From the NCBI RefSeq assembly GCF_000975035.1, contig NZ_BBRA01000001.1:1466838-1530837 (forward strand): DNA of 64,000 nt. Direction: 5' to 3'. Below are positions 1 through 64,000 of the stretch, piece after piece. The notes beneath the pieces are model-generated. The model was given only the letters and a program-made list of their open reading frames with translations. It searched no databases and was not told the origin of the DNA. The DNA comes from Demequina flava (GTDB lineage Bacteria; Actinomycetota; Actinomycetes; Actinomycetales; Demequinaceae). Position 1 is the stretch's first letter, and each line of letters opens with the position of its first letter. A program made the position numbers and the translations under genes.

Positions 1-475
1 CTTCTTCTTGCAGATCTCGATGGTGCCTTCACAGTCGATCTTGTCGTCGTCATCGTCGTTTCCGTAGCGGAAAGCGCTGACGGGTTCGGCAGTGTCGGTT
101 GAGCCGTGGTCGGACGTCACGACACACTCAAACTTGGGCTCCTCGCATCCGTTGTCGTAGAACGCTTGGTCCCAGTTGCGGCCGTCGAATGAGACGGAGT
201 CGTTCTCGCTGTAGTTGACTGTCAACGGCGGGATCTTGTCGTAGTCTCGGTCGCCATCGAAGTCGATGTACCAGCGACCGTTGTTCTTCTTGAGTTCCCA
301 TTCGAGTGTGGACTGCTTGTAGTCGCCGTCCTTCTTCTTGCAGATCTCGATGGTGCCTTCACAGTCGATCTTGTCGTCGTCATCGTCGTTTCCGTAGCGG
401 AAAGCGCTGACGGGTTCGGCAGTGTCGGTTGAGCCGTGGTCGGACGTCACGACACACTCAAACTTGGGCTCCTCG
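1..475 (-). repeat. 330-bp-period tandem repeat inside the surface protein gene
   Basis: Positions 1-145 are identical to 331-475 by direct comparison, and the two diverge at 146/476. The offset of 330 bp equals 110 codons, so the protein module repeats in frame. The left copy may continue outside the window. Identity at the DNA level, including third codon positions, indicates recent duplication or gene conversion. Confidence 0.9.
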
Positions 476-1293
476 ACCTTCACCTTGCAGATGATCCAGT
501 GCGAGACGTCAGCGTTCTTCTTGCCGTCGCGATCCGGCGTCTGGTAAAGCACACCGGTTTCGGGGTTGGTGTAAAGGACGTAGCCGTTCCCACCCTTCAC
601 TGCCAGGATGAGGTACTCGTAGTCTTCCGGCGCAGGCTTGAGGAGGATTGAGTCTTTCTCCGCTGAAGGTGTGCTCTTCACGATGTCGCCGTGGCCGGTG
701 GACCGGTCCTTGTCGTAGCAATAGAGCTCGAGGTCCGGGTACAGGTCTTCAAGGTCCCCCACCTGCACATTCCCTGAGTGGGTCGTGCCACTTCCCAATG
801 GGTACGCGGGTGCTTCGACCTTCAGAGTCTGCGTCTCAGGTGCAGATGAGCGCTGAAGCGCGAGCTCATCCTCGCCATCGTCCTCCGTCGCGGGAACTTC
901 GTCCTTCTGCTCGGGGGCTGGGGCCTCGGTGGTCTCCTCGACCTTGGGCGCCGGGTCGTTCTTCTCTTCCTTCGCGGGAGCCTCGTCCTTCTCGGGGGCT
1001 TCCTCCGCAGTAGTTTCTGCGACCTTAGGCTCGGGAGCCTTGGTGGTCTCTTCGACGACGGGTTCGAGCGCGTCCTCCTGAGCCGGGACAGACTTGGCTT
1101 CGTCGGCTGGCGGATCGCCGCCGTCCCCCCCGCCTTCGTCATTTTCGGCGAGCCCCTCAGCCTCGACCTCCTTGTAGAGGGACTGGAGAACCCTCATGCC
1201 GGAGTAATCTGCGGCGGTAGCGGGAACGGCCCATCCAACGATGGAAAGGGCGACCGCTGCGAACACCGCGATGATCTTGGTCTTGAGTTGCAT
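1..1293 (-). CDS. Secreted repeat protein, N-terminal part (runs off the left edge)
   Basis: About 431 codons are visible and the frame is open to the window edge, so the C-terminus is missing. A Sec signal peptide (charged start, hydrophobic core, AxA-type end at about residues 25-27) is followed by a Pro/Glu/Lys/Ala-rich low-complexity stretch (about residues 55-150), then folded-looking segments with single Cys residues. The last visible part contains two copies of a module with period 110 residues; a shared motif is EEPKFECVVTSDHGSTDT. I chose the second of two adjacent ATGs because it sits 5 nt after GGAGG, the same spacing as in the next gene upstream on this strand; ATG at 1296 is the alternative. 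It is probably a cell-surface or matrix protein. I recognise no named family, and whether an LPXTG anchor follows cannot be seen. Confidence 0.75.
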   Translation of the reverse strand, partial: MQLKTKIIAVFAAVALSIVGWAVPATAADYSGMRVLQSLYKEVEAEGLAENDEGGGDGGDPPADEAKSVPAQEDALEPVVEETTKAPEPKVAETTAEEAPEKDEAPAKEEKNDPAPKVEETTEAPAPEQKDEVPATEDDGEDELALQRSSAPETQTLKVEAPAYPLGSGTTHSGNVQVGDLEDLYPDLELYCYDKDRSTGHGDIVKSTPSAEKDSILLKPAPEDYEYLILAVKGGNGYVLYTNPETGVLYQTPDRDGKKNADVSHWIICKVKVEEPKFECVVTSDHGSTDTAEPVSAFRYGNDDDDDKIDCEGTIEICKKKDGDYKQSTLEWELKKNNGRWYIDFDGDRDYDKIPPLTVNYSENDSVSFDGRNWDQAFYDNGCEEPKFECVVTSDHGSTDTAEPVSAFRYGNDDDDDKIDCEGTIEICKKK

Positions 1294-1306
1294 CATTGCC
1301 TCCTCG

Positions 1307-1346
1307 TCGAGGCTGGTACCCCCATTGGCACCCCTCAGCGCCTCGA
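1307..1346 (-). promoter_or_regulatory. Structured 5' leader RNA, copy 1 (candidate cis-regulatory RNA)
   Basis: Read on the minus strand, the leader forms an outer stem (UCGAGGC pairing with GCCUCGA), a conserved single-stranded GCUGAGG, an inner hairpin (GGUGCC/GGUACC) and a conserved A. The second copy at 3378-3418 has the same architecture with compensating changes. The 3' strand of the outer stem (GCCUC) can alternatively pair with the Shine-Dalgarno GAGGC just downstream, as in a translational on/off switch. It matches no riboswitch class I can name. Confidence 0.6.
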
Positions 1347-1356
1347 CACACAACTC

Positions 1357-1384
1357 ACGCTAGTGAGGTTTCTCACACTCGCAA
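1357..1384 (-). promoter_or_regulatory. Promoter of the left-edge surface protein gene with CRP-like operator in the spacer
   Basis: On the minus strand: -35 TTGCGA, 16 bp, -10 TAGCGT. The spacer holds TGTGA-N6-TCACT, one base off the CRP/GlxR-type consensus. The start of transcription would fall at about 1350, just before the structured leader. The promoter of the neighbouring secreted-protein gene is built the same way. Confidence 0.55.
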
Positions 1385-1393
1385 CGGGACGAT

Positions 1394-1415
1394 GTGACAG
1401 AAGTGACAGAAGTAA
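1394..1415. promoter_or_regulatory. GTGACA direct repeats, period 9 (MtrA-box-like)
   Basis: GTGACAGAA occurs twice in tandem, followed by a degenerate third unit GTAA, about 10 bp upstream of the -35 element. A 9-bp-period repeat of GTSACAnnn resembles the direct-repeat motif described for mycobacterial MtrA. The same spacing recurs at 3502 and 8367, in both cases upstream of genes for secreted proteins. Assignment to MtrA is inference. Confidence 0.4.
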
Positions 1416-1537
1416 ACCAATGAGACGAGAGTGGTGAAAATCACACTCGCAGTTGCAGAACTGTGACCTTTGGTTATGGTATTCGCGGAATTGAGAGTAG
1501 TTGACGGGCGTTACGGGTCCCTCATCAGACATACAGA

Positions 1538-1581
1538 AACGCTCGGTCCCCACAGCAACGTTGCTGTGGGGACCGAGCGTT
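1538..1581 (-). terminator. Perfect 44-bp palindrome, terminator of the secreted-protein gene
   Basis: The two 22-nt halves are exactly complementary and centred on CAACGTTG. It lies about 35 bp beyond the stop codon of the minus-strand gene at 1616-3364, and on that strand is followed by TCTGTATG. The rest of 1416-1615 holds nothing else that I recognise. Confidence 0.7.
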
Positions 1582-1615
1582 CTCGGTGCCGTGTGGGGCG
1601 GCGTTGGACGTGAAA

Positions 1616-3364
1616 TCAGCCCGTGTACGTCACCTCGCCGCGCACGGGAACAGCGGCGGGCGCAGCGCCCGTCACGACGACGGGACCAGCGCTGAGGACG
1701 CGACTTGCCGTCACGACTTCGTCGTCGGCTTCCGGAGCGTTCGCGCAGTCAGCGGTCGCCTCGGGGTAAGCGGCTGTCACCGTGATCTCAGGGTTCACTT
1801 CAATCAGCACATCGCCGTCGCGAGTCCAGCCCCAGTTGTCGTCAGCGACCGCGGTCCACTCGTCACCGATGAGAGCCCAGCCCGGCCAGCCCGCGGGGTT
1901 GCTCTCTGAGTCCAGGGACGCGCCAGGCCAGAGCAGTTCGCCGGCCATTGTGGGCAGGTCGATGGTGAGTGGCTCGATCGGTGTGACGCCATCGGGGTAG
2001 AACTCTTCATCGGCATCAGGCAGGAACGTAATGCTCGGCAGTGCGGAGTCGTCGACCAGGCCGTTTGGGTCGTTCACCGTCACGTCGTACGTGAAATAGG
2101 GCACGTCCCCCAGGCACAGGTTCCCGATGAGGGTTCCGTCAAGGCTTGCCTCCTCGAAGATGCGTGTGGGGCAGTCCTCGCCGGTGTCCGTCTGCGTCCA
2201 TTCAGACTGAACTTCTTCCGCGAACTCGTAGCCGTCGGCAGGCGTGGCGGTGGCCGTCGCGACGCCGTCGACCACATTCGTGGACCACTCGACCCCGGGG
2301 AACACGGGGGCCTGAACCGCGATGTTGTCGGGGCCGCACGGGTCCTCAAACGTGGGAGCGGGGGGCGTGACGACGCAAGTTTGCTCCGTGTCGTAGGCCG
2401 TCCATGAAGTCACCGCGTCCGCGGGGAAGGTGAACCCTTCCTGTGGCGCGACCTCAATCGTGTAGGCGCCTCCGAACACGGCGGACTGTGCCCAGTCAAT
2501 GCCTTCGGCATTGGCGTCGAACTGCCAGGCGCCGTCTCCCGCGAGGCAGCCCTCTGCCCATGTGGGGGTTGGCGCCACGACAGTTTCGAGGCAGTTGTCG
2601 CCGTCGAGGTCCTCGCCGGAGGAGGCCTTGGCCTCGCCTCGCTCAAGCGACTCGTCGTCGCCCCACGTGATCTTGGCGTCGACGTCTTCGCGGGGCGTCT
2701 TGATCTCAGCCTGATCCCCGGCGGGCGCAGTGTCCTCGCCGACGGTGTTCCACTCGTCGCCGTCTTGGTACTTGAGGACAAACGGCACGTCCTGGTCGCT
2801 CGCATTTGCCACGACCCACGTGTTGCTGGAGTCGGGCTCACACGCAGGGATATAGGTCAGTGTGAGCTCGACCTCAGCGGGCTCTTCGGTGGCGGTGCCA
2901 CAAGTGGGGCCACCGGTGTAGTGGAAGTACCACGCGGTGGTGATGCCGCCGTCTTCGCCGTGCGTGAGAGTGTCGTCCGCGAGTACCGCGTTGATGTCGG
3001 ATGCGCGCCCCTCGTACTTATCAACCTGGTACCAGGTGCACTGCGTGAGCGTCCCAACCTGGGTGTGCGTGCCTTCGCCCACGAGCGCTTGCGGCCACAT
3101 CGCCGTCTCGTGATCGTCGGCGCATGCCGGGGAGCCGTATGCGTCGTAGTTCACCCAAGGCGTTGCCGTCGGGGACGTCCATACGTCCGTGCCCTCCGCG
3201 GCATCGAACGTGGGGCATCCGGGCGCCGGGATCTCCCACGTCACCCACTGTGTTGTGTCCTCGTCGGACTGATCGTTGCCCGCGTGGGCCGCCGGTGCGG
3301 CCAACCCCACGAGCGCGAGTGCGGCGGCGCATGCGAGCGCAGCCGCGCGTGTGCGCAGTTTCAT
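1616..3364 (-). CDS. Large secreted protein of unknown function
   Basis: 582 residues. The start is ATG with GGAGG five bases upstream; the reading frame extends nine codons further but that ATG lacks a ribosome site. The signal peptide has a hydrophobic core and AHA-type cleavage at about residue 28. The mature protein is acidic, Trp- and Thr-rich and has regularly spaced Cys residues. Around residues 250-370 there are related segments with W-x-T and CGPDN/CVVTPPAP-type motifs, suggesting tandem beta-sandwich or Ig-like domains. The C-terminus ends VRGEVTYTG with no LPXTG motif or hydrophobic tail, so it is probably released or bound non-covalently. It shares promoter layout and leader RNA with the left-edge surface protein, so the two are probably co-regulated. 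I do not recognise a family. Confidence 0.75.
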   Translation of the reverse strand: MKLRTRAAALACAAALALVGLAAPAAHAGNDQSDEDTTQWVTWEIPAPGCPTFDAAEGTDVWTSPTATPWVNYDAYGSPACADDHETAMWPQALVGEGTHTQVGTLTQCTWYQVDKYEGRASDINAVLADDTLTHGEDGGITTAWYFHYTGGPTCGTATEEPAEVELTLTYIPACEPDSSNTWVVANASDQDVPFVLKYQDGDEWNTVGEDTAPAGDQAEIKTPREDVDAKITWGDDESLERGEAKASSGEDLDGDNCLETVVAPTPTWAEGCLAGDGAWQFDANAEGIDWAQSAVFGGAYTIEVAPQEGFTFPADAVTSWTAYDTEQTCVVTPPAPTFEDPCGPDNIAVQAPVFPGVEWSTNVVDGVATATATPADGYEFAEEVQSEWTQTDTGEDCPTRIFEEASLDGTLIGNLCLGDVPYFTYDVTVNDPNGLVDDSALPSITFLPDADEEFYPDGVTPIEPLTIDLPTMAGELLWPGASLDSESNPAGWPGWALIGDEWTAVADDNWGWTRDGDVLIEVNPEITVTAAYPEATADCANAPEADDEVVTASRVLSAGPVVVTGAAPAAVPVRGEVTYTG

Positions 3365-3377
3365 TGGTTCCTCCCAC

Positions 3378-3418
3378 CCGAGGCTGGGCATCCCAGCGAC
3401 GCCCCCTCAGCGCCTCGG
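3378..3418 (-). promoter_or_regulatory. Structured 5' leader RNA, copy 2
   Basis: Minus-strand reading: outer stem CCGAGGC/GCCUCGG, GCUGAGG single strand, inner hairpin GGGCGUC/GAUGCCC with loop GCUGG, then A. Compared with copy 1, the closing pair of the outer stem changes from U-A to C-G and the whole inner stem differs in sequence yet still pairs, which is covariation support. CCUC of the outer stem could instead pair with GAGG of the Shine-Dalgarno six bases downstream. Confidence 0.6.
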
Positions 3419-3427
3419 CCGCCCCTG

Positions 3428-3455
3428 ACGCTAGTGACATTTCTCACATCGTCAA
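3428..3455 (-). promoter_or_regulatory. Promoter of the large secreted protein with CRP-like operator in the spacer
   Basis: Minus strand: -35 TTGACG, 16 bp, -10 TAGCGT. The spacer contains TGTGA-N6-TCACT. The -10 hexamer and spacer length are identical to those of the left-edge gene. The structured leader begins at the expected transcription start. Confidence 0.6.
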
Positions 3456-3501
3456 CTTGATTGAGTGGCAAATGTTGCCAATGTGACAGTACGGTGATGA
3501 T

Positions 3502-3516
3502 GTGACAAAAGTCACA
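3502..3516. promoter_or_regulatory. GTGACA-N3-GTCACA repeat (MtrA-box-like)
   Basis: Two half-sites with 9-bp period, 47 bp upstream of the secreted-protein promoter and about 120 bp before the oppositely oriented oxidoreductase gene. It is the same arrangement as at 1394 and 8367. Confidence 0.35.
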
Positions 3517-3633
3517 CCAAGGCGGACGAGTTATCCACAGCGATCTCAAAAGTGACGGCGATCCGAGCCGGCGCGGCATCCTTCTCGCAGCACCGCGACA
3601 GGTCCACACGACCTGTCTCCAACAAGTGGAACA

Positions 3634-6495
3634 ATGACGGACGTGACGATCGCGCCTGAGACCACCGACCTTGCCGCACACTTGCGCGCTGCCGTGGCTG
3701 GCGATGTCGACGACTCGCCCCGCCGCCGCGCGGAGTACTCGACGGACGCATCGAACTACCGGGTACCGCCCCAGGTAGTTGTCTTCCCGCGCGACTCCGA
3801 CGACCTCATTGCAGCTCTCGCTGCCGCGAGCCAGGCCGATGCTCCCATCACCATGCGAGGTGGCGGAACCTCGGTAGCCGGCAACAGCATCGGCCCGTCT
3901 GTCGTGATTGACACGAGTCGGTACATGAACCGCGTCCTCGACATCGACGCAGAAGCCCGTACGGCCCGCGTCCAGCCCGGCCTTGTGCTCTCCGAGCTCC
4001 AGAAGGTTGCGGCGCCCCACGGCTTGCGTTTTGGCCCGGACCCGTCGACCACGACGCGCGCGACGCTGGGCGGACTGATCGGCAACAACGCTTGCGGCCC
4101 GCACGCGGTCGCCTATGGCAAGACCGCGGACAACGTCATTGCACTCGACGCCGTCACCGGAAACGGCACGCGCATCGACGCGACGCGCAAGGGCACCGCA
4201 GCAATCGACGGGCTCGACGACCTCATCCGCGCCAACCTCGCCCTGATTCGCCAGGAGTTCGGTCGCTTTGACCGGCAGGTGTCGGGCTACTCGATGCAGC
4301 ACCTCTTGCCAGAACTTGGCGGCGACCTTGCGAAGTTCCTTGTCGGTACCGAGGGAACGCTCGCGACCACCCTAGAAGCGACTGTGAACCTGGTGCCGAT
4401 CGCGCCGGTGCGCATCACGGTCGCGTTTGGCTATCCAGATATGCCTTCCGCGGCCGATGCCGTGATGCCGATCATGGCCCATGGGCCTCACGCGGTGGAG
4501 GGGTTGGACGCCCGCCTGGTCGAGCGCATTCGTGCGGCGAAGGGCGACTCGGCCATTCCCGACTTGCCGCCCGGGGCCGGCTGGCTCTTTGTGGAGGTCG
4601 GGGCGGACACGGAGGATGAGGCGCAGGAGATTCTCGCCAAGATTTCGGCCGATGCTGGGACTGGGTCGGTCACCGTCGTCGCCGATCCTCGTGAGGCCGC
4701 GCAGTTGTGGGCCATTCGTGCCGACGGAGCGGGGCTCGCGGGACGCAGCGTCGATAACAAGGAGTGCTGGCCGGGTTGGGAAGACGCGGCAGTGCCGCCC
4801 GAGCGCCTGGGACAGTATCTGCGCGACTTTGACGTCCTCATGGACAGCCATGGCGTGACCGGGCAGCCGTTCGGGCACTTTGGTGACGGGTGCATTCACG
4901 TGCGCCTCGACATTCCCCTGCAGGACGACGGGCGACCGATGCGCGCATTCATGGAGGACGCGGCCGCGCTCGTCACGAGCCACGGCGGGTCGCTCTCCGG
5001 CGAGCACGGCGACGGGCGTGCCCGCGGCGAGCTGCTCCACCATATGTACTCCCAGGAGGCGATCGATCTCTTTGGGCAGGTCAAGGCGCTCTTTGATCCA
5101 GGCGACGCGCTCAATCCGGGCATCATCGTGGATCCCGCGCCGCTTGACGCGGACCTGCGCCGTCCCGCCGCACCGGCGGTCCCTGCGACCGACGGTTTCG
5201 CGTTCCTGCACGACCACGGCGACATGACCGAGGCGCTGCACCGCTGCACCGGCGTCGGCAAGTGCCGCGCGGACGCGATTGGCACGGGCACCGGATTCAT
5301 GTGCCCGTCCTACGCCGCGACCAAGGACGAGAAGGACGTCACGCGCGGACGCGCCCGGGTGCTGCAGGAGGCGATCAACGGGCAACTCATTGGCGGAATT
5401 GCCGCTCCGGAAGTGCGCGAGAGTCTCGATCTGTGCCTGAGCTGCAAGGCGTGCTCGACCGACTGCCCCTCCGGGATCGACATGGCCGCGTACAAGGCGG
5501 AAGCGCTTCACCGCACCTACAAAGGCAAAGTTCGGCCCGTTGCTCACTACAGCATCGGCTGGTTGCCCCGTTGGCTCAAGGTGGTCGGCATTGCCCCCCG
5601 CGTAGTCAACGCGCTCCTGAAGCCAGCCTGGATACAGCGCATCGCTGTATCGGTGGCAGGCATGGACACTCGCCGGCACCTCCCGACATTCTCTGCGACC
5701 CCGTTCCGCCGGTCCAAGGCCGCGAAGTCGCACCGTGAATCCGACGTCACCAACGTGGAGCGCCGTGTGGTGCTGTGGGCGGACTCGTTCACCGACGGGC
5801 TCGACTCCGAGATCCCCGAGGCGATCATCGCGGTCCTCGAGGACGCAGGCTTCGAGGTCGTGGTTCCCGAACAGTCGGCGTGTTGCGGCGTGACGTGGAT
5901 CTCGACCGGCCAGCTGGATGCGGCGCGCAAGCACCTCGACTCGCTGCTGGGCGTGCTGGGGCCGGTCGCGGTCAACGGCATTCCGATCATTGGCATCGAG
6001 CCCTCGTGCACAGCGGTGCTACGGAGTGACCTCGTGGAGCTGCTTCCCGAGGACCCGCGAGCCCGTGCGGTCGCGGCCGGGACATTCACGTTGGCGGAGG
6101 TGCTCGCCGGGAAGGCGCAGGTCAAGCCGCGCAAGGACTGGGAAGTGCCGCGCCTCGACGACGTCACGGCGGTTGTCCAGCCGCACTGCCACCAGTACTC
6201 CGTGACCGGTTTTGGCGCCGATCGCGAGCTTCTCGCTGCCGCTGGCGCCACCGTCACCGAGACCTCCGGCTGCTGCGGTCTCGCCGGCAACTGGGGCACC
6301 GAGAAGGGGCACTACGACACGTCGGTTGCCGTCGCGGAGAACTCGTTGCTGCCCGCGCTGCGCAACGCCCCGGAAGGCAGCATCTACATCGCGGATGGCG
6401 TGAGTTGCCGTACTCAGGCAGAGGACTTGGCCGGGGAACGCGGGCTGCACCTCGCGCAGTTGCTAGCCCAGCGCATCGGGCCGATGCGCGACTGA
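3634..6495 (+). CDS. FAD-binding and Fe-S oxidoreductase (GlcD plus GlpC-like fusion)
   Basis: 953 residues. The N-terminal half is a PCMH-type FAD-binding domain (MRGGGTSVAGNS near residue 75, GPDPSTTTRATLGG near 130) followed by an FAD-oxidase C-terminal domain with FGHFGDGCIHVR. It is fused to a ferredoxin-like part with CTGVGKC near 536 and CLSCKACSTDCPSG near 600, and a C-terminal half with two CCG motifs (near 749 and 879) typical of heterodisulfide-reductase/GlpC-type subunits. Such proteins oxidise D-2-hydroxyacids such as D-lactate or D-2-hydroxyglutarate and pass electrons to the respiratory chain; the substrate cannot be decided here. The start ATG follows AAGTGGAAC, a weak ribosome site. 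Transcribed divergently from the secreted-protein gene. Confidence 0.88.
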   Translation: MTDVTIAPETTDLAAHLRAAVAGDVDDSPRRRAEYSTDASNYRVPPQVVVFPRDSDDLIAALAAASQADAPITMRGGGTSVAGNSIGPSVVIDTSRYMNRVLDIDAEARTARVQPGLVLSELQKVAAPHGLRFGPDPSTTTRATLGGLIGNNACGPHAVAYGKTADNVIALDAVTGNGTRIDATRKGTAAIDGLDDLIRANLALIRQEFGRFDRQVSGYSMQHLLPELGGDLAKFLVGTEGTLATTLEATVNLVPIAPVRITVAFGYPDMPSAADAVMPIMAHGPHAVEGLDARLVERIRAAKGDSAIPDLPPGAGWLFVEVGADTEDEAQEILAKISADAGTGSVTVVADPREAAQLWAIRADGAGLAGRSVDNKECWPGWEDAAVPPERLGQYLRDFDVLMDSHGVTGQPFGHFGDGCIHVRLDIPLQDDGRPMRAFMEDAAALVTSHGGSLSGEHGDGRARGELLHHMYSQEAIDLFGQVKALFDPGDALNPGIIVDPAPLDADLRRPAAPAVPATDGFAFLHDHGDMTEALHRCTGVGKCRADAIGTGTGFMCPSYAATKDEKDVTRGRARVLQEAINGQLIGGIAAPEVRESLDLCLSCKACSTDCPSGIDMAAYKAEALHRTYKGKVRPVAHYSIGWLPRWLKVVGIAPRVVNALLKPAWIQRIAVSVAGMDTRRHLPTFSATPFRRSKAAKSHRESDVTNVERRVVLWADSFTDGLDSEIPEAIIAVLEDAGFEVVVPEQSACCGVTWISTGQLDAARKHLDSLLGVLGPVAVNGIPIIGIEPSCTAVLRSDLVELLPEDPRARAVAAGTFTLAEVLAGKAQVKPRKDWEVPRLDDVTAVVQPHCHQYSVTGFGADRELLAAAGATVTETSGCCGLAGNWGTEKGHYDTSVAVAENSLLPALRNAPEGSIYIADGVSCRTQAEDLAGERGLHLAQLLAQRIGPMRD

Positions 6496-6522
6496 CCCAG
6501 TCGCAGACCGTACCCTGGGTGC

Positions 6523-7023
6523 GTGCTTGCCAAACGCATCGTCCCTGTCCTCGCTCTCGCCGTCGCCCTGAGCGGCTGCACCGTCAGTTCGTCGACGGTT
6601 CAATTGCCGCCGGCGGGGGAGTTTGAGGACGAGGTCTTCGCCGCGGTCAACGCCCTGCGCCTGGAGTCGGGCGTGGACAGGCTCGACGGATCCTCGTGCC
6701 TGGACGAGTACGCGGTGGCACGAGCGGCGCTCCTGCCCGGAGCAGTCGATGTGCCGCGCCAGGACCTGCCCGCCGACTGTGGCGACTACGACTACGCAGG
6801 CGAAAACGTGTCGCGCTCCGACCAGCTGCCCGCCGAGGTCGTCGAGACCTGGGCCGGCAACGAGGGGCAGTACCCCAACCTCATCGACCCCGCCTTCGAG
6901 GTCGCGGGCGTGGGGTGTGTGCCGGTGGCGGCGCGAGACAACACCGAAATCGCCGAGGGCGACGACGAGGTGGGCGGCATGGCCTGCTCGATGATCTTTA
7001 TGGGTTACGCGCCGGACGCGTAG
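6523..7023 (+). CDS. CAP-domain-like lipoprotein
   Basis: 166 residues. Lipoprotein signal with lipobox ending ALSGC at about residue 19, so probably anchored to the outer face of the membrane. The rest resembles a divergent CAP/SCP domain: an opening helix with VNALRLESGVDRL, then AGENV near the middle, a W-containing helix ETWAGNEGQ and a closing strand ACSMIFMGY. The classical CAP histidines are not evident. A -10 hexamer TACCCT at 6511-6516 lies 6 nt before the GTG start, suggesting a leaderless transcript independent of the oxidoreductase upstream. Confidence 0.6.
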   Translation: MLAKRIVPVLALAVALSGCTVSSSTVQLPPAGEFEDEVFAAVNALRLESGVDRLDGSSCLDEYAVARAALLPGAVDVPRQDLPADCGDYDYAGENVSRSDQLPAEVVETWAGNEGQYPNLIDPAFEVAGVGCVPVAARDNTEIAEGDDEVGGMACSMIFMGYAPDA

Positions 7024-7036
7024 CCGTTCTCTGGCG

Positions 7037-8233
7037 TTACAGCCGGCTCTCGAACTCTGCCATGAAGGCGTTGAGCTGACCGGACTCGACCAGGAAGCCG
7101 TCGTGACCCACGGGGGAGTGGACGACCTTCACGCCGAGCGAGCCTGACATCGCCGCGTCGAGGCGCTGCGAGTTCTTCAGCGGGTAGAGCCGGTCCGAGT
7201 CCACGGCGACCACCAATGCGGGGTCCGTGTACTGCGCCAAGGCTGTCTCGACACCGCCGCGGTCCCGGCCCACGTCGTGGGACTGGATTGCCTGCGCGAG
7301 ACGCATGTAAGTGTTCGCATCGAAGCGGCGCGCGAGTTTGCGTGCGTGGTGCTGGAGGTAACTCTGGATGGCGAACATGCCGCCCTTGCCCAGCGGGTCT
7401 CCGCCCTCTTGGTACTTGCGACCAAAACGCTCCTGAAGTTCGCTCTCGGAGCGGTACGTGGTGTGCGCGATCATGCGCGCGACTCCCATGCCGACGTGGG
7501 GACCGTCGTCATCGGCCGCACCGTAGTAGTCGCCGTCGCGGAACTTGGGGTCGGCGGCGATGGCTGCGAGTTGGGCCGTTGACCAGGCGATCTGGTCTGC
7601 GCTCGTGGCGGCGGTGGACCCGACGGGGGCGATCGCTCCGACGCGACCTGGCGCCATCACGGTCCACTCGATTGCGCGCATACCGCCCATGGACGGACCT
7701 GCGATGAGCCGCCAGCGGTCAATTCCCAAGTGGTCCGCGAGGCGGATCTCCGCATTGACCATGTCGCGCATCGTCACGTACGGGAAGCGGGAGCCCCACG
7801 GCTCGCCATCTTCTGGGTGGGCCGATGCCGGTCCGGTGGTTCCCTGGCATCCGCCTACGACGTTCGCCGAGACGATGTAGTGGCGGGCCGGGTCGATCGG
7901 CTTGCCCGGGCCCACCATCGCGTTCCACCAGCCGCCGGTGTGGTGGCCGGGCTCGGCGGGGCCAAAGACGTGACTGTCGCCGGTAAGTGCGTGTGCGATG
8001 TACACGGCGTTGTCGCGAGCGGCATTGAGCTCGCCCCAGGTCTCGTATGCCACGCGCACGTCCGGGAGGACTCCCATGGGGTCCGCCTCAAGCGGCAAGT
8101 CGCCGAGGTCAAAGAACAGCCTGCGACCGGGGTGATCCCCCTCGCGCCATGCAGCTGATGCGGGAATGGGCGCGCCAGGGCCAGGGCCTTGATCGGCAGC
8201 CCACGCGTCAGATTCGATGCCGTCGTCATCCAT
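7037..8233 (-). CDS. metX: Homoserine O-acetyltransferase
   Basis: 398 residues from the chosen ATG (MDDDG); the open frame runs upstream to 8521, but that part lacks family similarity and overlaps the divergent gene. Alpha/beta-hydrolase fold: the nucleophile Ser is in GPSMGG near residue 178, with the acid in VAVDSDRLYPL and the His in HDGF near the C-terminus. It transfers acetyl (in some relatives succinyl) to homoserine for methionine synthesis. The usual partner metY is not adjacent. A TAGTGT hexamer lies about 10 nt before the start. Runs convergent with the CAP-like lipoprotein. Confidence 0.93.
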   Translation of the reverse strand: MDDDGIESDAWAADQGPGPGAPIPASAAWREGDHPGRRLFFDLGDLPLEADPMGVLPDVRVAYETWGELNAARDNAVYIAHALTGDSHVFGPAEPGHHTGGWWNAMVGPGKPIDPARHYIVSANVVGGCQGTTGPASAHPEDGEPWGSRFPYVTMRDMVNAEIRLADHLGIDRWRLIAGPSMGGMRAIEWTVMAPGRVGAIAPVGSTAATSADQIAWSTAQLAAIAADPKFRDGDYYGAADDDGPHVGMGVARMIAHTTYRSESELQERFGRKYQEGGDPLGKGGMFAIQSYLQHHARKLARRFDANTYMRLAQAIQSHDVGRDRGGVETALAQYTDPALVVAVDSDRLYPLKNSQRLDAAMSGSLGVKVVHSPVGHDGFLVESGQLNAFMAEFESRL

Positions 8234-8366
8234 ACCGAGCACCACACTAGGGCACGTTTTAGTATCGCGACACGCCGTGGCTCGCCAGCAATGCGTGTGA
8301 ACAGTGTCACTTGGGGGTAGCGCAGATGCGGTGCTCGTGTTTATCATTTGACAGATGAGTCGCATG

Positions 8367-8381
8367 TGACACATGTGACAA
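8367..8381. promoter_or_regulatory. GTGACA-N3-GTGACA repeat (MtrA-box-like) upstream of the NlpC/P60 gene
   Basis: Two GTGACA half-sites with 9-bp period lie 28 bp before the ATG of the cell-wall hydrolase gene, downstream of a possible -35 TTGACA at 8349-8354. Cell-wall peptidase genes are known MtrA targets in several actinobacteria, which fits but does not prove the assignment. Confidence 0.45.
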
Positions 8382-8408
8382 AACGATGTCTGGGCGGCAA
8401 CGTCCGCG

Positions 8409-9896
8409 ATGAGAGCGAGACCGATGGCTTCTGCACTTGATGTGCGCACGCGCGCTGCGCGCATTGCCGCACCCGTAATAGTGATTGCCCTCGCTGTAGC
8501 TGCTCTGACTGCGTTCCCCACCCAGTCGGCGCGTGCCGCGGACTATCCCGGTGAGGACGAGATCTCCGCCGCCCGAGCCGCCGCGAACGATGCTGCAATG
8601 TCGGTCGCTCAGCTCGACGCCGCCGTGGCGAGCCTCGAAGACGCGTTGGCAGAAGCAGAAGTCGCCGCACTCATTGCCGCTGAGGACTACCTCGTGGCGC
8701 AAGAGGCAGCCGCGACTGCACAAGAAGAGTGGACGGCCGCCGAGGCGACAGCAAAGGCAGCTGAAGAGGAACTGGCGATTGCTCGTCGGGGCCTGGCCGG
8801 CGCCGCCATGTCGTCTTACCGCAACGCCGGCTCCATGAGTGAGCTCGAAGCCATCACGCAGTCCGACGGCTTCAATGATGTTGTCGCACGCCACGAAGCG
8901 ATCGACCGTGCCAGTGCCGAGGCCGACGTGACCGTCCAGGAAGTGCGGGCAGCCGAGCTCGTTGCCGAGACCATGCGCGCCCGCGCGGAGGCCGCTGCCG
9001 ACAAGGCCGCCGCCGCTGAACAGCTGGCCGAAGAGGCACTAGGTAAGGCCGAGTCCTCCCGCGCGGCCGCTGACCAAGCTGTGTCCGATGCCGCCGTGGC
9101 CCGTGGCGCGGCCATCACCCGCCTCGCCGAGATGCGCGGCGTGACTGAGCAGCTCGAGCAGGAGCGCCAGAACGGGCTCGCCGCCGAGCGCGAGGCCCAG
9201 GCCCAGGCCGCATTCGAGGCCGAGCAGGCGCAACTCGAGGCCGAGCGCGCGGAGCAGGAGTCCTCGAGCGGCGCCAGCGAGACCTCGAACACGACATCGA
9301 CTCCTAAGCCGTCCACATCAGCCACGTCGACGCCCAAGCCTTCCGAGACGTCGACATCGCGCCCCACGCAGACGTCCGACCCTGAGCCCACGGAGACGTC
9401 GGAGCCAGAGCCTACGGAGACGTCCACGCCGGACCCTGAGCCCACCGAGACTCAGACCTCGGAGCCCAAGCCCACCCAGACCTCCAAGCCGGAGCCGGAG
9501 CCCGACAACGCGTGGAACTCGAGTGCCTCACAGGGCGCATCGGCTGCGGCGTGGGCGCAGACCAAGATCGGCGCCGCCTACCAGTGGGGCGGCAATGGCC
9601 CGGCGTACGACTGCTCCGGTCTGACCAGTGCCGCGTGGGGTCAAGCAGGCCACTACATCTCGCGGACCTCGCGGTCGCAGTACCAGAACGTGTCGCTAAT
9701 TCCGTACTCGCAGATCCGCCCGGGCGACCTGGTGTTCTGGGGCTCGGGTAAGGACTCCTCACGGATCTACCACGTCGCGATCTACATCGGCGCAGGCCGC
9801 GTGATGGAGGCGACCGTTCCCGGCAAAACCGCCACGACGCGCTCGATGTACAACTGGGCCGTGGGCGACATGATGCCGTACGTCGGCCGCCCGTAA
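8409..9896 (+). CDS. Secreted NlpC/P60 peptidoglycan endopeptidase with coiled-coil
   Basis: 495 residues; ATG at 8424 is an alternative start. Signal peptide ending SARA near residue 45. A long Ala/Glu-rich coiled-coil (about residues 50-290) is followed by a Thr/Pro/Ser/Glu linker with repeated TSTPKP/PEPTETS units (about 300-365) and a C-terminal NlpC/P60 domain. The catalytic Cys is in YDCSGLT, the His in YHVAIYIG, and PGDLVFWG is present. This is the RipA-like layout: the domain cleaves D-glutamyl-mesoDAP-type peptide bonds during daughter-cell separation, and the coiled-coil usually restrains or positions it. Promoter region with GTGACA repeats; a strong terminator follows. Confidence 0.9.
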   Translation: MRARPMASALDVRTRAARIAAPVIVIALAVAALTAFPTQSARAADYPGEDEISAARAAANDAAMSVAQLDAAVASLEDALAEAEVAALIAAEDYLVAQEAAATAQEEWTAAEATAKAAEEELAIARRGLAGAAMSSYRNAGSMSELEAITQSDGFNDVVARHEAIDRASAEADVTVQEVRAAELVAETMRARAEAAADKAAAAEQLAEEALGKAESSRAAADQAVSDAAVARGAAITRLAEMRGVTEQLEQERQNGLAAEREAQAQAAFEAEQAQLEAERAEQESSSGASETSNTTSTPKPSTSATSTPKPSETSTSRPTQTSDPEPTETSEPEPTETSTPDPEPTETQTSEPKPTQTSKPEPEPDNAWNSSASQGASAAAWAQTKIGAAYQWGGNGPAYDCSGLTSAAWGQAGHYISRTSRSQYQNVSLIPYSQIRPGDLVFWGSGKDSSRIYHVAIYIGAGRVMEATVPGKTATTRSMYNWAVGDMMPYVGRP

Positions 9897-9912
9897 CTTC
9901 AGACTCAACGCA

Positions 9913-9950
9913 AAGAGCCCCCGCACCTCATGTCAGGTGCGGGGGCTCTT
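9913..9950. terminator. Bidirectional terminator between the NlpC/P60 gene and ppa
   Basis: Perfect 16-bp stem (AAGAGCCCCCGCACCT and its complement) with loop CATGTC, between two convergent genes. Confidence 0.9.
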
Positions 9951-9977
9951 CTGCGTCGACGTCGACGCTTGAGCGAA

Positions 9978-10502
9978 TTAGTGGTTCTGCGGCGGCACCA
10001 GCGGGTTCATGTGAGCGAAGGGCGTGCCCTTGGCGCGCTCGAAGGAACCGCGGATCTCTTCCTCGGCCTCGTCGCGCGACACCCAGTGGGCGCCCTCGAC
10101 GGACTTGCCGGGCTCGAGGTCCTTGTAGACCTCGAAGAAGTGCTGCACCTCAAGACGGTGGAAGTCGGAGACGTCGTCGAGCTCGCGGCGCCACGTCTGA
10201 CGCTGGTCGCCCACGGGCACGCACAGCACCTTGTCATCGCCGCCGGCCTCGTCGCGCATGCGGAACATGCCGAGCGCGCGGCAACGGATCTGGCAGCCGG
10301 GGAACGTGGGTTCTTCGAGCAGCACGAGAGCGTCCAGCGGGTCGCCGTCCTCGCCGAGCGTGCCGTCAATGAAGCCGTAGTCATCGGGGTAACGCGTCGA
10401 GGTGAAGAGCATGCGGTCGAGCATGATGCGACCAGTGTGGTGGTCCACTTCGTACTTGTTTCGTGAACCCTTGGGGATCTCGATGGTGACGTCGAATTCC
10501 AT
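9978..10502 (-). CDS. ppa: Inorganic pyrophosphatase
   Basis: 174 residues, the usual size for the family I soluble enzyme. Characteristic [10 protein letters not shown] (metal-binding Asp residues), [17 protein letters not shown] and [13 protein letters not shown]. It hydrolyses pyrophosphate from biosynthetic reactions in the cytoplasm. ATG chosen at 10502 because AGGA lies six bases before it; the open frame continues 21 codons upstream without support. Divergent from dacB with a short shared promoter region. Confidence 0.97.
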
Positions 10503-10549
10503 AGCATTCCTAGCGTCGTTGATCAGTGTGCTGGGTACTAGTGTGGCCC

Positions 10550-11989
10550 ATGAAGAAGGGTTCACGTGTGCGCGGAAGAATAACAGCCTCGATTGTCGTT
10601 CCGGTAGTCGTGGTCGCGGGAGTAGGCGGCTATGCCGTGGCAGACGCCTACGACGTGGTCCCTGGGTGGATCACGAACCAGCCCGTCCCGGTTGAGCCAG
10701 CCCCGTTCAAGACTGCCCAAGCTGTCACGACCGAGGCGCCCCGAGCATCGGCCGTATCCGAAATGAACGAGACCGCGCCGCTACCGGCAGCATCGGCCCT
10801 TCAATCCCTCGCGCAAGACCTTCGTGACGATGACCGCACCGGCGAGTCCACCAACGTGTCAGTGATTGATCTGCTGACTGGCGAGACCCTCGTAGACCTC
10901 GATGCGGCTGACCCTCAGGTTCCGGCGTCGACGACCAAGTTGCTGACTGGCGTTGCCGCCGTCGCGGGCCTGGGACCGGAGTTCACCATGACGACGTCGG
11001 TGGCGTGGGACGCGTCGAGCCGCACGCTCACCCTGATTGCCGGGGGAGACATGATGCTTGCGGCCGATGCTGGCCACGGCGGGACTGAGGACACACCTAA
11101 CGGGTGGGCCGGCATGGCGGATCTGGCCGATGCCGTGGTTGCGGGGGTCGGTGCAGACACCTTGGAGTCGGGTCCGGTGCGCGTGACGGTGGACGATTCC
11201 GAGTTTGAGGCTCCAGCCGTCAACCCTGAGTGGCCGCAGTACGCCCTCGACCTTGGCTACGTTGCGGCGGCCAGCGGGCTCGCGGTGAACGTGGCGCGGA
11301 TGACCGATGAGCACTTCGCGCCACGATTCGAAGACCCGTCGCTCGCGGCCGGTGACGTCTTCGTCGAACGGCTCGCCGAGCGCGGCGTGGAATCTGGCGA
11401 TGCGACCCGAGCGAAGGTGGGGTCGGGCGCGGACGTGGTTGCCAGTGTCGAGAGCGCTCCGCTCGATCAGGTGGTGACGCTGCTGGAACAGGAGTCGGAC
11501 AACACGGTCTCCGAGATCGTGTCGCTGGTGCATGCCGGCGAGATGGGCAAGCCCACGACTGCTGAGGGTGCTGCTGAGGCAACGACCGAACAGTTGGCGG
11601 GGCTCGGCGTCGATGTGACCGGGCTTGAGCTGTACGACGGGGCGGGGTTCTCTGAGAACAACCGCATCTCGCCGCTCCATCTGACCGAGACCGTCCGTGG
11701 CGCGTTTGCGAACGAAGCCACTGCTGAGGTCTTGGACTGGCTCCCCATCGCCGCGCTCGAAGGCACCCTGGACGGCAGGTTCCACGACACCGACGCCGCG
11801 GGTCAGATGCGGGCCAAGACCGGATCGCTGACGGGCGTGACGACGCTGGCCGGCGCGGTCCAGACAGCGGACGGTCGCTGGCTCGCATACGCCACCTTGC
11901 TGGACGGGATGCCCTACGGGCAGGCGCAGCCCAAGGCGGCTTTGGACGAATTTCTCATTGCTTTGGCACAATGTGGCTGTGAAGGTTGA
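10550..11989 (+). CDS. dacB: D-alanyl-D-alanine carboxypeptidase/endopeptidase (PBP4, S13 family)
   Basis: 479 residues. N-terminal membrane/signal segment (about residues 10-30), then the penicillin-binding fold with all three motifs: S-T-T-K in [12 protein letters not shown] in QESDNTVSE, and K-T-G in RAKTGSLTG. It trims or cleaves peptidoglycan stem peptides outside the membrane. A TAGTGT hexamer at 10539-10544 directly precedes the ATG, so the message may be leaderless. It heads the dacB-tilS-hpt-ftsH group typical of actinobacteria. Confidence 0.93.
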
Positions 11990-12016
11990 CGTGGCGCCCG
12001 GTGCGCGAGGCTGTGC

Positions 12017-13018
12017 ATGACGGGCCCACACCCCTCTGTCGCCGCGGTGCGCAACGCGGTGCGGGAGTCCCTCGACGTCTGTGACATCGGCACCCGTATT
12101 TGGGTCGCCTGCTCTGGAGGACCTGACTCGCTCGCGCTCGCGGCCGCAGCCGGGTTCGCGGGCCGCAAAGACGGGTACCTCACCGGCGCGATCATCGTCG
12201 ACCACGGCCTGCAGCCAAACTCCGCTGAAATCGCCGAGCGCGCGGCCGCACAGGTACGGCGTGCGGGCGTCCACACCGTCTTCATCGAGCGCGTCACAGT
12301 GGGTCGCGAAGGGGGCCTTGAGTCCGCCGCGCGGACCGCCCGATATCACGCACTTAACGCACGCATCGATGCCGAGGGTGGCCTCAACCCGCAACTGTTG
12401 ACCGGGCACACCATGGACGACCAGGCGGAGACCGTCCTGTTGGCGCTGGCGCGCGGATCAGGCGCCCGCGCACTGTCGGGAATCCCGGCGCGGCGCGGAC
12501 GCATCGTGCGCCCCTTGCTGTCTCTGCGGCGCAAGGACACCCTGGCCGCGTGTCAGGCATTGGGCTTGGACCCCTGGCACGATCCCACCAACACTGTGAC
12601 CGACGGGCCCCGCCGCTCGGCGCTGCGCACGCAGGTCATGCCACAGTTGGTCGATGTCCTGGGCCCTGGCGTGGTCTCCGGCTTGGCGCGCTCGGCAGCG
12701 CTGTTGCAGGCGGACGCGGACGAACTCGATCGGCAGACGCGCTTCGCGATCGGTACGCCCGGGGCCGGCGAGAAGCAGTGGACATGCGACTCCCTCGCCG
12801 CAATGCCGGACGCGATCCGCTCGCGGATGATCAAGATGATGGCCGAAGCTCAAGGCGCCGGCCCTCTCACCGCGGCCCACGTGAGCGCGATCGATCAGCT
12901 CGTGATTGGCTACCGAGGACAGGGTGCCGTCTCGCTCCCGGGAGGCTACGAAGCCCGCCGCGAATATGGCAGGCTTGTCATCTCGCACCCCACTCAACGT
13001 TCACACGACCGGCCCTGA
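12017..13018 (+). CDS. tilS: tRNA(Ile)-lysidine synthetase
   Basis: 333 residues. The PP-loop ATP-binding motif ACSGGPDSLAL lies near residue 32, HGLQPNS and TGHTMDDQAETVLL follow in the N-terminal catalytic domain, and the C-terminus is a short substrate-binding region as in other actinobacteria. The enzyme converts C34 of the CAU anticodon of tRNA-Ile2 to lysidine, which is essential for decoding AUA. Starts 27 bp after dacB, so probably co-transcribed. Confidence 0.95.
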   Translation: MTGPHPSVAAVRNAVRESLDVCDIGTRIWVACSGGPDSLALAAAAGFAGRKDGYLTGAIIVDHGLQPNSAEIAERAAAQVRRAGVHTVFIERVTVGREGGLESAARTARYHALNARIDAEGGLNPQLLTGHTMDDQAETVLLALARGSGARALSGIPARRGRIVRPLLSLRRKDTLAACQALGLDPWHDPTNTVTDGPRRSALRTQVMPQLVDVLGPGVVSGLARSAALLQADADELDRQTRFAIGTPGAGEKQWTCDSLAAMPDAIRSRMIKMMAEAQGAGPLTAAHVSAIDQLVIGYRGQGAVSLPGGYEARREYGRLVISHPTQRSHDRP

Positions 13019-13019
13019 A

Positions 13020-13028
13020 GCATCGGCC
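13020..13028 (+). repeat. Intergenic copy of the iterated 9-mer GCATCGGCC
   Basis: One of about 40 copies in the window; this one lies just after the tilS stop codon. Other copies outside genes are at 30627-30635, 31492-31500 (reverse), 51874-51882 (reverse), 52952-52960 (reverse), 54922-54930 (reverse) and 55631-55639. Confidence 0.85.
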
Positions 13029-13064
13029 CTGGTAAATACCATTACCCCGCCTGGAGGCAACACC

Positions 13065-13622
13065 GTGGAAGCCCAGTTCGATATGGACGACTTCACCAAG
13101 GTCATCGTCAGCGAGAACGACATCTCGCGCAAACTTGATGACATGGCCGAGCAGATTCGTCGTGACTACGCCGGTCGCGAGGTGCTGCTTGTGGGTGTGC
13201 TCAAGGGGGCCGTGATGGTGATGGCGGACCTCGCCCGCCGTTTGCCGCCGTCGTACCAAATGGACTGGATGGCGGTGTCGTCGTACGGCTCGGGCACCAA
13301 GTCCTCGGGCGTCGTGCGCATCTTGAAGGACCTCGACACCGACCTTACTGGTCGTGACGTGCTGATCGTCGAGGACATCATCGACTCCGGCATCACGCTC
13401 CACTGGCTGCTTGGAAACCTGCGTTCGCGCGGTGCCAAGTCGGTTGAGGTGGCCGCGCTCCTGCGTAAGCCTGAGGCCGTGCAGGTCGACGTTGATGTGA
13501 AGTACATCGGCTTCGACATCCCCTCCGACTTCGTGGTCGGCTACGGCCTCGACTACGCGGAGAAGTACCGCACGCTACCGTTCGTGGCCATCCTCAAGCC
13601 CCAAGTCTACGGCGGCGAGTAG
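13065..13622 (+). CDS. hpt: Hypoxanthine-guanine phosphoribosyltransferase
   Basis: 185 residues from GTG at 13065, which has GGAGG eight bases upstream; an upstream extension inside tilS lacks a ribosome site. The PRPP-binding motif is VLIVEDIIDSGITL near residue 102, with VGVLKGAVMVMADL (PPi loop) near 45 and DFVVGYGLDYAEKYR near the end. Purine salvage in the cytoplasm. In relatives hpt is usually followed directly by ftsH; here a repeat-flanked cassette separates them. Confidence 0.96.
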   Translation: MEAQFDMDDFTKVIVSENDISRKLDDMAEQIRRDYAGREVLLVGVLKGAVMVMADLARRLPPSYQMDWMAVSSYGSGTKSSGVVRILKDLDTDLTGRDVLIVEDIIDSGITLHWLLGNLRSRGAKSVEVAALLRKPEAVQVDVDVKYIGFDIPSDFVVGYGLDYAEKYRTLPFVAILKPQVYGGE

Positions 13623-13665
13623 TCGCTTCCCGGCGGCGGGCGCTAACCGCTCTACCGACCCCCTC

Positions 13666-13772
13666 CGATCGGTTTGACACAAGTGTGTGACGGCTGAGGC
13701 GCACGCGACTGGTGTGACGCACCACGCGCCACATCAGGCAATCCCTTCACACCGTTGTGTCAAAGCAACTGG
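13666..13772. repeat. Palindromic repeat, copy A, left of the DUF559 gene
   Basis: A 92-bp core (13673-13764) bounded by the exact inverted repeat TTTGACACAA ... TTGTGTCAAA. The arms continue imperfectly inward (nnnTGTGA) and outward (CGATCGG). It aligns end to end with copy B at 14731-14823. No open reading frame. Confidence 0.85.
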
Positions 13773-13866
13773 ATGGAGGCGTCCCCATCGCGGCTCTGAG
13801 GGGCGCTCGTCCACAACTGCCCGGCAGGATCACCCGTAGCCCCGTGCTTGCGTCCACCGTGGGCGT

Positions 13867-14715
13867 ATGGACCCGGTTGCTGCGCTCCGTGGCTTCGGCG
13901 GAGTTGCACACCGCGCGACGCTCGAACAGCGTGGCGTTGCGGGGTCGGAACTCGCCCGTGCGCTTCAGGACCACAGGATCGAACGCCCCCATCGTGGACT
14001 ATTCGTTCTCCCCGGCACTTCAGCAGAGCAAGCTCTGGCCTGCTACTTCCGTGCGCGGTTGACATGCGTGAGTGCCGCCGCCGCGTGGTCGCTTCCTCTC
14101 TTGGAGGCACCCGAGCACGTGCATCTCGAGGTCAACTCCGCTCGCGGCGGAAGGTATGCGCGCTCCGCTGTAAGGGAGGCGACCGTTGTTCACCGGTTCA
14201 GTAACCATGAGCCAGGTCCTTGGCGGGTGCCCGTACTCCGGGCGATCGACGTTGCGAGTCGATGCCTGGACCAGGTGAGCCAACTGGCGTTGGTTGACGC
14301 GGCGCTTGAGCGAGGACAGATCCAAGGCGGTGATCTGGAGCGACTTTCGATCACTCCCGCACGGACCGCCGCGTTCATTCGGGCGCAGGCAGATCCGCGA
14401 GCGGGTTCTATCGCGGAAACGTTCACAAGAACTTGCCTGCGGGATGCTGGCTTCGCTGTGCAATCTCAGGTGACGTTTCCGCGGGTGGGCCGCGTCGACT
14501 TTCTCGTCGAGGGCCGCGTCGTAGTGGAGTGCGATGGGCGGCAATACCACTCCGGTGAACGTCAGTTCCAGACGGACCGGGATAGGGATCGAGCGCTGTT
14601 GGCGCAGGGCGTTCCGGTGGTGAGGTTTACGTTTGCGGATGCTGTCTATCGCCCGGAGAAGGTCGTCGCTGAGGTGCGCAAAGTGCTCGCGGCGCTTGAG
14701 GGCGGTCGTAATTGA
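13867..14715 (+). CDS. DUF559-domain protein (AbiEi-like N-terminus, Vsr-type nuclease-like C-terminus)
   Basis: 282 residues. The N-terminal part looks like the winged-helix, AbiEi-type region often seen in these proteins (RGVAGSELARAL ... RPHRGLFVLPG, AAAAWSLPLLE). The C-terminal DUF559 domain (about residues 185-280) has the PD-(D/E)XK/Vsr-like core: a conserved Asp in GRVDFLVEG, then VVVECDGRQYHSG, QTDRDRDRALLAQG and VVRFTF. DUF559 proteins are abundant in actinobacteria and their function is not settled; a nuclease or DNA-repair role is inferred from fold. It sits alone between two copies of a 92-93 bp palindromic repeat and interrupts the normally adjacent hpt and ftsH, so it looks like an inserted cassette. 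Confidence 0.8.
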   Translation: MDPVAALRGFGGVAHRATLEQRGVAGSELARALQDHRIERPHRGLFVLPGTSAEQALACYFRARLTCVSAAAAWSLPLLEAPEHVHLEVNSARGGRYARSAVREATVVHRFSNHEPGPWRVPVLRAIDVASRCLDQVSQLALVDAALERGQIQGGDLERLSITPARTAAFIRAQADPRAGSIAETFTRTCLRDAGFAVQSQVTFPRVGRVDFLVEGRVVVECDGRQYHSGERQFQTDRDRDRALLAQGVPVVRFTFADAVYRPEKVVAEVRKVLAALEGGRN

Positions 14716-14723
14716 GCAGAACC

Positions 14724-14832
14724 CGATCGTTTTGACACAAGGATGTGACACGTGTGCGCTGTCGATACCAGTGGTGCGTAACACGCGCCCCAGGGGTCCC
14801 GTGCGTCACATGGTTGTGTCAAACCGATGGGG
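14724..14832. repeat. Palindromic repeat, copy B, right of the DUF559 gene
   Basis: A 93-bp core (14731-14823) bounded by TTTGACACAA and TTGTGTCAAA. The arms extend to about 22 bp (TTTGACACAAGGATGTGACAC against TTTGACACAACCATGTGACGC). The left flank CGATC and the internal CACGCGCC are shared with copy A, 1058 bp away. Confidence 0.85.
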
Positions 14833-14915
14833 AGAGAGCCGGGAGGGGAGCAGTGCGCACGCCTTCAGCGAACGTGGGCCTCGTGCGCGCGACACTCGCG
14901 TAGGCTTCTAGCACC

Positions 14916-17060
14916 ATGAAGAAAGCCTTCAGCCTGCGCCGAATCGTCCCACTGGTCCTGCTTGCAGTCCTGCTCGGATGGTTGATTTCCGGTCTATTCG
15001 CTCCCAGCGTTGAGCGCATCGACACCTCACAGGGCCTCGCGGTCCTCGACACCGGCTTGGTTGAACAAGCCAAGATCGTCGATGGCGATCAACGTGTCGA
15101 ACTCGTCCTCAGCGAGGACTGGGTCGATGAGCTCCCCGAGGATGCCCCCGAAGAGTGGGCTGACTATCCCGCCCGCGTCGAGTTCTTCTACGTCGCACCG
15201 CAGGGCGAGGAAGTCGTCGACGCCATCTCCGCGGCAGACCCCGAGCAGGGGTACAACTCCGAGGTGCCGCAGACGTCCATCTGGACGACGATGCTCTTCA
15301 CGTTCCTGCCGATTCTGCTGCTGGTGGGTCTGTTCTGGTTCCTGATGTCGTCCATGCAGGGCGGCGGCGGAAAGATGATGCAGTTCGGCAAGTCGAAGGC
15401 GTCGCTGGTGACGCCGGACACCCCGACTGTGAAGTTCGACGACGTAGCCGGTGTTGACGAGGCCGTTGACGAGCTCCGTGAGATTCAGGAGTTCCTCGAG
15501 ACTCCGGACAAGTTCCAGGCCGTGGGCGCCAAGATTCCCAAGGGCGTACTGCTGTACGGCCCTCCCGGAACCGGTAAGACGCTGCTTGCCCGCGCCGTCG
15601 CTGGCGAGGCCGGCGTGCCGTTCTTCCACATCTCGGGATCCGACTTTGTTGAGATGTTCGTGGGTGTGGGCGCCAGCCGTGTGCGCGACCTCTTCGAGCA
15701 GGCCAAGAAGAATGCCCCCGCGATCATCTTTGTCGATGAGATCGACGCAGTGGGTCGCCACCGCGGCGCTGGTATGGGTGGCGGTCACGATGAGCGCGAG
15801 CAGACGCTGAACCAGATGCTCGTCGAGATGGACGGCTTCGGTGGCACCACCAACGTCATCATCATCGCCGCGACCAACCGTCCCGACATCCTTGACCCCG
15901 CGCTGCTGCGTCCTGGCCGCTTTGACCGCCAGGTTGGCGTGGACGGGCCAGACCTCAAGGGCCGCCTGAAGGTCCTCGAAGTGCACTCCAAGGGCAAGCC
16001 AATGGCGCCCGACGTCGACCTTGAAGAGTTCGCCCGTCGCACTCCCGGATTCACCGGTGCTGACCTCGCGAACGTCCTCAACGAGGCTGCGCTGCTCACT
16101 GCACGCAAGGACGCTCAACTCATCGGTCACCACGAACTTGATGAGGCGATTGACCGCGTCATTGCAGGTCCGCAAAAGCGCACGCGCGTCATGAATGACC
16201 ACGACAAGACGGTCACCGCCTATCACGAGGGTGGTCACGCACTGGTGGCCGCGGCGATGAACTTCACCGACCCTGTGACGAAGGTGACGATCCTTCCTCG
16301 CGGCCGTGCGCTCGGCTACACGATGGTGATGCCGCAAGAGGACCGCTACTCCAAGACGCGTAACCAGTTGCTCGACAACCTCGCGTACGCGATGGGCGGC
16401 CGTGTTGCTGAGGAGCTCGTTTTCGGCGATCCCTCCACGGGTGCCAGCAACGACATCCAGCAGGCGACCGAGACCGCTCGCCAGATGGTGACCGAGTACG
16501 GCATGTCCACGGACATCGGCTCGGTGCGCCTGGCGAACAGCTCTGGCGAGGTATTCATGGGCCGCGACATGGGCCACGGGCGCGACTACTCGGAGTCTTC
16601 GGCTGCGATCGTTGACGCCGAGGTGCGCGGCCTCATGGACCGCGCGATGGAGGAGGCCACGAAGGCTCTCCAGGCCAACCGCGGCATCCTCGATGAGCTC
16701 GCCAAGGAACTCCTTGAAAAGGAGACGCTGGGCGAGAAAGCCCTCGCGGAGATCTTCGCGAAGGTCAAGCGCATCCCGAAGCGCAAGCACTGGGTATCCG
16801 GTGACTGGGCTCCCAAGTCCGCGCCTCGCAAGAAGCCCGTGACGGCTCCCGCGCCTCCCAAGGAAGAGCCACAGGACCTGATCGGTACTGAGGATGCTCC
16901 GGCGCCAGAGGGAGTGACGGAGAGCACGGTTTCACCAGCATCGGCCGATTCGGTTCCTTCGGAAACGCCCGATCCCGCGACCGCCGGACCGGACGCCGCA
17001 TCGGACCTCCCCACCGAGCCGACGGCCGGTGACACGCCCGACGAAGGCGACAAGAAGTGA
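14916..17060 (+). CDS. ftsH: ATP-dependent zinc metalloprotease FtsH
   Basis: 714 residues. Two N-terminal transmembrane segments (about residues 9-28 and 126-143) flank an extracytoplasmic domain. The AAA+ module has Walker A GPPGTGKT near 215, Walker [12 protein letters not shown] near 270 and SRH region [18 protein letters not shown]. The M41 protease site is HEGGH near 437 (HEAGH is commoner; HExxH is intact). The C-terminal tail is Pro/Ala/Glu-rich. It degrades misfolded membrane and cytoplasmic proteins. TAGGCT lies 10 nt before the ATG. It heads a folate operon: folE begins inside its stop codon. Confidence 0.97.
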
Positions 17061-17680
17061 CCGACCACGGCGCCCACGACCCGATCGACGCGGAACCCGT
17101 TTCCGCATCGGCCCCTGGCGTGGACCATGTTCGCGCTCGTGACGCGGTGCGTGAACTCCTCATCGCGATCGGGGAGGACCCTGACCGCGACGGGCTGAAG
17201 GACACCCCAGCTCGCGTGGCCCGTGCCTACGAGGAGTTCTTCGGCGGGCTCCAGCTGGATCCCGCGGACATCCTGAGCACCGTGTTTGAGCTCGGCCACG
17301 AGGAGATGATCCTCGTCAAGGACATCGAGCTGTACTCCATGTGCGAGCACCACCTGGTGCCCTTCCACGGCGTGGCGCACGTGGCGTACATCCCAGGCGA
17401 AGACGGCCGCATTACGGGACTCAGTAAGTTGGCTCGCTTGGTGGACATGTACGCCCGCCGGCCGCAGGTTCAGGAGCGCCTCACGACGCAGGTCGCCGAC
17501 GCCCTTGTGGAACACATTGGCGCCCGCGGCGTGATCGTCGTGGTCGAGGCCGAACACCTGTGCATGTCGATGCGTGGTGTGCGCAAGCCCGGCTCACGGA
17601 CCGTCACGTCAGCTGTCCGCGGCATCATGCGCGACGCCGCCACCCGCGCGGAGGCCATGAGCCTCATCGTCGGAAAGTAG
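17057..17680 (+). CDS. folE: GTP cyclohydrolase I
   Basis: 207 residues. GTG start overlaps the ftsH stop (GTGA), implying translational coupling. Zn/substrate motifs [20 protein letters not shown] near residue 95, [23 protein letters not shown], and the C-terminal [15 protein letters not shown]. It makes dihydroneopterin triphosphate from GTP, the first step of folate synthesis. Confidence 0.97.
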
Positions 17681-17686
17681 GCTGCC

Positions 17687-18541
17687 GTGACGCTCGTCAT
17701 GGGCATACTCAACGTGACCCCCGATTCCTTTAGCGACGGCGGGAACTGGGATTCGGCCGATGCCGCGATCGCCCAGGGCATCCAGCTCGCCAAGGATGGG
17801 GCTCGCCTCGTGGACGTGGGCGGGGAATCGACCCGGCCCGGGGCAGAGCGTGTCTCGCCTGAGGTGGAACTCGAGCGCGTGGTTCCGGTGGTTACGGCAC
17901 TGTCCCAAGAAGGCATTGCCGTATCCGTCGACACGATGCGCGCGGCCACGGCACGCGCCGCGGTTGAGGCTGGGGCCTTGCTGGTCAACGATGTCTCCGG
18001 CGGGCTCGCAGACCCCGACATGGCTCCCACCATCGCTGGCTTGGATTGTGACTACGTCGCGATGCATTGGCGCGCGCACTCCACCCGCATGGATGCGCTG
18101 GACACCTACGACGACGTGGTCGCTGAGGTGCGCGATGAACTCGCAGCCCGCATCGAGGAACTCACGGTGGCCGGCGTCGCAGAGGACCGGATCATTCTTG
18201 ACCCCGGCCTGGGCTTTTCGAAGGTTGCGGAGAGTAACTGGCCGCTCCTGGCGGACATCACGGGGTGGGCTGGAGACGCGCGCGTTCTCATCGGTGCCTC
18301 GCGCAAGCGCTTCCTGGGTGTGGCCATTACGCCCGATGAGTTTGAGCGCTTTGGTGACGACCTTCCCGCACCGGCGCCCTCGCCTCAGGAGCGCGACCAC
18401 GCGACCACTGCGATCACGGCGATGTGTGCCCGAGAGGGCGTCTGGGGAGTGAGGGTCCACGATGCCCGTGCCGCCTCCGACGCAATCGCGGTCGTGGCTA
18501 CTTGGCAGAACGCCCTGAACACGCAAGACTCAGGGTCATGA
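17687..18541 (+). CDS. folP: Dihydropteroate synthase
   Basis: 284 residues. TIM-barrel pterin-binding motifs: MGILNVTPDSFSDGG at the N-terminus, DVGGESTRPGA, LVNDVSGG, ILDPGLGFSK and LIGASRKRFLG. It joins p-aminobenzoate to hydroxymethyl-dihydropterin pyrophosphate and is the sulfonamide target. GTG start six bases after folE; its stop overlaps the folBK start. Confidence 0.96.
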   Translation: MTLVMGILNVTPDSFSDGGNWDSADAAIAQGIQLAKDGARLVDVGGESTRPGAERVSPEVELERVVPVVTALSQEGIAVSVDTMRAATARAAVEAGALLVNDVSGGLADPDMAPTIAGLDCDYVAMHWRAHSTRMDALDTYDDVVAEVRDELAARIEELTVAGVAEDRIILDPGLGFSKVAESNWPLLADITGWAGDARVLIGASRKRFLGVAITPDEFERFGDDLPAPAPSPQERDHATTAITAMCAREGVWGVRVHDARAASDAIAVVATWQNALNTQDSGS

Positions 18542-19560
18542 CAGTGCACACGCGCCCGTATCTCAAGGACGGCATCGAACTCGACCAGGTTGCGGTCAAA
18601 GGCATCCGCGTCACTGGACACCACGGTGTGTTCGATCGTGAACGCGAATCCGGTCAGCTCTTCTTCGCCGACGTTGTCGTCCACGTGAACACCCGAACCG
18701 CGGGCGCTGGTGATGATCTCGCCCGCACCGTGAACTATTCAGACCTGGCAGATGCCACTGCCGACGTGCTCGCAGGCGAGCCGGTCAAACTCATCGAGGC
18801 CGTCGCAGAACGCATCGCGAGGGTTGCGCTCGAGTTCGACGGCGTCCAGTGCGTCGATGTCACGGTTCACAAGCCGCAAGCACCGTTGCACGTCGAGTTC
18901 CACGACGTGTCCGTATGCATCCGCCGCGACCTGCGCGATGGCGCGCTGTGGGCGGACAAGCGGATCGGCTCATCGGCAGGTGCATCCGACGACCCTTTTG
19001 ACCCGGGCGCCGGCCCCGTGAGGGACGTGCTTGATCAGCGTCCCGCGCAGCCGGTGCCTGCCCTGATCGCGCTCGGAGGCAACCTCGGCGACGTCGAGCC
19101 CACCTTGCGCCAGGCCGTTTCCGATCTTCACCGAGTCAATGGGGTTGAGGTGCGTGCAGCATCGGCCCTGGTCCGCTCCACCCCGGAAGCGGGCCGCGAA
19201 CAGCCCGACTACCTCAACGCCGTCGTTCGTCTGCACACGTCGCTTGCGCCTCGCGAACTGCTCGCCGCATGCCAGGGCATCGAGATGGTGCACGGTCGCG
19301 ATCGTTCGGACCCCTCGGGCAACCGAACTCTTGACCTCGACATCGTCGAGTACAACGGTGTGGTGGCCTCGGCCCCAGATCTCACGCTGCCGCACCCTCG
19401 CGCGCATGTGCGCCCCTTTGTGCTGCTGCCATGGAGCTCGATGGAGGCAGACGCCACGCTCGCGCCCCACGGCTCGGTGGTGGACCTCGCCCGCGAGGCG
19501 GGTACGGATCGCGTGACACTCGTGCACGACCGCTGGCCCCAGCCTCCGTCGGCCACCTAG
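18538..19560 (+). CDS. folBK: Fused dihydroneopterin aldolase / HPPK
   Basis: 340 residues. ATG overlaps the folP stop (ATGA); the open frame extends upstream inside folP without support. Residues 10-130 are FolB (VKGIRVTGHHGVFDRERE, RTVNYSDLADA, HKPQAP), making hydroxymethyl-dihydropterin. After a linker, residues 175-330 are FolK (ALIALGGNLGD, NRTLDLDIVEYNG, LPHPRAHVRPFVLLPW), adding pyrophosphate. The two steps are consecutive, which explains the fusion; the product feeds FolP. Confidence 0.95.
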   Translation: MTVHTRPYLKDGIELDQVAVKGIRVTGHHGVFDRERESGQLFFADVVVHVNTRTAGAGDDLARTVNYSDLADATADVLAGEPVKLIEAVAERIARVALEFDGVQCVDVTVHKPQAPLHVEFHDVSVCIRRDLRDGALWADKRIGSSAGASDDPFDPGAGPVRDVLDQRPAQPVPALIALGGNLGDVEPTLRQAVSDLHRVNGVEVRAASALVRSTPEAGREQPDYLNAVVRLHTSLAPRELLAACQGIEMVHGRDRSDPSGNRTLDLDIVEYNGVVASAPDLTLPHPRAHVRPFVLLPWSSMEADATLAPHGSVVDLAREAGTDRVTLVHDRWPQPPSAT

Positions 19561-19569
19561 GAGCCTTCA

Positions 19570-20037
19570 GTGTCACCCCTGACCTGGCAGCGGCTCACTG
19601 TCGTGGGGCTAGTGTCACTTGCGCTGACCTGGCTCCTGGTGCGCATGGTCGATACGTCCGGAACTACACCACCAGTGGTGCCGTGGAGCGCTTGGCTGGT
19701 GTCGCTTGTGGCGGCCGCATGCGTGTTGTGGTTCGCGTGGCAGGTGCGCCAGTTTCTGAAGGGCAAGCGCCCCGACCTCTCGCCGCTGCGTGCCGTCCGC
19801 ACCGCCATCTTCGCGCAGGCCGCGGGTTACGTGGGCGCTGTCCTTGTGGGCGGCTATGGCGGGTACGCCCTGGGCCTCCTGGACGCCTGGTCGCACGGCC
19901 CGCGCCGTGAGGTCATCATCTCCGCACTGATCGCCGCGGCTGCCGCAGCCGTGCTCATGATCGCCGGCTGGATCGGCGAGTTGTGGTGCCGTCACAGTGA
20001 TGACGACGAGGACCGCTCGGAGACAAGTCCCGCTTAG
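19570..20037 (+). CDS. DUF3180 membrane protein
   Basis: 155 residues with four predicted transmembrane helices (about residues 7-23, 35-55, 75-98, 115-135) and a charged acidic C-terminus (DDDEDRSE). DUF3180 proteins regularly follow folK in actinobacteria; function unknown. GTG start 10 bp after folBK. Confidence 0.85.
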   Translation: MSPLTWQRLTVVGLVSLALTWLLVRMVDTSGTTPPVVPWSAWLVSLVAAACVLWFAWQVRQFLKGKRPDLSPLRAVRTAIFAQAAGYVGAVLVGGYGGYALGLLDAWSHGPRREVIISALIAAAAAAVLMIAGWIGELWCRHSDDDEDRSETSPA

Positions 20038-20068
20038 AAGCTCTGCGGCCACCTGGCACACTGGTGCC

Positions 20069-20548
20069 ATGACTTCGATCCCTGCTGATGACGCTGCCTG
20101 GACGTACGTGTCGCGCAAGCTCATCAACGCGCGGCTCATCAGCCTCGGTATTGGCTTGGCCGTCCCTGCGGTGGTGCTCCTTGTCGTGGGTGTGTTCACG
20201 TCTCCGTGGGTCTTTGCCGGCCTTGTGGCGATTGTCATTCCCGCGGTGTGGGGGAGCTGGGTCGTCGTCCGCCAGGTCACGGCCCACGCGTGGATGGAGC
20301 GTGACGAGGACCTCGTCATTAAGCGTGGCCGGATGTGGCGCGCGACGACGGTGGTTCCCTATGGCCGCATGCAATACGTCGAGGTGGAGTCGGGTCCGCT
20401 CGACCGTGCTTTCGGGATCGCAAAGGTCCAGCTTCACACCGCTTCTCCGGGGTCCGATGCCGCCATTAATGGCGTGCCGCGCGACGAGGCCGAACGCCTG
20501 CGCGACCGCCTGGCATCGCGCGGCGAGGCGCAACTGGCGGGCCTGTGA
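20069..20548 (+). CDS. Bacterial PH-domain membrane protein (YdbS-like)
   Basis: 159 residues. Two transmembrane helices near the N-terminus (about residues 25-70) followed by a bPH2 (DUF304) domain with DLVIKRGRMWR, TTVVPYGRMQYVEVESGPLDRAFGI and LHTASPGSDAAI. Start at ATG 20069, 6 nt after a CACACT hexamer that may be a -10 element. Paired with the larger three-domain PH protein immediately downstream, as in ydbS-ydbT pairs; role unknown. Confidence 0.82.
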   Translation: MTSIPADDAAWTYVSRKLINARLISLGIGLAVPAVVLLVVGVFTSPWVFAGLVAIVIPAVWGSWVVVRQVTAHAWMERDEDLVIKRGRMWRATTVVPYGRMQYVEVESGPLDRAFGIAKVQLHTASPGSDAAINGVPRDEAERLRDRLASRGEAQLAGL

Positions 20549-22248
20549 GCACGCAGTCCCCGCCGATCGTCTACCGCGCTCCGCGGGAGTGGACGCGCCT
20601 GCACCCGGTCTCACCGCTGTTGGGTGGCTGGGCCGTCTTCGGTGTGGTCGGCTCAATCTTTTTGTACAACTACGCACCTCAGTGGACCGGTGTGGACCCA
20701 GAACTCCAGGAGGGCGCTCACTGGTTGATGGGGTCGATCATCTGGGTCCTGATCCTCGCCGCCGTCATCGTGGCGATCGCGATCGGAATTGGCTTCCTGC
20801 AATGGCGCGTCAACCAGTACCGACTGTCTGACGACTCGATCGAGCAGCGCAAGGGCATCATCTTCAGGCAGCACAAGCAGGCTCGCCTTGACCGCGTCCA
20901 AGCGGTTGACGTGGTGCAGCCGCTGATGGCGCGGATCTTTGGGTTCGCGTCGCTCAAGGTCGAGGTCGCTGGAGGCGAGAACTCCGGCGTCTCGCTCGAC
21001 TTTGTGCGCCTGGGTGACGCGGAGGCTATGCGCAACGAGCTGCTCGCCCTGGCCGCGGGGATGAAGCGCGCGAAGGCGGAAGGTCGCGAGGCCACCGTCG
21101 ATGCGGTGGTGGCGGGGGCCGATGCCGTGGCTGAGGTGGACACCGACGGAAACGTTGGCGCGGTGCCCGCCCACGGATCGTTGCGGGACGTCGTGTCGCG
21201 GCCGGTCGGCGTGACGGAGACTCAGGCAGCGCCCGAGCGTGAGGTCTATCGCGTACCGCTCAAGCGACTGCTGATGTCGATCGTGTTGTCGTGGCCCTTT
21301 GTATGGATCATGTCCATTCCCCTCTTCGCCGGTGCGGGCGTGTTCTTCCTTAACCTTGATGTGGGCCGGGTGATCGCTTCATTCGGAACCAGTCTCTTCA
21401 CCATGGTCCCCGCGCTGTTGGCCCTGTTCGGGTTCTTCTGGAACGAGCTGTCGCGAGGCTTCGGCTTCATCGCCGCGCTGTCCGAGGACGGCATCCGCCT
21501 GCGCCACGGCATGCTCGAGACCCGCCGGCAGACGGTCCCCCCAGGGCGCGTCCAGGCCGTTCAACTCCAGCAGTCGCTGCTGTGGCGGAAGAAGGACTGG
21601 TGGCGCGTCACGATCAACGTCGCCGGCTATCAGGATGACCAAGAAGCAGTGTCGACTCTCCTCCCGGTGGGTTCGCGCCAAGACGCCTTGACCGCGCTGT
21701 GGCTCGTGTTGCCCGATCTTGGCGACCCCGATCCGGCCGGCACCGTGTCGCGTGCGTTGTCAGGCACGGGTGCGGACGGCGGCTTCACCCCCTCGACGCG
21801 CCGCGCGCGGCTCTTTGACCCATGGCAGTGGAAGCACCGCGGAGTGCGGGCGACCGAGCGGGCACTTCTCATCCGCAGTGGTGCCTTGGTGCGATACGTC
21901 TACGTTGTGCCGCACGAGCGCACCCAGTCGCTCTCGCTCGAAGAGGGGCCGCTGCAGCGCAAGCGCGGCGTGGCCGACGTGCACATCCACTCCACGAACG
22001 GGCCGGTGAAACCCATCGCCAGGCATCTCGATACGGCCGATGCCGAGGCCCTGTTGGCCGCGCAGGCCCAGCGGGCAGCGGAGGGGCGCAAGCACCAAAC
22101 GCCCGAGCAGTGGATGAGCGCCGTGGGCCTTGCCGCGGACGGCACGGAAGATGCCACTCCCGAGGCGGCTGCGGATCCGGTCACCGAAACGAGCCCTGCA
22201 CCCAGCACCACAACACCGAGCCCCGCCACACCAAGCGAGCCCGCATGA
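20545..22248 (+). CDS. PH-domain membrane protein (YdbT-like)
   Basis: 567 residues. GTG start overlaps the stop of the smaller PH protein. Transmembrane pairs lie near residues 25-90 and 245-310, with bPH2 domains after each: RLSDDSIEQRKGIIFRQHKQ, GIRLRHGMLETRRQTVPPGR, and a third copy after residue 420 (ALLIRSGALVRYVYVVPHERTQ). The C-terminal tail is Thr/Pro/Ala-rich. Overlap with the gene before and after suggests a translationally coupled run into the pantothenate genes. Confidence 0.82.
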   Translation: MSTQSPPIVYRAPREWTRLHPVSPLLGGWAVFGVVGSIFLYNYAPQWTGVDPELQEGAHWLMGSIIWVLILAAVIVAIAIGIGFLQWRVNQYRLSDDSIEQRKGIIFRQHKQARLDRVQAVDVVQPLMARIFGFASLKVEVAGGENSGVSLDFVRLGDAEAMRNELLALAAGMKRAKAEGREATVDAVVAGADAVAEVDTDGNVGAVPAHGSLRDVVSRPVGVTETQAAPEREVYRVPLKRLLMSIVLSWPFVWIMSIPLFAGAGVFFLNLDVGRVIASFGTSLFTMVPALLALFGFFWNELSRGFGFIAALSEDGIRLRHGMLETRRQTVPPGRVQAVQLQQSLLWRKKDWWRVTINVAGYQDDQEAVSTLLPVGSRQDALTALWLVLPDLGDPDPAGTVSRALSGTGADGGFTPSTRRARLFDPWQWKHRGVRATERALLIRSGALVRYVYVVPHERTQSLSLEEGPLQRKRGVADVHIHSTNGPVKPIARHLDTADAEALLAAQAQRAAEGRKHQTPEQWMSAVGLAADGTEDATPEAAADPVTETSPAPSTTTPSPATPSEPA

Positions 22249-23129
22249 CACCCCCGGGACGTTTGAAGGTCGGCGTGATCGGCGCCGGCCGGGTGGGAGC
22301 TGTGCTGGCAGCCGCGCTACGAGCCGCCGAGCACGAGATCGTTGGCGCCACAGGCGTATCGGAAGATTCGCTGACACGCATCGACGCCCTGCTTCCAGGG
22401 GTTCCAGTGCTTGAGCCGCAAGAGGTCGTCGAGCGCGCAGACGTTGTCCTGCTCACGGTGCCGGACGATTCGATCGCTGCCGTCGCAGCCGGCCTCGCGG
22501 CCCTCGGCGTGTGGCGTCCGGGCCAGATCGCCATCCACGCGTCTGGTAGGTGGGGGACGGAGGCGCTCGCGGATGCGTCCGCGAAAGGCGTCATGACGCT
22601 CGCGATCCATCCCGCCATGACCTTTACGGGCACGTCGCTCGACCTGACACGCATGACCGGCGCGGCCTTCGCGGTCAGCGCCGCCGCCCCGGTGCTGCCG
22701 ATCGCTCAGGCCCTCGTTGTGGAAATGGGCGGCGAGCCGTTCGTTCTCGACGATGCCGACCGCCCGGCCTATCACGCGGCGCTCGTCCATGGCGCGAACC
22801 ACGTGGTGACGGCCGTGAGCCAGGCGGCGGGCCAGCTTGCGCGCCTCGACATCGAGCGCCCGGACCGGGTCCTGGGGCCGCTCGTCCACGCCTCCATTGA
22901 CGGTGCGCTCGGGGACGCTCCTGGGGCCGTGACCACGCTGACCGGGCCCGTCGTTCGCGGCGACGCCGGCACCATCGCCGCGCACCTGGCTGCCCTGGCA
23001 GACCAACCCGAGATCCTGCAGGCCTACCGAGCCATGGCCCGCACAACGGCAGATTTGGCGCTCAGTGGCGGCCGCATCGGCCCTGCTGCCTACGCCGACG
23101 TCATCGCGACGCTTGGGGTGGACCCATGA
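22245..23129 (+). CDS. Rossmann-like DUF2520 oxidoreductase
   Basis: 294 residues. N-terminal NAD(P)-binding motif VGVIGAGRVGAVLAAAL, then VVLLTVPDDSIA and IHASGRWGTEAL, and a helical DUF2520 C-terminal domain (YHAALVHGANHVVTAVSQA). The ATG overlaps the PH-protein stop and its own stop overlaps the panC start. The position directly before panC makes a ketopantoate-reductase-like role plausible, but this is inference; relatives are annotated only as DUF2520. Confidence 0.85.
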   Translation: MTPPGRLKVGVIGAGRVGAVLAAALRAAEHEIVGATGVSEDSLTRIDALLPGVPVLEPQEVVERADVVLLTVPDDSIAAVAAGLAALGVWRPGQIAIHASGRWGTEALADASAKGVMTLAIHPAMTFTGTSLDLTRMTGAAFAVSAAAPVLPIAQALVVEMGGEPFVLDDADRPAYHAALVHGANHVVTAVSQAAGQLARLDIERPDRVLGPLVHASIDGALGDAPGAVTTLTGPVVRGDAGTIAAHLAALADQPEILQAYRAMARTTADLALSGGRIGPAAYADVIATLGVDP

Positions 23130-23992
23130 TCATCGCCCGCACAGCCGCTGAGATGGACGCGGTGCCGCGCGGCTCCCGCCGCGCCGTCGTCATGACCATG
23201 GGCGCCCTTCACGAGGGGCACCTCGCCCTGGTGCGACGGGCGCAAGAGCTCGCCGACCAGGTCGTCGTGACTGTCTTTGTGAACCCGCTGCAGTTCGACG
23301 AGCCCGAGGACTTTGAGCGCTATCCACGCGACCTTGACGCCGATTGCGCGCTGTTGGAGCCGCTTGGCGTCGATGTGGTGTTCGCCCCGTCGGAGTCCGA
23401 GATGTACCCCGGCGGCGAGCCCACCGTGTCCGTGTCCGCGGGTGTCGTTGGGCGTGTGCTTGAAGGCGCCGCGCGCCCGGGCCACTTCGATGGCGTGGTG
23501 ACGGTCGTGGCCAAGCTCCTGCACCTCACCGAGCCTGACGTCGCAGTCTTTGGCGCCAAGGATGCCCAGCAGGTCATCGCGGTGCGCGCGCTGGTGCGCG
23601 ACTTGAACTTCCCCGTGGAGATCGCAACGGCCGCGACTGTCCGTGACGACGACGGGCTTGCGCGGTCCTCGCGCAACGTCTTCTTGTCGCAGGCCGAGCG
23701 CGAACGCTCCTTGGTTCTGTCGCGCACGCTCTTTGAGGCACAGACATGGGCCGATGCCGGGGCCAGCGTGGACGAGGTCGTCGCCCAAGGACGGGCGGCG
23801 TTGGAATACGCGGACGGCGTGGACGTTGACTACTTCGCTGCACTCGATCCCGCGGACGCCACCGAGGCGACAGGCGACTACCGTGGAGAAGTGGTGATCG
23901 CGGTGGCAGCCCGAGTAGGCCGCACCCGCCTCATCGATAACGTGACCACGCGCATCGGCCCTCCCGATGCCGCGGAAGGAGAAACGCCGTGA
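23126..23992 (+). CDS. panC: Pantothenate synthetase
   Basis: 288 residues. Nucleotidyltransferase signature [17 protein letters not shown] at about residue 22, [39 protein letters not shown] and RSSRNVFLS. It condenses pantoate and beta-alanine with ATP. ATG overlaps the DUF2520 stop, and panD, which supplies the beta-alanine, begins in its own stop codon. Confidence 0.97.
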
Positions 23993-24450
23993 CCTCGTTG
24001 CAACGGCCCATGATGATGTCGAAGATCCACCGGGCGACCGTGACCCAGGCGGATCTGCACTACGTGGGTTCCATCACGATCGACGCGACTCTTCTGGAGC
24101 ACGCGGACATCCTGCCGGGCCAGCAGGTCGACATCGTGGATGTCACCAATGGCGCGCGCCTGACGACCTACGCCATCCCGGGTGAGCCTGGCAGCGGACA
24201 GATCTGTATCAACGGCGCGGCAGCGCACCTGGTGAACCCGGGTGACCTTGTCATCATCATCGGGTACGGCATGCTCGCTGACGACGAGGCGCGAAAGTTT
24301 GAACCGCACGTCGTGTTCGTCGACGGTGACAACAAGATTCTGCAGGAGTGCGACGACCCCGGCTCCGTGCCCGATGGCTACGGCCTTGAGCGCTCTGGAG
24401 TCCCCGTTCACGATTTCCACGACAAGGGTTGGGACGCATTCAAGTCCTGA
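23989..24450 (+). CDS. panD: Aspartate 1-decarboxylase
   Basis: 153 residues. Pyruvoyl enzyme: the self-cleavage Gly-Ser is in [10 protein letters not shown] near residue 24, and [12 protein letters not shown] and [13 protein letters not shown] are present. Makes beta-alanine from aspartate. GTG overlaps the panC stop; ATG codons at 24010-24016, inside the MMMSKIH stretch, are alternative starts. Confidence 0.96.
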
Positions 24451-24475
24451 TGCCCGGTCCCGCTAGGTTGGCTCC

Positions 24476-26170
24476 ATGACTTCCTTCGTGAGGCGCCTTG
24501 CTGCCCCCGAGCCCGGATGGACTATCAGCGCTGACGTGATTGTCGTTGGCTCAGGGATTGCGGGACTGACCGCCGCGCTGGAACTGCGCAGCAAGGTTGA
24601 CCGCGTGCTCGTGGTGACCAAGGGCATCTTGAGCTCGGGATCGACCGTGTGGGCGCAGGGCGGGATTGCCGCAGCCCTTGACCCCGAGGACACGCCTCAA
24701 CAGCATTTCGACGACACCCTCACCGCCGGCGCGGGGCTGTGCTCGGAAGCATCCGTCCGGGCGCTCGTGACCGAAGGACCGGACCGAGTCCGCGACCTCG
24801 TAGGTCGCGGCGCGAACTTCGACACCGGCCCCGACGGCGGGATCACCTTGACGCGAGAGGGTGGCCATCACCGCGACCGCATCGCGCACGCTGGCGGCGA
24901 CGCGACGGGCGCGGAGATCTCCCGTGCCTTAATCGCCCAGCTTGAGGCGGTTCGCAACGACCCCGGCATCGAGGTCATAGAGCACGCGATGGTCGTCGAT
25001 CTCCTGACTGCTGCGCCCAACGCGGATGGACAGCCCGGACCGGTATGCGGCGTCACGCTGCACATCATCGGCGAAGGTTCGCGAGACGGTGTGGGCGCTG
25101 CCGTGGCGAAGTCGGTGATCATGGCAACCGGCGGCATCGGCCAGGTGTTCCGAGCGTCGACCAACCCCACGTCTTCGACTGGTGACGGGCTCGCGTCTGC
25201 GCTCCGTGCCGGAGCTGCTGTCGCGGACCTCGAGTTCGTCCAGTTCCACCCCACCGTGCTGTGGCAGGGCGCCGCCGCCCGCGGCCAGCAGACCCTCATC
25301 TCGGAGGCTGTGCGCGGCGAAGGTGCGTACCTTCTCAACAGCGATGGCAAGCGCTTCATGGTGGACCGCCACCCCATGGCTGAGCTCGCCCCGCGGGACG
25401 TCGTCAGTCGGGGGATTGTGGCGATGATGGATGAGGAAGACTCCGACAGCGCCTTCCTTGACTGCCGCCACCTGGGCGGCTCATACCTGCGTGAGCGCTT
25501 CCCGACCATCTGGGAACGCTTAGAGGAGCAGGGCGTCGACATGGCCCACGATCTGATCCCCGTCGCCCCCGCTCAGCACTATCACTCGGGCGGGATCCTG
25601 ACGGACCTTCGTGGTCGCTCGACCCAGCCGGGCCTCTACGCCGTTGGCGAGGCCGCCTGCACCGGTGTGCACGGAGCCAACCGACTCGCATCCAACTCGC
25701 TCCTCGAAGGCTTGGTGTTCGCACATCGTGCGGCCAAGGACGCGGCGGCAACCGTCGCCGAGGGCACCGTGCGCCAGCACGACCCCGTCGAGCGCCCTGG
25801 ACCATCCGCGCTCCTGCCCGCCACCGGCCGCGCGCAGGTGCAGAAGATCGCGCAGCGCGGTGCGGGCCCCATCCGCGAGAAAGCGGGCCTCACGCGCGCT
25901 GCGGAACGCCTCGCGGGCATCCGCAAGCGCTACCACCACGAGGAGGCTCCCTCAGGAGAGCCCCAGATCGCCGAGTGGGAAAGCACGAACGTCTTGGCCA
26001 CGGCATCGGTCCTAGTGGAAAGCGCCCTCGAGCGTGAGGAAACGCGCGGCGGACACGTTCGCGAAGACTTCCCCGACACCGACGATGCGCGCTGGAAGGT
26101 GCGGGTGGCCGCGCACCTGGATGGCGACGGTCGGCTCGAGCTCCTCCACGCTCCCCTAGACCTGGGATAG
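24476..26170 (+). CDS. nadB: L-aspartate oxidase
   Basis: 564 residues. FAD-binding VIVVGSGIAGLTAALEL, STVWAQGGIAAAL, TREGGHHRDRIAHAGGDATG, the flavoprotein motif AQHYHSGGILTDLRGR, and HGANRLASNSLLEGLVF. Oxidises aspartate to iminoaspartate for NAD synthesis. TAGGTT at 24464-24469 is 6 nt before the ATG: a leaderless start. nadC follows after 55 bp; nadA is not in the window. Confidence 0.96.
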   Translation: MTSFVRRLAAPEPGWTISADVIVVGSGIAGLTAALELRSKVDRVLVVTKGILSSGSTVWAQGGIAAALDPEDTPQQHFDDTLTAGAGLCSEASVRALVTEGPDRVRDLVGRGANFDTGPDGGITLTREGGHHRDRIAHAGGDATGAEISRALIAQLEAVRNDPGIEVIEHAMVVDLLTAAPNADGQPGPVCGVTLHIIGEGSRDGVGAAVAKSVIMATGGIGQVFRASTNPTSSTGDGLASALRAGAAVADLEFVQFHPTVLWQGAAARGQQTLISEAVRGEGAYLLNSDGKRFMVDRHPMAELAPRDVVSRGIVAMMDEEDSDSAFLDCRHLGGSYLRERFPTIWERLEEQGVDMAHDLIPVAPAQHYHSGGILTDLRGRSTQPGLYAVGEAACTGVHGANRLASNSLLEGLVFAHRAAKDAAATVAEGTVRQHDPVERPGPSALLPATGRAQVQKIAQRGAGPIREKAGLTRAAERLAGIRKRYHHEEAPSGEPQIAEWESTNVLATASVLVESALEREETRGGHVREDFPDTDDARWKVRVAAHLDGDGRLELLHAPLDLG

Positions 26171-26225
26171 TGCGCGGGGCGGCAGGGTGGTCCGCCAAGC
26201 GCGGACTCGTTCTACGCTAGATCCC

Positions 26226-27131
26226 GTGATGCATCCTGAGGATCTTGATCAGCGCCGCCCCCTGTCCGCGTCGTGGCTCGCCGGAGCCGTCGCGCAAGCC
26301 TTGGAAGAGGACCTCGGGCCAGAGCCCGGCCGCGACGTGACGACGCAATCCACCATCGGGGCCGATGCCAGGGTCACCGGCCGTATCGCCATGCGTGAGG
26401 CTGGGGTCATCGCGGGCCTGCCGGTGATCGCGGAGACGCTCACCCAAGTGGCGGACCACCTCAATCTGGCGCGCCCGGTTGTGACCTTGCTCGCCGCTGA
26501 CGGTGACTCGTGCGAACCCGGCACGACGGTCGCCGAAATCGCCGGCCCCGGTCACGTGGTGCTGATCGCGGAACGCACCATGCTCAACTTCTTGTCCCGA
26601 GCATCGGGCGTTGCCACCCACACGCGGGCGTGGACCCATGCGCTCGACGGAACCACAGCATCGGTCCTCGACACCCGCAAGACCACCCCCGGACTGCGCG
26701 AACTAGAGAAGTACGCGGTGCGCTGCGGCGGGGGAGTGAACAAGCGCATCGGGCTGTACGACTGCGCGATGGTGAAGGACAACCACATTGCCGCCGCTGG
26801 CTCGGTCACGGGAGCAATCGAGGCGATTGGGGCTCGCTTCCCCGAGGTCCCCGTCCAGGTGGAGGTCGAGTCGCCGGAGCAAGCGTGGGAGGCCATCGAC
26901 GCCGGCGCGCGCTTCCTCATGATCGACAACATGCCGCCCGTAGCCATGACAGACCTCGTCGCCGCCATTCGCGATTCCGAGAGCGAGACGGGCCGCGTCC
27001 GGCTGGAGGCAACCGGCGGGCTCACCCTCGACAACGCCCGCGAGGTCGCCATGACCGGCGTGGACTACATGTCGGTGGGTGCGCTGACGCACTCGAGCCC
27101 CATTATCGACCTGGGGCTCGACCTCGACTGA
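26226..27131 (+). CDS. nadC: Nicotinate-nucleotide pyrophosphorylase (carboxylating)
   Basis: 301 residues from GTG at 26226 (the ATG immediately after is equally possible). EDLGPEPGRDVTTQS, MLNFLSRASGVATHTR, LDTRKTTPGLRELEKYAVRCGGG, KDNHI and VEVESPEQ are family signatures. Converts quinolinate and PRPP to nicotinate mononucleotide. TACGCT at 26213-26218 lies 7 nt before the GTG, so a leaderless message is likely; the open frame extends slightly upstream without support. Confidence 0.96.
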   Translation: MMHPEDLDQRRPLSASWLAGAVAQALEEDLGPEPGRDVTTQSTIGADARVTGRIAMREAGVIAGLPVIAETLTQVADHLNLARPVVTLLAADGDSCEPGTTVAEIAGPGHVVLIAERTMLNFLSRASGVATHTRAWTHALDGTTASVLDTRKTTPGLRELEKYAVRCGGGVNKRIGLYDCAMVKDNHIAAAGSVTGAIEAIGARFPEVPVQVEVESPEQAWEAIDAGARFLMIDNMPPVAMTDLVAAIRDSESETGRVRLEATGGLTLDNAREVAMTGVDYMSVGALTHSSPIIDLGLDLD

Positions 27132-27196
27132 GCGCGCGCCGCGGCGCCACGTAGGACGTGACGTGAGGGCGGGAGCGCCCAGGTAACCTAGAAGGC

Positions 27197-28705
27197 GTGA
27201 CTGACCAGACCCCCACGCCCGAGCAGGACATCCCCGAGCAGATGAAGGTGCGCCGCGAGAAGCGCGACCGCCTCATCGCGGCGGGCGGCCAGGCTTACCC
27301 GGTCGCTGTCGCACGCACCCACGAGATTGCCGATGTGAAGGCGGAGTACGACCGCCTCGAGACCGGCGAAGAGACGCAGGACGTCGTCGCCGTGGCCGGT
27401 CGCGTGGTGTTCATTCGCAACACAGGCAAGCTGTGCTTTGCGGCGATCCAGGACGGTGCCGGCGAGCGCCTTCAGATCATGCTGTCGCTGGCCGAGGTTG
27501 GCGAGGACTCGCTCGCGGCGTTCAAGGCCGATGTCGACTTGGGCGATCACCTCTTTGCCAAGGGCCGCGCGATTAAGTCGCGCCGTGGTGAAGTGTCCGT
27601 GTTTGCCTCGGACTGGGAAATCGCCGCCAAGGCTCTGCGCCCCCTTCCCGTGCTGCACAAGGAACTGTCCGAGGAATCACGCGTGCGCCAGCGCTATGTG
27701 GACTTGATTGCGCGCCCGGTCGCACGCGACACCGTCCGCAACCGCGCCCACGTGATGCGTTCGCTTCGCGAGTCGCTCCATTCCCGCGGATTCATCGAAA
27801 TCGAAACGCCCATGTTGCAGACGCAACACGGCGGCGCGGCTGCACGCCCGTTTGTGACGCACATGAATGCGTATGACATCGACCTCTACATGCGCATCGC
27901 GCCCGAACTTTTCTTGAAGCGGGCCGTTGTCGGTGGCGTGGAAAAGGTATTCGAGATCAACCGAAATTTCCGCAATGAGGGCGCGGATTCCTCGCACTCG
28001 CCGGAGTTCTCGATGCTTGAAGCCTATGAGGCTTACGGCGACTACAACACGATGGCAGCGCTGACGCAGGACCTGATCCAAGGTGCTGCGACTGACGTTT
28101 TTGGTTCGACAACCGTGACCCTGGCTGACGGCGAGGAGTACGACCTCGGCGGCGACTGGGATGAGCTCACGATGTATGGGTCGCTGTCGGAGGCCATGGG
28201 CGAGGACGTCACCCCGCAGACCAGCGTCGAGCAACTGCTGGCGTGGTGCGACAAGGTGGACCTGTCCGTTGACCCCAAGCGCGTCAACCACGGCAAACTC
28301 GTCGAGGAACTGTGGGAGCACTACGTGGGCAACGACCTCACCGCCCCCACCTTTGTGCGCGACTTTCCCGTGGAGACCAGCCCGCTCACGCGCGACCACC
28401 GCAGCATCGACGGCATCGTTGAAAAATGGGACCTCTACGTCCGTGGCTTCGAGCTCGCCACCGCGTATTCGGAGCTCGTTGACCCTGTTATCCAGCGCGA
28501 ACGCTTCGAGCAGCAGGCGCGCATGGCTGCGCAGGGCGATGATGAAGCGATGCCGCTCGACGAGGACTTCCTCACTGCCATGGAGTACGCGATGCCGCCT
28601 GCAGGCGGCATGGGCATGGGCATGGACCGCCTGCTCATGGCGCTGACGGGCCTCGGAATCCGCGAAACCATCACGTTCCCCCTCGTGAAGCCAAGCGAGG
28701 ACTAA
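27197..28705 (+). CDS. lysS: Lysyl-tRNA synthetase, class II
   Basis: 502 residues. N-terminal OB-fold anticodon-binding domain ([17 protein letters not shown]), then the class II core: motif 1 near [18 protein letters not shown], motif 2 [20 protein letters not shown], motif 3 [24 protein letters not shown] at 27184-27189 sits 7 nt before the GTG: a leaderless start. The next small gene overlaps its stop codon. Confidence 0.97.
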
Positions 28706-28968
28706 TGGAGCTCTGGCAGCAAGTCGCCATTGGCGTGATTCCCTCGATCGGCGTCGCGCTGATCTTCTGGTTCGCCATGCGAGCAGTGGTGCGCGCGGAC
28801 CGCAACGAGCGTGCCGCGTTGGCACAGATCGATGCTGAGGAAGCGGCTGCGACCACCGCGGATGTGGACGCTCAGCGGGCGCCGAGCAACGCCTCGGCCA
28901 CCGACGCTGAAGCCGGCGGCGGGACTGCCGCGAGCGAAACCACCCCACACGCGTCCTCAGGGGCCTGA
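28705..28968 (+). CDS. Small single-span membrane protein after lysS
   Basis: 87 residues. One transmembrane helix near the N-terminus (about residues 7-27), a basic stretch RAVVRADRNERAA, then an Ala/Thr/Ser/Glu-rich disordered tail. The ATG overlaps the lysS stop (TAATG), so translation is probably coupled. No recognised domain; function unknown. Confidence 0.65.
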   Translation: MELWQQVAIGVIPSIGVALIFWFAMRAVVRADRNERAALAQIDAEEAAATTADVDAQRAPSNASATDAEAGGGTAASETTPHASSGA

Positions 28969-29049
28969 AGGGAAACCCTTTCTCGTGGAATCGGGCTCCG
29001 ATTCTTCAAGGCTGAACGTTTCACCCCCCATTTGTGCCCGCATTGACTA

Positions 29050-29077
29050 TTGAATCCCGGCGTGTGATTCTTAGGAT
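29050..29077 (+). promoter_or_regulatory. lsr2 promoter
   Basis: -35 TTGAAT, 16 bp, -10 TAGGAT, in a locally AT-richer stretch. A separate ribosome site AAGGA precedes the ATG at 29101, so unlike many neighbours this message has a leader. Confidence 0.6.
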
Positions 29078-29100
29078 ACCCCGAGAGATAAGGAAACCCG

Positions 29101-29412
29101 ATGGCACAGAAGGTTCAGGTTGTTCTCGTCGATGATATTGATGGCGGCGATGCTTCGCACACCATTAATTTCGCGCTTGACGGCACCAGCTACGAGATTG
29201 ACGTGAATGATGCGCACGCGGCTGAACTGCGCGAGGCATTCCAGCCGTGGATTGCTGTGGCGCGCAAGACGTCGACGCGTCGAGGCGCCAGCCGCGGTCG
29301 CCGTGAGGACACGGCAAAGATCCGTGAGTGGGCCAAGAAGAACGGTTTTGACGTATCCGAGCGTGGCCGAATTTCCGCCAAGGTGCGTGAGGCCTACAAC
29401 CAGGCCAACTAA
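29101..29412 (+). CDS. lsr2: Nucleoid-associated protein Lsr2
   Basis: 103 residues. N-terminal dimerisation domain (AQKVQVVLVDDIDGG, VNFALDGTSYEIDVN-type strand) and C-terminal DNA-binding domain with the AT-minor-groove motif RGR in SERGRISAKVREAYN. An H-NS-like silencer of AT-rich, often foreign, DNA in actinobacteria. Own promoter and a strong downstream hairpin: a single-gene unit. Confidence 0.96.
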   Translation: MAQKVQVVLVDDIDGGDASHTINFALDGTSYEIDVNDAHAAELREAFQPWIAVARKTSTRRGASRGRREDTAKIREWAKKNGFDVSERGRISAKVREAYNQAN

Positions 29413-29460
29413 TTGACGCGTCGCGTTTACTGAACGCTTCGTGAGTTTCACCGTAGAAGC

Positions 29461-29493
29461 GACGGCTCCGGGCCTTAAGGGTTCGGGGCCGTC
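29461..29493 (+). terminator. lsr2 terminator
   Basis: 14-bp GC-rich stem (including G-U pairs) beginning GACGGCTCCG with a 5-nt loop, 48 bp after the lsr2 stop; no long U-tract. Confidence 0.6.
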
Positions 29494-29546
29494 GTCGTAC
29501 GCGCGGCTCCCTCGGTGCCCGCGCCCGTGACCTGCAGGAGAAGAAG

Positions 29547-30620
29547 ATGAACGACACCGTGTGGTGGGGGACTTACCCGGAAGCTGGCTTGGGGACGCCG
29601 ACTGGAGTGGGCGAGGGGCTGTGGCGACAGAACCCGGCCGATGCCTCACTTGCCTTAGAACTGCCGGCGCCTTCGTTCATGGTGGGTCATCCAAGCCTGC
29701 CGCTGCTCTACGCGGTCTCAGAAGAGGACGCGTCTGCCGTCCACGTGATCGACGTCGCCCATCCGGATGCGCCCCAGGTGTTGCAGTCGCTCGTGACCGG
29801 TGGCTCGTCCGCGTGCCACGTTCTGATGGCGCCCGATTCCCGCACGCTCTACATCAGCCACTACGGCTCTGGTGATCTCGCGGTGGTGCGCTTGAGCGAG
29901 GATGGCAGGCTCCTCGGTGACGGCTCCGCCCAGCGCTTCGCACACACGGGCTCCGGTCCCAATGCCGATCGGCAGGAGGCGCCTCACGCGCACTTTGCGG
30001 GCTTTGGCCCCGGCGGACACCACGTGCTGGTCGCTGACCTCGGCACCGACGAGTTGCGTCGCTACGCAATCCGCGCAGATGGCCTGCTGGACGACCACGG
30101 AATCGCCGCCACGCTTCCTGGCGGGTCCGGCCCCCGCCACTTCGTCGTCAAGGGCGAGCACCTGTATGTCGCGTGCGAGCTGACGTCGCGGGTCGCAACA
30201 CTGCGATGGGACGCTTCCAGCGGCACCGCAGAGACCATCGCCGACCAGCCCGCCACGACCGTCACGCCGACGTCAGCGGACGCGAACTTCCCGTCGCACA
30301 TCGTGTTGCACGACGACCTGCTGTTGGTGGGTGTGCGGGGCGCCGACGTCATCGCGCTCCACGACCTCAGTCCCGAGGGGCACGCCAACTACCGCGGTGC
30401 GGTTGATGCCGGCCACTGGCCACGCCACTTTGCGATCATTGACGACCGGTTACACGTGGGCGCCGAACGCGGCCACGAGGTCCGTACTGTGCCGCTCCCG
30501 GATGTCTTGGCGCTGGCTCCCGAAGCAGAGGTGGGCGAGGTCGCTGAACTGACGTACGCATCGGCCCCCATGCCGAGCCCGGCATTCGTCATCGCCCACC
30601 CGAATGTGACGACTGGCTGA
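29547..30620 (+). CDS. Lactonase-family beta-propeller protein
   Basis: 357 residues without signal peptide. Seven-bladed propeller pattern of the YbhE/6-phosphogluconolactonase (cycloisomerase 2) family: MVGHPSLPLLYAV, SRTLYISHYGSGDLAVVRL, RQEAPHAHFAGFGPGGHHVLVADLGTDEL split over two blades, GSGPRHFVV and HWPRHFAII. GGAG lies ten bases before the ATG. It might act in the oxidative pentose phosphate pathway, but substrate specificity varies in this family and no zwf or gnd is nearby. Confidence 0.8.
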   Translation: MNDTVWWGTYPEAGLGTPTGVGEGLWRQNPADASLALELPAPSFMVGHPSLPLLYAVSEEDASAVHVIDVAHPDAPQVLQSLVTGGSSACHVLMAPDSRTLYISHYGSGDLAVVRLSEDGRLLGDGSAQRFAHTGSGPNADRQEAPHAHFAGFGPGGHHVLVADLGTDELRRYAIRADGLLDDHGIAATLPGGSGPRHFVVKGEHLYVACELTSRVATLRWDASSGTAETIADQPATTVTPTSADANFPSHIVLHDDLLLVGVRGADVIALHDLSPEGHANYRGAVDAGHWPRHFAIIDDRLHVGAERGHEVRTVPLPDVLALAPEAEVGEVAELTYASAPMPSPAFVIAHPNVTTG

Positions 30621-30681
30621 ACTCCAGCATCGGCCCCAAAGTCCCACGCGGTCGCCACCGGAACGGCGATAGGCTGAAGGC

Positions 30682-31425
30682 ATGACCTACACACTGATCC
30701 TGCTCCGCCACGGCGAGAGCGAGTGGAACGCGAAGAACCTGTTCACCGGCTGGGTGGACGTCGAACTCAACGAGAAGGGTTGGGGCGAGGCCAAGCGCGG
30801 CGGCGAACTGCTGAAGGCTGAGGGCGTGCTGCCCGACGTCCTTCACACCTCGCTGCTGCGTCGCGCCATCATGACGGCGAACCTCGCGCTGGACGCCGCC
30901 GACCGTCACTGGATTCCCGTCAAGCGCGACTGGCGCCTCAACGAGCGCCACTACGGCGACCTCCAGGGTAAGAACAAGGCCGAGACCCTCGAGCAGTTCG
31001 GCGAGGAGCAGTTCATGACCTGGCGTCGCTCGTACGACGTGCCGCCGCCGGTCATCTCTGAGGGCAACGAGTACGGCCAGGCCGGCGACCCGCGCTACGC
31101 AGGCGAGCCTGTCCCGGAGACCGAGTGCCTCAAGGACGTCCTCGAGCGCGCGCTGCCGTACTGGGAGGGCGAGATTGTGCCCGACCTCAAGGCCGGCAAG
31201 ACCGTCATGGTCGCCGCGCACGGCAACTCGCTGCGTGCGATCATCAAGCACCTCGACGGCATCGCCGACGACGACATCGTGGGTGTCAACGTGCCCACCG
31301 GTATCCCGCTGGTGTACGAACTGGACGAGGAGACTCTCAAGCCCGTGAAGGCTGGCGGAACGTACCTCGATGCAGACGCCGCAGCGGCCGCGATTCAGGC
31401 CGTCGCGAACCAGGGCAAGAAGTAA
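30682..31425 (+). CDS. gpmA: 2,3-bisphosphoglycerate-dependent phosphoglycerate mutase
   Basis: 247 residues. Catalytic His in [10 protein letters not shown] at residue 10; [38 protein letters not shown], and the second His in [10 protein letters not shown]. Interconverts 3- and 2-phosphoglycerate in glycolysis. TAGGCT at 30670-30675, 6 nt before ATG, indicates a leaderless transcript. A bidirectional terminator separates it from convergent phoU. Confidence 0.97.
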
Positions 31426-31446
31426 GGCTTAACGCTCGTAGTACAG

Positions 31447-31485
31447 CAAAGGCGCCCATCTCCTGAGTGGAGATGGGCGCCTTTG
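31447..31485. terminator. Bidirectional terminator between gpmA and phoU
   Basis: Perfect 17-bp stem CAAAGGCGCCCATCTCC with loop TGAGT; flanking A and T residues on both sides. Confidence 0.92.
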
Positions 31486-31511
31486 TCGTAGGGCCGATGC
31501 CGGGGTTGGGC

Positions 31512-32171
31512 TTAGAAGTGAGCCCGCGATCCCGTGTGGTCACCGGTCACCAAGTACACGATCTGGCGCGAGACGGCCACAGCGTGGTCGCCGAAGCGCT
31601 CGAAGAAGCGAGCCAGAAGCGCGATGTCCAGCGTCTCCTGGACGGAGCCGGTATAGCCGGACTCCAACAGGGTCTGGTACGACTTCGCGTGAAGCTGGTC
31701 GAGTTCATCGTCGTCGGACACGATGCCGGCGGCCGTGTTGAGGTCGCGGCTCTCAAGGAGTGCCACGGTCTCGTTGGCGGCGCGCTTGGCGGCCTCGGTC
31801 ATCCCGCGGATGATCTCGACGTGCTCCGCGGGGATGGCGCTCCCGGGGTAGGCACGGCGTGCGGCCTCCGCGATGTGCTGAGCGAGGTCACCCATGCGCT
31901 CGAGCGACGAGGAAATGCGCAGCGACGAGATGATCGTGCGCAGGTCAAGGCCCACGGGCTGCTGCTGGGCGATGAGGAGCACGCAGCGCTCGTCGACGGT
32001 GGCTTCGAGTTCGTCGAGCTTGACGTCGTCGGCAATGACCTTCTGGGCCAGTTCGACGTTCTGCTCGAGCAGGGCCTCCGAGGCGCGGGTGATCGCGGAC
32101 TCGACGTGGCGGCTCATAGTGATCAGATCGCCGGCCAATTCCGACATCTCTGCAGTGAAAAGCGTACGCAT
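31512..32171 (-). CDS. phoU: Phosphate signalling/transport accessory protein PhoU
   Basis: 219 residues from the ATG preceded by AAGGAG; an upstream frame extension lacks support. Two PhoU three-helix repeats with the metal-binding E/DxxxD-type patterns (SLERMGDLAQHIAEAAR and ARFFERFGDHAVAVSRQ). It mediates inhibition of the sensor kinase when phosphate is plentiful. Divergent from senX3-regX3 with a PHO box between. Confidence 0.95.
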   Translation of the reverse strand: MRTLFTAEMSELAGDLITMSRHVESAITRASEALLEQNVELAQKVIADDVKLDELEATVDERCVLLIAQQQPVGLDLRTIISSLRISSSLERMGDLAQHIAEAARRAYPGSAIPAEHVEIIRGMTEAAKRAANETVALLESRDLNTAAGIVSDDDELDQLHAKSYQTLLESGYTGSVQETLDIALLARFFERFGDHAVAVSRQIVYLVTGDHTGSRAHF

Positions 32172-32255
32172 GACTCTCCTTAGGCGGTATGCATCGTCCC
32201 TAGTGTGGCACCGCTCGCGGGCCAGTACGAAAGAAAGTGCTTCCGAACCAGTAAA

Positions 32256-32288
32256 CATCGCGTGACCAATGGGAAACATTGGGTGAAC
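32256..32288 (-). promoter_or_regulatory. PHO box between phoU and senX3
   Basis: On the minus strand three 11-bp units: GTTCACCCAAT, GTTTCCCATTG, GTCACGCGATG. The first fits the actinobacterial PhoP/RegX3 consensus well, the others less so. It lies about 85 bp upstream of phoU and just upstream of the senX3 -10, so RegX3 could control both directions. Confidence 0.65.
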
Positions 32289-32315
32289 TCGTCCTCGCCT
32301 CGTTACTGTGACCAC

Positions 32316-33440
32316 ATGACCCCCGAGATGTGGCTCGCCGCAGCCATTGGTGTCGTGGTGGGTGCAACCGTCATGGCGCTCGTGTTGGCGCTCGCTAAGC
32401 GCCGCGCAAACGACGACGGTGGCGGCACCGTGATCCCTCATCGCACGCGAGAGGTGCTGTCCGCGTTGCAGTCGGGCAGCATCATTGTGCGTCGCGATCG
32501 CCGCGCAGCGTTCTCAAACCACACGGCATCGGCCCTTGGCGTCACCCGCCCGGACGGTGCCCTCCACCCCGGTGTCGCCGATCTTGCGGAGGCCGCATGG
32601 GCCGCGGAGCAGGTCGTCGAAGACGAGGTCGAAGTCAGTCGCGGCGTGCTCGGAGTGTCCACCATCGTTCACGTCCGTGTTACTCCGCTCAACGGCGACC
32701 TGGCGCTGGCGATTGCGAACGACAACACGGAAATGCGCGCCGCAGAGCAAACCCGCCGTGAGTTCGCCGTGAACGTGTCCCACGAGCTCAAGACCCCGGT
32801 GGGGGCGTTGTCGCTCTTGGCCGAGACTATCGAGGGCAACGCCGACGACACGGAGATGGTCGAGGACTTCGCCAAGAAGATCCGCAGGGAAGCGCGGCGT
32901 TTGACCAAGCTGGTCCAGGAGATCATCGAAATCTCGCGCATTCAGGGCGGCGAATCGGTCATCGACCATGAGGTTGTGCCGCTGGCTGAGGTCGTCGAAG
33001 AAGTGGTCGAGGGCGCACAAATCTCCGCCGAGGCCCGGAAGGTGACGGTGGTCGCTGATATTTCAGCTGCGCCGACCGTCATGGGTGACCACGACCTTCT
33101 TGTGATGGCCTTGCGAAACCTCGTCGACAACGCCATCAACTACTCCGATCTCGGATCGCACGTGACCGTGACGCTCTCGCGAGAACCAGACACGGACGTC
33201 GCAGTCCTCAAAGTGATCGACGCGGGAATCGGTATCTCGAAAGAGAACCAGGAACGCATCTTCGAGCGGTTCTTCCGTGCAGACCCGGCACGGTCGCGCG
33301 AAACCGGTGGAACGGGTCTGGGCCTGTCCATCGTCAAGCACGTTGTCCTGCAGCACTCCGGAGTCGTGGAGGTGTGGTCAAAGCCCACCGTCGGCTCCAC
33401 CTTTACTGTTCGTCTCACCATCCACCAGGAGGAGCAATGA
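32316..33440 (+). CDS. senX3: Sensor histidine kinase SenX3
   Basis: 374 residues. One N-terminal transmembrane helix, a PAS-like region (about residues 45-135), the HisKA box with phospho-acceptor His in VNVSHELKTPVG near residue 153, then the HATPase domain (NLVDNAINYSD, VIDAGIGIS, FRADPARSRETGGTGLGLSIV). TACTGT at 32304-32309, 6 nt before ATG, implies a leaderless start. Senses phosphate limitation through Pst/PhoU and phosphorylates RegX3. Confidence 0.94.
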   Translation: MTPEMWLAAAIGVVVGATVMALVLALAKRRANDDGGGTVIPHRTREVLSALQSGSIIVRRDRRAAFSNHTASALGVTRPDGALHPGVADLAEAAWAAEQVVEDEVEVSRGVLGVSTIVHVRVTPLNGDLALAIANDNTEMRAAEQTRREFAVNVSHELKTPVGALSLLAETIEGNADDTEMVEDFAKKIRREARRLTKLVQEIIEISRIQGGESVIDHEVVPLAEVVEEVVEGAQISAEARKVTVVADISAAPTVMGDHDLLVMALRNLVDNAINYSDLGSHVTVTLSREPDTDVAVLKVIDAGIGISKENQERIFERFFRADPARSRETGGTGLGLSIVKHVVLQHSGVVEVWSKPTVGSTFTVRLTIHQEEQ

Positions 33441-34132
33441 CCGAGGCGAGAATTCTCGTCGTTGAAGACGAGGAGTCGTACCGCGACTCCCTGAAGTACC
33501 TGCTGCGACGCGAGGGATTCGACGTCCTGCTCGCAGAAAACGGCCAGCAGGGGCTCGACGCGTTCATCCGCGACGGAGCGGATGTGGTGCTCCTTGACCT
33601 CATGCTTCCGCGCATGTCCGGCACCGAGGTGTTCCGCGAGATCCGTGAGCGCTCTAACGTGCCGATCATCATGGTGACGGCCAAGGACGACCAGGTGGAC
33701 AAGATCATCGGCCTCGAACTGGGAGCCGACGACTACGTCACCAAGCCGTACAGCGCTCGAGAGCTCGTGGCCCGTGTCCGCGCGGTGTTGCGTCGCCACG
33801 GCGCGGCGTCAACGGACATTCCCGATGAGCCTGAGCGCCTGACCGTGGCCGGCATCACGATGGACCCCGAGCGCTTGTCAGTGGCCCGCGGGGACGACGT
33901 CCAGAACCTCCCGCCCAAGGAGTTTGCGCTGCTGTACCTGTTGGCTCAGAACTCTGGCCGCGTGCTGCCTCGCCAGGTGATCATCGACCGCGTGTGGGGT
34001 GCTGACTACTTCGGCGACACCAAGACGCTTGATGTCCACATCAAGCGTTTGCGTGGGCGTATCGAGGCGGATCCGTCGCACCCGGTGCTCATTCAGACCG
34101 TGCGCGGAGTGGGCTACACCTTCGAGGATTAG
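33437..34132 (+). CDS. regX3: Response regulator RegX3
   Basis: 231 residues. OmpR/PhoB type: receiver domain (VVEDEESYRDSL, phospho-accepting Asp in VVLLDLMLP near residue 52, VTAKDD, TKPYS) and winged-helix effector (PPKEFALLYLLAQNSGRVL, TLDVHIKRLRGRIE, VRGVGYTFED). ATG overlaps the senX3 stop with AGGAGG ahead. Expected activator of the pst operon through the PHO box directly downstream. Confidence 0.95.
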   Translation: MTEARILVVEDEESYRDSLKYLLRREGFDVLLAENGQQGLDAFIRDGADVVLLDLMLPRMSGTEVFREIRERSNVPIIMVTAKDDQVDKIIGLELGADDYVTKPYSARELVARVRAVLRRHGAASTDIPDEPERLTVAGITMDPERLSVARGDDVQNLPPKEFALLYLLAQNSGRVLPRQVIIDRVWGADYFGDTKTLDVHIKRLRGRIEADPSHPVLIQTVRGVGYTFED

Positions 34133-34163
34133 ACGCTTGTGTTGCGGGAGCGGCTCCGCTCCT

Positions 34164-34196
34164 GTTCACCGATTGTTCACCTGAAGTTCAGTTTTG
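34164..34196 (+). promoter_or_regulatory. PHO box upstream of pstS
   Basis: Three consecutive 11-bp direct repeats, GTTCACCGATT, GTTCACCTGAA, GTTCAGTTTTG, about 95 bp before the pstS start. This is the clear direct-repeat pattern bound by PhoP/RegX3-type regulators. Confidence 0.85.
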
Positions 34197-34291
34197 CGAT
34201 CGTATCGCGTTACCTTGGATTCCTACCTTGGTATAGCCACGGCAGCGCGCCGCGGTGGACAGTGCCGCATCGACACCTGAGGACTGATTCT

Positions 34292-35398
34292 GTGACGTTC
34301 AAGATCCGCGTGGGGGCCACGGCCACCGCTGCGACGGTCGCCGTGTTGCTTGCGGCCTGTACGCCAACGAACGAGGCCGCTCTAGAGGCGTCGCAAGTGG
34401 AGTCAGACCTCGCGGGAAACCTGCAGGGTGCCGGCTCTTCCGCCCAGGAGGCGGGAATGGATGCGTGGCGCGCAGCCTTCCAGAGCAACAACCCGGACGT
34501 GAACGTCGGTTACGACCCGGTCGGTTCGGGCGGCGGTATCGAACAGTTCCTCTCGGGTGCTGTTCCTTTCGCCGGTTCCGATGGGCTGCTGAGCGACGAA
34601 GAGTATGAGATCGCAGCGGACCGATGCGCTGGTGACGGCGGCGCGTACCACCTCCCGATGTACATTTCCCCGGTCGCCGTCATCTTCAACATTCCCGGCG
34701 TCGAGTCGCTGAACATGGACGCGATCACCATCGCCGAGATCTTCAACGGTGACATTTCCTCGTGGGACGACGAGGCCATCGCCGCTCAAAACGAGGGCGT
34801 GGACCTTCCCGCACAGACCATCACTGTGGTCCCACGCTCAGACAGTTCGGGCACCACCGAGAACTTCACGGACTACCTCGAGCAGGCAGCAGGCGATGCC
34901 TGGCCGCACGAGGCTTCGAAGGAGTTCCCTGCGACAGACGCCCAGCGTGTGGGTGGGGACGGTACTTCCGCGCAGATCGACCAGATTCGCTCCAGCGAGT
35001 ACTCGGTGGGCTATGCGGACGCCTCGCGTTCGGGTGGCCTCGGAACTGCCGCGCTGAAGGTCGGCGACGAGTACGTCCCGTTCTCGCCTGAGGCCGCAGC
35101 GAACATCGTGGCTGCCTCGCCCGTCATGGACAACGCGAATGGTGAGAACGACCTGGCTTATGCCATTGACCGCACCACGACCGATGCATCGGCCTACCCG
35201 CTGACGCTGGTGAGTTATCACATCGTGTGCTCCGAATACACCGACCCCAACGAGCGTGAACTGCTCACTGAGTTCGAAAAGTTTGTGGCCTCAGCGGACG
35301 GTCAGAATGTCGCGGCGGCGGCCGCCGGTTCAGCCCCGTTGACTGCTGAGCTGTCCGACCGCATCACCGCCATCGTCGACGAGATTGCGTCGAACTAG
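34292..35398 (+). CDS. pstS: Phosphate ABC transporter substrate-binding lipoprotein PstS
   Basis: 368 residues from GTG with TGAGGA upstream; the open frame extends 51 codons further through the PHO box and is not used. Lipobox LLAAC near residue 23. Phosphate-binding motifs GAGSSAQEAGMDAW, DPVGSGGGIEQFL, FAGSDG and PRSDSSGTTENF. Captures phosphate outside the membrane for PstCAB. First gene of pstSCAB. Confidence 0.95.
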   Translation: MTFKIRVGATATAATVAVLLAACTPTNEAALEASQVESDLAGNLQGAGSSAQEAGMDAWRAAFQSNNPDVNVGYDPVGSGGGIEQFLSGAVPFAGSDGLLSDEEYEIAADRCAGDGGAYHLPMYISPVAVIFNIPGVESLNMDAITIAEIFNGDISSWDDEAIAAQNEGVDLPAQTITVVPRSDSSGTTENFTDYLEQAAGDAWPHEASKEFPATDAQRVGGDGTSAQIDQIRSSEYSVGYADASRSGGLGTAALKVGDEYVPFSPEAAANIVAASPVMDNANGENDLAYAIDRTTTDASAYPLTLVSYHIVCSEYTDPNERELLTEFEKFVASADGQNVAAAAAGSAPLTAELSDRITAIVDEIASN

Positions 35399-35489
35399 TG
35401 ACGCGCATGCCACGCCCCGCGACGCTCGCGGCCGATAAGGTGGGCGCAGCCGCCAGTCCAGTGATCACAGACCTAAGGGAGACCTGACC

Positions 35490-36491
35490 GTGACCACGAC
35501 CCCGTCGTCCACCGGCTCTCAGCCGGCAGGCAACGACTACGGTACGCATCCAGGTGCGCGCGCCAACGGCATCTTCAAGGGCATGTCGACCGGTGCTGGT
35601 GTCCTCATCCTCGTCACGCTCGCAGCGGTAGCCACGTTCCTCCTGGTTGAGGCCTGGCCCGCGTTCATTGCGTCGCCCGAGGACTTGGGCCAAGAAGTGT
35701 CCTTCATCAAGCCGGAGGACGGTCAGTCGCTGATGGAGATCATCGGCTACCTGATCTACGGCACGGTGCTGATGTCGCTCATCGCACTGGTCATCGCGAC
35801 GCCCATCTCCATCGGGATCGCACTGTTTATCTCGCACTATGCGCCGCGCCGGCTCGCGCAGACGCTCGGGTACCTGATCGACCTGCTGGCCGCCGTGCCT
35901 TCGGTGGTCTACGGCTTGTGGGGAGTGGCCGTCCTGGTGCCGTTCCTCAACCCGTTCTACCAATTCTTGGCGGACTACCTCGGTTTCATCCCACTGTTTG
36001 CGGCACCGGAGTCCGGCGAGATCTTCACCGGTCGCGTCGCGATGTCTGCCGGAATCGTGCTGGCCATCATGATCCTTCCGATCATCACGGCAGTCACGCG
36101 CGAGGTCTTCCTGCAGACTCCGGTCTTGCACGAAGAGGCCGCCCTCGCCATGGGAGCCACGCGGTGGGAAATGGTCAAGATGTCCGTGTTCCCCTTCGCC
36201 CGTTCCGGCATGGTCGGAGCGACGATGCTGGGCTTGGGTCGCGCGCTCGGAGAGACTATGGCGGTGCTCATGATCATCAGCCCCGGGCTCACCCTCTCGC
36301 CGTACATCCTGCAGCCCAACCAGCACAACACCGTGGCCGGTTACATCGCGCTGCAGTTCCCCGAAGCGAACGCCATGGGTGTGTCTTCCCTTGTGGCGAT
36401 GGGCCTCGCGCTGTTCGTGATCACGCTGGTGGTCAACATGCTGGCGCGGTGGGTTGTCTCGCGTCGTAGCGAATTCTCGGGAGCGAACTGA
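35490..36491 (+). CDS. pstC: Phosphate ABC transporter permease PstC
   Basis: 333 residues, six predicted membrane helices, with the permease coupling loop EEAALAMGATRWEMVKMSVFP near residue 215. GTG start with AGGGAGA upstream, 91 bp after pstS; pstA overlaps its stop. Confidence 0.95.
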   Translation: MTTTPSSTGSQPAGNDYGTHPGARANGIFKGMSTGAGVLILVTLAAVATFLLVEAWPAFIASPEDLGQEVSFIKPEDGQSLMEIIGYLIYGTVLMSLIALVIATPISIGIALFISHYAPRRLAQTLGYLIDLLAAVPSVVYGLWGVAVLVPFLNPFYQFLADYLGFIPLFAAPESGEIFTGRVAMSAGIVLAIMILPIITAVTREVFLQTPVLHEEAALAMGATRWEMVKMSVFPFARSGMVGATMLGLGRALGETMAVLMIISPGLTLSPYILQPNQHNTVAGYIALQFPEANAMGVSSLVAMGLALFVITLVVNMLARWVVSRRSEFSGAN

Positions 36492-37447
36492 TGGCTACCA
36501 CCACGACGACTCCATTCGGGGAGATCTCCCCCTCGCGCCGGGCAAAGGACCGCGCGATGACCACCGCGATGTATGTCGCGTTCTTGCTCGCGATCATCCC
36601 GCTGGTGTGGCTTCTCCTGACCGTTGTCGTCAACGGCATCGACCGGTTCTTCATCTCGGACACGTACCCAGACAGTGGATTCAACTTTGAGTTCCTGAAC
36701 CAGTCCATGCGCGGCATCTACGGTGCTGAAGCTCCGTTCGGCGGCATCGCGCACGCAATGGTCGGCTCGCTCATGATGACGCTCGCGGCCACCATCATCT
36801 CGGTGCCGGTGGGTCTTCTCACCGCGATCTACCTTGTGGAATACGGGCACGGCGCAGTCAAGAAGGGCATCCGCTTCTTCGTTGACGTCATGACGGGCAT
36901 CCCTTCGATCGTGGCCGGTCTGTTCGCCTACTCGCTGTTCGCAGTGCTCATGGGGCCAGGCACCAAGCTGGGCATCGTGGGCGCTGTCGCGCTGTCGATC
37001 CTGATGATTCCTGTGGTGGTGCGCTCCAGCGAAGAGATGCTGCAGCTGGTTCCCAACGAGCTGCGCGAGGCGTCCTACGCACTTGGCGTGCCGAAGTGGC
37101 TTACGATCACCAAGGTCGTGCTGCGCACCTCCATCGCAGGAATCACGACGGGTGTGACGCTCGCCATCGCGCGCGTGATCGGCGAGACCGCACCGCTGCT
37201 CGTGGCCGTCGGCGTCGCGGACTCCATGAACTGGAATCTCTTTGACGGCCGCATGATGTCGCTGCCCGTCTACATCATCACCGAGTACGAAAAGGGCGAG
37301 CTCCCCTGCACCACGGACACCTGTGTTGCTGACATCGCGGAGTACCGTGCTTGGGCCGCCGCGCTTGTCCTGATCGTGATCGTTATGGGCCTCAACCTTG
37401 TGGCTCGACTTGTTGCCAGATATTTCTCCCCGAAGAGCGGCCGCTAG
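36491..37447 (+). CDS. pstA: Phosphate ABC transporter permease PstA
   Basis: 318 residues, about six membrane helices. Coupling loop [20 protein letters not shown] near residue 190, and [18 protein letters not shown] typical of PstA. ATG shares its first base with the last base of the pstC stop codon (TGATG). Partner of PstC in the channel. Confidence 0.95.
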
Positions 37448-37470
37448 CCGCGCCAGATCGGAGCCATGCA

Positions 37471-38250
37471 GTGTCAAAGCGCATCGACATCAACAACTTG
37501 AACGTCTACTACAGCCAGTTCCTGGCTGTGGAGGACGTCTCGCTGTCGATCGAGCCCAAGGCCGTCACCGCCTTTATCGGTCCGTCCGGTTGCGGTAAGT
37601 CGACCTTCCTTCGCACCCTGAACCGGATGCATGAGGTCATTCCCGGCGGCCGCGTGGAGGGTGAGGTCCTCATCGACGGCGTCGACCTTTACGGCAAGGA
37701 CGTCGACCCCGTCACGGTGCGCCGCCACGTCGGGATGGTCTTCCAGCGTCCTAACCCGTTCCCGACCATGTCGATCGCGGAAAACGTGCTGGCGGGCTAC
37801 CGCTTGAACAACAAGCGAGTTTCCAACTCCGACGCGGACGACCTCGTGGAGTCCTCGCTGCGCGGTGCCAACCTGTGGGACGAGGTCAAGGACCGCCTCA
37901 ATAAACCTGGCTCATCGCTCTCTGGTGGTCAGCAGCAGCGCCTGTGCATTGCGCGTGCGATCGCCATCAAGCCGGACATCCTGCTGATGGACGAGCCTTG
38001 CTCGGCACTGGACCCCATTTCGACGCTGGCCATCGAGGACCTTATTACGGACCTCAAGGACCAGTACACGATCGTCATCGTGACGCACAACATGCAGCAG
38101 GCCGCGCGTGTCTCGGACACCACCGCGTTCTTCAACATCGCGGGCACCGGCAAGCCCGGCAAGCTCATCGAAATGAATGACACCACGACGATGTTCTCGA
38201 CGCCGTCGGAAAAGGCCACTGAGGACTACATCTCGGGCCGCTTCGGCTAA
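37471..38250 (+). CDS. pstB: Phosphate ABC transporter ATP-binding protein PstB
   Basis: 259 residues from GTG at 37471. Walker [19 protein letters not shown] near residue 35, Q-loop [13 protein letters not shown], signature [16 protein letters not shown], Walker [14 protein letters not shown], His switch VTHNMQQA. Drives phosphate import and, with PhoU, signals to SenX3. Terminator directly after. Confidence 0.96.
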
Positions 38251-38274
38251 ACGCGCAGTAGCGCTGAACAGCAA

Positions 38275-38312
38275 AAATCCCCCTGGATCACGTCAGTGAA
38301 CCAGGGGGATTT
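38275..38312. terminator. Terminator of the pst operon (bidirectional)
   Basis: 12-bp stem AAATCCCCCTGG with a 14-nt loop, flanked by A and T runs; serves pstB and the convergent lipoprotein gene. Confidence 0.88.
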
Positions 38313-38331
38313 CGCTATGTAAAGACTGTGT

Positions 38332-38802
38332 TTAGCCGATCTCGTCGATCAAGTGGGTGTACTCCGGCAGCGTGCCATCGAGGACTGGAACGTCAGTGAT
38401 GTAGGTGCCGGCGCCCTGGTCCTGGAAGACCGTCTCGACAACCAGTCCGGGCTGGACGGTCGAGGTGCCGGACACCTCAACATCGCCCTCTTCAGGACCA
38501 AGCTTGACGCTTTCGCCAGCGGGCACCTCAACGTCGGTGGTGGTCATCGCGTCGAAGGTGACAGTGACGACTGCATCCTCGGCAGAACCGTTGTGGAGCG
38601 TGCCAATCAGGGTCGCGGGGCTGTCGAGCGCTTCGGTGATGACGATGAGGTTCAGCGCCTCCACGTCACCCACGATCAGCTGCGTGCCGTCGGACGCTGC
38701 GTAGTTCTCCTGAGTCGTGATCGGGTTGACGTAGGAGCACCCTGCAAGGGCGATGGCGGCCACGGAGGCCGCGGCAATGCGGGCGGGAACGGTGTGCTTC
38801 AC
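38332..38802 (-). CDS. Small lipoprotein of unknown function
   Basis: 156 residues from a GTG start. Lipobox IALAGC near residue 22, then a beta-rich domain (VGDVEALNLIVITEALDSPA, GTLHNGSAEDAVVTVTF, VQPGLVVETVFQ), which looks like an Ig-like or DUF461-type lipoprotein fold. Between the pst operon and carD on the opposite strand. No function assigned. Confidence 0.7.
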   Translation of the reverse strand: MKHTVPARIAAASVAAIALAGCSYVNPITTQENYAASDGTQLIVGDVEALNLIVITEALDSPATLIGTLHNGSAEDAVVTVTFDAMTTTDVEVPAGESVKLGPEEGDVEVSGTSTVQPGLVVETVFQDQGAGTYITDVPVLDGTLPEYTHLIDEIG

Positions 38803-38927
38803 TGCGCTTCGAGCCTTTCGCGAGAACGGGGGTCGGGACCAGGATACTGGTCTGACGCGAATGGGCGGAACAGCGCGTCGTTACGCCCTCAATAACAATG
38901 CCCCTGTTAATGGGAATGAGCCGATGG

Positions 38928-38933
38928 TAGAAT
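38928..38933 (+). promoter_or_regulatory. -10 element of carD
   Basis: TAGAAT, 30 bp before the carD ATG; the -35 is weak, as expected for a CarD/RbpA-dependent promoter. AAGGAG follows at about 38946. Confidence 0.45.
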
Positions 38934-38963
38934 CGTCTCCGACACGAAGGAGCTCACTCCACC

Positions 38964-39446
38964 ATGAACTTTGCCGTCGGCGAGACCGTCGTCTACCCGC
39001 ACCACGGTGCGGCGAAGATCCAGGACATCAAGAAGCGCACCATTAAGGGCGAGGAGAAGACGTACCTCAAGCTTAAGGTCGCGCAGGGTGACCTGACCAT
39101 TGAAGTCCCCGCAGAGAACGTCGACTTGGTCGGCGTCAGGGACGTCGTCGACAAGGAAGGCCTGGAAAAGGTCTTCGATGTCTTGCGTGAGCCATATGTG
39201 GAGGAGCCCACCAACTGGTCGCGTCGCTACAAGGCCAACGTCGAGAAGCTCGCTTCCGGTGACGTGATCCGCGTGGCTGAGGTTGTCCGCGACCTGTCGC
39301 GTCGCGACACCGACAAGGGCCTGTCCGCGGGTGAGAAGCGCATGCTGCACAAGGCACGCCAGATCCTCGTGAGCGAACTCGCTCTCGCCGAAAAGTGCGA
39401 CGAGGATACCGCTGAAGCCCGCTTGGACGAGGTCCTCGCTTCGTGA
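38964..39446 (+). CDS. carD: CarD-family transcriptional regulator
   Basis: 160 residues. N-terminal RNA polymerase-interacting domain ([20 protein letters not shown]) and helical DNA-binding C-terminal domain with the conserved W in [20 protein letters not shown]. Stabilises open complexes at housekeeping and rRNA promoters. ispD starts inside its stop codon, a pairing common in actinobacteria. Confidence 0.96.
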
Positions 39447-40105
39447 CCATCGCGGCGGTCGTGACCGCCGCGGGTTCGGGAACCCGCCTGGGGGCAAGCG
39501 TCCCTAAGGCGCTCGTCCCTGTTCAGGGGCGTCCGCTGGTGGCGTGGGCCGTCGAGACCGTCAGCCATATCGCTGACACCGTGATCGTGACGGCTCCGCG
39601 CACCCACGTGGAGGCTTTCCGCGAAGCTGTGCCATCGGCGCTAGTTGTCGTCGGTGGCGGTGAACGGCAGGAGTCCGTCGCCGCCGGTCTGGCGGCGGTC
39701 CCGGACTCCACCGAGATCGTCCTGATCCACGACGCCGCTCGTGCTTTCCAGCCCGCCCACGTCATGACCGCAGCCATCCAAGCGATCCGCGACGGCGCTG
39801 ACGGTGCCGTACCCGTGGTGCCGGTCGTCGATACCTTGGTCCAAGCATCGGCCGATGGAACACTAGGCGCCACCGCTAACCGTGACGCGCTACGAGCGGT
39901 CCAAACCCCCCAAGTATTCACCCTGGCGGTGGCCCGTGCCGCCCATGCCAGTGGCATCACCGGGGCAACGGACGATGCCCAACTTGCCAGAGCCGCTGGC
40001 CTGCGAGTTGTTGAGGTCGACGGCGATGAGCGTGGCTTTAAGGTCACTCGGCCTTTGGACCTCGCGGTCGCCCTGCACATCGCGAGCCAAATGGAGGACA
40101 GATGA
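39443..40105 (+). CDS. ispD: 2-C-methyl-D-erythritol 4-phosphate cytidylyltransferase
   Basis: 220 residues. Nucleotide-binding motif [18 protein letters not shown] at the N-terminus, [10 protein letters not shown] in the middle and [13 protein letters not shown] at the end. Third step of the MEP isoprenoid pathway. GTG start overlaps the carD stop (GTGA) and its stop overlaps the ispF start (ATGA). Confidence 0.96.
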
Positions 40106-40581
40106 TTCCGCGCACAGGTATTGGTGTCGACGTGCATGCCTTCGGCGGCGAAGGGACGCTCGCGCTTGCAGGTCTTGAGTGGCCAGGTGAAGCGCCGCTG
40201 TCGGGGCACTCTGACGGCGATGTCGCCGCGCACGCCGCGTGCGATGCGTTGCTAAGCGCGACGGGACTAGGTGACCTGGGCTCCAACTTTGGTACCGACC
40301 GTCCCGAGTGGGCCGGCGCAGCAGGAACGGCCCTGCTGGCTGAGACCGTGTACCGGGTCCGCGCTGCAGGGTTTGAGATCGGTAACATCGCGATTCAGGT
40401 GCTCGGCAATCGTCCCAAGCTGTCCCCACGCCGTGGCGAGGCGGAGTCCGTTTTGTCGGAAGCCGCCGGTGCCCCTGTCACGGTGTCCGCCACCACCACC
40501 GACGGACTGGGACTCACCGGTCGCGGCGAGGGAGTGGCCGCCATCGCAACGGCGCTGGTCGTGCCCGCACAAGACCGGTAG
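40102..40581 (+). CDS. ispF: 2-C-methyl-D-erythritol 2,4-cyclodiphosphate synthase
   Basis: 159 residues. Metal-binding GVDVHAF near residue 5 and [16 protein letters not shown] near 35, LGDLGSNFG, and [15 protein letters not shown] at the end. Fifth MEP step. Its TAG stop codon is also the first half of the cysS -10 hexamer. Confidence 0.96.
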
Positions 40582-40584
40582 CCT
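40579..40584 (+). promoter_or_regulatory. cysS -10 hexamer overlapping the ispF stop codon
   Basis: TAGCCT; its TAG is the ispF termination codon. The cysS GTG follows after 7 nt, so the transcript would start at or next to the start codon. Confidence 0.55.
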
Positions 40585-40591
40585 GACACGC

Positions 40592-42007
40592 GTGACTCTG
40601 CACCTGTTTGACACCGCCACCCGCACCGAGCGCGCGTTCACGCCGCTTGAGCCCGGGAAGGTCGGAATCTACCTGTGTGGGCCTACCGTTCAGAGTTCAC
40701 CCCATGTTGGCCACCTTCGTAGCGCCGTCGCCTTTGACGTGCTGCACCGCTGGCTTGAGCGCACCGGCCTTGAGGTCACCATGGTGCGCAATGTCACCGA
40801 CATTGACGACAAGACTTTGGCCAAGGCGGCCGATGCTGGGGTTCCGTGGTGGGCGTGGGCCCTCCGTCACGAGCGTGAATTTCAGGCGGCGTATGCGGCC
40901 GTGGGCGTCTTGCCACCGGCAGCTGAGCCGCGCGCGACCGGGCACATCCCGGAGATTGAAGCGCTCATTGAGCGGCTCATTGAGCGTGGTCACGCGTATG
41001 AGCTGGGTGGCTCTGTTTACTTCGATGTCCGGTCGTTCGCAGAATACGGGGCGCTCACCCGCCAGGCTCTCGACGACCTGACGCCAGCCCCCGATGCTCC
41101 CGCTGACGATAAGCGCGACCCCCGTGACTTCGCCCTGTGGAAGGCCGCCAAGGAAGGCGAACCTGCCACCGCATCGTGGGACTCACCATGGGGACGAGGC
41201 CGTCCGGGCTGGCACATCGAGTGCTCGGCCATGGCGCGACGCTTCCTCGGTGATGCCTTTGACATTCACGGTGGAGGGCTGGACCTGCGCTTCCCGCACC
41301 ACGAGAACGAGCAAGCCCAGTCCCACGGAGCCGGCTACGACTTCGCCAACGTGTGGATGCACTCCGCATGGGTGACGCAGTCCGGCGCCAAGATGTCGAA
41401 GTCGCTGGGTAACGGGCTGCTGGTGTCCGATGTTTTGTCGCGCTATCCGGCGGCAGCGCTGCGCCTCGCGCTCGCACAGGTGCACTACCGGTCAATGCTC
41501 GAGTACTCCGAGAAGACCATGGAGGACGCCACCGCTACGTGGGGACGCCTCGCGGGCTTTGTGCAGCGTGCTTCCGATCGGGTGGGCGCGCTGACCGTTG
41601 AACAGGTGCGCGCATCCGAGCTTCCCGAGGGCTTCGTCGAGGCCATGGAAGACGATCTCTCCGTGCCCCGTGCGCTCGCGATTGTTCACGAGACGGTGCG
41701 CTCGGGTAATGCTGCGCTGACCTCAGAGGACGACGACGCCGTTACCTCCGCGCTCCTGACAGTCCGCGCCATGCTCGATGTGCTGGGCCTCGACCCAGCC
41801 TCGGAGTGCTGGGCACGCGGAGACACCGGCGGTTCTGCGGCCATGACCGCACTGGACTCACTCGTGCGCTCCGACATTGACGCACGCGCGGCCGCTCGCG
41901 CCGCGAAGGACTGGGCGACAGCGGACGAGATCCGCGATCGCCTCGGCAAGGCCGGGATCGTGATTGAAGACGGCGCTGACGGCGCCCGCTGGTCCCTCCA
42001 GGACTGA
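40592..42007 (+). CDS. cysS: Cysteinyl-tRNA synthetase
   Basis: 471 residues from GTG at 40592; an open frame reaching back into ispF is not used. Class I motifs: zinc Cys in [17 protein letters not shown] (HIGH-like HVGH), zinc ligands in WHIECSAM and FPHHENE, and KMSKSLGN. Leaderless -10 TAGCCT just upstream. rlmB follows, as is usual. Confidence 0.97.
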
Positions 42008-42061
42008 GCACAAGTCCACCCGTGACACTGCGTCCTAGGCGCAGGCGACTACCCTTGTCTC

Positions 42062-43024
42062 ATGGCAGGAAATTCTCAGCGCCGCGGCGCCACGCGTAAG
42101 CCCACCTCAAAGAAGGGGGCGACCACCGGCACCGGCGGTCACGGACGGCGCGCGCTCGAAGGCAAGGGCCCCACGCCCAAGGCGGACGAGCGCCCCAACC
42201 ACAAGGCGTACAAGGCCAAGAAGCGAGCCGAGGCGGACGCCGCAAAACGTCCCCAGCAGCGCCGTTCGGGACCTCAGGACCGCACCTCGACGTCGCACGA
42301 GCTCGTCATTGGCCGTAACAGCGTCCTCGAGGCATTGCGCTCCGGACTCCACGGCCAGACCCTGCACGTCTACAACCGCATTGACGCCGACGACCGCATC
42401 ACGGAGATCGTCTCGCTCGCGGTGCAGGAGTCCATCGAGGTGCGTGAGGTAGCCAAGGGTGCGCTCGACGCCCTCGCCGGAGGCAGCCCGCACCAGGGCG
42501 TCGCCCTCGAGGTGCCGCCTTACAAGTACGCGGCGCCAGAAGACCTTCTCGAGTCCGGTGGACGTACGCTCATCGTCGCTCTCGATGGCATCCAGGACCC
42601 ACGCAACCTCGGTGCGGTGATGCGCTCCGCTGCGGCATTCAGTGCGACCGGAGTGCTCGTACCTGAGCGCCGTGCAGCGGGTGTCACCGTTGCGGCGTGG
42701 AAGGTCTCGGCTGGAGCTGCAGCACGTCTGACGGTCGCTCGCGCCACGAACCTGGTCCGCGCACTCGAGGCGTACAAGAAGGCGGGCATTTTCGTGATTG
42801 GCCTCGACGCCAACGCGGACACGATGATTGGCGAGTCGGAACTTATCGACGGGCCCCTCGTGATCGTTGCGGGTGCCGAGGGTGCTGGCCTGTCGCGCCT
42901 GGTGCGAGAAACCTGCGACCAGATCGTGTCGATCCCCATCGCCGGTGACACGGAGTCGCTCAACGCCTCCGTCGCCGCGTCGATCGCGCTGTATGAGGCG
43001 AAGCAGGCCGCGGAGCGCTCGTAG
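42062..43024 (+). CDS. rlmB: 23S rRNA 2'-O-methyltransferase RlmB (SpoU/TrmH family)
   Basis: 320 residues. Basic, Lys/Arg/Pro-rich N-terminal extension (about 75 residues), SpoU substrate-binding domain (ELVIGRNSVLEAL), then the knotted methyltransferase with DPRNLGAVMRSAAAF, VIVAGAEGAGLSRLV and IPIAGDTESLNASVAASIAL. TACCCT at 42050-42055 lies 6 nt before ATG: leaderless. Confidence 0.94.
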   Translation: MAGNSQRRGATRKPTSKKGATTGTGGHGRRALEGKGPTPKADERPNHKAYKAKKRAEADAAKRPQQRRSGPQDRTSTSHELVIGRNSVLEALRSGLHGQTLHVYNRIDADDRITEIVSLAVQESIEVREVAKGALDALAGGSPHQGVALEVPPYKYAAPEDLLESGGRTLIVALDGIQDPRNLGAVMRSAAAFSATGVLVPERRAAGVTVAAWKVSAGAAARLTVARATNLVRALEAYKKAGIFVIGLDANADTMIGESELIDGPLVIVAGAEGAGLSRLVRETCDQIVSIPIAGDTESLNASVAASIALYEAKQAAERS

Positions 43025-43045
43025 CCCGTTCGGCGCGCGGTCACA

Positions 43046-43067
43046 CCCCGTCCTCCGCGGGACGGGG
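43046..43067. terminator. Bidirectional terminator between rlmB and the DUF4032 gene
   Basis: 8-bp stem CCCCGTCC/GGACGGGG with a 6-nt loop between convergent genes; no U-tract. Confidence 0.6.
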
Positions 43068-43075
43068 CTCTGCCG

Positions 43076-44380
43076 CTAGTCCTTCGGAGCGGGCTTGGTA
43101 GTACGCGGAAACGACTGCCACGCACGGATGGCGCGGGTCTCCGTTGGAGCCTCCGACTCCGCGTCCGGTAGTGCGCCAATCTCCTGACCCAGCACGGCCT
43201 CCTCATCGGGGCGCGCGGGTAGCACGTTCTTGACGTAGGACGCGGCCGCCTCGGGCATGGTGACGTTGGGCTTCTTCTTCGCGAGGAACCAGCGGTGGTC
43301 AAGGACCTCGTGGTACACCTGCGCCGGCTCGAGCTTGCGACGGAAGTCGCGGGGAACGGCACGCACGGTCGGCTCGAAGTTGCGGTCTAGCCACTCGTGC
43401 GCGGCAAGAACTTCGTCGTCTTCGCGCGCGGTGACGACCCGGAACTCATCGAGGTCGTTCAGCAAACGACGGGCCTGATTCTCTTGGACGTCCAGACCGG
43501 TGAGGCGCAACAGGCGGCGCGAGTGGTGGCCGGCGTCGACGACCTTGGGGCGGATCGAGAGTTCTCGGCCGTCTTCCGTTTGGGTCATATCGAGTTCGGC
43601 CACATCGAACCCGAGTTCGTTGAGCGCCTTGACGCGTTCCGCCAGGTGATAGCGGACGTTGTCCGTGAAGGTCTCCTTGCCCGTGAGCATCGCCCACAGT
43701 TCCTTGTAGCGTTCCTCGATGCGGTCGCCCAAGAGGAGCGGATCGACACTGTCGTCCAGTTCCTCCGCGGCTTGGAGGTCGAACATCTCGCCAATGATGT
43801 TGGTGCGGGCCAGGTCGATGTCGTAGCGGCGTTGACCCTCGGTGAGGTGCGCGTGGATATCTCCGGTTTCCGCGTCAACCAAATAGGCGGAGAACGCCTC
43901 GGCATCGCGGCGGAACAGGGCGTTGGAAAGCGAAACGTCGCCCCAATAGAAGCCCAGCAGGTGCAGGCGCACCAAGAGGACGGCCAGCGCATCGATGAGC
44001 CTGTCCATGGTGTCGTCTCGCAGCGCCTGGCTAAACAGCGCGCGGTAGGGGAGCGAGAACTGGAGGTGCTCGGTCACAAGAGCCGCCGGCAGCGGCTCGC
44101 CGACCGCATCGACACGACCGTCAACCACCGCAAACGGCACCACACACGGGGCACCCATCTTCCCAAGTTCCTTCAGCATCGTGAACTCGCGCTGCGCCAT
44201 GGGACCCACGGTCTCTTTGACCGCGAGCACACGCCCACTGAATCGCACAAACCGCACCACGTGGCGCGAGATTCCTCGGGGGAGAGCGGCGAGGGTGTCC
44301 TCCGGCCATGTTTCCAGGGGGATCGACCACGGGAGGTCGAGGAGTTCAGGGCTGACCGCTCCGGTGATCTTCAAGGGCAT
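43076..44380 (-). CDS. DUF4032 protein with kinase-like N-terminal domain
   Basis: 434 residues from ATG at 44380, 6 nt after a TACGAT hexamer (leaderless); the open frame continues upstream without support. The N-terminal part resembles a lipopolysaccharide-kinase/Ser-Thr-kinase fold: AVKETVGPMAQREFTMLKEL (Lys and alpha-C Glu-like), LGFYWGDVSLSNALF (catalytic-loop-like with Asp and Asn) and SAYLVDAETGDI (DxE in place of DFG). The remainder is DUF4032. Role unknown; actinobacterial. Confidence 0.8.
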   Translation of the reverse strand: MPLKITGAVSPELLDLPWSIPLETWPEDTLAALPRGISRHVVRFVRFSGRVLAVKETVGPMAQREFTMLKELGKMGAPCVVPFAVVDGRVDAVGEPLPAALVTEHLQFSLPYRALFSQALRDDTMDRLIDALAVLLVRLHLLGFYWGDVSLSNALFRRDAEAFSAYLVDAETGDIHAHLTEGQRRYDIDLARTNIIGEMFDLQAAEELDDSVDPLLLGDRIEERYKELWAMLTGKETFTDNVRYHLAERVKALNELGFDVAELDMTQTEDGRELSIRPKVVDAGHHSRRLLRLTGLDVQENQARRLLNDLDEFRVVTAREDDEVLAAHEWLDRNFEPTVRAVPRDFRRKLEPAQVYHEVLDHRWFLAKKKPNVTMPEAAASYVKNVLPARPDEEAVLGQEIGALPDAESEAPTETRAIRAWQSFPRTTKPAPKD

Positions 44381-44431
44381 AGTGCCATCGTAGGCGCGCT
44401 GGCTGGGGACGGGGGTCGAAGAGTGCCCGGG

Positions 44432-44473
44432 CACAAAAAACGAGCGGCAGCCCGGTTGCCCGGACCGCCGCTC
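44432..44473 (-). terminator. Rho-independent terminator of the sugar ABC ATPase gene
   Basis: On the minus strand ACGAGCGGC ... GCCGCTCGT hairpin followed by a run of T residues, 15 bp after the stop codon. Confidence 0.9.
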
Positions 44474-44487
44474 GTCAGTGTGAAGAG

Positions 44488-45639
44488 TTACAGTGCCTTG
44501 TCGGTGTGCACTGCGGCCGACAGGCGGTCGCCAGAGGCCGACGAGAACACGTGCTGCTCGCCCTCGCGGATCTTGACCCACACGGTGTCACCCTTCTTGG
44601 GGACGTCGCGGGGGTCGATGCGCACGATGACCTCGGAGTCGCCAGCATCGAAGTGGATGTCAGCGGCGCCGGGAGCGTCGGAGGGAATCGAGCCGTAGAC
44701 GTATGCGTCGGAGCCGAGCTCCTCGACAACGTCGACCTGGATCGCGATGGCGCCATCAGTGTTGGGCGACACGCGGTCGAGCGACTCGGGGCGGTAGCCC
44801 ACGACGACGCGGTTGTTGTCCTCAGCCTTGAGGCCGGCAATGGCCTCGCGGTTCAGCGCAACCTGGCTGGTGCCGATCTGGGCGAAGTCGCCGTTGACCG
44901 CGTAGGTACCGATGTTCATGGCGGGAGAGCCGATGAACCCGGCGACGAACACGTTCGCGGGAGCGTCGTACATGTCGCGCGGGGTGCCAACCTGCTGGAG
45001 CAGACCGTCCTTGAGGACCGCGATGCGGTCACCCATGGTCAGTGCCTCAACCTGGTCGTGCGTGACGTACACGGTGGTGGTGCCCAGGCGGCGCTGCAGT
45101 GCGGCGATCTGGGTACGGGTCTGGACACGCAGCTTGGCGTCAAGGTTCGACAGCGGCTCATCCATGAGGAACACCTGGGGCTGACGCACGATGGCGCGAC
45201 CCATGGCGACACGCTGACGCTGACCACCGGAGAGTGCCTTGGGCTTGCGGTCCAGGTACTCGGTGAGGTCAAGAATCTTCGCGGCGGCTTCAACGCGCTC
45301 GCGGATGTCTGACTTGTCGACCTTGGCGATCTTCAGGGCGAAGCCCATGTTGTCGGCCACTGACATGTGGGGGTACAGCGCGTAAGACTGGAACACCATT
45401 GCGATGTCGCGGTCCTTGGGCTGAACGTGCGTGACGTCGCGGTCGCCAACCCAGATGGAGCCGGCGTCGATGTCCTCGAGTCCTGCGAGCATGCGCAGGG
45501 AGGTCGACTTTCCGCAACCGGAGGGGCCGACGAGGACGAGGAATTCGCCGTCAGCGATGTCGAGTTCAAGCGAGTCAACTGCTGGGCGTTCGGTGCCCGG
45601 GTAGATTCGCGAAGCCTTGTCGTAAGTAACAGTGGCCAT
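44488..45639 (-). CDS. ABC transporter ATP-binding protein (UgpC/MsmK/MsiK family)
   Basis: 383 residues from ATG with AAGGGA eight bases ahead. Walker [21 protein letters not shown]-loop VFQSYALYPHMSV, signature LSGGQRQRVAMGRAIV, Walker B VFLMDEPLSNLDA, switch VTHDQVEA; then the C-terminal TOBE/MalK-type domain (VVVGYRPESL, VVEELGSDAYVYG). No permease or binding protein nearby, so it is probably the shared ATPase energising several sugar importers, like MsiK. Confidence 0.88.
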   Translation of the reverse strand: MATVTYDKASRIYPGTERPAVDSLELDIADGEFLVLVGPSGCGKSTSLRMLAGLEDIDAGSIWVGDRDVTHVQPKDRDIAMVFQSYALYPHMSVADNMGFALKIAKVDKSDIRERVEAAAKILDLTEYLDRKPKALSGGQRQRVAMGRAIVRQPQVFLMDEPLSNLDAKLRVQTRTQIAALQRRLGTTTVYVTHDQVEALTMGDRIAVLKDGLLQQVGTPRDMYDAPANVFVAGFIGSPAMNIGTYAVNGDFAQIGTSQVALNREAIAGLKAEDNNRVVVGYRPESLDRVSPNTDGAIAIQVDVVEELGSDAYVYGSIPSDAPGAADIHFDAGDSEVIVRIDPRDVPKKGDTVWVKIREGEQHVFSSASGDRLSAAVHTDKAL

Positions 45640-45653
45640 GAGAGGTCCCTTCA

Positions 45654-45671
45654 CTGGCAGGTACGTGCCAG
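45654..45671 (-). promoter_or_regulatory. Inverted repeat in the leader of the sugar ABC ATPase gene
   Basis: CTGGCA-N6-TGCCAG, 15-32 bp upstream of the start codon and next to the ribosome site. It could be an operator or a hairpin; no regulator can be named. Confidence 0.35.
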
Positions 45672-45802
45672 ACGATCCGTGGTGAAGAGTGCCGGTGTGG
45701 TGTCCACAATGACACTGATCTCCCCAAGGTCTGGAGTGATCGACCACATCTTCTCATATCAGAAGGTCCTCATCCAACCTCCCTGGCTGTACCGTGAGTG
45801 CC

Positions 45803-47410
45803 ATGGCTTCAGTGGTGCGCGACGTGGGCGAGGAGATCGGCGGCTACCGCATTGTCGACCAATTGGGGCGCGGCGGTTCTGGTGCGGTCTACAAGGTCCT
45901 CGACGGGGCGGGCTCGGAGGCTGCCCTTAAGCTGGTGGACTCGAGTGCGGACGCCGTCGCGGTGGAGCGTCTGGCCCGTGAAGTGCGAGCGCTCCAGTCC
46001 ATCGCACACCCCGCTATTCCGGCAATTCTCGACGCAGAGCTCGACGGTGACGAGACCTTCGTGGTCTTCGAGTACATCCCCGGAGTGAGCCTGTGGGATC
46101 ACATTCAAGATCACGGTCCGATGCGGGGGGACGAGTTGGCAGCGTTTGCCGACCGGACAGCATCGGCCCTTGAAGCGGTGCACGCGACCGGTGCAGTTCA
46201 CCGTGACGTGACCCCCTCCAACATCATGATTTCCCCGGACGGTCCGGTGCTCATTGACTTTGGGCTGGCCCACAAGACCACTGACAACCGTCTGACGCGC
46301 GACGGCCTGGTGTCCGGCACCGCGGGGTATGTCGCGCCCGAGGTCATCGACGGGCAAGAGCCCGGTGCCGATGCCGACCGTTGGGCGTGGGCCGCCTCCG
46401 TTGCTTTCGCGATGACCGGCAAGGCTCCGTTCGGGTCTGGCACGGGCGCGATTTCTCGCACCTTGGAAACCACCGTGGTGCTGCCCGACGTTCCAGGGGC
46501 CGATGCTGTGAGGGCTGCGTTGGGGCGAAAGGTCGACGCTCGGCCCGGGCCGCGTGACGTGGTGGCCGCGCTTCGCGGCGCGACCGTGGTTCTTCCGGTC
46601 GCCGATGAGGTGCCTCCGACTGCGGTGGAAGCGGTGGCGGCGACATCGGTGATGGGGGCGACGAGCCCGGAGACGTTTGATGCCGCGGCGTTCGGCACCG
46701 AGGCTGACGACGACGGTGTCGAAGACATGGTCGTTCCCGCGTCGAGCGCTGTCGACACCGGAGCCGGTTCTCCCGCCGACGACTACGACAAGGCCGAGCC
46801 CTCAGGTGAGATCTTGCCCCGGGCTCCACGGCGCAAACTCATGATTGCCGCGATCACGGTGGCCACAGCATCGGCCGCTGCCCTTGCCCCTTTTATTGCG
46901 TTCGCCGCGATTGCAGTGACCATGATCGTGGCCCGGGCCGTGCAGCGCCGAGCGCTCGCGCTGGCCGGTGCACGGGCGCGCAAGGGGCAACGCCGCGGCG
47001 ATGCCGCGCTCCACACCCTTGGCCTGCCGTGGCACCTGCTGCGTGCGGCGGGGGAGCAGTTGCCCTCGATTCTGTTGGCGGCGGCGGTCGCTCTGGGCGT
47101 GACGACTCTTGGGTGGTGGCTCGTCGACTCGCAACTCGTTGCAGGCACCAGTCCGGACGCCCAGGTGTGGGCTCAGGGCGCGGTGTTGATGGTCGGCGGA
47201 ATCGCTGCTGCCGCGACCATGTGGTGGGGGCCGTGGAGCGAGTTGTCGCGCGAAGGAGCACACCGCCTGGCTGCTGGCATCGCGCCATCGCGAGGACCCA
47301 TCGTCGCGTGGGTTGTGGTGTCATTCCTGTTGGTCGCGGTGGTGTGCCTTTCGGTGTACCTGCTGACCGAGCCCTGGTGGTGGCCGGCCCCGGGTGCTCC
47401 GCTTGATTAG
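45803..47410 (+). CDS. Serine/threonine protein kinase with C-terminal membrane segments
   Basis: 535 residues from ATG at 45803, 7 nt after TACCGT (45790-45795), a leaderless arrangement; GTG at 45794 is less likely. Hanks-type kinase domain at residues 12-265: glycine loop LGRGGSGAVYKV, Lys in AALKLVD, catalytic HRDVTPSNIMI (T instead of the usual K after HRDV), IDFGLA, TAGYVAPEV. An acidic linker and four to five C-terminal transmembrane helices follow; there are no PASTA repeats. Confidence 0.88.
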   Translation: MASVVRDVGEEIGGYRIVDQLGRGGSGAVYKVLDGAGSEAALKLVDSSADAVAVERLAREVRALQSIAHPAIPAILDAELDGDETFVVFEYIPGVSLWDHIQDHGPMRGDELAAFADRTASALEAVHATGAVHRDVTPSNIMISPDGPVLIDFGLAHKTTDNRLTRDGLVSGTAGYVAPEVIDGQEPGADADRWAWAASVAFAMTGKAPFGSGTGAISRTLETTVVLPDVPGADAVRAALGRKVDARPGPRDVVAALRGATVVLPVADEVPPTAVEAVAATSVMGATSPETFDAAAFGTEADDDGVEDMVVPASSAVDTGAGSPADDYDKAEPSGEILPRAPRRKLMIAAITVATASAAALAPFIAFAAIAVTMIVARAVQRRALALAGARARKGQRRGDAALHTLGLPWHLLRAAGEQLPSILLAAAVALGVTTLGWWLVDSQLVAGTSPDAQVWAQGAVLMVGGIAAAATMWWGPWSELSREGAHRLAAGIAPSRGPIVAWVVVSFLLVAVVCLSVYLLTEPWWWPAPGAPLD

Positions 47411-47526
47411 CGCATCGACCCTGATATCCACAGTGATTGATGGGAACACCGGCGCCAGCATGTACGTTGGGGCATCAACGGCGCGCTCGCGGGAGGCGCC
47501 GCAACGTGGGTGAGGGAGTGCGATCG

Positions 47527-48039
47527 ATGACGTTTGCGGACAGGTTCCGTGCCGTCCAGCCCTGGCTATCTTTGCTGGTGCGACTGGCTATGGCGGGGAT
47601 TCTCATCTTCGCTGCGATCCCCAAACTGCAGGACATCCCGCAGTCCATCATCGCGGTGCGCGCATACCGTCTCCTGCCAGAGGAGATCGTGCCGTTTGTT
47701 GGCACCATGCTTCCCTTCGCCGAGTTGGCGCTCGCTCTGTGGCTCCTGATGGGCCTGTGGACGCGCTGGGCCGCAGGAGCATGGTTGCTGATGATGGCCG
47801 GCTTCACGTTTGGCGTCATTTGGGCCTGGTCACAGGGCCTGTCGATTGACTGCGGCTGCTTTGGCGGCGGCGGTGATGTTGAAGAAGGCGCTACGAACTA
47901 TCCGATGCACTTGCTAGAGCGAGCAGGATTCATAGCCCTGGGGCTGTTCCTGTTCATCTGGCCCCGTTCCCGTTTCTCCCTGGACTCGTGGCTGGCCCCA
48001 GCGCCGGTTGCGGATGAGCCAGTCGAGATCGATAACTGA
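47527..48039 (+). CDS. MauE/DoxX-family redox membrane protein
   Basis: 170 residues with four transmembrane helices, a conserved KLQDIPQSIIAVRAYRLLP loop after helix 1, and the Cys pair in SIDCGCFGGGG. GAGGGAG precedes the ATG; an upstream open frame is not used. MauE-type proteins are thought to pass electrons to periplasmic thiol-disulfide partners, and one (the DsbA-like protein) is encoded 21 bp downstream. Confidence 0.85.
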   Translation: MTFADRFRAVQPWLSLLVRLAMAGILIFAAIPKLQDIPQSIIAVRAYRLLPEEIVPFVGTMLPFAELALALWLLMGLWTRWAAGAWLLMMAGFTFGVIWAWSQGLSIDCGCFGGGGDVEEGATNYPMHLLERAGFIALGLFLFIWPRSRFSLDSWLAPAPVADEPVEIDN

Positions 48040-48060
48040 CCCTGAGGTAAAGGAATCCCC

Positions 48061-48873
48061 ATGGCCAAGAAGAAGCCACAACCAAGCAACAGCAAGGCCG
48101 CACAGGCTCGGGCAAACGCCCAGGCCCAGGTGAAGGCTGAGGAGCGCCGCACCGGCGTGATCATCGCGGCCGTGTCCGCCGTTGTCATCCTCATCTTCGG
48201 TGGAGTCGTGTGGTTCATCATTCAGTCGGGTCAGGTGCCTGGTCTGGACTCTGAAGACCTCGCAAAGCCCGCCGCTTCCGATGTCACTGGCGGCATCCCG
48301 GTCGGCACAAGCGGCGTCGTGGGAGAGGACCTGCCTGAGGACCAGCCGCGCTTGGACATCTACCTCGACTACATGTGCCCCATCTGTGGCCAGTTTGAGG
48401 ACGTTAACGCGGAAGACCTCGACGCGATGCGCGAAGCAGGCGAGGTTGAGGTGTACTACCACCCCATCTCTATCCTGGACCGCTTCTCCAACGGCACCGA
48501 GTACTCGAGCCGCGCGGCCAACGCCGTCGCGACCGTCGCCGAGGAGGCGCCTAGCGCGTTCCTCGACTTCTCGAACGCCTTGTTCGAGAGCCAGCCCGCC
48601 GAGGGCACCGAAGGTCTGAGCGACGAGCAGATCTCGCAGATCGCCGTGGCCGCCGGTGTTCCTGAGGATGTTGCCGCGCAGATCGAGAACGGTGACTACC
48701 GCAAGTGGGTTATTGCCGCAACGGACCAGTCCTCGCAGGATGGTGTGCCCGGCACGCCGACGCTGCGTATCGCCGAGCCCGGTCAGAGCTTTGACGAGGG
48801 CAAGGTGCTTGAGCAGTCCGAGGTTCCTTACTTCGAGCCCGGTCAGCTGCGCACGTACATCGAGAGCTTCTAA
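48061..48873 (+). CDS. Membrane-anchored DsbA-like thioredoxin-fold protein
   Basis: 270 residues. Lys-rich cytoplasmic start, one transmembrane helix (about residues 33-55), then an extracytoplasmic thioredoxin_4/DsbA-like domain with active site CPIC in LDYMCPICGQFED and cis-Pro region GVPGTPTLRI. Probably oxidises or isomerises cysteines in exported proteins together with the MauE-like partner. AAAGGAATCCCC precedes the ATG. Confidence 0.9.
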   Translation: MAKKKPQPSNSKAAQARANAQAQVKAEERRTGVIIAAVSAVVILIFGGVVWFIIQSGQVPGLDSEDLAKPAASDVTGGIPVGTSGVVGEDLPEDQPRLDIYLDYMCPICGQFEDVNAEDLDAMREAGEVEVYYHPISILDRFSNGTEYSSRAANAVATVAEEAPSAFLDFSNALFESQPAEGTEGLSDEQISQIAVAAGVPEDVAAQIENGDYRKWVIAATDQSSQDGVPGTPTLRIAEPGQSFDEGKVLEQSEVPYFEPGQLRTYIESF

Positions 48874-48882
48874 CCCTCTTCC

Positions 48883-48930
48883 CACACACGTGGCCCCTGG
48901 CGCATCAGCGCCGGGGGCCACGTGCGTGTG
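48883..48930 (+). terminator. Terminator after the DsbA-like gene
   Basis: Long hairpin with core CACGTGGCCCC-T-GGCGC pairing across loop ATCA; followed by a G-rich stretch instead of a U-tract. Confidence 0.75.
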
Positions 48931-49012
48931 TGGGGTGCCCAGGTGGCCTGGCGGTTCCTCACCGCTGCGCGACATCGGTATCCTGGTTCACCACGGCGCC
49001 TGAGCGCCGTGT

Positions 49013-49085
49013 GCTGGCATGGCGCAATTGGTAGCGCACCGTACTTGTAATACGGGGGTTACGGGTTCGAGTCCCGTTGCCAGCT
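49013..49085 (+). tRNA. tRNA-Thr (anticodon TGT)
   Basis: Cloverleaf: acceptor GCTGGCA/TGCCAGC plus T discriminator, D-arm GCGCAATTGGTAGCGC, anticodon stem CCGTA/TACGG around CTTGTAA, T-arm ACGGG-TTCGAGT-CCCGT. CCA is not encoded. Confidence 0.97.
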
Positions 49086-49154
49086 CTCCTCTCACTGCCG
49101 CAACCTGAGGCGGCATCGGCTTACGCCCGCGGTACCGCGGGCACCGGGCGCTGA

Positions 49155-49171
49155 CGTTACCAAAACGTTAC
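49155..49171 (-). promoter_or_regulatory. GTAACG-N5-GTAACG direct repeat upstream of the SipW operon
   Basis: On the minus strand GTAACG, TTTTG, GTAACG, a spacing like that reported for MtrA sites in Streptomyces. It lies between tRNA-Thr and the operon, 257 bp before the first gene. The surrounding 49086-49427 holds an 18-bp palindrome (49125-49142), a CRP-like TGTGA-N6-CCACA near 49290-49310, and no gene that I can support. Confidence 0.35.
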
Positions 49172-49345
49172 GAGAAGTTGTCGACGTTCAGGAACGCAGA
49201 ACTAAGGCCCGGCGTTGCTGAGATGTAGGTCACGCCACGCCGGCTGTAATAAATCTCACAAAGACCGCGTCATAGTCCCCCTCGTTGGGCGTCTCAATGT
49301 GAGCCAGGCCACACTTCGCGATGCGAAATGGCCGTGACCAACCCC

Positions 49346-49380
49346 GCGCAGGCGTGCTCCATACTCGAGCGCGCCTGCGC
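49346..49380 (+). promoter_or_regulatory. Hairpin in the leader of the SipW operon
   Basis: 9-bp perfect stem GCGCAGGCG/CGCCTGCGC with a 17-nt loop, followed at 49390-49404 by a second small hairpin AACGAC-GTA-GTCGTT just before the ribosome site AAGGAAG. Could be an attenuator or a stabilising 5' structure. Confidence 0.4.
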
Positions 49381-49427
49381 ACCCGAAACAACGACGTAGT
49401 CGTTAACAGAACATAAGGAAGATCAAG

Positions 49428-49823
49428 ATGGCTGAAAACAAGATCAACGCCCGCAAGTACGCAGCCGTGGCGCTCGGCATCGTCGGCATCGCTGGCCTGT
49501 CGCTGGCTTCTGCCGCGCAGCTGACCGTCAACGAGGACTCGCCGCTGGTCGGCGTGAGCGACTCGACGGACTGCGACGACGCGGTCTTCGTTGCATACGA
49601 GACGAGCTTCGGCGCAGGCGGCTTCACGGTCGACAGCATCGAGGTGAGTGGTATCGCTTCTGCCTGTGCAGGCGAGGAGATCAACGTGTACGTGCTGAAT
49701 GACGTCGACACGCAGATTGGTACAGCAACCGGCATCGCCGATGCCACTGGCGCCGTGTCCTTGACGCCAGCCGCAACGATCGACGCCGAGGCCGTGTACG
49801 AAGCCGCAGTCTCGATCAACTAA
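49428..49823 (+). CDS. Small secreted protein, probable SipW-type peptidase substrate
   Basis: 131 residues. Basic N-terminus and hydrophobic core end in SLASAAQLTVN, a likely signal-peptidase site near residue 30. The mature 100-residue beta-rich domain has two Cys 31 residues apart (TDCDDAVF, ASACAGEE) and VYVLNDVDTQIGTATG. The same Cys-Cys domain and the same SLASAAQL end recur in the third gene of this operon, so both are probably processed by the signal peptidase between them. Resembles the layout of TasA/camelysin-type secreted fibre proteins, but similarity to them is not demonstrated. Confidence 0.7.
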   Translation: MAENKINARKYAAVALGIVGIAGLSLASAAQLTVNEDSPLVGVSDSTDCDDAVFVAYETSFGAGGFTVDSIEVSGIASACAGEEINVYVLNDVDTQIGTATGIADATGAVSLTPAATIDAEAVYEAAVSIN

Positions 49824-49836
49824 GACTCACGCACCC

Positions 49837-50388
49837 ATGGCAAGCACGCTCGAGACGCAGGAGACCGGAGGCCCCACGGCCGTCCGGCGCTCTCGCGTGC
49901 TCAAAAGCGTGCTTGCCTGGGTGGTCGTCCTTACGCTCGCCTACTTCATCTGGCCCACGAGTCTCGGCGGCGGCACAACCGCCATCGTGGTCAACGGCCA
50001 CTCGATGGAGCCCACGTATTACACCGGTGACGTGGTTGTGGCCCGCGCCGATGAGCCCGAGATCGGCGACGTGGTGATCTACACCACCGAGGACTTGGGC
50101 GACGCAAAGATCATCCACCGCATCATTGGTGGTGACGGCGTCAACGGATGGGAAATCCAGGGCGACAACAACGACTTCGTCGACCCGTTCCATCCCACCA
50201 ACGAGGACGTGCTCGGCGTCGCGAAGTTCCACATCGACTCGGTCGGAACCTGGGCCACGGTGCTGCGGAGCCCGTCCGTGTGGGCAAGCTTCCTCCTGCT
50301 CGCGCTCGGCCTCGTCATGTGGCCCTCGCGTCGGTGCCCGGACCTGGAGTCAGCAGAACACCCTACGGATGCCGAGGACCGCGCATGA
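49837..50388 (+). CDS. SipW-type (ER-type) signal peptidase I
   Basis: 183 residues. N-terminal transmembrane helix (about 23-42), nucleophile Ser in VVNGHSMEPTYYTGD, a His (IIHRIIGGDG) in place of the bacterial general-base Lys, then WEIQGDNNDFVDP and a second transmembrane helix near the C-terminus. The Ser-His type is the SipW/archaeal/eukaryotic class, usually dedicated to a few substrates. It lies 13 bp after one probable substrate gene and overlaps the start of the other. Confidence 0.88.
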   Translation: MASTLETQETGGPTAVRRSRVLKSVLAWVVVLTLAYFIWPTSLGGGTTAIVVNGHSMEPTYYTGDVVVARADEPEIGDVVIYTTEDLGDAKIIHRIIGGDGVNGWEIQGDNNDFVDPFHPTNEDVLGVAKFHIDSVGTWATVLRSPSVWASFLLLALGLVMWPSRRCPDLESAEHPTDAEDRA

Positions 50389-51179
50389 CGCGCCTCATGT
50401 CGCTCCGCGTCGTGTTGGCCGTTGCGGCGTTCGTCGTGGCGCTGATAACGATTGGGCAGATCTCGCTTGCCTCCGCAGCCCAATTGGACGTCAATCAGTC
50501 AGGTGTCTCGACGTTCACCGCGAACGCGTGCACCGATCAAGTGATCGGGATTACGGCGTCTCAGAGCTCGTCGTCACAGACGCAATTGCAGGTCACGGGA
50601 GTGCCTACTGAATGCACAGGCACTCTGGGCACGATTGTCGTCGTGGACGCGGCCGGCACCGCGCTTGCTCAGGCTACGTGGACCAAGACTGCGGGCACCA
50701 ACACAGTTTCGACGTCGTCGTTCGACACCTCACTCGTGAGCTCGGTTCTACTCCTCGCGGACGGCTGGTGGATTGACACGACGTGGACTGCGCCTGCGAC
50801 TTCTGCCCCCGTGTACTGCACCAGTATCGACGCCCAGGGCCTGCCCACGGGTGCTGAATGCTCGGTGACCGAGGTTGACGACGTCGACTGGGGTAACCCT
50901 GGCACACGTCGTGGCTGGGCAAAATACGACGTTGACACAACCTCTGAGAACGCGATCTTCGTGATCGACCTGGCCGAGACGCCGTTCCCTGATTGGACTC
51001 CGACCGCCGCGCGCACTAATGGCGACTGGATCGCCGCCCCCGGATACTCGTGTGATGAATGGCCGATCGTGCGGCTTTACGCGAATCCGAACAAGGGGGG
51101 CGTGTCCACTGAGGTGTACATCGAAGTGGTGGAGAAGCAAGTCGCGATCGGGACAGCCAACAGGATCTGCCCCAACTAG
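50385..51179 (+). CDS. Secreted protein, second probable SipW-type substrate
   Basis: 264 residues from ATG overlapping the peptidase stop; the longer open frame is inside the peptidase gene. Signal peptide ends SLASAAQLDVN near residue 33. The first mature domain is related to the small protein of this operon: Cys residues 28 apart (NACTDQVIG, TECTGTLG), then TIVVVDAAG. The second half (about residues 130-264) is Trp- and Cys-containing with RLYANPNKGG and ends in a Cys (NRICPN). No cell-wall anchor or C-terminal helix. Confidence 0.75.
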   Translation: MTRLMSLRVVLAVAAFVVALITIGQISLASAAQLDVNQSGVSTFTANACTDQVIGITASQSSSSQTQLQVTGVPTECTGTLGTIVVVDAAGTALAQATWTKTAGTNTVSTSSFDTSLVSSVLLLADGWWIDTTWTAPATSAPVYCTSIDAQGLPTGAECSVTEVDDVDWGNPGTRRGWAKYDVDTTSENAIFVIDLAETPFPDWTPTAARTNGDWIAAPGYSCDEWPIVRLYANPNKGGVSTEVYIEVVEKQVAIGTANRICPN

Positions 51180-51183
51180 GAAC

Positions 51184-51855
51184 TTACGCACTTGTGCCCC
51201 AGGACAGCGGCTCGCCGCCTTGAGCGATGAGTTCCGCATTCACACGCGAGAACGGCCGCGAACCAAAGAACCCGCGCCGTGCACTCAGCGGACTCGGGTG
51301 CGGACTTGCGATCACTGGAACGTCGCCCAGTAGCGGCGCCAGCCGTTGAGCATCTTTGCCCCATAAGACCGCGACCAGCGGACCGCCGCGCGCAGCGAGG
51401 GTGCGGATCGCGTGGTCAGTGACCTGCTCCCAACCCATCCCGCGGTGAGACCCGGCGTCGCCCTCGCCCACGGTCAAAACCCGGTTGAGCAGCATGACCC
51501 CCTGCGCTTGCCAGGCGCTGAGGTCTCCCGAAGCCAACGCTTCACCGGTGTCGTCACGCAGCTCGCGAGCAATATTCGTCAGTGACCGCGGCATCGGCCG
51601 GTCTGTGGCGACCGAAAAGCTCAAGCCCACTGCATCCCCGGGCGTTGGGTACGGATCCTGTCCGACTATCAGCACGCGCACATCGTCCACCGGCGTCTCG
51701 AAGGCGCGCATTACCGCATCTGGATGCGGGAGCCACGGCCGTCCAGCCTGAGTCTCGAGGTCAAGGCGGGCCTCGATTGCGGTCAGCGTCCCTGCTACCG
51801 GTTCCAGGGCATCGGCCCATGACGTGTGACAGTGGTCGCGCCAAGTTTTGCTCAT
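51184..51855 (-). CDS. ung: Uracil-DNA glycosylase
   Basis: 223 residues from ATG at 51855, 7 nt after TACAGT (a leaderless start); GTG at 51864 is possible. Family 1 motifs: [18 protein letters not shown] with catalytic Asp near residue 67, [19 protein letters not shown], and the DNA-binding [13 protein letters not shown]. Removes uracil from DNA. Ends only 4 bp from the convergent SipW operon. Confidence 0.97.
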
Positions 51856-51993
51856 CTCGCCCACTGTAGTGAGGGCCGATGCTGTGGTCGCGGCCCGTAG
51901 GTCTCAGGCGGTGCGGCTGAATGACATCGCTGTAGTTCCCGATTACGCTGGGGCACACAGGCCGGACGGCACGTGACAACAGCGGAGGTGACT

Positions 51994-52272
51994 ATGGAGA
52001 GTGCGACGCACATGCGCGAGCTCACCGACCGCGACCGTGCCATCCTGCGCTTTGAACGTCAATGGTGGTCTCTCGCGGGGGCCAAAGAGGATGCCATCCG
52101 CACGCAATTCTCTCTGAGCGCCACGCAGTACTACCAGGTGCTCGGGTCGTTGCTGGATCAGCAAGCTGCCTTGGAGTTTGACCCCATGCTGGTGAAGCGG
52201 CTGCGCCGGATGCGCGCGGCAAGGCAACAAGGCCGTTCAACGCGCGCATGGAATGCGCCGCACGCAGGTTAG
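51994..52272 (+). CDS. DUF3263 protein
   Basis: 92 residues from ATG at 51994 with GGAGGTG ahead. Helical DUF3263 sequence LTDRDRAILRFERQWW, FSLSATQYYQVLGSLLD and LVKRLRRMRAARQQ, looking like a helix-turn-helix DNA-binding protein; common in actinobacteria, function unknown. Its TAG stop doubles as the start of the next gene's -10. Confidence 0.85.
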   Translation: MESATHMRELTDRDRAILRFERQWWSLAGAKEDAIRTQFSLSATQYYQVLGSLLDQQAALEFDPMLVKRLRRMRAARQQGRSTRAWNAPHAG

Positions 52273-52275
52273 GGT
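52270..52275 (+). promoter_or_regulatory. -10 hexamer overlapping the DUF3263 stop codon
   Basis: TAGGGT, whose TAG is the stop codon of the gene before; 7 nt later comes the GTG of the LytR_C protein gene. Confidence 0.55.
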
Positions 52276-52282
52276 GTGACCC

Positions 52283-52915
52283 GTGGCGAAGGATGCGCAA
52301 GTGTATGAGCCGGACGAGTTCGACGAACTCGCCGCACAGACGGGACCCGTCGGCGTGCATCGCGCGCCCCGCCCGTGGTGGAGCAAAGTCCTGCCGCCGC
52401 TGTTCGCATTCCTGATCGCTGGCGCAGTCGCCTACCTGATCGCGTTCCTGCTGTGGAACAGCGGCAGTGGAGATGATGACGCGTCGCCGACTGCGACCGT
52501 CACGGCATCGCCTGAGCCCAGCGAGAGTGTCTCCCCATCGGCCACGCCGTCGGTGACTCCTTCCGAGAGCGCGTCGCCGCCTCCCTCGCCGAGCCCCACA
52601 CCAACTGAGACGGAAGAGCCCGAGCCCGTCATCCTTTACGACGCTCAGGTCCACGTCCGCAATGGTTCGGGCATTCAGGGCCTGGCAGGTGGAGAGGCCG
52701 CAGAGCTCGAAGCGGCTGGCTACACGAACCTTGCCGCGAACAACATCTCGTCGACGTTGATCCCCGGTGGCGTGAACACCGTGACGTACTCGGACGACTC
52801 CTTCGCCGACACCGCACAGGATGTCGCGGACGTCCTTGGCATTGATGCAGTCGAGGGCGGCGGCACCCCGGGCGGCGCTGAGATCGAAGTGCTGCTCGCC
52901 TCCGACCCGGGCTAA
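52283..52915 (+). CDS. LytR_C-domain membrane protein
   Basis: 210 residues. Cytoplasmic start, one transmembrane helix (about residues 38-60), a Ser/Thr/Pro-rich spacer typical of a cell-wall-spanning linker (about 65-112), then a LytR/CpsA-C-terminal domain (VHVRNGSGIQGLAGGEAAELEAAGY split over helix 1, DDSFADTAQDVADVLG). Probably cell-wall associated. Follows DUF3263 as in many actinobacteria. Confidence 0.85.
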   Translation: MAKDAQVYEPDEFDELAAQTGPVGVHRAPRPWWSKVLPPLFAFLIAGAVAYLIAFLLWNSGSGDDDASPTATVTASPEPSESVSPSATPSVTPSESASPPPSPSPTPTETEEPEPVILYDAQVHVRNGSGIQGLAGGEAAELEAAGYTNLAANNISSTLIPGGVNTVTYSDDSFADTAQDVADVLGIDAVEGGGTPGGAEIEVLLASDPG

Positions 52916-53035
52916 CCCCACGCTTACTCCACGCATCGCGCCATTTGTGAGGGCCGATGCTGGGGTTCAGACATCCGCATGGCCGGCGGCAAGTGCGCCC
53001 GCGGCGAACATGAGTGAACATCACGCAACATCGGT

Positions 53036-53064
53036 TTGCACTCGGCAGGGGAGAGTGCCAGAAT
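53036..53064 (+). promoter_or_regulatory. groEL promoter
   Basis: -35 TTGCAC, 17 bp, -10 CAGAAT, immediately upstream of the CIRCE operator. The remainder of 52916-53035 holds one GCATCGGCC copy and nothing else recognised. Confidence 0.65.
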
Positions 53065-53068
53065 CTCA

Positions 53069-53095
53069 TTAGCACTCCCTATCCGAGAGTGCTAA
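53069..53095 (+). promoter_or_regulatory. CIRCE operator (HrcA binding site)
   Basis: TTAGCACTC-N9-GAGTGCTAA, a perfect match to the CIRCE consensus, at the expected transcription start of groEL. Confidence 0.97.
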
Positions 53096-54835
<1,740 letters not shown>

Positions 54836-54870
54836 GTCCACGCCGCGCGTCACCGCACGCGCTAGCTACA

Positions 54871-54907
54871 CACGAAGGCCCCCAGGAATTTCCTGGGGGC
54901 CTTCGTG
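54871..54907 (+). terminator. groEL terminator
   Basis: 18-bp stem CACGAAGGCCCCCAGGAA and its complement with a single-base loop, 35 bp after the stop. Confidence 0.85.
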
Positions 54908-54976
54908 CATGTCCGGTGAAGGGCCGATGCTGGCTGGCGGTGGTCGGTATTGCTCGCCAAGCCGTGTGTGCGAGGA

Positions 54977-55252
54977 CTACGAGGCGGCGTGGCGCTGCGC
55001 GCTCGTCACTCGCAACCCAGAAGCACGCAGCCGCATGACCAGTTCCCGGCCGTCGACCAGCACAGCGCCCTGAGCGATCAGCGCCGGGTGCATATCCTCC
55101 GGCACGTCGTAGTGGTCGAGGTCGAACGCGCGCTCAGGCAAACCTGCGGTCCGGGCGAAGGCGTGTAGCTCGTCAAGGCTGAGATCCGAGACCATGTGTC
55201 CCCACACCCGGCCATGTCGCGGCCACAGAGGCGGGTCGATCAGGATCGTCAT
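54977..55252 (-). CDS. DUF4031 protein
   Basis: 91 residues. DUF4031 sequence ILIDPPLWPRHGRVWGHMVSD, FARTAGLPERAFDLDHYDVPE and LVMRLRASGLR. Small conserved cytoplasmic protein of unknown function. TATCCT on the minus strand (55259-55264) lies 6 nt before ATG: leaderless. Confidence 0.88.
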   Translation of the reverse strand: MTILIDPPLWPRHGRVWGHMVSDLSLDELHAFARTAGLPERAFDLDHYDVPEDMHPALIAQGAVLVDGRELVMRLRASGLRVTSAQRHAAS

Positions 55253-55276
55253 CTGGCGAGGATACGTCAGCGCGCG

Positions 55277-55570
55277 CTAACTACCGCTAAACAGGCGCGC
55301 GGCCGCGTCCTCTGCACCGGCGTAGTGTTCGGCGGCCTGATTGAGGGCAGTCGACAGCGACTCGAGCGCAATTTCGACCTGCGCCTGCGCAGCGCGCCAT
55401 TGGTCGAGTACTCCCGCGAAGGCCGTTGCGGCACCGCCTTGCCACGTCCCTTCGAGGGATGTGAGGTGAACCATCATGGCGGTGACTTCGGTGCGAATGA
55501 CGTCGCCTGAGGCGTGTGCCTGGGTTGCGGCGGTGGCGACCTGGTTCGCGTCGACGTTGTACTGCGTCAT
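55277..55570 (-). CDS. WXG100-family protein (EsxA-like)
   Basis: 97 residues, two predicted helices with the WXG-type turn in LEGTWQGGAATAFAG near residue 43, the expected size and pattern for a type VII secretion (ESX) substrate. GGGAG precedes the ATG. No EccC ATPase, mycosin or other ESX component is in the window, so it is an orphan here. Confidence 0.9.
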   Translation of the reverse strand: MTQYNVDANQVATAATQAHASGDVIRTEVTAMMVHLTSLEGTWQGGAATAFAGVLDQWRAAQAQVEIALESLSTALNQAAEHYAGAEDAAARLFSGS

Positions 55571-55702
55571 CGTTGTCTCCCAACGTGAGTAGAGGTGAAG
55601 TGCACCTCGACGCTAGAAGGGGTGACCGCAGCATCGGCCCGTCGGGAAAGGAACTGGGGAGAAACGACCGGAACACGTGCCCTGGGGACAGGGCTGCGGG
55701 CC

Positions 55703-56392
55703 TTATGCGGCCTGAACTGCCGCGATGTCGCGCTTGAGGCGGGTGAGTTCTGCGGTTACGTTCTCGCGTGCTTGGCGCTCCCAGCCGCGGGCCAACGGCG
55801 ACACATAGATGTGGTCGCGGGCCATGAGCCGCTCAAGGATGCGCTGACGAGTCTCCAGGTACTCGAGGTCGCCGACGTGCGCATACTCGTCGCGCACTTG
55901 GCGAATGTAGGTGCGATAACGCTGAGGCTCGGTTGCCAGGATCGCGAGGTCCGCATCCGAGAGCACCGCAGCGTCTGAATCGGAGCCTACGGGGCTGTGG
56001 CGTTCGAGGCCCTGGACGAGCGCGACGACAGTCTCGACGGCTTTCTCCGGTACTCGCAGGCGCGTCAGCTCTTCGCGCGCATACTCTGCGCTTGCTGCTT
56101 CATTCTCGCCCGGGTGGCGGACGGAGGCCGCACGCTCGGCAGCATCGAAGATTGCTCCGTGGTACCAGGCTGCGAGTCGGACGAGGTGAGGGCGAGCCGC
56201 CTCTTGCTGGAGCTCGTCGACGCGCTGCAAAAGGTCAATCAAGTGACTGATGCTGTGAAAACGGCGGTCGGGAGCTGTCCAACGCTCAATGAGATGGTCG
56301 GCGGCACCAGCGATGAGCACGGGCTCGACACTTGCACCTGCGGCTACTGCACTGCGCTGAAAGGCAGGCACCAGCCACTGGGGAACCGGCAC
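55703..56392 (-). CDS. HD-domain metal-dependent phosphohydrolase
   Basis: 229 residues. HD-type metal ligands in RRFHSISHLIDLL, LAAWYHGAIFD and VLSDADLAILA. Similar proteins are annotated as predicted metal-dependent HD hydrolases; substrate unknown. Downstream of it on the same strand is the WXG100 gene, 132 bp away with its own ribosome site. Confidence 0.82.
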   Translation of the reverse strand: MPVPQWLVPAFQRSAVAAGASVEPVLIAGAADHLIERWTAPDRRFHSISHLIDLLQRVDELQQEAARPHLVRLAAWYHGAIFDAAERAASVRHPGENEAASAEYAREELTRLRVPEKAVETVVALVQGLERHSPVGSDSDAAVLSDADLAILATEPQRYRTYIRQVRDEYAHVGDLEYLETRQRILERLMARDHIYVSPLARGWERQARENVTAELTRLKRDIAAVQAA

Positions 56393-56560
56393 GTCGCCAC
56401 CTCACTTCGGGGACCTAGGGAAGTCGTGCTTCTTCCAGTGTCCTCCCTTAGCGGCCGTGGAGGCAAACTGCCGTGATCAGGCTCGCCGAACGTGTCAGGG
56501 CAGGCGGTTAGACTGGAGGGGCGTCGAACAAGCGACGCACTGAGATTCAGCGAGGTAGAT

Positions 56561-56944
56561 GTGCCCACCGGTCGTGTGAAGTTCTTTGACACAGACAAGG
56601 GTTTCGGCTTCATCGCCGGCGATGACGGCGCCGAAGTCTTCCTTCACGCCTCGGCGTTGCCCGAAGGCGTGACGTCGCCCCGCAATGGCGCGCGCGTCGA
56701 GTACTCGGTTGCCGACGGCCGCCGTGGTCCTTCCGCCCTCTCCGTCACCCTGCTTGACCCGGTCAAGACCGTGTCGCAGGGGCTGCGCAAGAAGCCCGAC
56801 GAGATGACGGTCATCGTCGAAGACCTCATCAAGATGCTCGACGGTGTCTCAAACTCGCTACGCAAGGGGCACTACCCCGACGCCGCGCGCGGACAGAAGG
56901 TCGCTTCTGTGCTGCGCGCCGTCGCCGATCAACTGGAGGCGTAA
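56561..56944 (+). CDS. Cold-shock protein, long CspB type
   Basis: 127 residues from GTG with GCGAGGTAG upstream. Cold-shock domain with RNP motifs KGFGFIAGDDG and VFLHASAL, then a helical C-terminal extension (about residues 70-127) seen in the longer actinobacterial CspB proteins. RNA-binding. TAGACT at 56509-56514 is the likely -10, leaving a 40-nt leader. Confidence 0.92.
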   Translation: MPTGRVKFFDTDKGFGFIAGDDGAEVFLHASALPEGVTSPRNGARVEYSVADGRRGPSALSVTLLDPVKTVSQGLRKKPDEMTVIVEDLIKMLDGVSNSLRKGHYPDAARGQKVASVLRAVADQLEA

Positions 56945-56948
56945 GCCC

Positions 56949-57944
56949 ATGCCGATGGATGCTGTGCTGGACAAGGCCGTCGACGTCGCGCGTCAGACCG
57001 CGATCGAGGTAGCCGATGGCGAGGAGTGGGTTGGCGACCACCTCGGGACGGTTCGCATTGAAGACCGCCTGATCACTCACCAGTTCGCGTGCACGATGCC
57101 CGGCTACCGCGGATGGGTTTGGGCCGTAACTGTGTCGCGTGCTCCCCGGGGTCGCGAAGCCGCAATCTGCGAGGCGCACTTGGTGCCTGCCGATGACGCG
57201 CTGCTTGCGCCGGCGTGGATTCCTTGGGCCGACCGCATCCGCCCGGGCGACCTCGAGCCGTCGATGGTCATGCCCAAGATCGAGGAAGACCCGCGTCTTG
57301 AGCCCGGTTACGAAGCTCATGGTGAGGACGAGGACGCTGCTGAGATTTGGGAACTGGGTTTGGGCCGCGAGCGTGTGCTCGCGCCGCTCGGGCGGGACTC
57401 CGCCGCTAAGCGGTGGTACCGCGGCTCGCACGGCCCCAGTGCCTCGAGCGCCGTGGCCTCGACGTCGCCGTGCTCAACCTGCGCTTTTTTTGTGCCGCTG
57501 ACCGGGTCCATGCGCACCACCTTCGGGGCATGCGCAAACGAGTGGTCGCCATCGGACGGCACTGTCGTTTCCGTTGACCACGGATGTGGAGCACACTCCC
57601 AGACTGATGTGGAGCGCCAAAGCACTCGCTGGCCGGATACCGAGCCCGTCTTCGACACCGACGCCGTGACGTCAATGGACATGGCCACGCCTGACCCTGT
57701 CGAGGAGCCCGAGCCCGAGCCCGCAGCGCAGGCTGAGTCCACGCCCGAGCCCGAGGACAAGGCGGGCTCCCCTGAGGAGCCCGAGGCAGCTGAGGCGAAG
57801 GATGCGCCGGCAGAGGAGACCCAGGCGCCTAAGGGCGAGGAGGCTCCCGAAGCAGTCAAGGCCGGCGCCGGCCCGCAGGGCGACCATATCGAGCCTCCCG
57901 TGGTGGCCGATGCCGCAGCCTCAGCTGAGGATCACGCTGGCTGA
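56949..57944 (+). CDS. DUF3027 protein
   Basis: 331 residues from ATG 5 bp after the cspB stop. DUF3027 core: GDHLGTVRIEDRLITHQFAC, GYRGWVWAVTVSRAPRG, CEAHLVPADDALLAPAWIPW and four Cys in CSTCAFFVPLTG and ACANEWSPSDG, followed by an acidic Pro/Glu/Ala-rich tail of about 90 residues. Actinobacteria-specific, function unknown; regularly downstream of this cold-shock gene. Confidence 0.88.
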   Translation: MPMDAVLDKAVDVARQTAIEVADGEEWVGDHLGTVRIEDRLITHQFACTMPGYRGWVWAVTVSRAPRGREAAICEAHLVPADDALLAPAWIPWADRIRPGDLEPSMVMPKIEEDPRLEPGYEAHGEDEDAAEIWELGLGRERVLAPLGRDSAAKRWYRGSHGPSASSAVASTSPCSTCAFFVPLTGSMRTTFGACANEWSPSDGTVVSVDHGCGAHSQTDVERQSTRWPDTEPVFDTDAVTSMDMATPDPVEEPEPEPAAQAESTPEPEDKAGSPEEPEAAEAKDAPAEETQAPKGEEAPEAVKAGAGPQGDHIEPPVVADAAASAEDHAG

Positions 57945-57957
57945 CACCGGTCGCGAT

Positions 57958-59160
57958 GTGCCCACACGCAAGCAACGAGTGTGGGTGATCGCGCGCGGGA
58001 CGTACATCCCTGCCTTCCTCGCGGAGATCGGCCTGGGTGCCATGCTTCCGCTGTTTGCACTTTCCGTGGTCGCACTCGACCATTCCGCGGCCTGGGCGGC
58101 CGCTGTCGTCATGCTCTACTCGGTCGGTCGGATGATCGGCTCGTCCATGGGTGGCCGCCTCACCACAAGCCTTGGGTGTGCTCGCGCAGCGATGGTGGGT
58201 CTCGCGGGTCTCGCCGCAGGCGCAATCGTGTGCTGGCTGTCGACGGACTTCGTCGCGCTCGTGGCCGGTGTCATGCTGGCCGGCGCGGGCCACGCCGCCT
58301 ATCACGTCGCCCGTCAGGGACAGCTCTCCGAAACCGTTCCGACTCACTATCGCGCTAGGGCCCTCACCTCACTTGCTGGCACGTGGAGGATCTCGCACTT
58401 CATAGGGCCGCTGATCGGTGCGGGCGTCATCGCAGTGTGGGGTCTGTCGGCTGCGTATGCGTTCGCGGCCCTGACGGTCGTGGTCGGCATGGCAGCACTG
58501 TGGGCATCGCCGGGCTGGCATTCACGGGCGAGCGCCGAACCCCGGCCACACGCCTCCATCAAGGACGTCGTCCGCGCCAACACGCGTGTGCTCGCGACTC
58601 TCGGCATGGCAGTCATGCTGACAGGGGCTGTGCGCACCGTCCGGGTCGCGGCTATCCCGTTGTGGGCCGAGCACGTCGGTGCCTCGGATTCGACCGTGTC
58701 CTTAATCTTCGCGCTGTCGGCGGGCGTGGACATGCTGCTGTTCTACCCGGCGGGCATTGTCGCGGACCGGTGGGGACGTGCATGGACCGCCGTGCCCTCG
58801 ACCATGCTCATCGCGCTTGGACTGATCGCCCTGCCGTTCACGGAGACGGTCGCGGGCGTCGCTGTCGCCGCCATGGTGCTGGGTCTGGGCAACGGGTGGG
58901 GGTCGGGCATCCTGATGACGCTCGGCAACGACGTGGCACCGAAGGTGGGGCGCGACGCATTCATCGGCGTGTGGATGATCCTTCAAGACCTAGGCGGCGT
59001 GATTGGTCCCGCCGCAGTGAGCGCCCTCGTGGCGGTCTCATTGCCGTGGAGCCTGTGGATTATTGGCGGAGTAGGCGTGGCGACCTCTGGGGCGCTAGCG
59101 GCGTGGATTCCGCCGCGGCCCGTTGAGGAAGCCGGTAAGTCAACGTCGAGTACGCCGTAG
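57958..59160 (+). CDS. MFS transporter
   Basis: About 400 residues from GTG at 57958; an ATG at 57910 in the same frame but inside the DUF3027 gene is an alternative. Twelve predicted membrane helices; loop 2-3 motif GRMIGSSMGGRLTTSLG and a second-half motif YPAGIVADRWGRAWTAVPS. Probably exports a small molecule; substrate unknown. Confidence 0.85.
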   Translation: MPTRKQRVWVIARGTYIPAFLAEIGLGAMLPLFALSVVALDHSAAWAAAVVMLYSVGRMIGSSMGGRLTTSLGCARAAMVGLAGLAAGAIVCWLSTDFVALVAGVMLAGAGHAAYHVARQGQLSETVPTHYRARALTSLAGTWRISHFIGPLIGAGVIAVWGLSAAYAFAALTVVVGMAALWASPGWHSRASAEPRPHASIKDVVRANTRVLATLGMAVMLTGAVRTVRVAAIPLWAEHVGASDSTVSLIFALSAGVDMLLFYPAGIVADRWGRAWTAVPSTMLIALGLIALPFTETVAGVAVAAMVLGLGNGWGSGILMTLGNDVAPKVGRDAFIGVWMILQDLGGVIGPAAVSALVAVSLPWSLWIIGGVGVATSGALAAWIPPRPVEEAGKSTSSTP

Positions 59161-59177
59161 CCCGCCAAGGTGCGGGC
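59160..59177. terminator. Small hairpin between MFS and CAP genes
   Basis: GCCCGC-CAAGGT-GCGGGC stem starting at the last base of the MFS stop codon, between convergent genes. Confidence 0.45.
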
Positions 59178-59184
59178 GACGCGC

Positions 59185-60192
59185 CTACTGGAAGTTAGCG
59201 GTCGAGTACCAGGTGGTGCCGTCGTCCGTGGAGGCCATCCCTGCGCCCATGACTGAATATGCAGGGTTGAGCATATTCATGCAGTGTCCGTAAGACTTCA
59301 CCCATCCCGAGTGCGCAGTGGCCGCGGCAGCCCCCTGGGACTGGCCAGCGGAGCTGTAACTCACTGCGACATTTTCACCGCCCGCGGGGCGCGACGGGTT
59401 GTGGGCAAGGGCGTCAATGGTCGCGTCTGTCGCGGAGTCCTTCGCGGCCATCGACTGCGACCAGGACTGCGCGGCGCTCGCGAGAGAGCCGGACCACGAC
59501 AACCCCCGGATTCCCAGACGGGCGCGCTCTGCATTGGCGGCGGACAGGAGCCCTTGGGCGCTCGAGGCGCCTGTGGATACGGACGGGGAGGCGCAAAAAT
59601 CGGCTGGGGTCTGCTTCGCGGGCGCCGGCGCGGGCTTGCTCGGCGTGTCAGTGCCGCCCGACGACGTCCCGCCGGACTGGGCAGACCCGCCCGACGACCC
59701 CGAACCGCTTCCCGAAGAAGAAGGAGAGCCTGTAGAGCCGCCGTGACTACCAGAGACTTCGGGCGCTGGCGCGACCGGCTCGGGTGAGGGCTCCGGCGGC
59801 AGCGACACCGTGACATCTGGAGTCTTGGCCGCGAAATCGACGGAACCCGTCTGTGCTTCAAGAGGCTCAATGACGGGGGCTTGCGAGGGCCTAACGGAAC
59901 CGCCTGCGGACTCGCCTTGGGCGGCACTCCCGGAGGCGCTGCCCGCCTGATCCCCATCGCCGCTCCCTGGAGACGATGGCTCCGGCTGAACCCCAGCATC
60001 GGCCGGACTCACAACACCGGCCTGCTCAAGGCTCAAGCCTTGCGCGGCGGCGGGCGAAGGCGAAGCGTCTGTCCACCACAGACCCGCAGCGGCGCCGGTC
60101 GTGGCGACCACTGCAACCGGGATGGCGGCTAACAGGAGAATTACGAGCGGGGTGCGGCGAGTGGCTGCGGGCTTCTCCTGCGATCCGGTCAT
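59185..60192 (-). CDS. Secreted or membrane-anchored CAP-domain protein
   Basis: 335 residues. Hydrophobic segment at residues 16-40 (signal anchor), a long Ser/Gly/Pro-rich linker (about 45-195), then a CAP/SCP domain: LLSAANAERARLGIRGLSW, PAGGENVAVS, AHSGWVKSYGHCMNMLNPAY and GMASTDDGTTWYSTANF. Its ATG overlaps the serC stop (ATGA), so it is translated from the serC message. Exported CAP proteins of this kind are usually cell-wall associated; activity unknown. Confidence 0.85.
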   Translation of the reverse strand: MTGSQEKPAATRRTPLVILLLAAIPVAVVATTGAAAGLWWTDASPSPAAAQGLSLEQAGVVSPADAGVQPEPSSPGSGDGDQAGSASGSAAQGESAGGSVRPSQAPVIEPLEAQTGSVDFAAKTPDVTVSLPPEPSPEPVAPAPEVSGSHGGSTGSPSSSGSGSGSSGGSAQSGGTSSGGTDTPSKPAPAPAKQTPADFCASPSVSTGASSAQGLLSAANAERARLGIRGLSWSGSLASAAQSWSQSMAAKDSATDATIDALAHNPSRPAGGENVAVSYSSAGQSQGAAAATAHSGWVKSYGHCMNMLNPAYSVMGAGMASTDDGTTWYSTANFQ

Positions 60193-61313
60193 GTGGCCAG
60201 GTTCTCCATCACGTAGTCGATGCTGCGGGTCAGTGCTGTGACGTCATCGGGATCCACGGCGGGGAACAGTCCCACCCGAATCTGGTTCCGTCCAAGCTTG
60301 CGATATGGATCAATATCGACCACGCCTTGAGCCCGCAGTGCGGACGTGATGGCGCTGGCATCGATGGACTCGTCCACATCGATGGTGGCGACAACGCGCG
60401 AGCGGTACTCGGTTTCAGTCACGAAGGCCTGAACGCGTGGTGACTGCGCGGCCCATTCGTAGATGCGGCGCGAAGACTCGTCGGTGCGGCTCGTGACGAA
60501 ATCCATGCCGCCGCCGTCGAGCATCCACTCGAGCTGGGCGCGCATCATCACCAGAGGCGCTAGCGCCGGGGTGTTGTAGGTCTGGTCCTTGCGTGAGTTG
60601 TCGACGGCAGTCTGCAGGTTGAGCGTCGCTGGGATGTAGCGGCCGGAGCTCGTGACGCGCGCGATGCGGTCGATGGCTGCGTGGGAGACGAGCGCGAACC
60701 AGATGCCACCGTCGGCGCCGAAGCTCTTCTGTGGCGCAAAGTAATAGACGTCCGTCTCGCGGGGGTCCAGGAAGAGGCCACCTGCGGCGGACGTGCCATC
60801 GACCACCGTGAGCGCCTCTTGGATTCCCTGGGGACGGCGAACGGGCGCCATGGCACCCGTCGAGGTCTCGTTGTGGGGCCACGCGTAGACGTCGACTCCA
60901 TCGCGGGCCTCGGGCAGTGCGACGGATCCGGCCGACGCTTCACGCACCTCCGATTCCTCGAGGTGAGGAGCACTTGCGGTTACCTGGGCAAACTTGGAGC
61001 CGAACTCTCCGAAGGTGCAGTGCTGAGCCTTGGACTCGACGAGCGAAAATGCTGCTGCGTCCCAGAAGGACGTGGACCCGCCGTTGCCGAGAATGACCTC
61101 GTAGCCATCCGGGAGTGAGTAGAGCTCGGCAACCATGCGTCGCACGTCGCCCACGAGCGACCGCACAGGCATCTGACGGTGTGACGTGCCAAGGATGTGC
61201 GGCTGCGCGTCCACAACTGCCTGGACCTGGGCGTCGCGCACCTTGGACGGACCGGAACCGAAACGGCCGTCGCGGGGCAAAAGTTCAGCGGGAATCGTGA
61301 GATCGCTCGACAT
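60189..61313 (-). CDS. serC: Phosphoserine aminotransferase
   Basis: 374 residues from ATG at 61313, 6 nt after TACGCT (leaderless). PLP lysine in YFAPQKSFGADGG, GPSKVR near the N-terminus, GTSHRQMPVRSLVGDV and YNTPALAPLVMMRAQLEWML split by a helix. Makes phosphoserine for serine biosynthesis. Divergent from manA with only 41 bp between start codons. Confidence 0.94.
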   Translation of the reverse strand: MSSDLTIPAELLPRDGRFGSGPSKVRDAQVQAVVDAQPHILGTSHRQMPVRSLVGDVRRMVAELYSLPDGYEVILGNGGSTSFWDAAAFSLVESKAQHCTFGEFGSKFAQVTASAPHLEESEVREASAGSVALPEARDGVDVYAWPHNETSTGAMAPVRRPQGIQEALTVVDGTSAAGGLFLDPRETDVYYFAPQKSFGADGGIWFALVSHAAIDRIARVTSSGRYIPATLNLQTAVDNSRKDQTYNTPALAPLVMMRAQLEWMLDGGGMDFVTSRTDESSRRIYEWAAQSPRVQAFVTETEYRSRVVATIDVDESIDASAITSALRAQGVVDIDPYRKLGRNQIRVGLFPAVDPDDVTALTRSIDYVMENLAT

Positions 61314-61354
61314 GGGTTCAGCGTACTGGGAGCGCACCTGGCAGACTTGCGCCT

Positions 61355-62524
61355 GTGCATCTGATCAGCCCCGTCCTTCGCGACTACGCGTGGGGGACCC
61401 ACGAGGACATCCCGCAGCTGCTGGGAGTCAAGCCCCCAGGCGGTCCGGTCGCTGAGGCTTGGTGGGGTGCGCACACGTCAGCCCCGTCGGGCTCGGTGGG
61501 ACGCGAATCCGTTGCCTTGGACGAGCTGATCGCTCGTGATGAAGAGGCAATGCTCGGTCATGAAGCGTCGAAGCGGTGGGGCGCTCGGCTCCCGTATCTG
61601 CTGAAGATCCTTGCGATCGACAAGCCGTTGTCGCTGCAAGTCCACCCCACACTCGCGCAGGCCCGTCACGGTTTTGCGCTCGAGCAGCGGGGGACAGGCG
61701 GCCTGCCGCATCAGTTCGTCGACCCGTTCCATAAGCCGGAGATGGTCGTCGCGGTGACGCCGATGGTGGTCCTCGCGGGAGTGCGCGAGGTCGCGGACAC
61801 TGCCGCAGACTTGCGAGCGCTCGGTACCAGCCGCGCCGCTGGACTCGCATCAGCACTGGAGAACGAGGGCGAGGTCCGGGACTTCATTCGCGGCGCGCTC
61901 ACTGGGGGCGTGGACGATGAAACTCTTACAGCGCTCGCGGAATTAGGGGGCGCGGCAGAGCCGGGAAGCTCGTTGGCTGCTGCGGCAAACGCCCTGAGCC
62001 ACTTCCCAGGTGACCCGGGAGCAATTGTCGCTCTGGGAATGAACTGCGTGCAGTTGGCGCCCGGCGACGCCGTTTTTGTTGGCGCCGGTGTGCTCCACTC
62101 GTACCAATCGGGCATGGGCCTTGAAATCATGGCCAACTCCGACAACGTGGTGCGCGCAGGGCTCACGCCCAAGCAGGTCAACGTTCCACTCCTGTTGAAA
62201 CTGCTCGACCCTAAGCCTTGTGCTCCGCAGGTGCCGGTAGTGCGTGCCGATGGTGCCGCGCGGCATCTGGTGACCACTGCGGAGGAGTTTGCGCTCACGA
62301 TTGTCAACGACGGCAAGGTGGCGGTCGCACCCGCGCCTCGGATCGTCCTGTGCTTTCGGGGAACCGCCACGCTTCAGGTCGGTGAGCACACGCTCCACCT
62401 GGAGCGCGGGCAGGCGGCGTTCGTGCCACATTCCGATGGTGATCTGACGGTTGCGGCCGACGGGGGCGCCGTGATCGCGCGCACCCCGATGGAAGGTGAA
62501 CGGCCGTTAACGCACCCGCACTAG
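61355..62524 (+). CDS. manA: Mannose-6-phosphate isomerase, class I
   Basis: 389 residues from GTG. Zinc-binding QVHPTLAQARHGF near residue 97, DPFHKPEMVVA near 128, and the cupin residues of VGAGVLHSYQSGMGLEIMANSDNVVRAGLTPK, split here across the catalytic lobe. Links fructose-6-phosphate to mannose metabolism. CAGACT 7 nt before GTG may be its -10. Its TAG stop forms part of the ugd -10. Confidence 0.93.
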   Translation: MHLISPVLRDYAWGTHEDIPQLLGVKPPGGPVAEAWWGAHTSAPSGSVGRESVALDELIARDEEAMLGHEASKRWGARLPYLLKILAIDKPLSLQVHPTLAQARHGFALEQRGTGGLPHQFVDPFHKPEMVVAVTPMVVLAGVREVADTAADLRALGTSRAAGLASALENEGEVRDFIRGALTGGVDDETLTALAELGGAAEPGSSLAAAANALSHFPGDPGAIVALGMNCVQLAPGDAVFVGAGVLHSYQSGMGLEIMANSDNVVRAGLTPKQVNVPLLLKLLDPKPCAPQVPVVRADGAARHLVTTAEEFALTIVNDGKVAVAPAPRIVLCFRGTATLQVGEHTLHLERGQAAFVPHSDGDLTVAADGGAVIARTPMEGERPLTHPH

Positions 62525-62527
62525 GGT
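62522..62527 (+). promoter_or_regulatory. ugd -10 hexamer overlapping the manA stop codon
   Basis: TAGGGT with its TAG being the manA stop; the ugd ATG follows after 6 nt. Confidence 0.55.
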
Positions 62528-62533
62528 GGCGAT

Positions 62534-63865
62534 ATGAGCGAACGCATTGCCGTTTTCGGCACCGGATACTTGGGCGCTACCCATGCTGCGGGCATGGCCG
62601 AACTTGGCCATGAGGTCATTGGCGTCGATATCGACCCAGACAAGATCGCACGCCTGTCGCGCGGCGAGGTGCCGTTCTATGAGCCGCACCTTCCCGAACT
62701 GCTGCGCAAGCACGTCGACTCCGGTCGCCTTCGCTTCACCACCGACGTGGAGACGGCTGCTGAGTTCGCCGATGTCTTCTTCATTGGAGTTGGCACACCC
62801 CAGGTGAGCGGCGGGTACGCCGCAGACGTCTCGCAGGTGGAGTCCGTCATCGAGACGCTTGGACCCCTGCTGACCCGCCCGGCGGTCATTCTTGGCAAGT
62901 CCACTGTCCCCGTCGGTACCGCCGAGCGTCTCGCGCAGCGCGTGCGCGATGTCGCACCAGCGGGCTCCGACGTCGACCTGGGTTGGAACCCCGAGTTCTT
63001 GCGCGAGGGATTCGCGGTGAAGGACACGCTTCAGCCAGACCGCTTGGTCCTGGGAGTCGACCGCGCGCGCCCTGGCCGCATCGAGGAAGTCGCTCGCCGT
63101 GTCTACGCCGCCATGCTCGAGCGCGACACGCCTTTCCTCGTCACTGACTATGCGACGTCGGAACTGGTGAAGGTGAGTGCCAACGCGTTCCTTGCCACCA
63201 AGATCTCTTTCATTAACGCCATCGCAGAGGTATGCGAAGCCACGGGCGCGGATGTGCGGGACCTGGCCGATGCCATCGGTCACGATGAGCGCATCGGCCG
63301 GAAGTTCCTGGGAGCAGGGCTGGGCTTTGGTGGCGGGTGCCTTCCGAAGGACATCCGCGCGTTCCAGGCGCGCGCCAACGAACTGGGCGTCGACCAGGCA
63401 CTCGCATTCCTGCGTGAGGTCGACGGCGTGAACCTGCGCCGGCGTGAGCACGCTGTGACGCTCGCGGAGCGCTTGGTGGGAGGCCTGGACGGCGTGCGCA
63501 TCGCGGTCCTCGGCGCGGCTTTCAAGCCCGATAGCGACGACATTCGGGATTCGCCGGCGCTTGACGTGGCCGGGACGCTTCACCTGCGGGGTGCCGAGGT
63601 AGTCGTTCACGACCCCGAGGCGAACGAGAACGCTGCGAAGATTTGGCCCACGTTGAATTACGTCGACGACCCGCTCGAGGCGTGCCGCAAGGCGGAACTC
63701 GTCATCGTGGCAACGGAGTGGAAGCAGTTCCGCGCGCTGAACCCGTCAGACCTCAAGAGTATTGTGGCGACACCGCGCGTGATCGATGGGCGTAACTGCC
63801 TTCCATCCCAAGAGTGGATCGACGCGGGCTGGGAGTATCGAGGAATGGGGCGTCTAGCCGGATGA
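62534..63865 (+). CDS. ugd: UDP-glucose 6-dehydrogenase (UDP-sugar dehydrogenase family)
   Basis: 443 residues. NAD-binding [17 protein letters not shown] at the N-terminus, [34 protein letters not shown], catalytic Cys in [14 protein letters not shown] near residue 260, and [19 protein letters not shown] in the C-terminal domain. Makes UDP-glucuronate for cell-surface polysaccharide. The next gene overlaps its stop. Confidence 0.93.
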
Positions 63866-64000
63866 GTGACCTGATCGACACCACGGAGATGTATCTGCGG
63901 ACCATCTACGAGTTGATTGAAGACGGTGTGGTGCCCATGCGGGCACGTATCGCTGAGCAACTCGACCACTCCGGGCCAACGGTGTCGCAAACGGTCGCAC
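63862..64000 (+). CDS. DtxR/IdeR-family metal-dependent repressor, N-terminal fragment
   Basis: 46 codons before the window edge. [20 protein letters not shown] and [20 protein letters not shown] are the winged helix-turn-helix start of IdeR/DtxR iron-dependent repressors. The ATG overlaps the ugd stop. Metal and dimerisation domains lie outside the window. Confidence 0.88.

Follow-up and report, generated by a model that had tools for sequence, protein, structure and literature searches.

A structured, covarying mRNA leader upstream of secreted-protein genes in the genus Demequina

In the 64,000-nucleotide stretch of the Demequina flava genome analyzed here (contig NZ_BBRA01000001.1, positions 1,466,838 to 1,530,837; hereafter the window), two adjacent secreted-protein genes on the minus strand are each preceded by a short leader that can be folded into the same shape, raising the question of whether this shape is a genuine RNA structure and, if so, what it does for the genes behind it. 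Gene 1 (1-1296, extending beyond the window start) encodes a secreted repeat protein with the signal peptide MQLKTKIIAVFAAVALSIVGWAVPATAA, and gene 2 (1616-3364) encodes a 582-aa secreted protein with the signal peptide MKLRTRAAALACAAALALVGLAAPAAHA and without a clear domain. Searches of Pfam and NCBIfam returned no convincing match for either protein. The gene 1 product is a long repeat protein; the assembly carries a run of N just left of the window, with a shift of reading frame beyond, and the homologous region of genome G043 is likewise divided over two frames. The gene 2 orthologue in G043 is 61% identical. A gene for a YdiJ-like FAD oxidase (3634-6495) is the divergent neighbor.

Both leaders were read directly from the minus strand. 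Copy 1 (1307-1346; covariance model scores of 61.8-65.8 bits) has an outer stem with the 5' arm UCGAGGC at 1346-1340 and the 3' arm GCCUCGA at 1313-1307, enclosing GCUGAGG (1339-1333), an inner hairpin GGUGCC/AAUGGG/GGUACC (1332-1315) and a single A (1314). Copy 2 (3378-3418; 55.9-62.1 bits) is built from the arms CCGAGGC (3418-3412) and GCCUCGG (3384-3378), with GCUGAGG at 3411-3405, an inner hairpin GGGCGUC/GCUGG/GAUGCCC at 3404-3386 and the A at 3385. The initial annotation had described an identical fold for both leaders, in which a 7-bp outer stem encloses a conserved GCUGAGG and an inner hairpin, and its coordinates and letters proved accurate. GCUGAGG forms an internal loop in both copies. 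The single A on the 3' side, to which it had also drawn attention, is present in both window copies but gives way to U or C in several members of the wider family. The Shine-Dalgarno sequence GGAGG lies at 1299-1303 for gene 1, a few nt past the outer stem, and at 3370-3374 for gene 2 (both minus strand). Copies 1 and 2 are the sole exact matches of the leader pattern in the 2.55 Mb genome.

Promoters were called by a pattern search together with the layout common to the 16 homologous leaders described below. The gene 1 promoter spans 1357-1384 (minus strand), with a -35 box TTGCGA at 1379-1384, a -10 box TAGCGT at 1357-1362 and a 16-bp spacer bearing the palindrome GTGAGAAACCTCAC (1363-1376); that of gene 2 spans 3428-3455 (minus strand), with TTGACG at 3450-3455, TAGCGT at 3428-3433 and the palindrome GTGAGAAATGTCAC (3434-3447) in a spacer of the same length. 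Among the 16 leaders, the spacer between the -35 (TTGnnn) and -10 boxes is always exactly 16 bp and contains a GTGA..TCAC-type palindrome, and the -10 box is TAnCGT with one exception (G043b, TGTTGT). The element occupies a fixed place between promoter and Shine-Dalgarno, its position relative to the promoter and start codon of the homologous genes being constant, and the outer stem starts 8-12 nt past the -10 hexamer in all 16. Since transcription usually starts 6-8 nt from the -10 box, the stem is predicted to start 0-6 nt from the 5' end; as it also stops a few nt before the Shine-Dalgarno, the leader would comprise little beyond the stem-loop itself. The palindrome GTGAGAAAnnTCAC found in both spacers (1363-1376 and 3434-3447, minus strand) resembles CRP/GlxR-type operators, as does TGTGACAAAAGTCACA upstream of gene 2 (3501-3516). 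Relatives carry GTCAC repeats at a spacing of roughly 9-10 bp; MtrA was considered as the regulator and rejected, because its published repeat spacing (PMC6265350, PMC12323332) does not match this distance.

A covariance-model search, as proposed in the initial annotation, and a promoter-pattern search yielded 14 further copies in the genus in which the stem is kept with compensatory changes. Models built from seven copies (R1) and from fifteen (R2) were run over 44 genomes of the same genus, and an independent search used the pattern GTGANANNNNTCACTANCGT, built from the promoter alone. This promoter-only pattern found 15 sites in 14 genomes, every one at the leader locus, including the leaders of G013, G034 and G008 that R1 had missed. 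The models and the promoter pattern together gave 16 leaders in 14 of the 44 genomes, all at one syntenic locus type: an orthologue of the oxidase adjoins the leader gene in nearly all 14 genomes, and the genes downstream of the 16 leaders encode secreted proteins whose signal peptide mostly starts with MKLR. Matches of R1 below 27 bits were taken as chance, as were R2 matches outside the genus and weak ones in G010, G031 and G014; these lack the conserved promoter and lie mostly within open frames. The match in G021 is a genuine but divergent copy.

No convincing copy was found outside the genus among ~750 genomes, drawn from overlapping sets for the order (396) and the class (395), which were scanned in a fast mode that weak matches can escape. 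A search of 149 relatives for the exact pattern returned, besides the window copies, only a match in G047, which was rejected for its longer and different interior, and a leader-pattern scan of a broad contig set gave at least 119 matches in unrelated phyla and was discarded as too unspecific. No Rfam family reached its gathering threshold for this leader, in the window copies or in the other homologues, and an open literature search returned nothing on the leader element. The leader belongs to the known kind of structured 5' leaders and is apparently a previously undescribed RNA control element. Elsewhere in the window, the msiK RNA of Rfam occurs at 45639-45697 (minus strand, 60.1 bits).

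The covariation claimed between the two window copies is real beyond chance and is borne out by the compensatory changes in the homologues. In the 16 hand-parsed leaders, 107 of 112 possible outer-stem pairs form, compared to at most 101 when the 3' arms were permuted 20,000 times, and at the fourth outer pair counted from the loop A-U, U-A, G-C, C-G and G-U all occur. Pairing holds in 89.4% of the cells of the 15-sequence model alignment, compared to 69.8% after shuffling; both sides have changed in 41 cells (14.8 after shuffling), and none of 500 shuffles attained the covariation score of 0.531 (0.171 after shuffling). Shifting the partner by 1-3 columns abolished covariation in this alignment. 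The hand-parsed test is the cleaner of the two because the model alignment was fitted to the structure, albeit hand parsing too sought the stem. Relatedness inflates the permutation significance; dropping three of the most similar sequences left the outcome unchanged. The close relatives G039 and G023 display a clean double change from G-C to A-U in the stem, and on a tree of the neighboring oxidase the stem changes are distributed over several clades. The inner hairpin, too, is formed from differing letters (GGUGCC/GGUACC, GGGCGUC/GAUGCCC, GGCGGC/GCCGCC and others). GCUGAGG is exact in 14 of the 16 leaders, and the two exceptions, G043a (GACCUGG) and G008 (GACGCAU), have kept the outer stem. 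Thermodynamic folding alone is no proof of structure; whole-leader z-scores for the 16 copies lie between 0.0 and -3.7. The G042 leader, which is not one of the 16, has no unusual stability when folded alone (z=+1.0), and this weighs against the stem-loop explanation given below. Because relatives within the genus change the letters yet keep the fold, the leader hairpin is a real structured, cis-acting mRNA leader.

Divergent leaders precede MKLR-type secreted proteins in G002, G024, G025, G028, G040 and G021. In these the hairpin is kept and the interior differs, GCUGAGG is still present in four of them, and in G002, G024, G025, G040 and G021 the hairpin stops just short of the Shine-Dalgarno. 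The GCUGAGG letters are located in a hairpin loop in G002, G028 and G040; they are missing from the leaders of G035 and G042, whose hairpin is simpler. A GCTGAGG repeat at codons 2-4 (ATGAAGCTGAGG) was considered as a feature linked to the leader and rejected, since neither window gene has it and G035 and G042 carry it although their leader lacks the motif; ATGAAGCTGAGG opens most related genes (L157, L168, L170 and other homologous loci). A kink-turn reading of the loop was rejected by inspection, the required GA being missing from the opposite strand.

How might the structure act? It had been suggested that the 3' arm of the outer stem can instead pair with the Shine-Dalgarno, such that an intact stem and a masked ribosome site exclude each other. 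The complementarity is there in the window copies, over 5 bp (GCCUC/GAGGC) in one and 4 bp (CCUC/GAGG) in the other, but is not conserved family-wide: it reaches at least 4 bp in 12 of 16 leaders and is lost in the other four, with no useful pairing in G014, G039 and G023 and 3 bp in G043b. Across the 16 leaders, an arm matched its own Shine-Dalgarno no better than those of other leaders (complementarity and duplex energy, permutation p of 0.14 and 0.16, or 0.21 and 0.22 after removal of three of the most similar sequences); the identical test on the outer stem gave p <5e-5. The background of complementarity is high because C-rich arms meet G-rich ribosome sites. With p about 0.2 and loss in four copies, a masking switch is unsupported as a conserved function. 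The predicted fold favors the masked form in G013, G034 and G043a, and masking may operate in a subset of species. These findings weigh on a ligand riboswitch, in which the aptamer would consist of the GCUGAGG loop with its flanking G-C pairs, and the 5' arm and the Shine-Dalgarno would be alternative partners of the outer 3' arm. Riboswitches that control translation from short leaders combine a conserved internal loop, covarying helices and an adjacent Shine-Dalgarno, and the present leader shares this aptamer-like arrangement as well as the frequent arm complementarity and the three masked folds. It differs in having no Rfam match, no conserved masking and no ligand-linked genes, metabolic or transport functions being absent downstream, and in its restriction to a single locus type in one genus; moreover, G043a and G008 retain the outer stem although the loop has been replaced. 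We consider a riboswitch unlikely. An RNA thermometer, or plain occlusion of the Shine-Dalgarno without a ligand, is very improbable: the site is predicted to be mostly paired in some members (unpaired: 0.17 in G013, 0.21 in G039), but across the family its predicted accessibility varies between 0.17 and 0.84, and the members share no occluding helix.

The explanation to which we give about an even chance is that a 5'-terminal stem-loop tunes mRNA lifetime or ribosome access for secreted, probably surface-exposed repeat proteins, with GCUGAGG probably being read by a partner. Transcription would start from the conserved promoter and leave only a few nt ahead of the closed outer stem; the stem would keep pyrophosphohydrolase and 5'-end-dependent RNases away from the 5' end and would present the Shine-Dalgarno directly after it. 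The internal loop is probably read by a partner, be it a protein, an RNase or a small RNA, that adjusts stability or loading. The broader proposal that genes for surface-type secreted proteins carry a small, structured leader acting in cis is supported, with true covariation in many homologues. According to a review (PMC3997798), 5'-terminal stem-loops stabilize the mRNAs of exported proteins in E. coli (ompA, papA) and B. subtilis (aprE). The present leader resembles these in having a stem-loop a few nt from its (predicted) 5' end, a ribosome site next to it and an mRNA for an exported or surface protein; a stabilizing role here is inferred. Unlike those leaders, in which a conserved loop sequence is not needed, the one described here has a near-invariant GCUGAGG; as a pure stabilizer could do without it, the leader probably serves recognition as well.

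In another reading, GCUGAGG would be the landing site of a trans-acting factor, either an RNA-binding protein or a small RNA, which represses or activates translation. The exact retention of these letters in 14 leaders whereas stems and spacers are scrambled, and their recurrence in a hairpin loop of the distant leaders G002, G028 and G040, are consistent with such a partner. In actinobacteria, targets of the 6C small RNA (Rfam RF01066) have a G-rich leader near the ribosome site, as the present genes do; however, no 6C match above the cut-off was found in this genome, and we hold the trans-acting reading to be about as unlikely as a riboswitch. That the inverted repeat is a DNA-level operator or a product of chance, and not RNA, is the least probable reading of all: the adjacent promoter holds palindromes resembling protein-binding sites, but the arms covary, whereas those of an operator would keep their sequence, and every copy of the element sits downstream of its -10 box. 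A bolder proposal, doubtful though slightly less so than the riboswitch, is a genus-specific RNA sensor: a new small module, either an aptamer or one for protein recognition, would have GCUGAGG at its core and control production of the main secreted surface proteins, and in some species masking of the Shine-Dalgarno would be bistable.

Taken together, these findings illustrate that an attractive account of Shine-Dalgarno masking drawn from one genome can fail on comparison with homologues. They also describe an RNA element that is small, confined to one lineage and strongly covarying, that Rfam does not contain and that is associated with surface-protein genes of one actinobacterial genus, whose compact leader (about 60 nt) and near-invariant loop make it amenable to testing.
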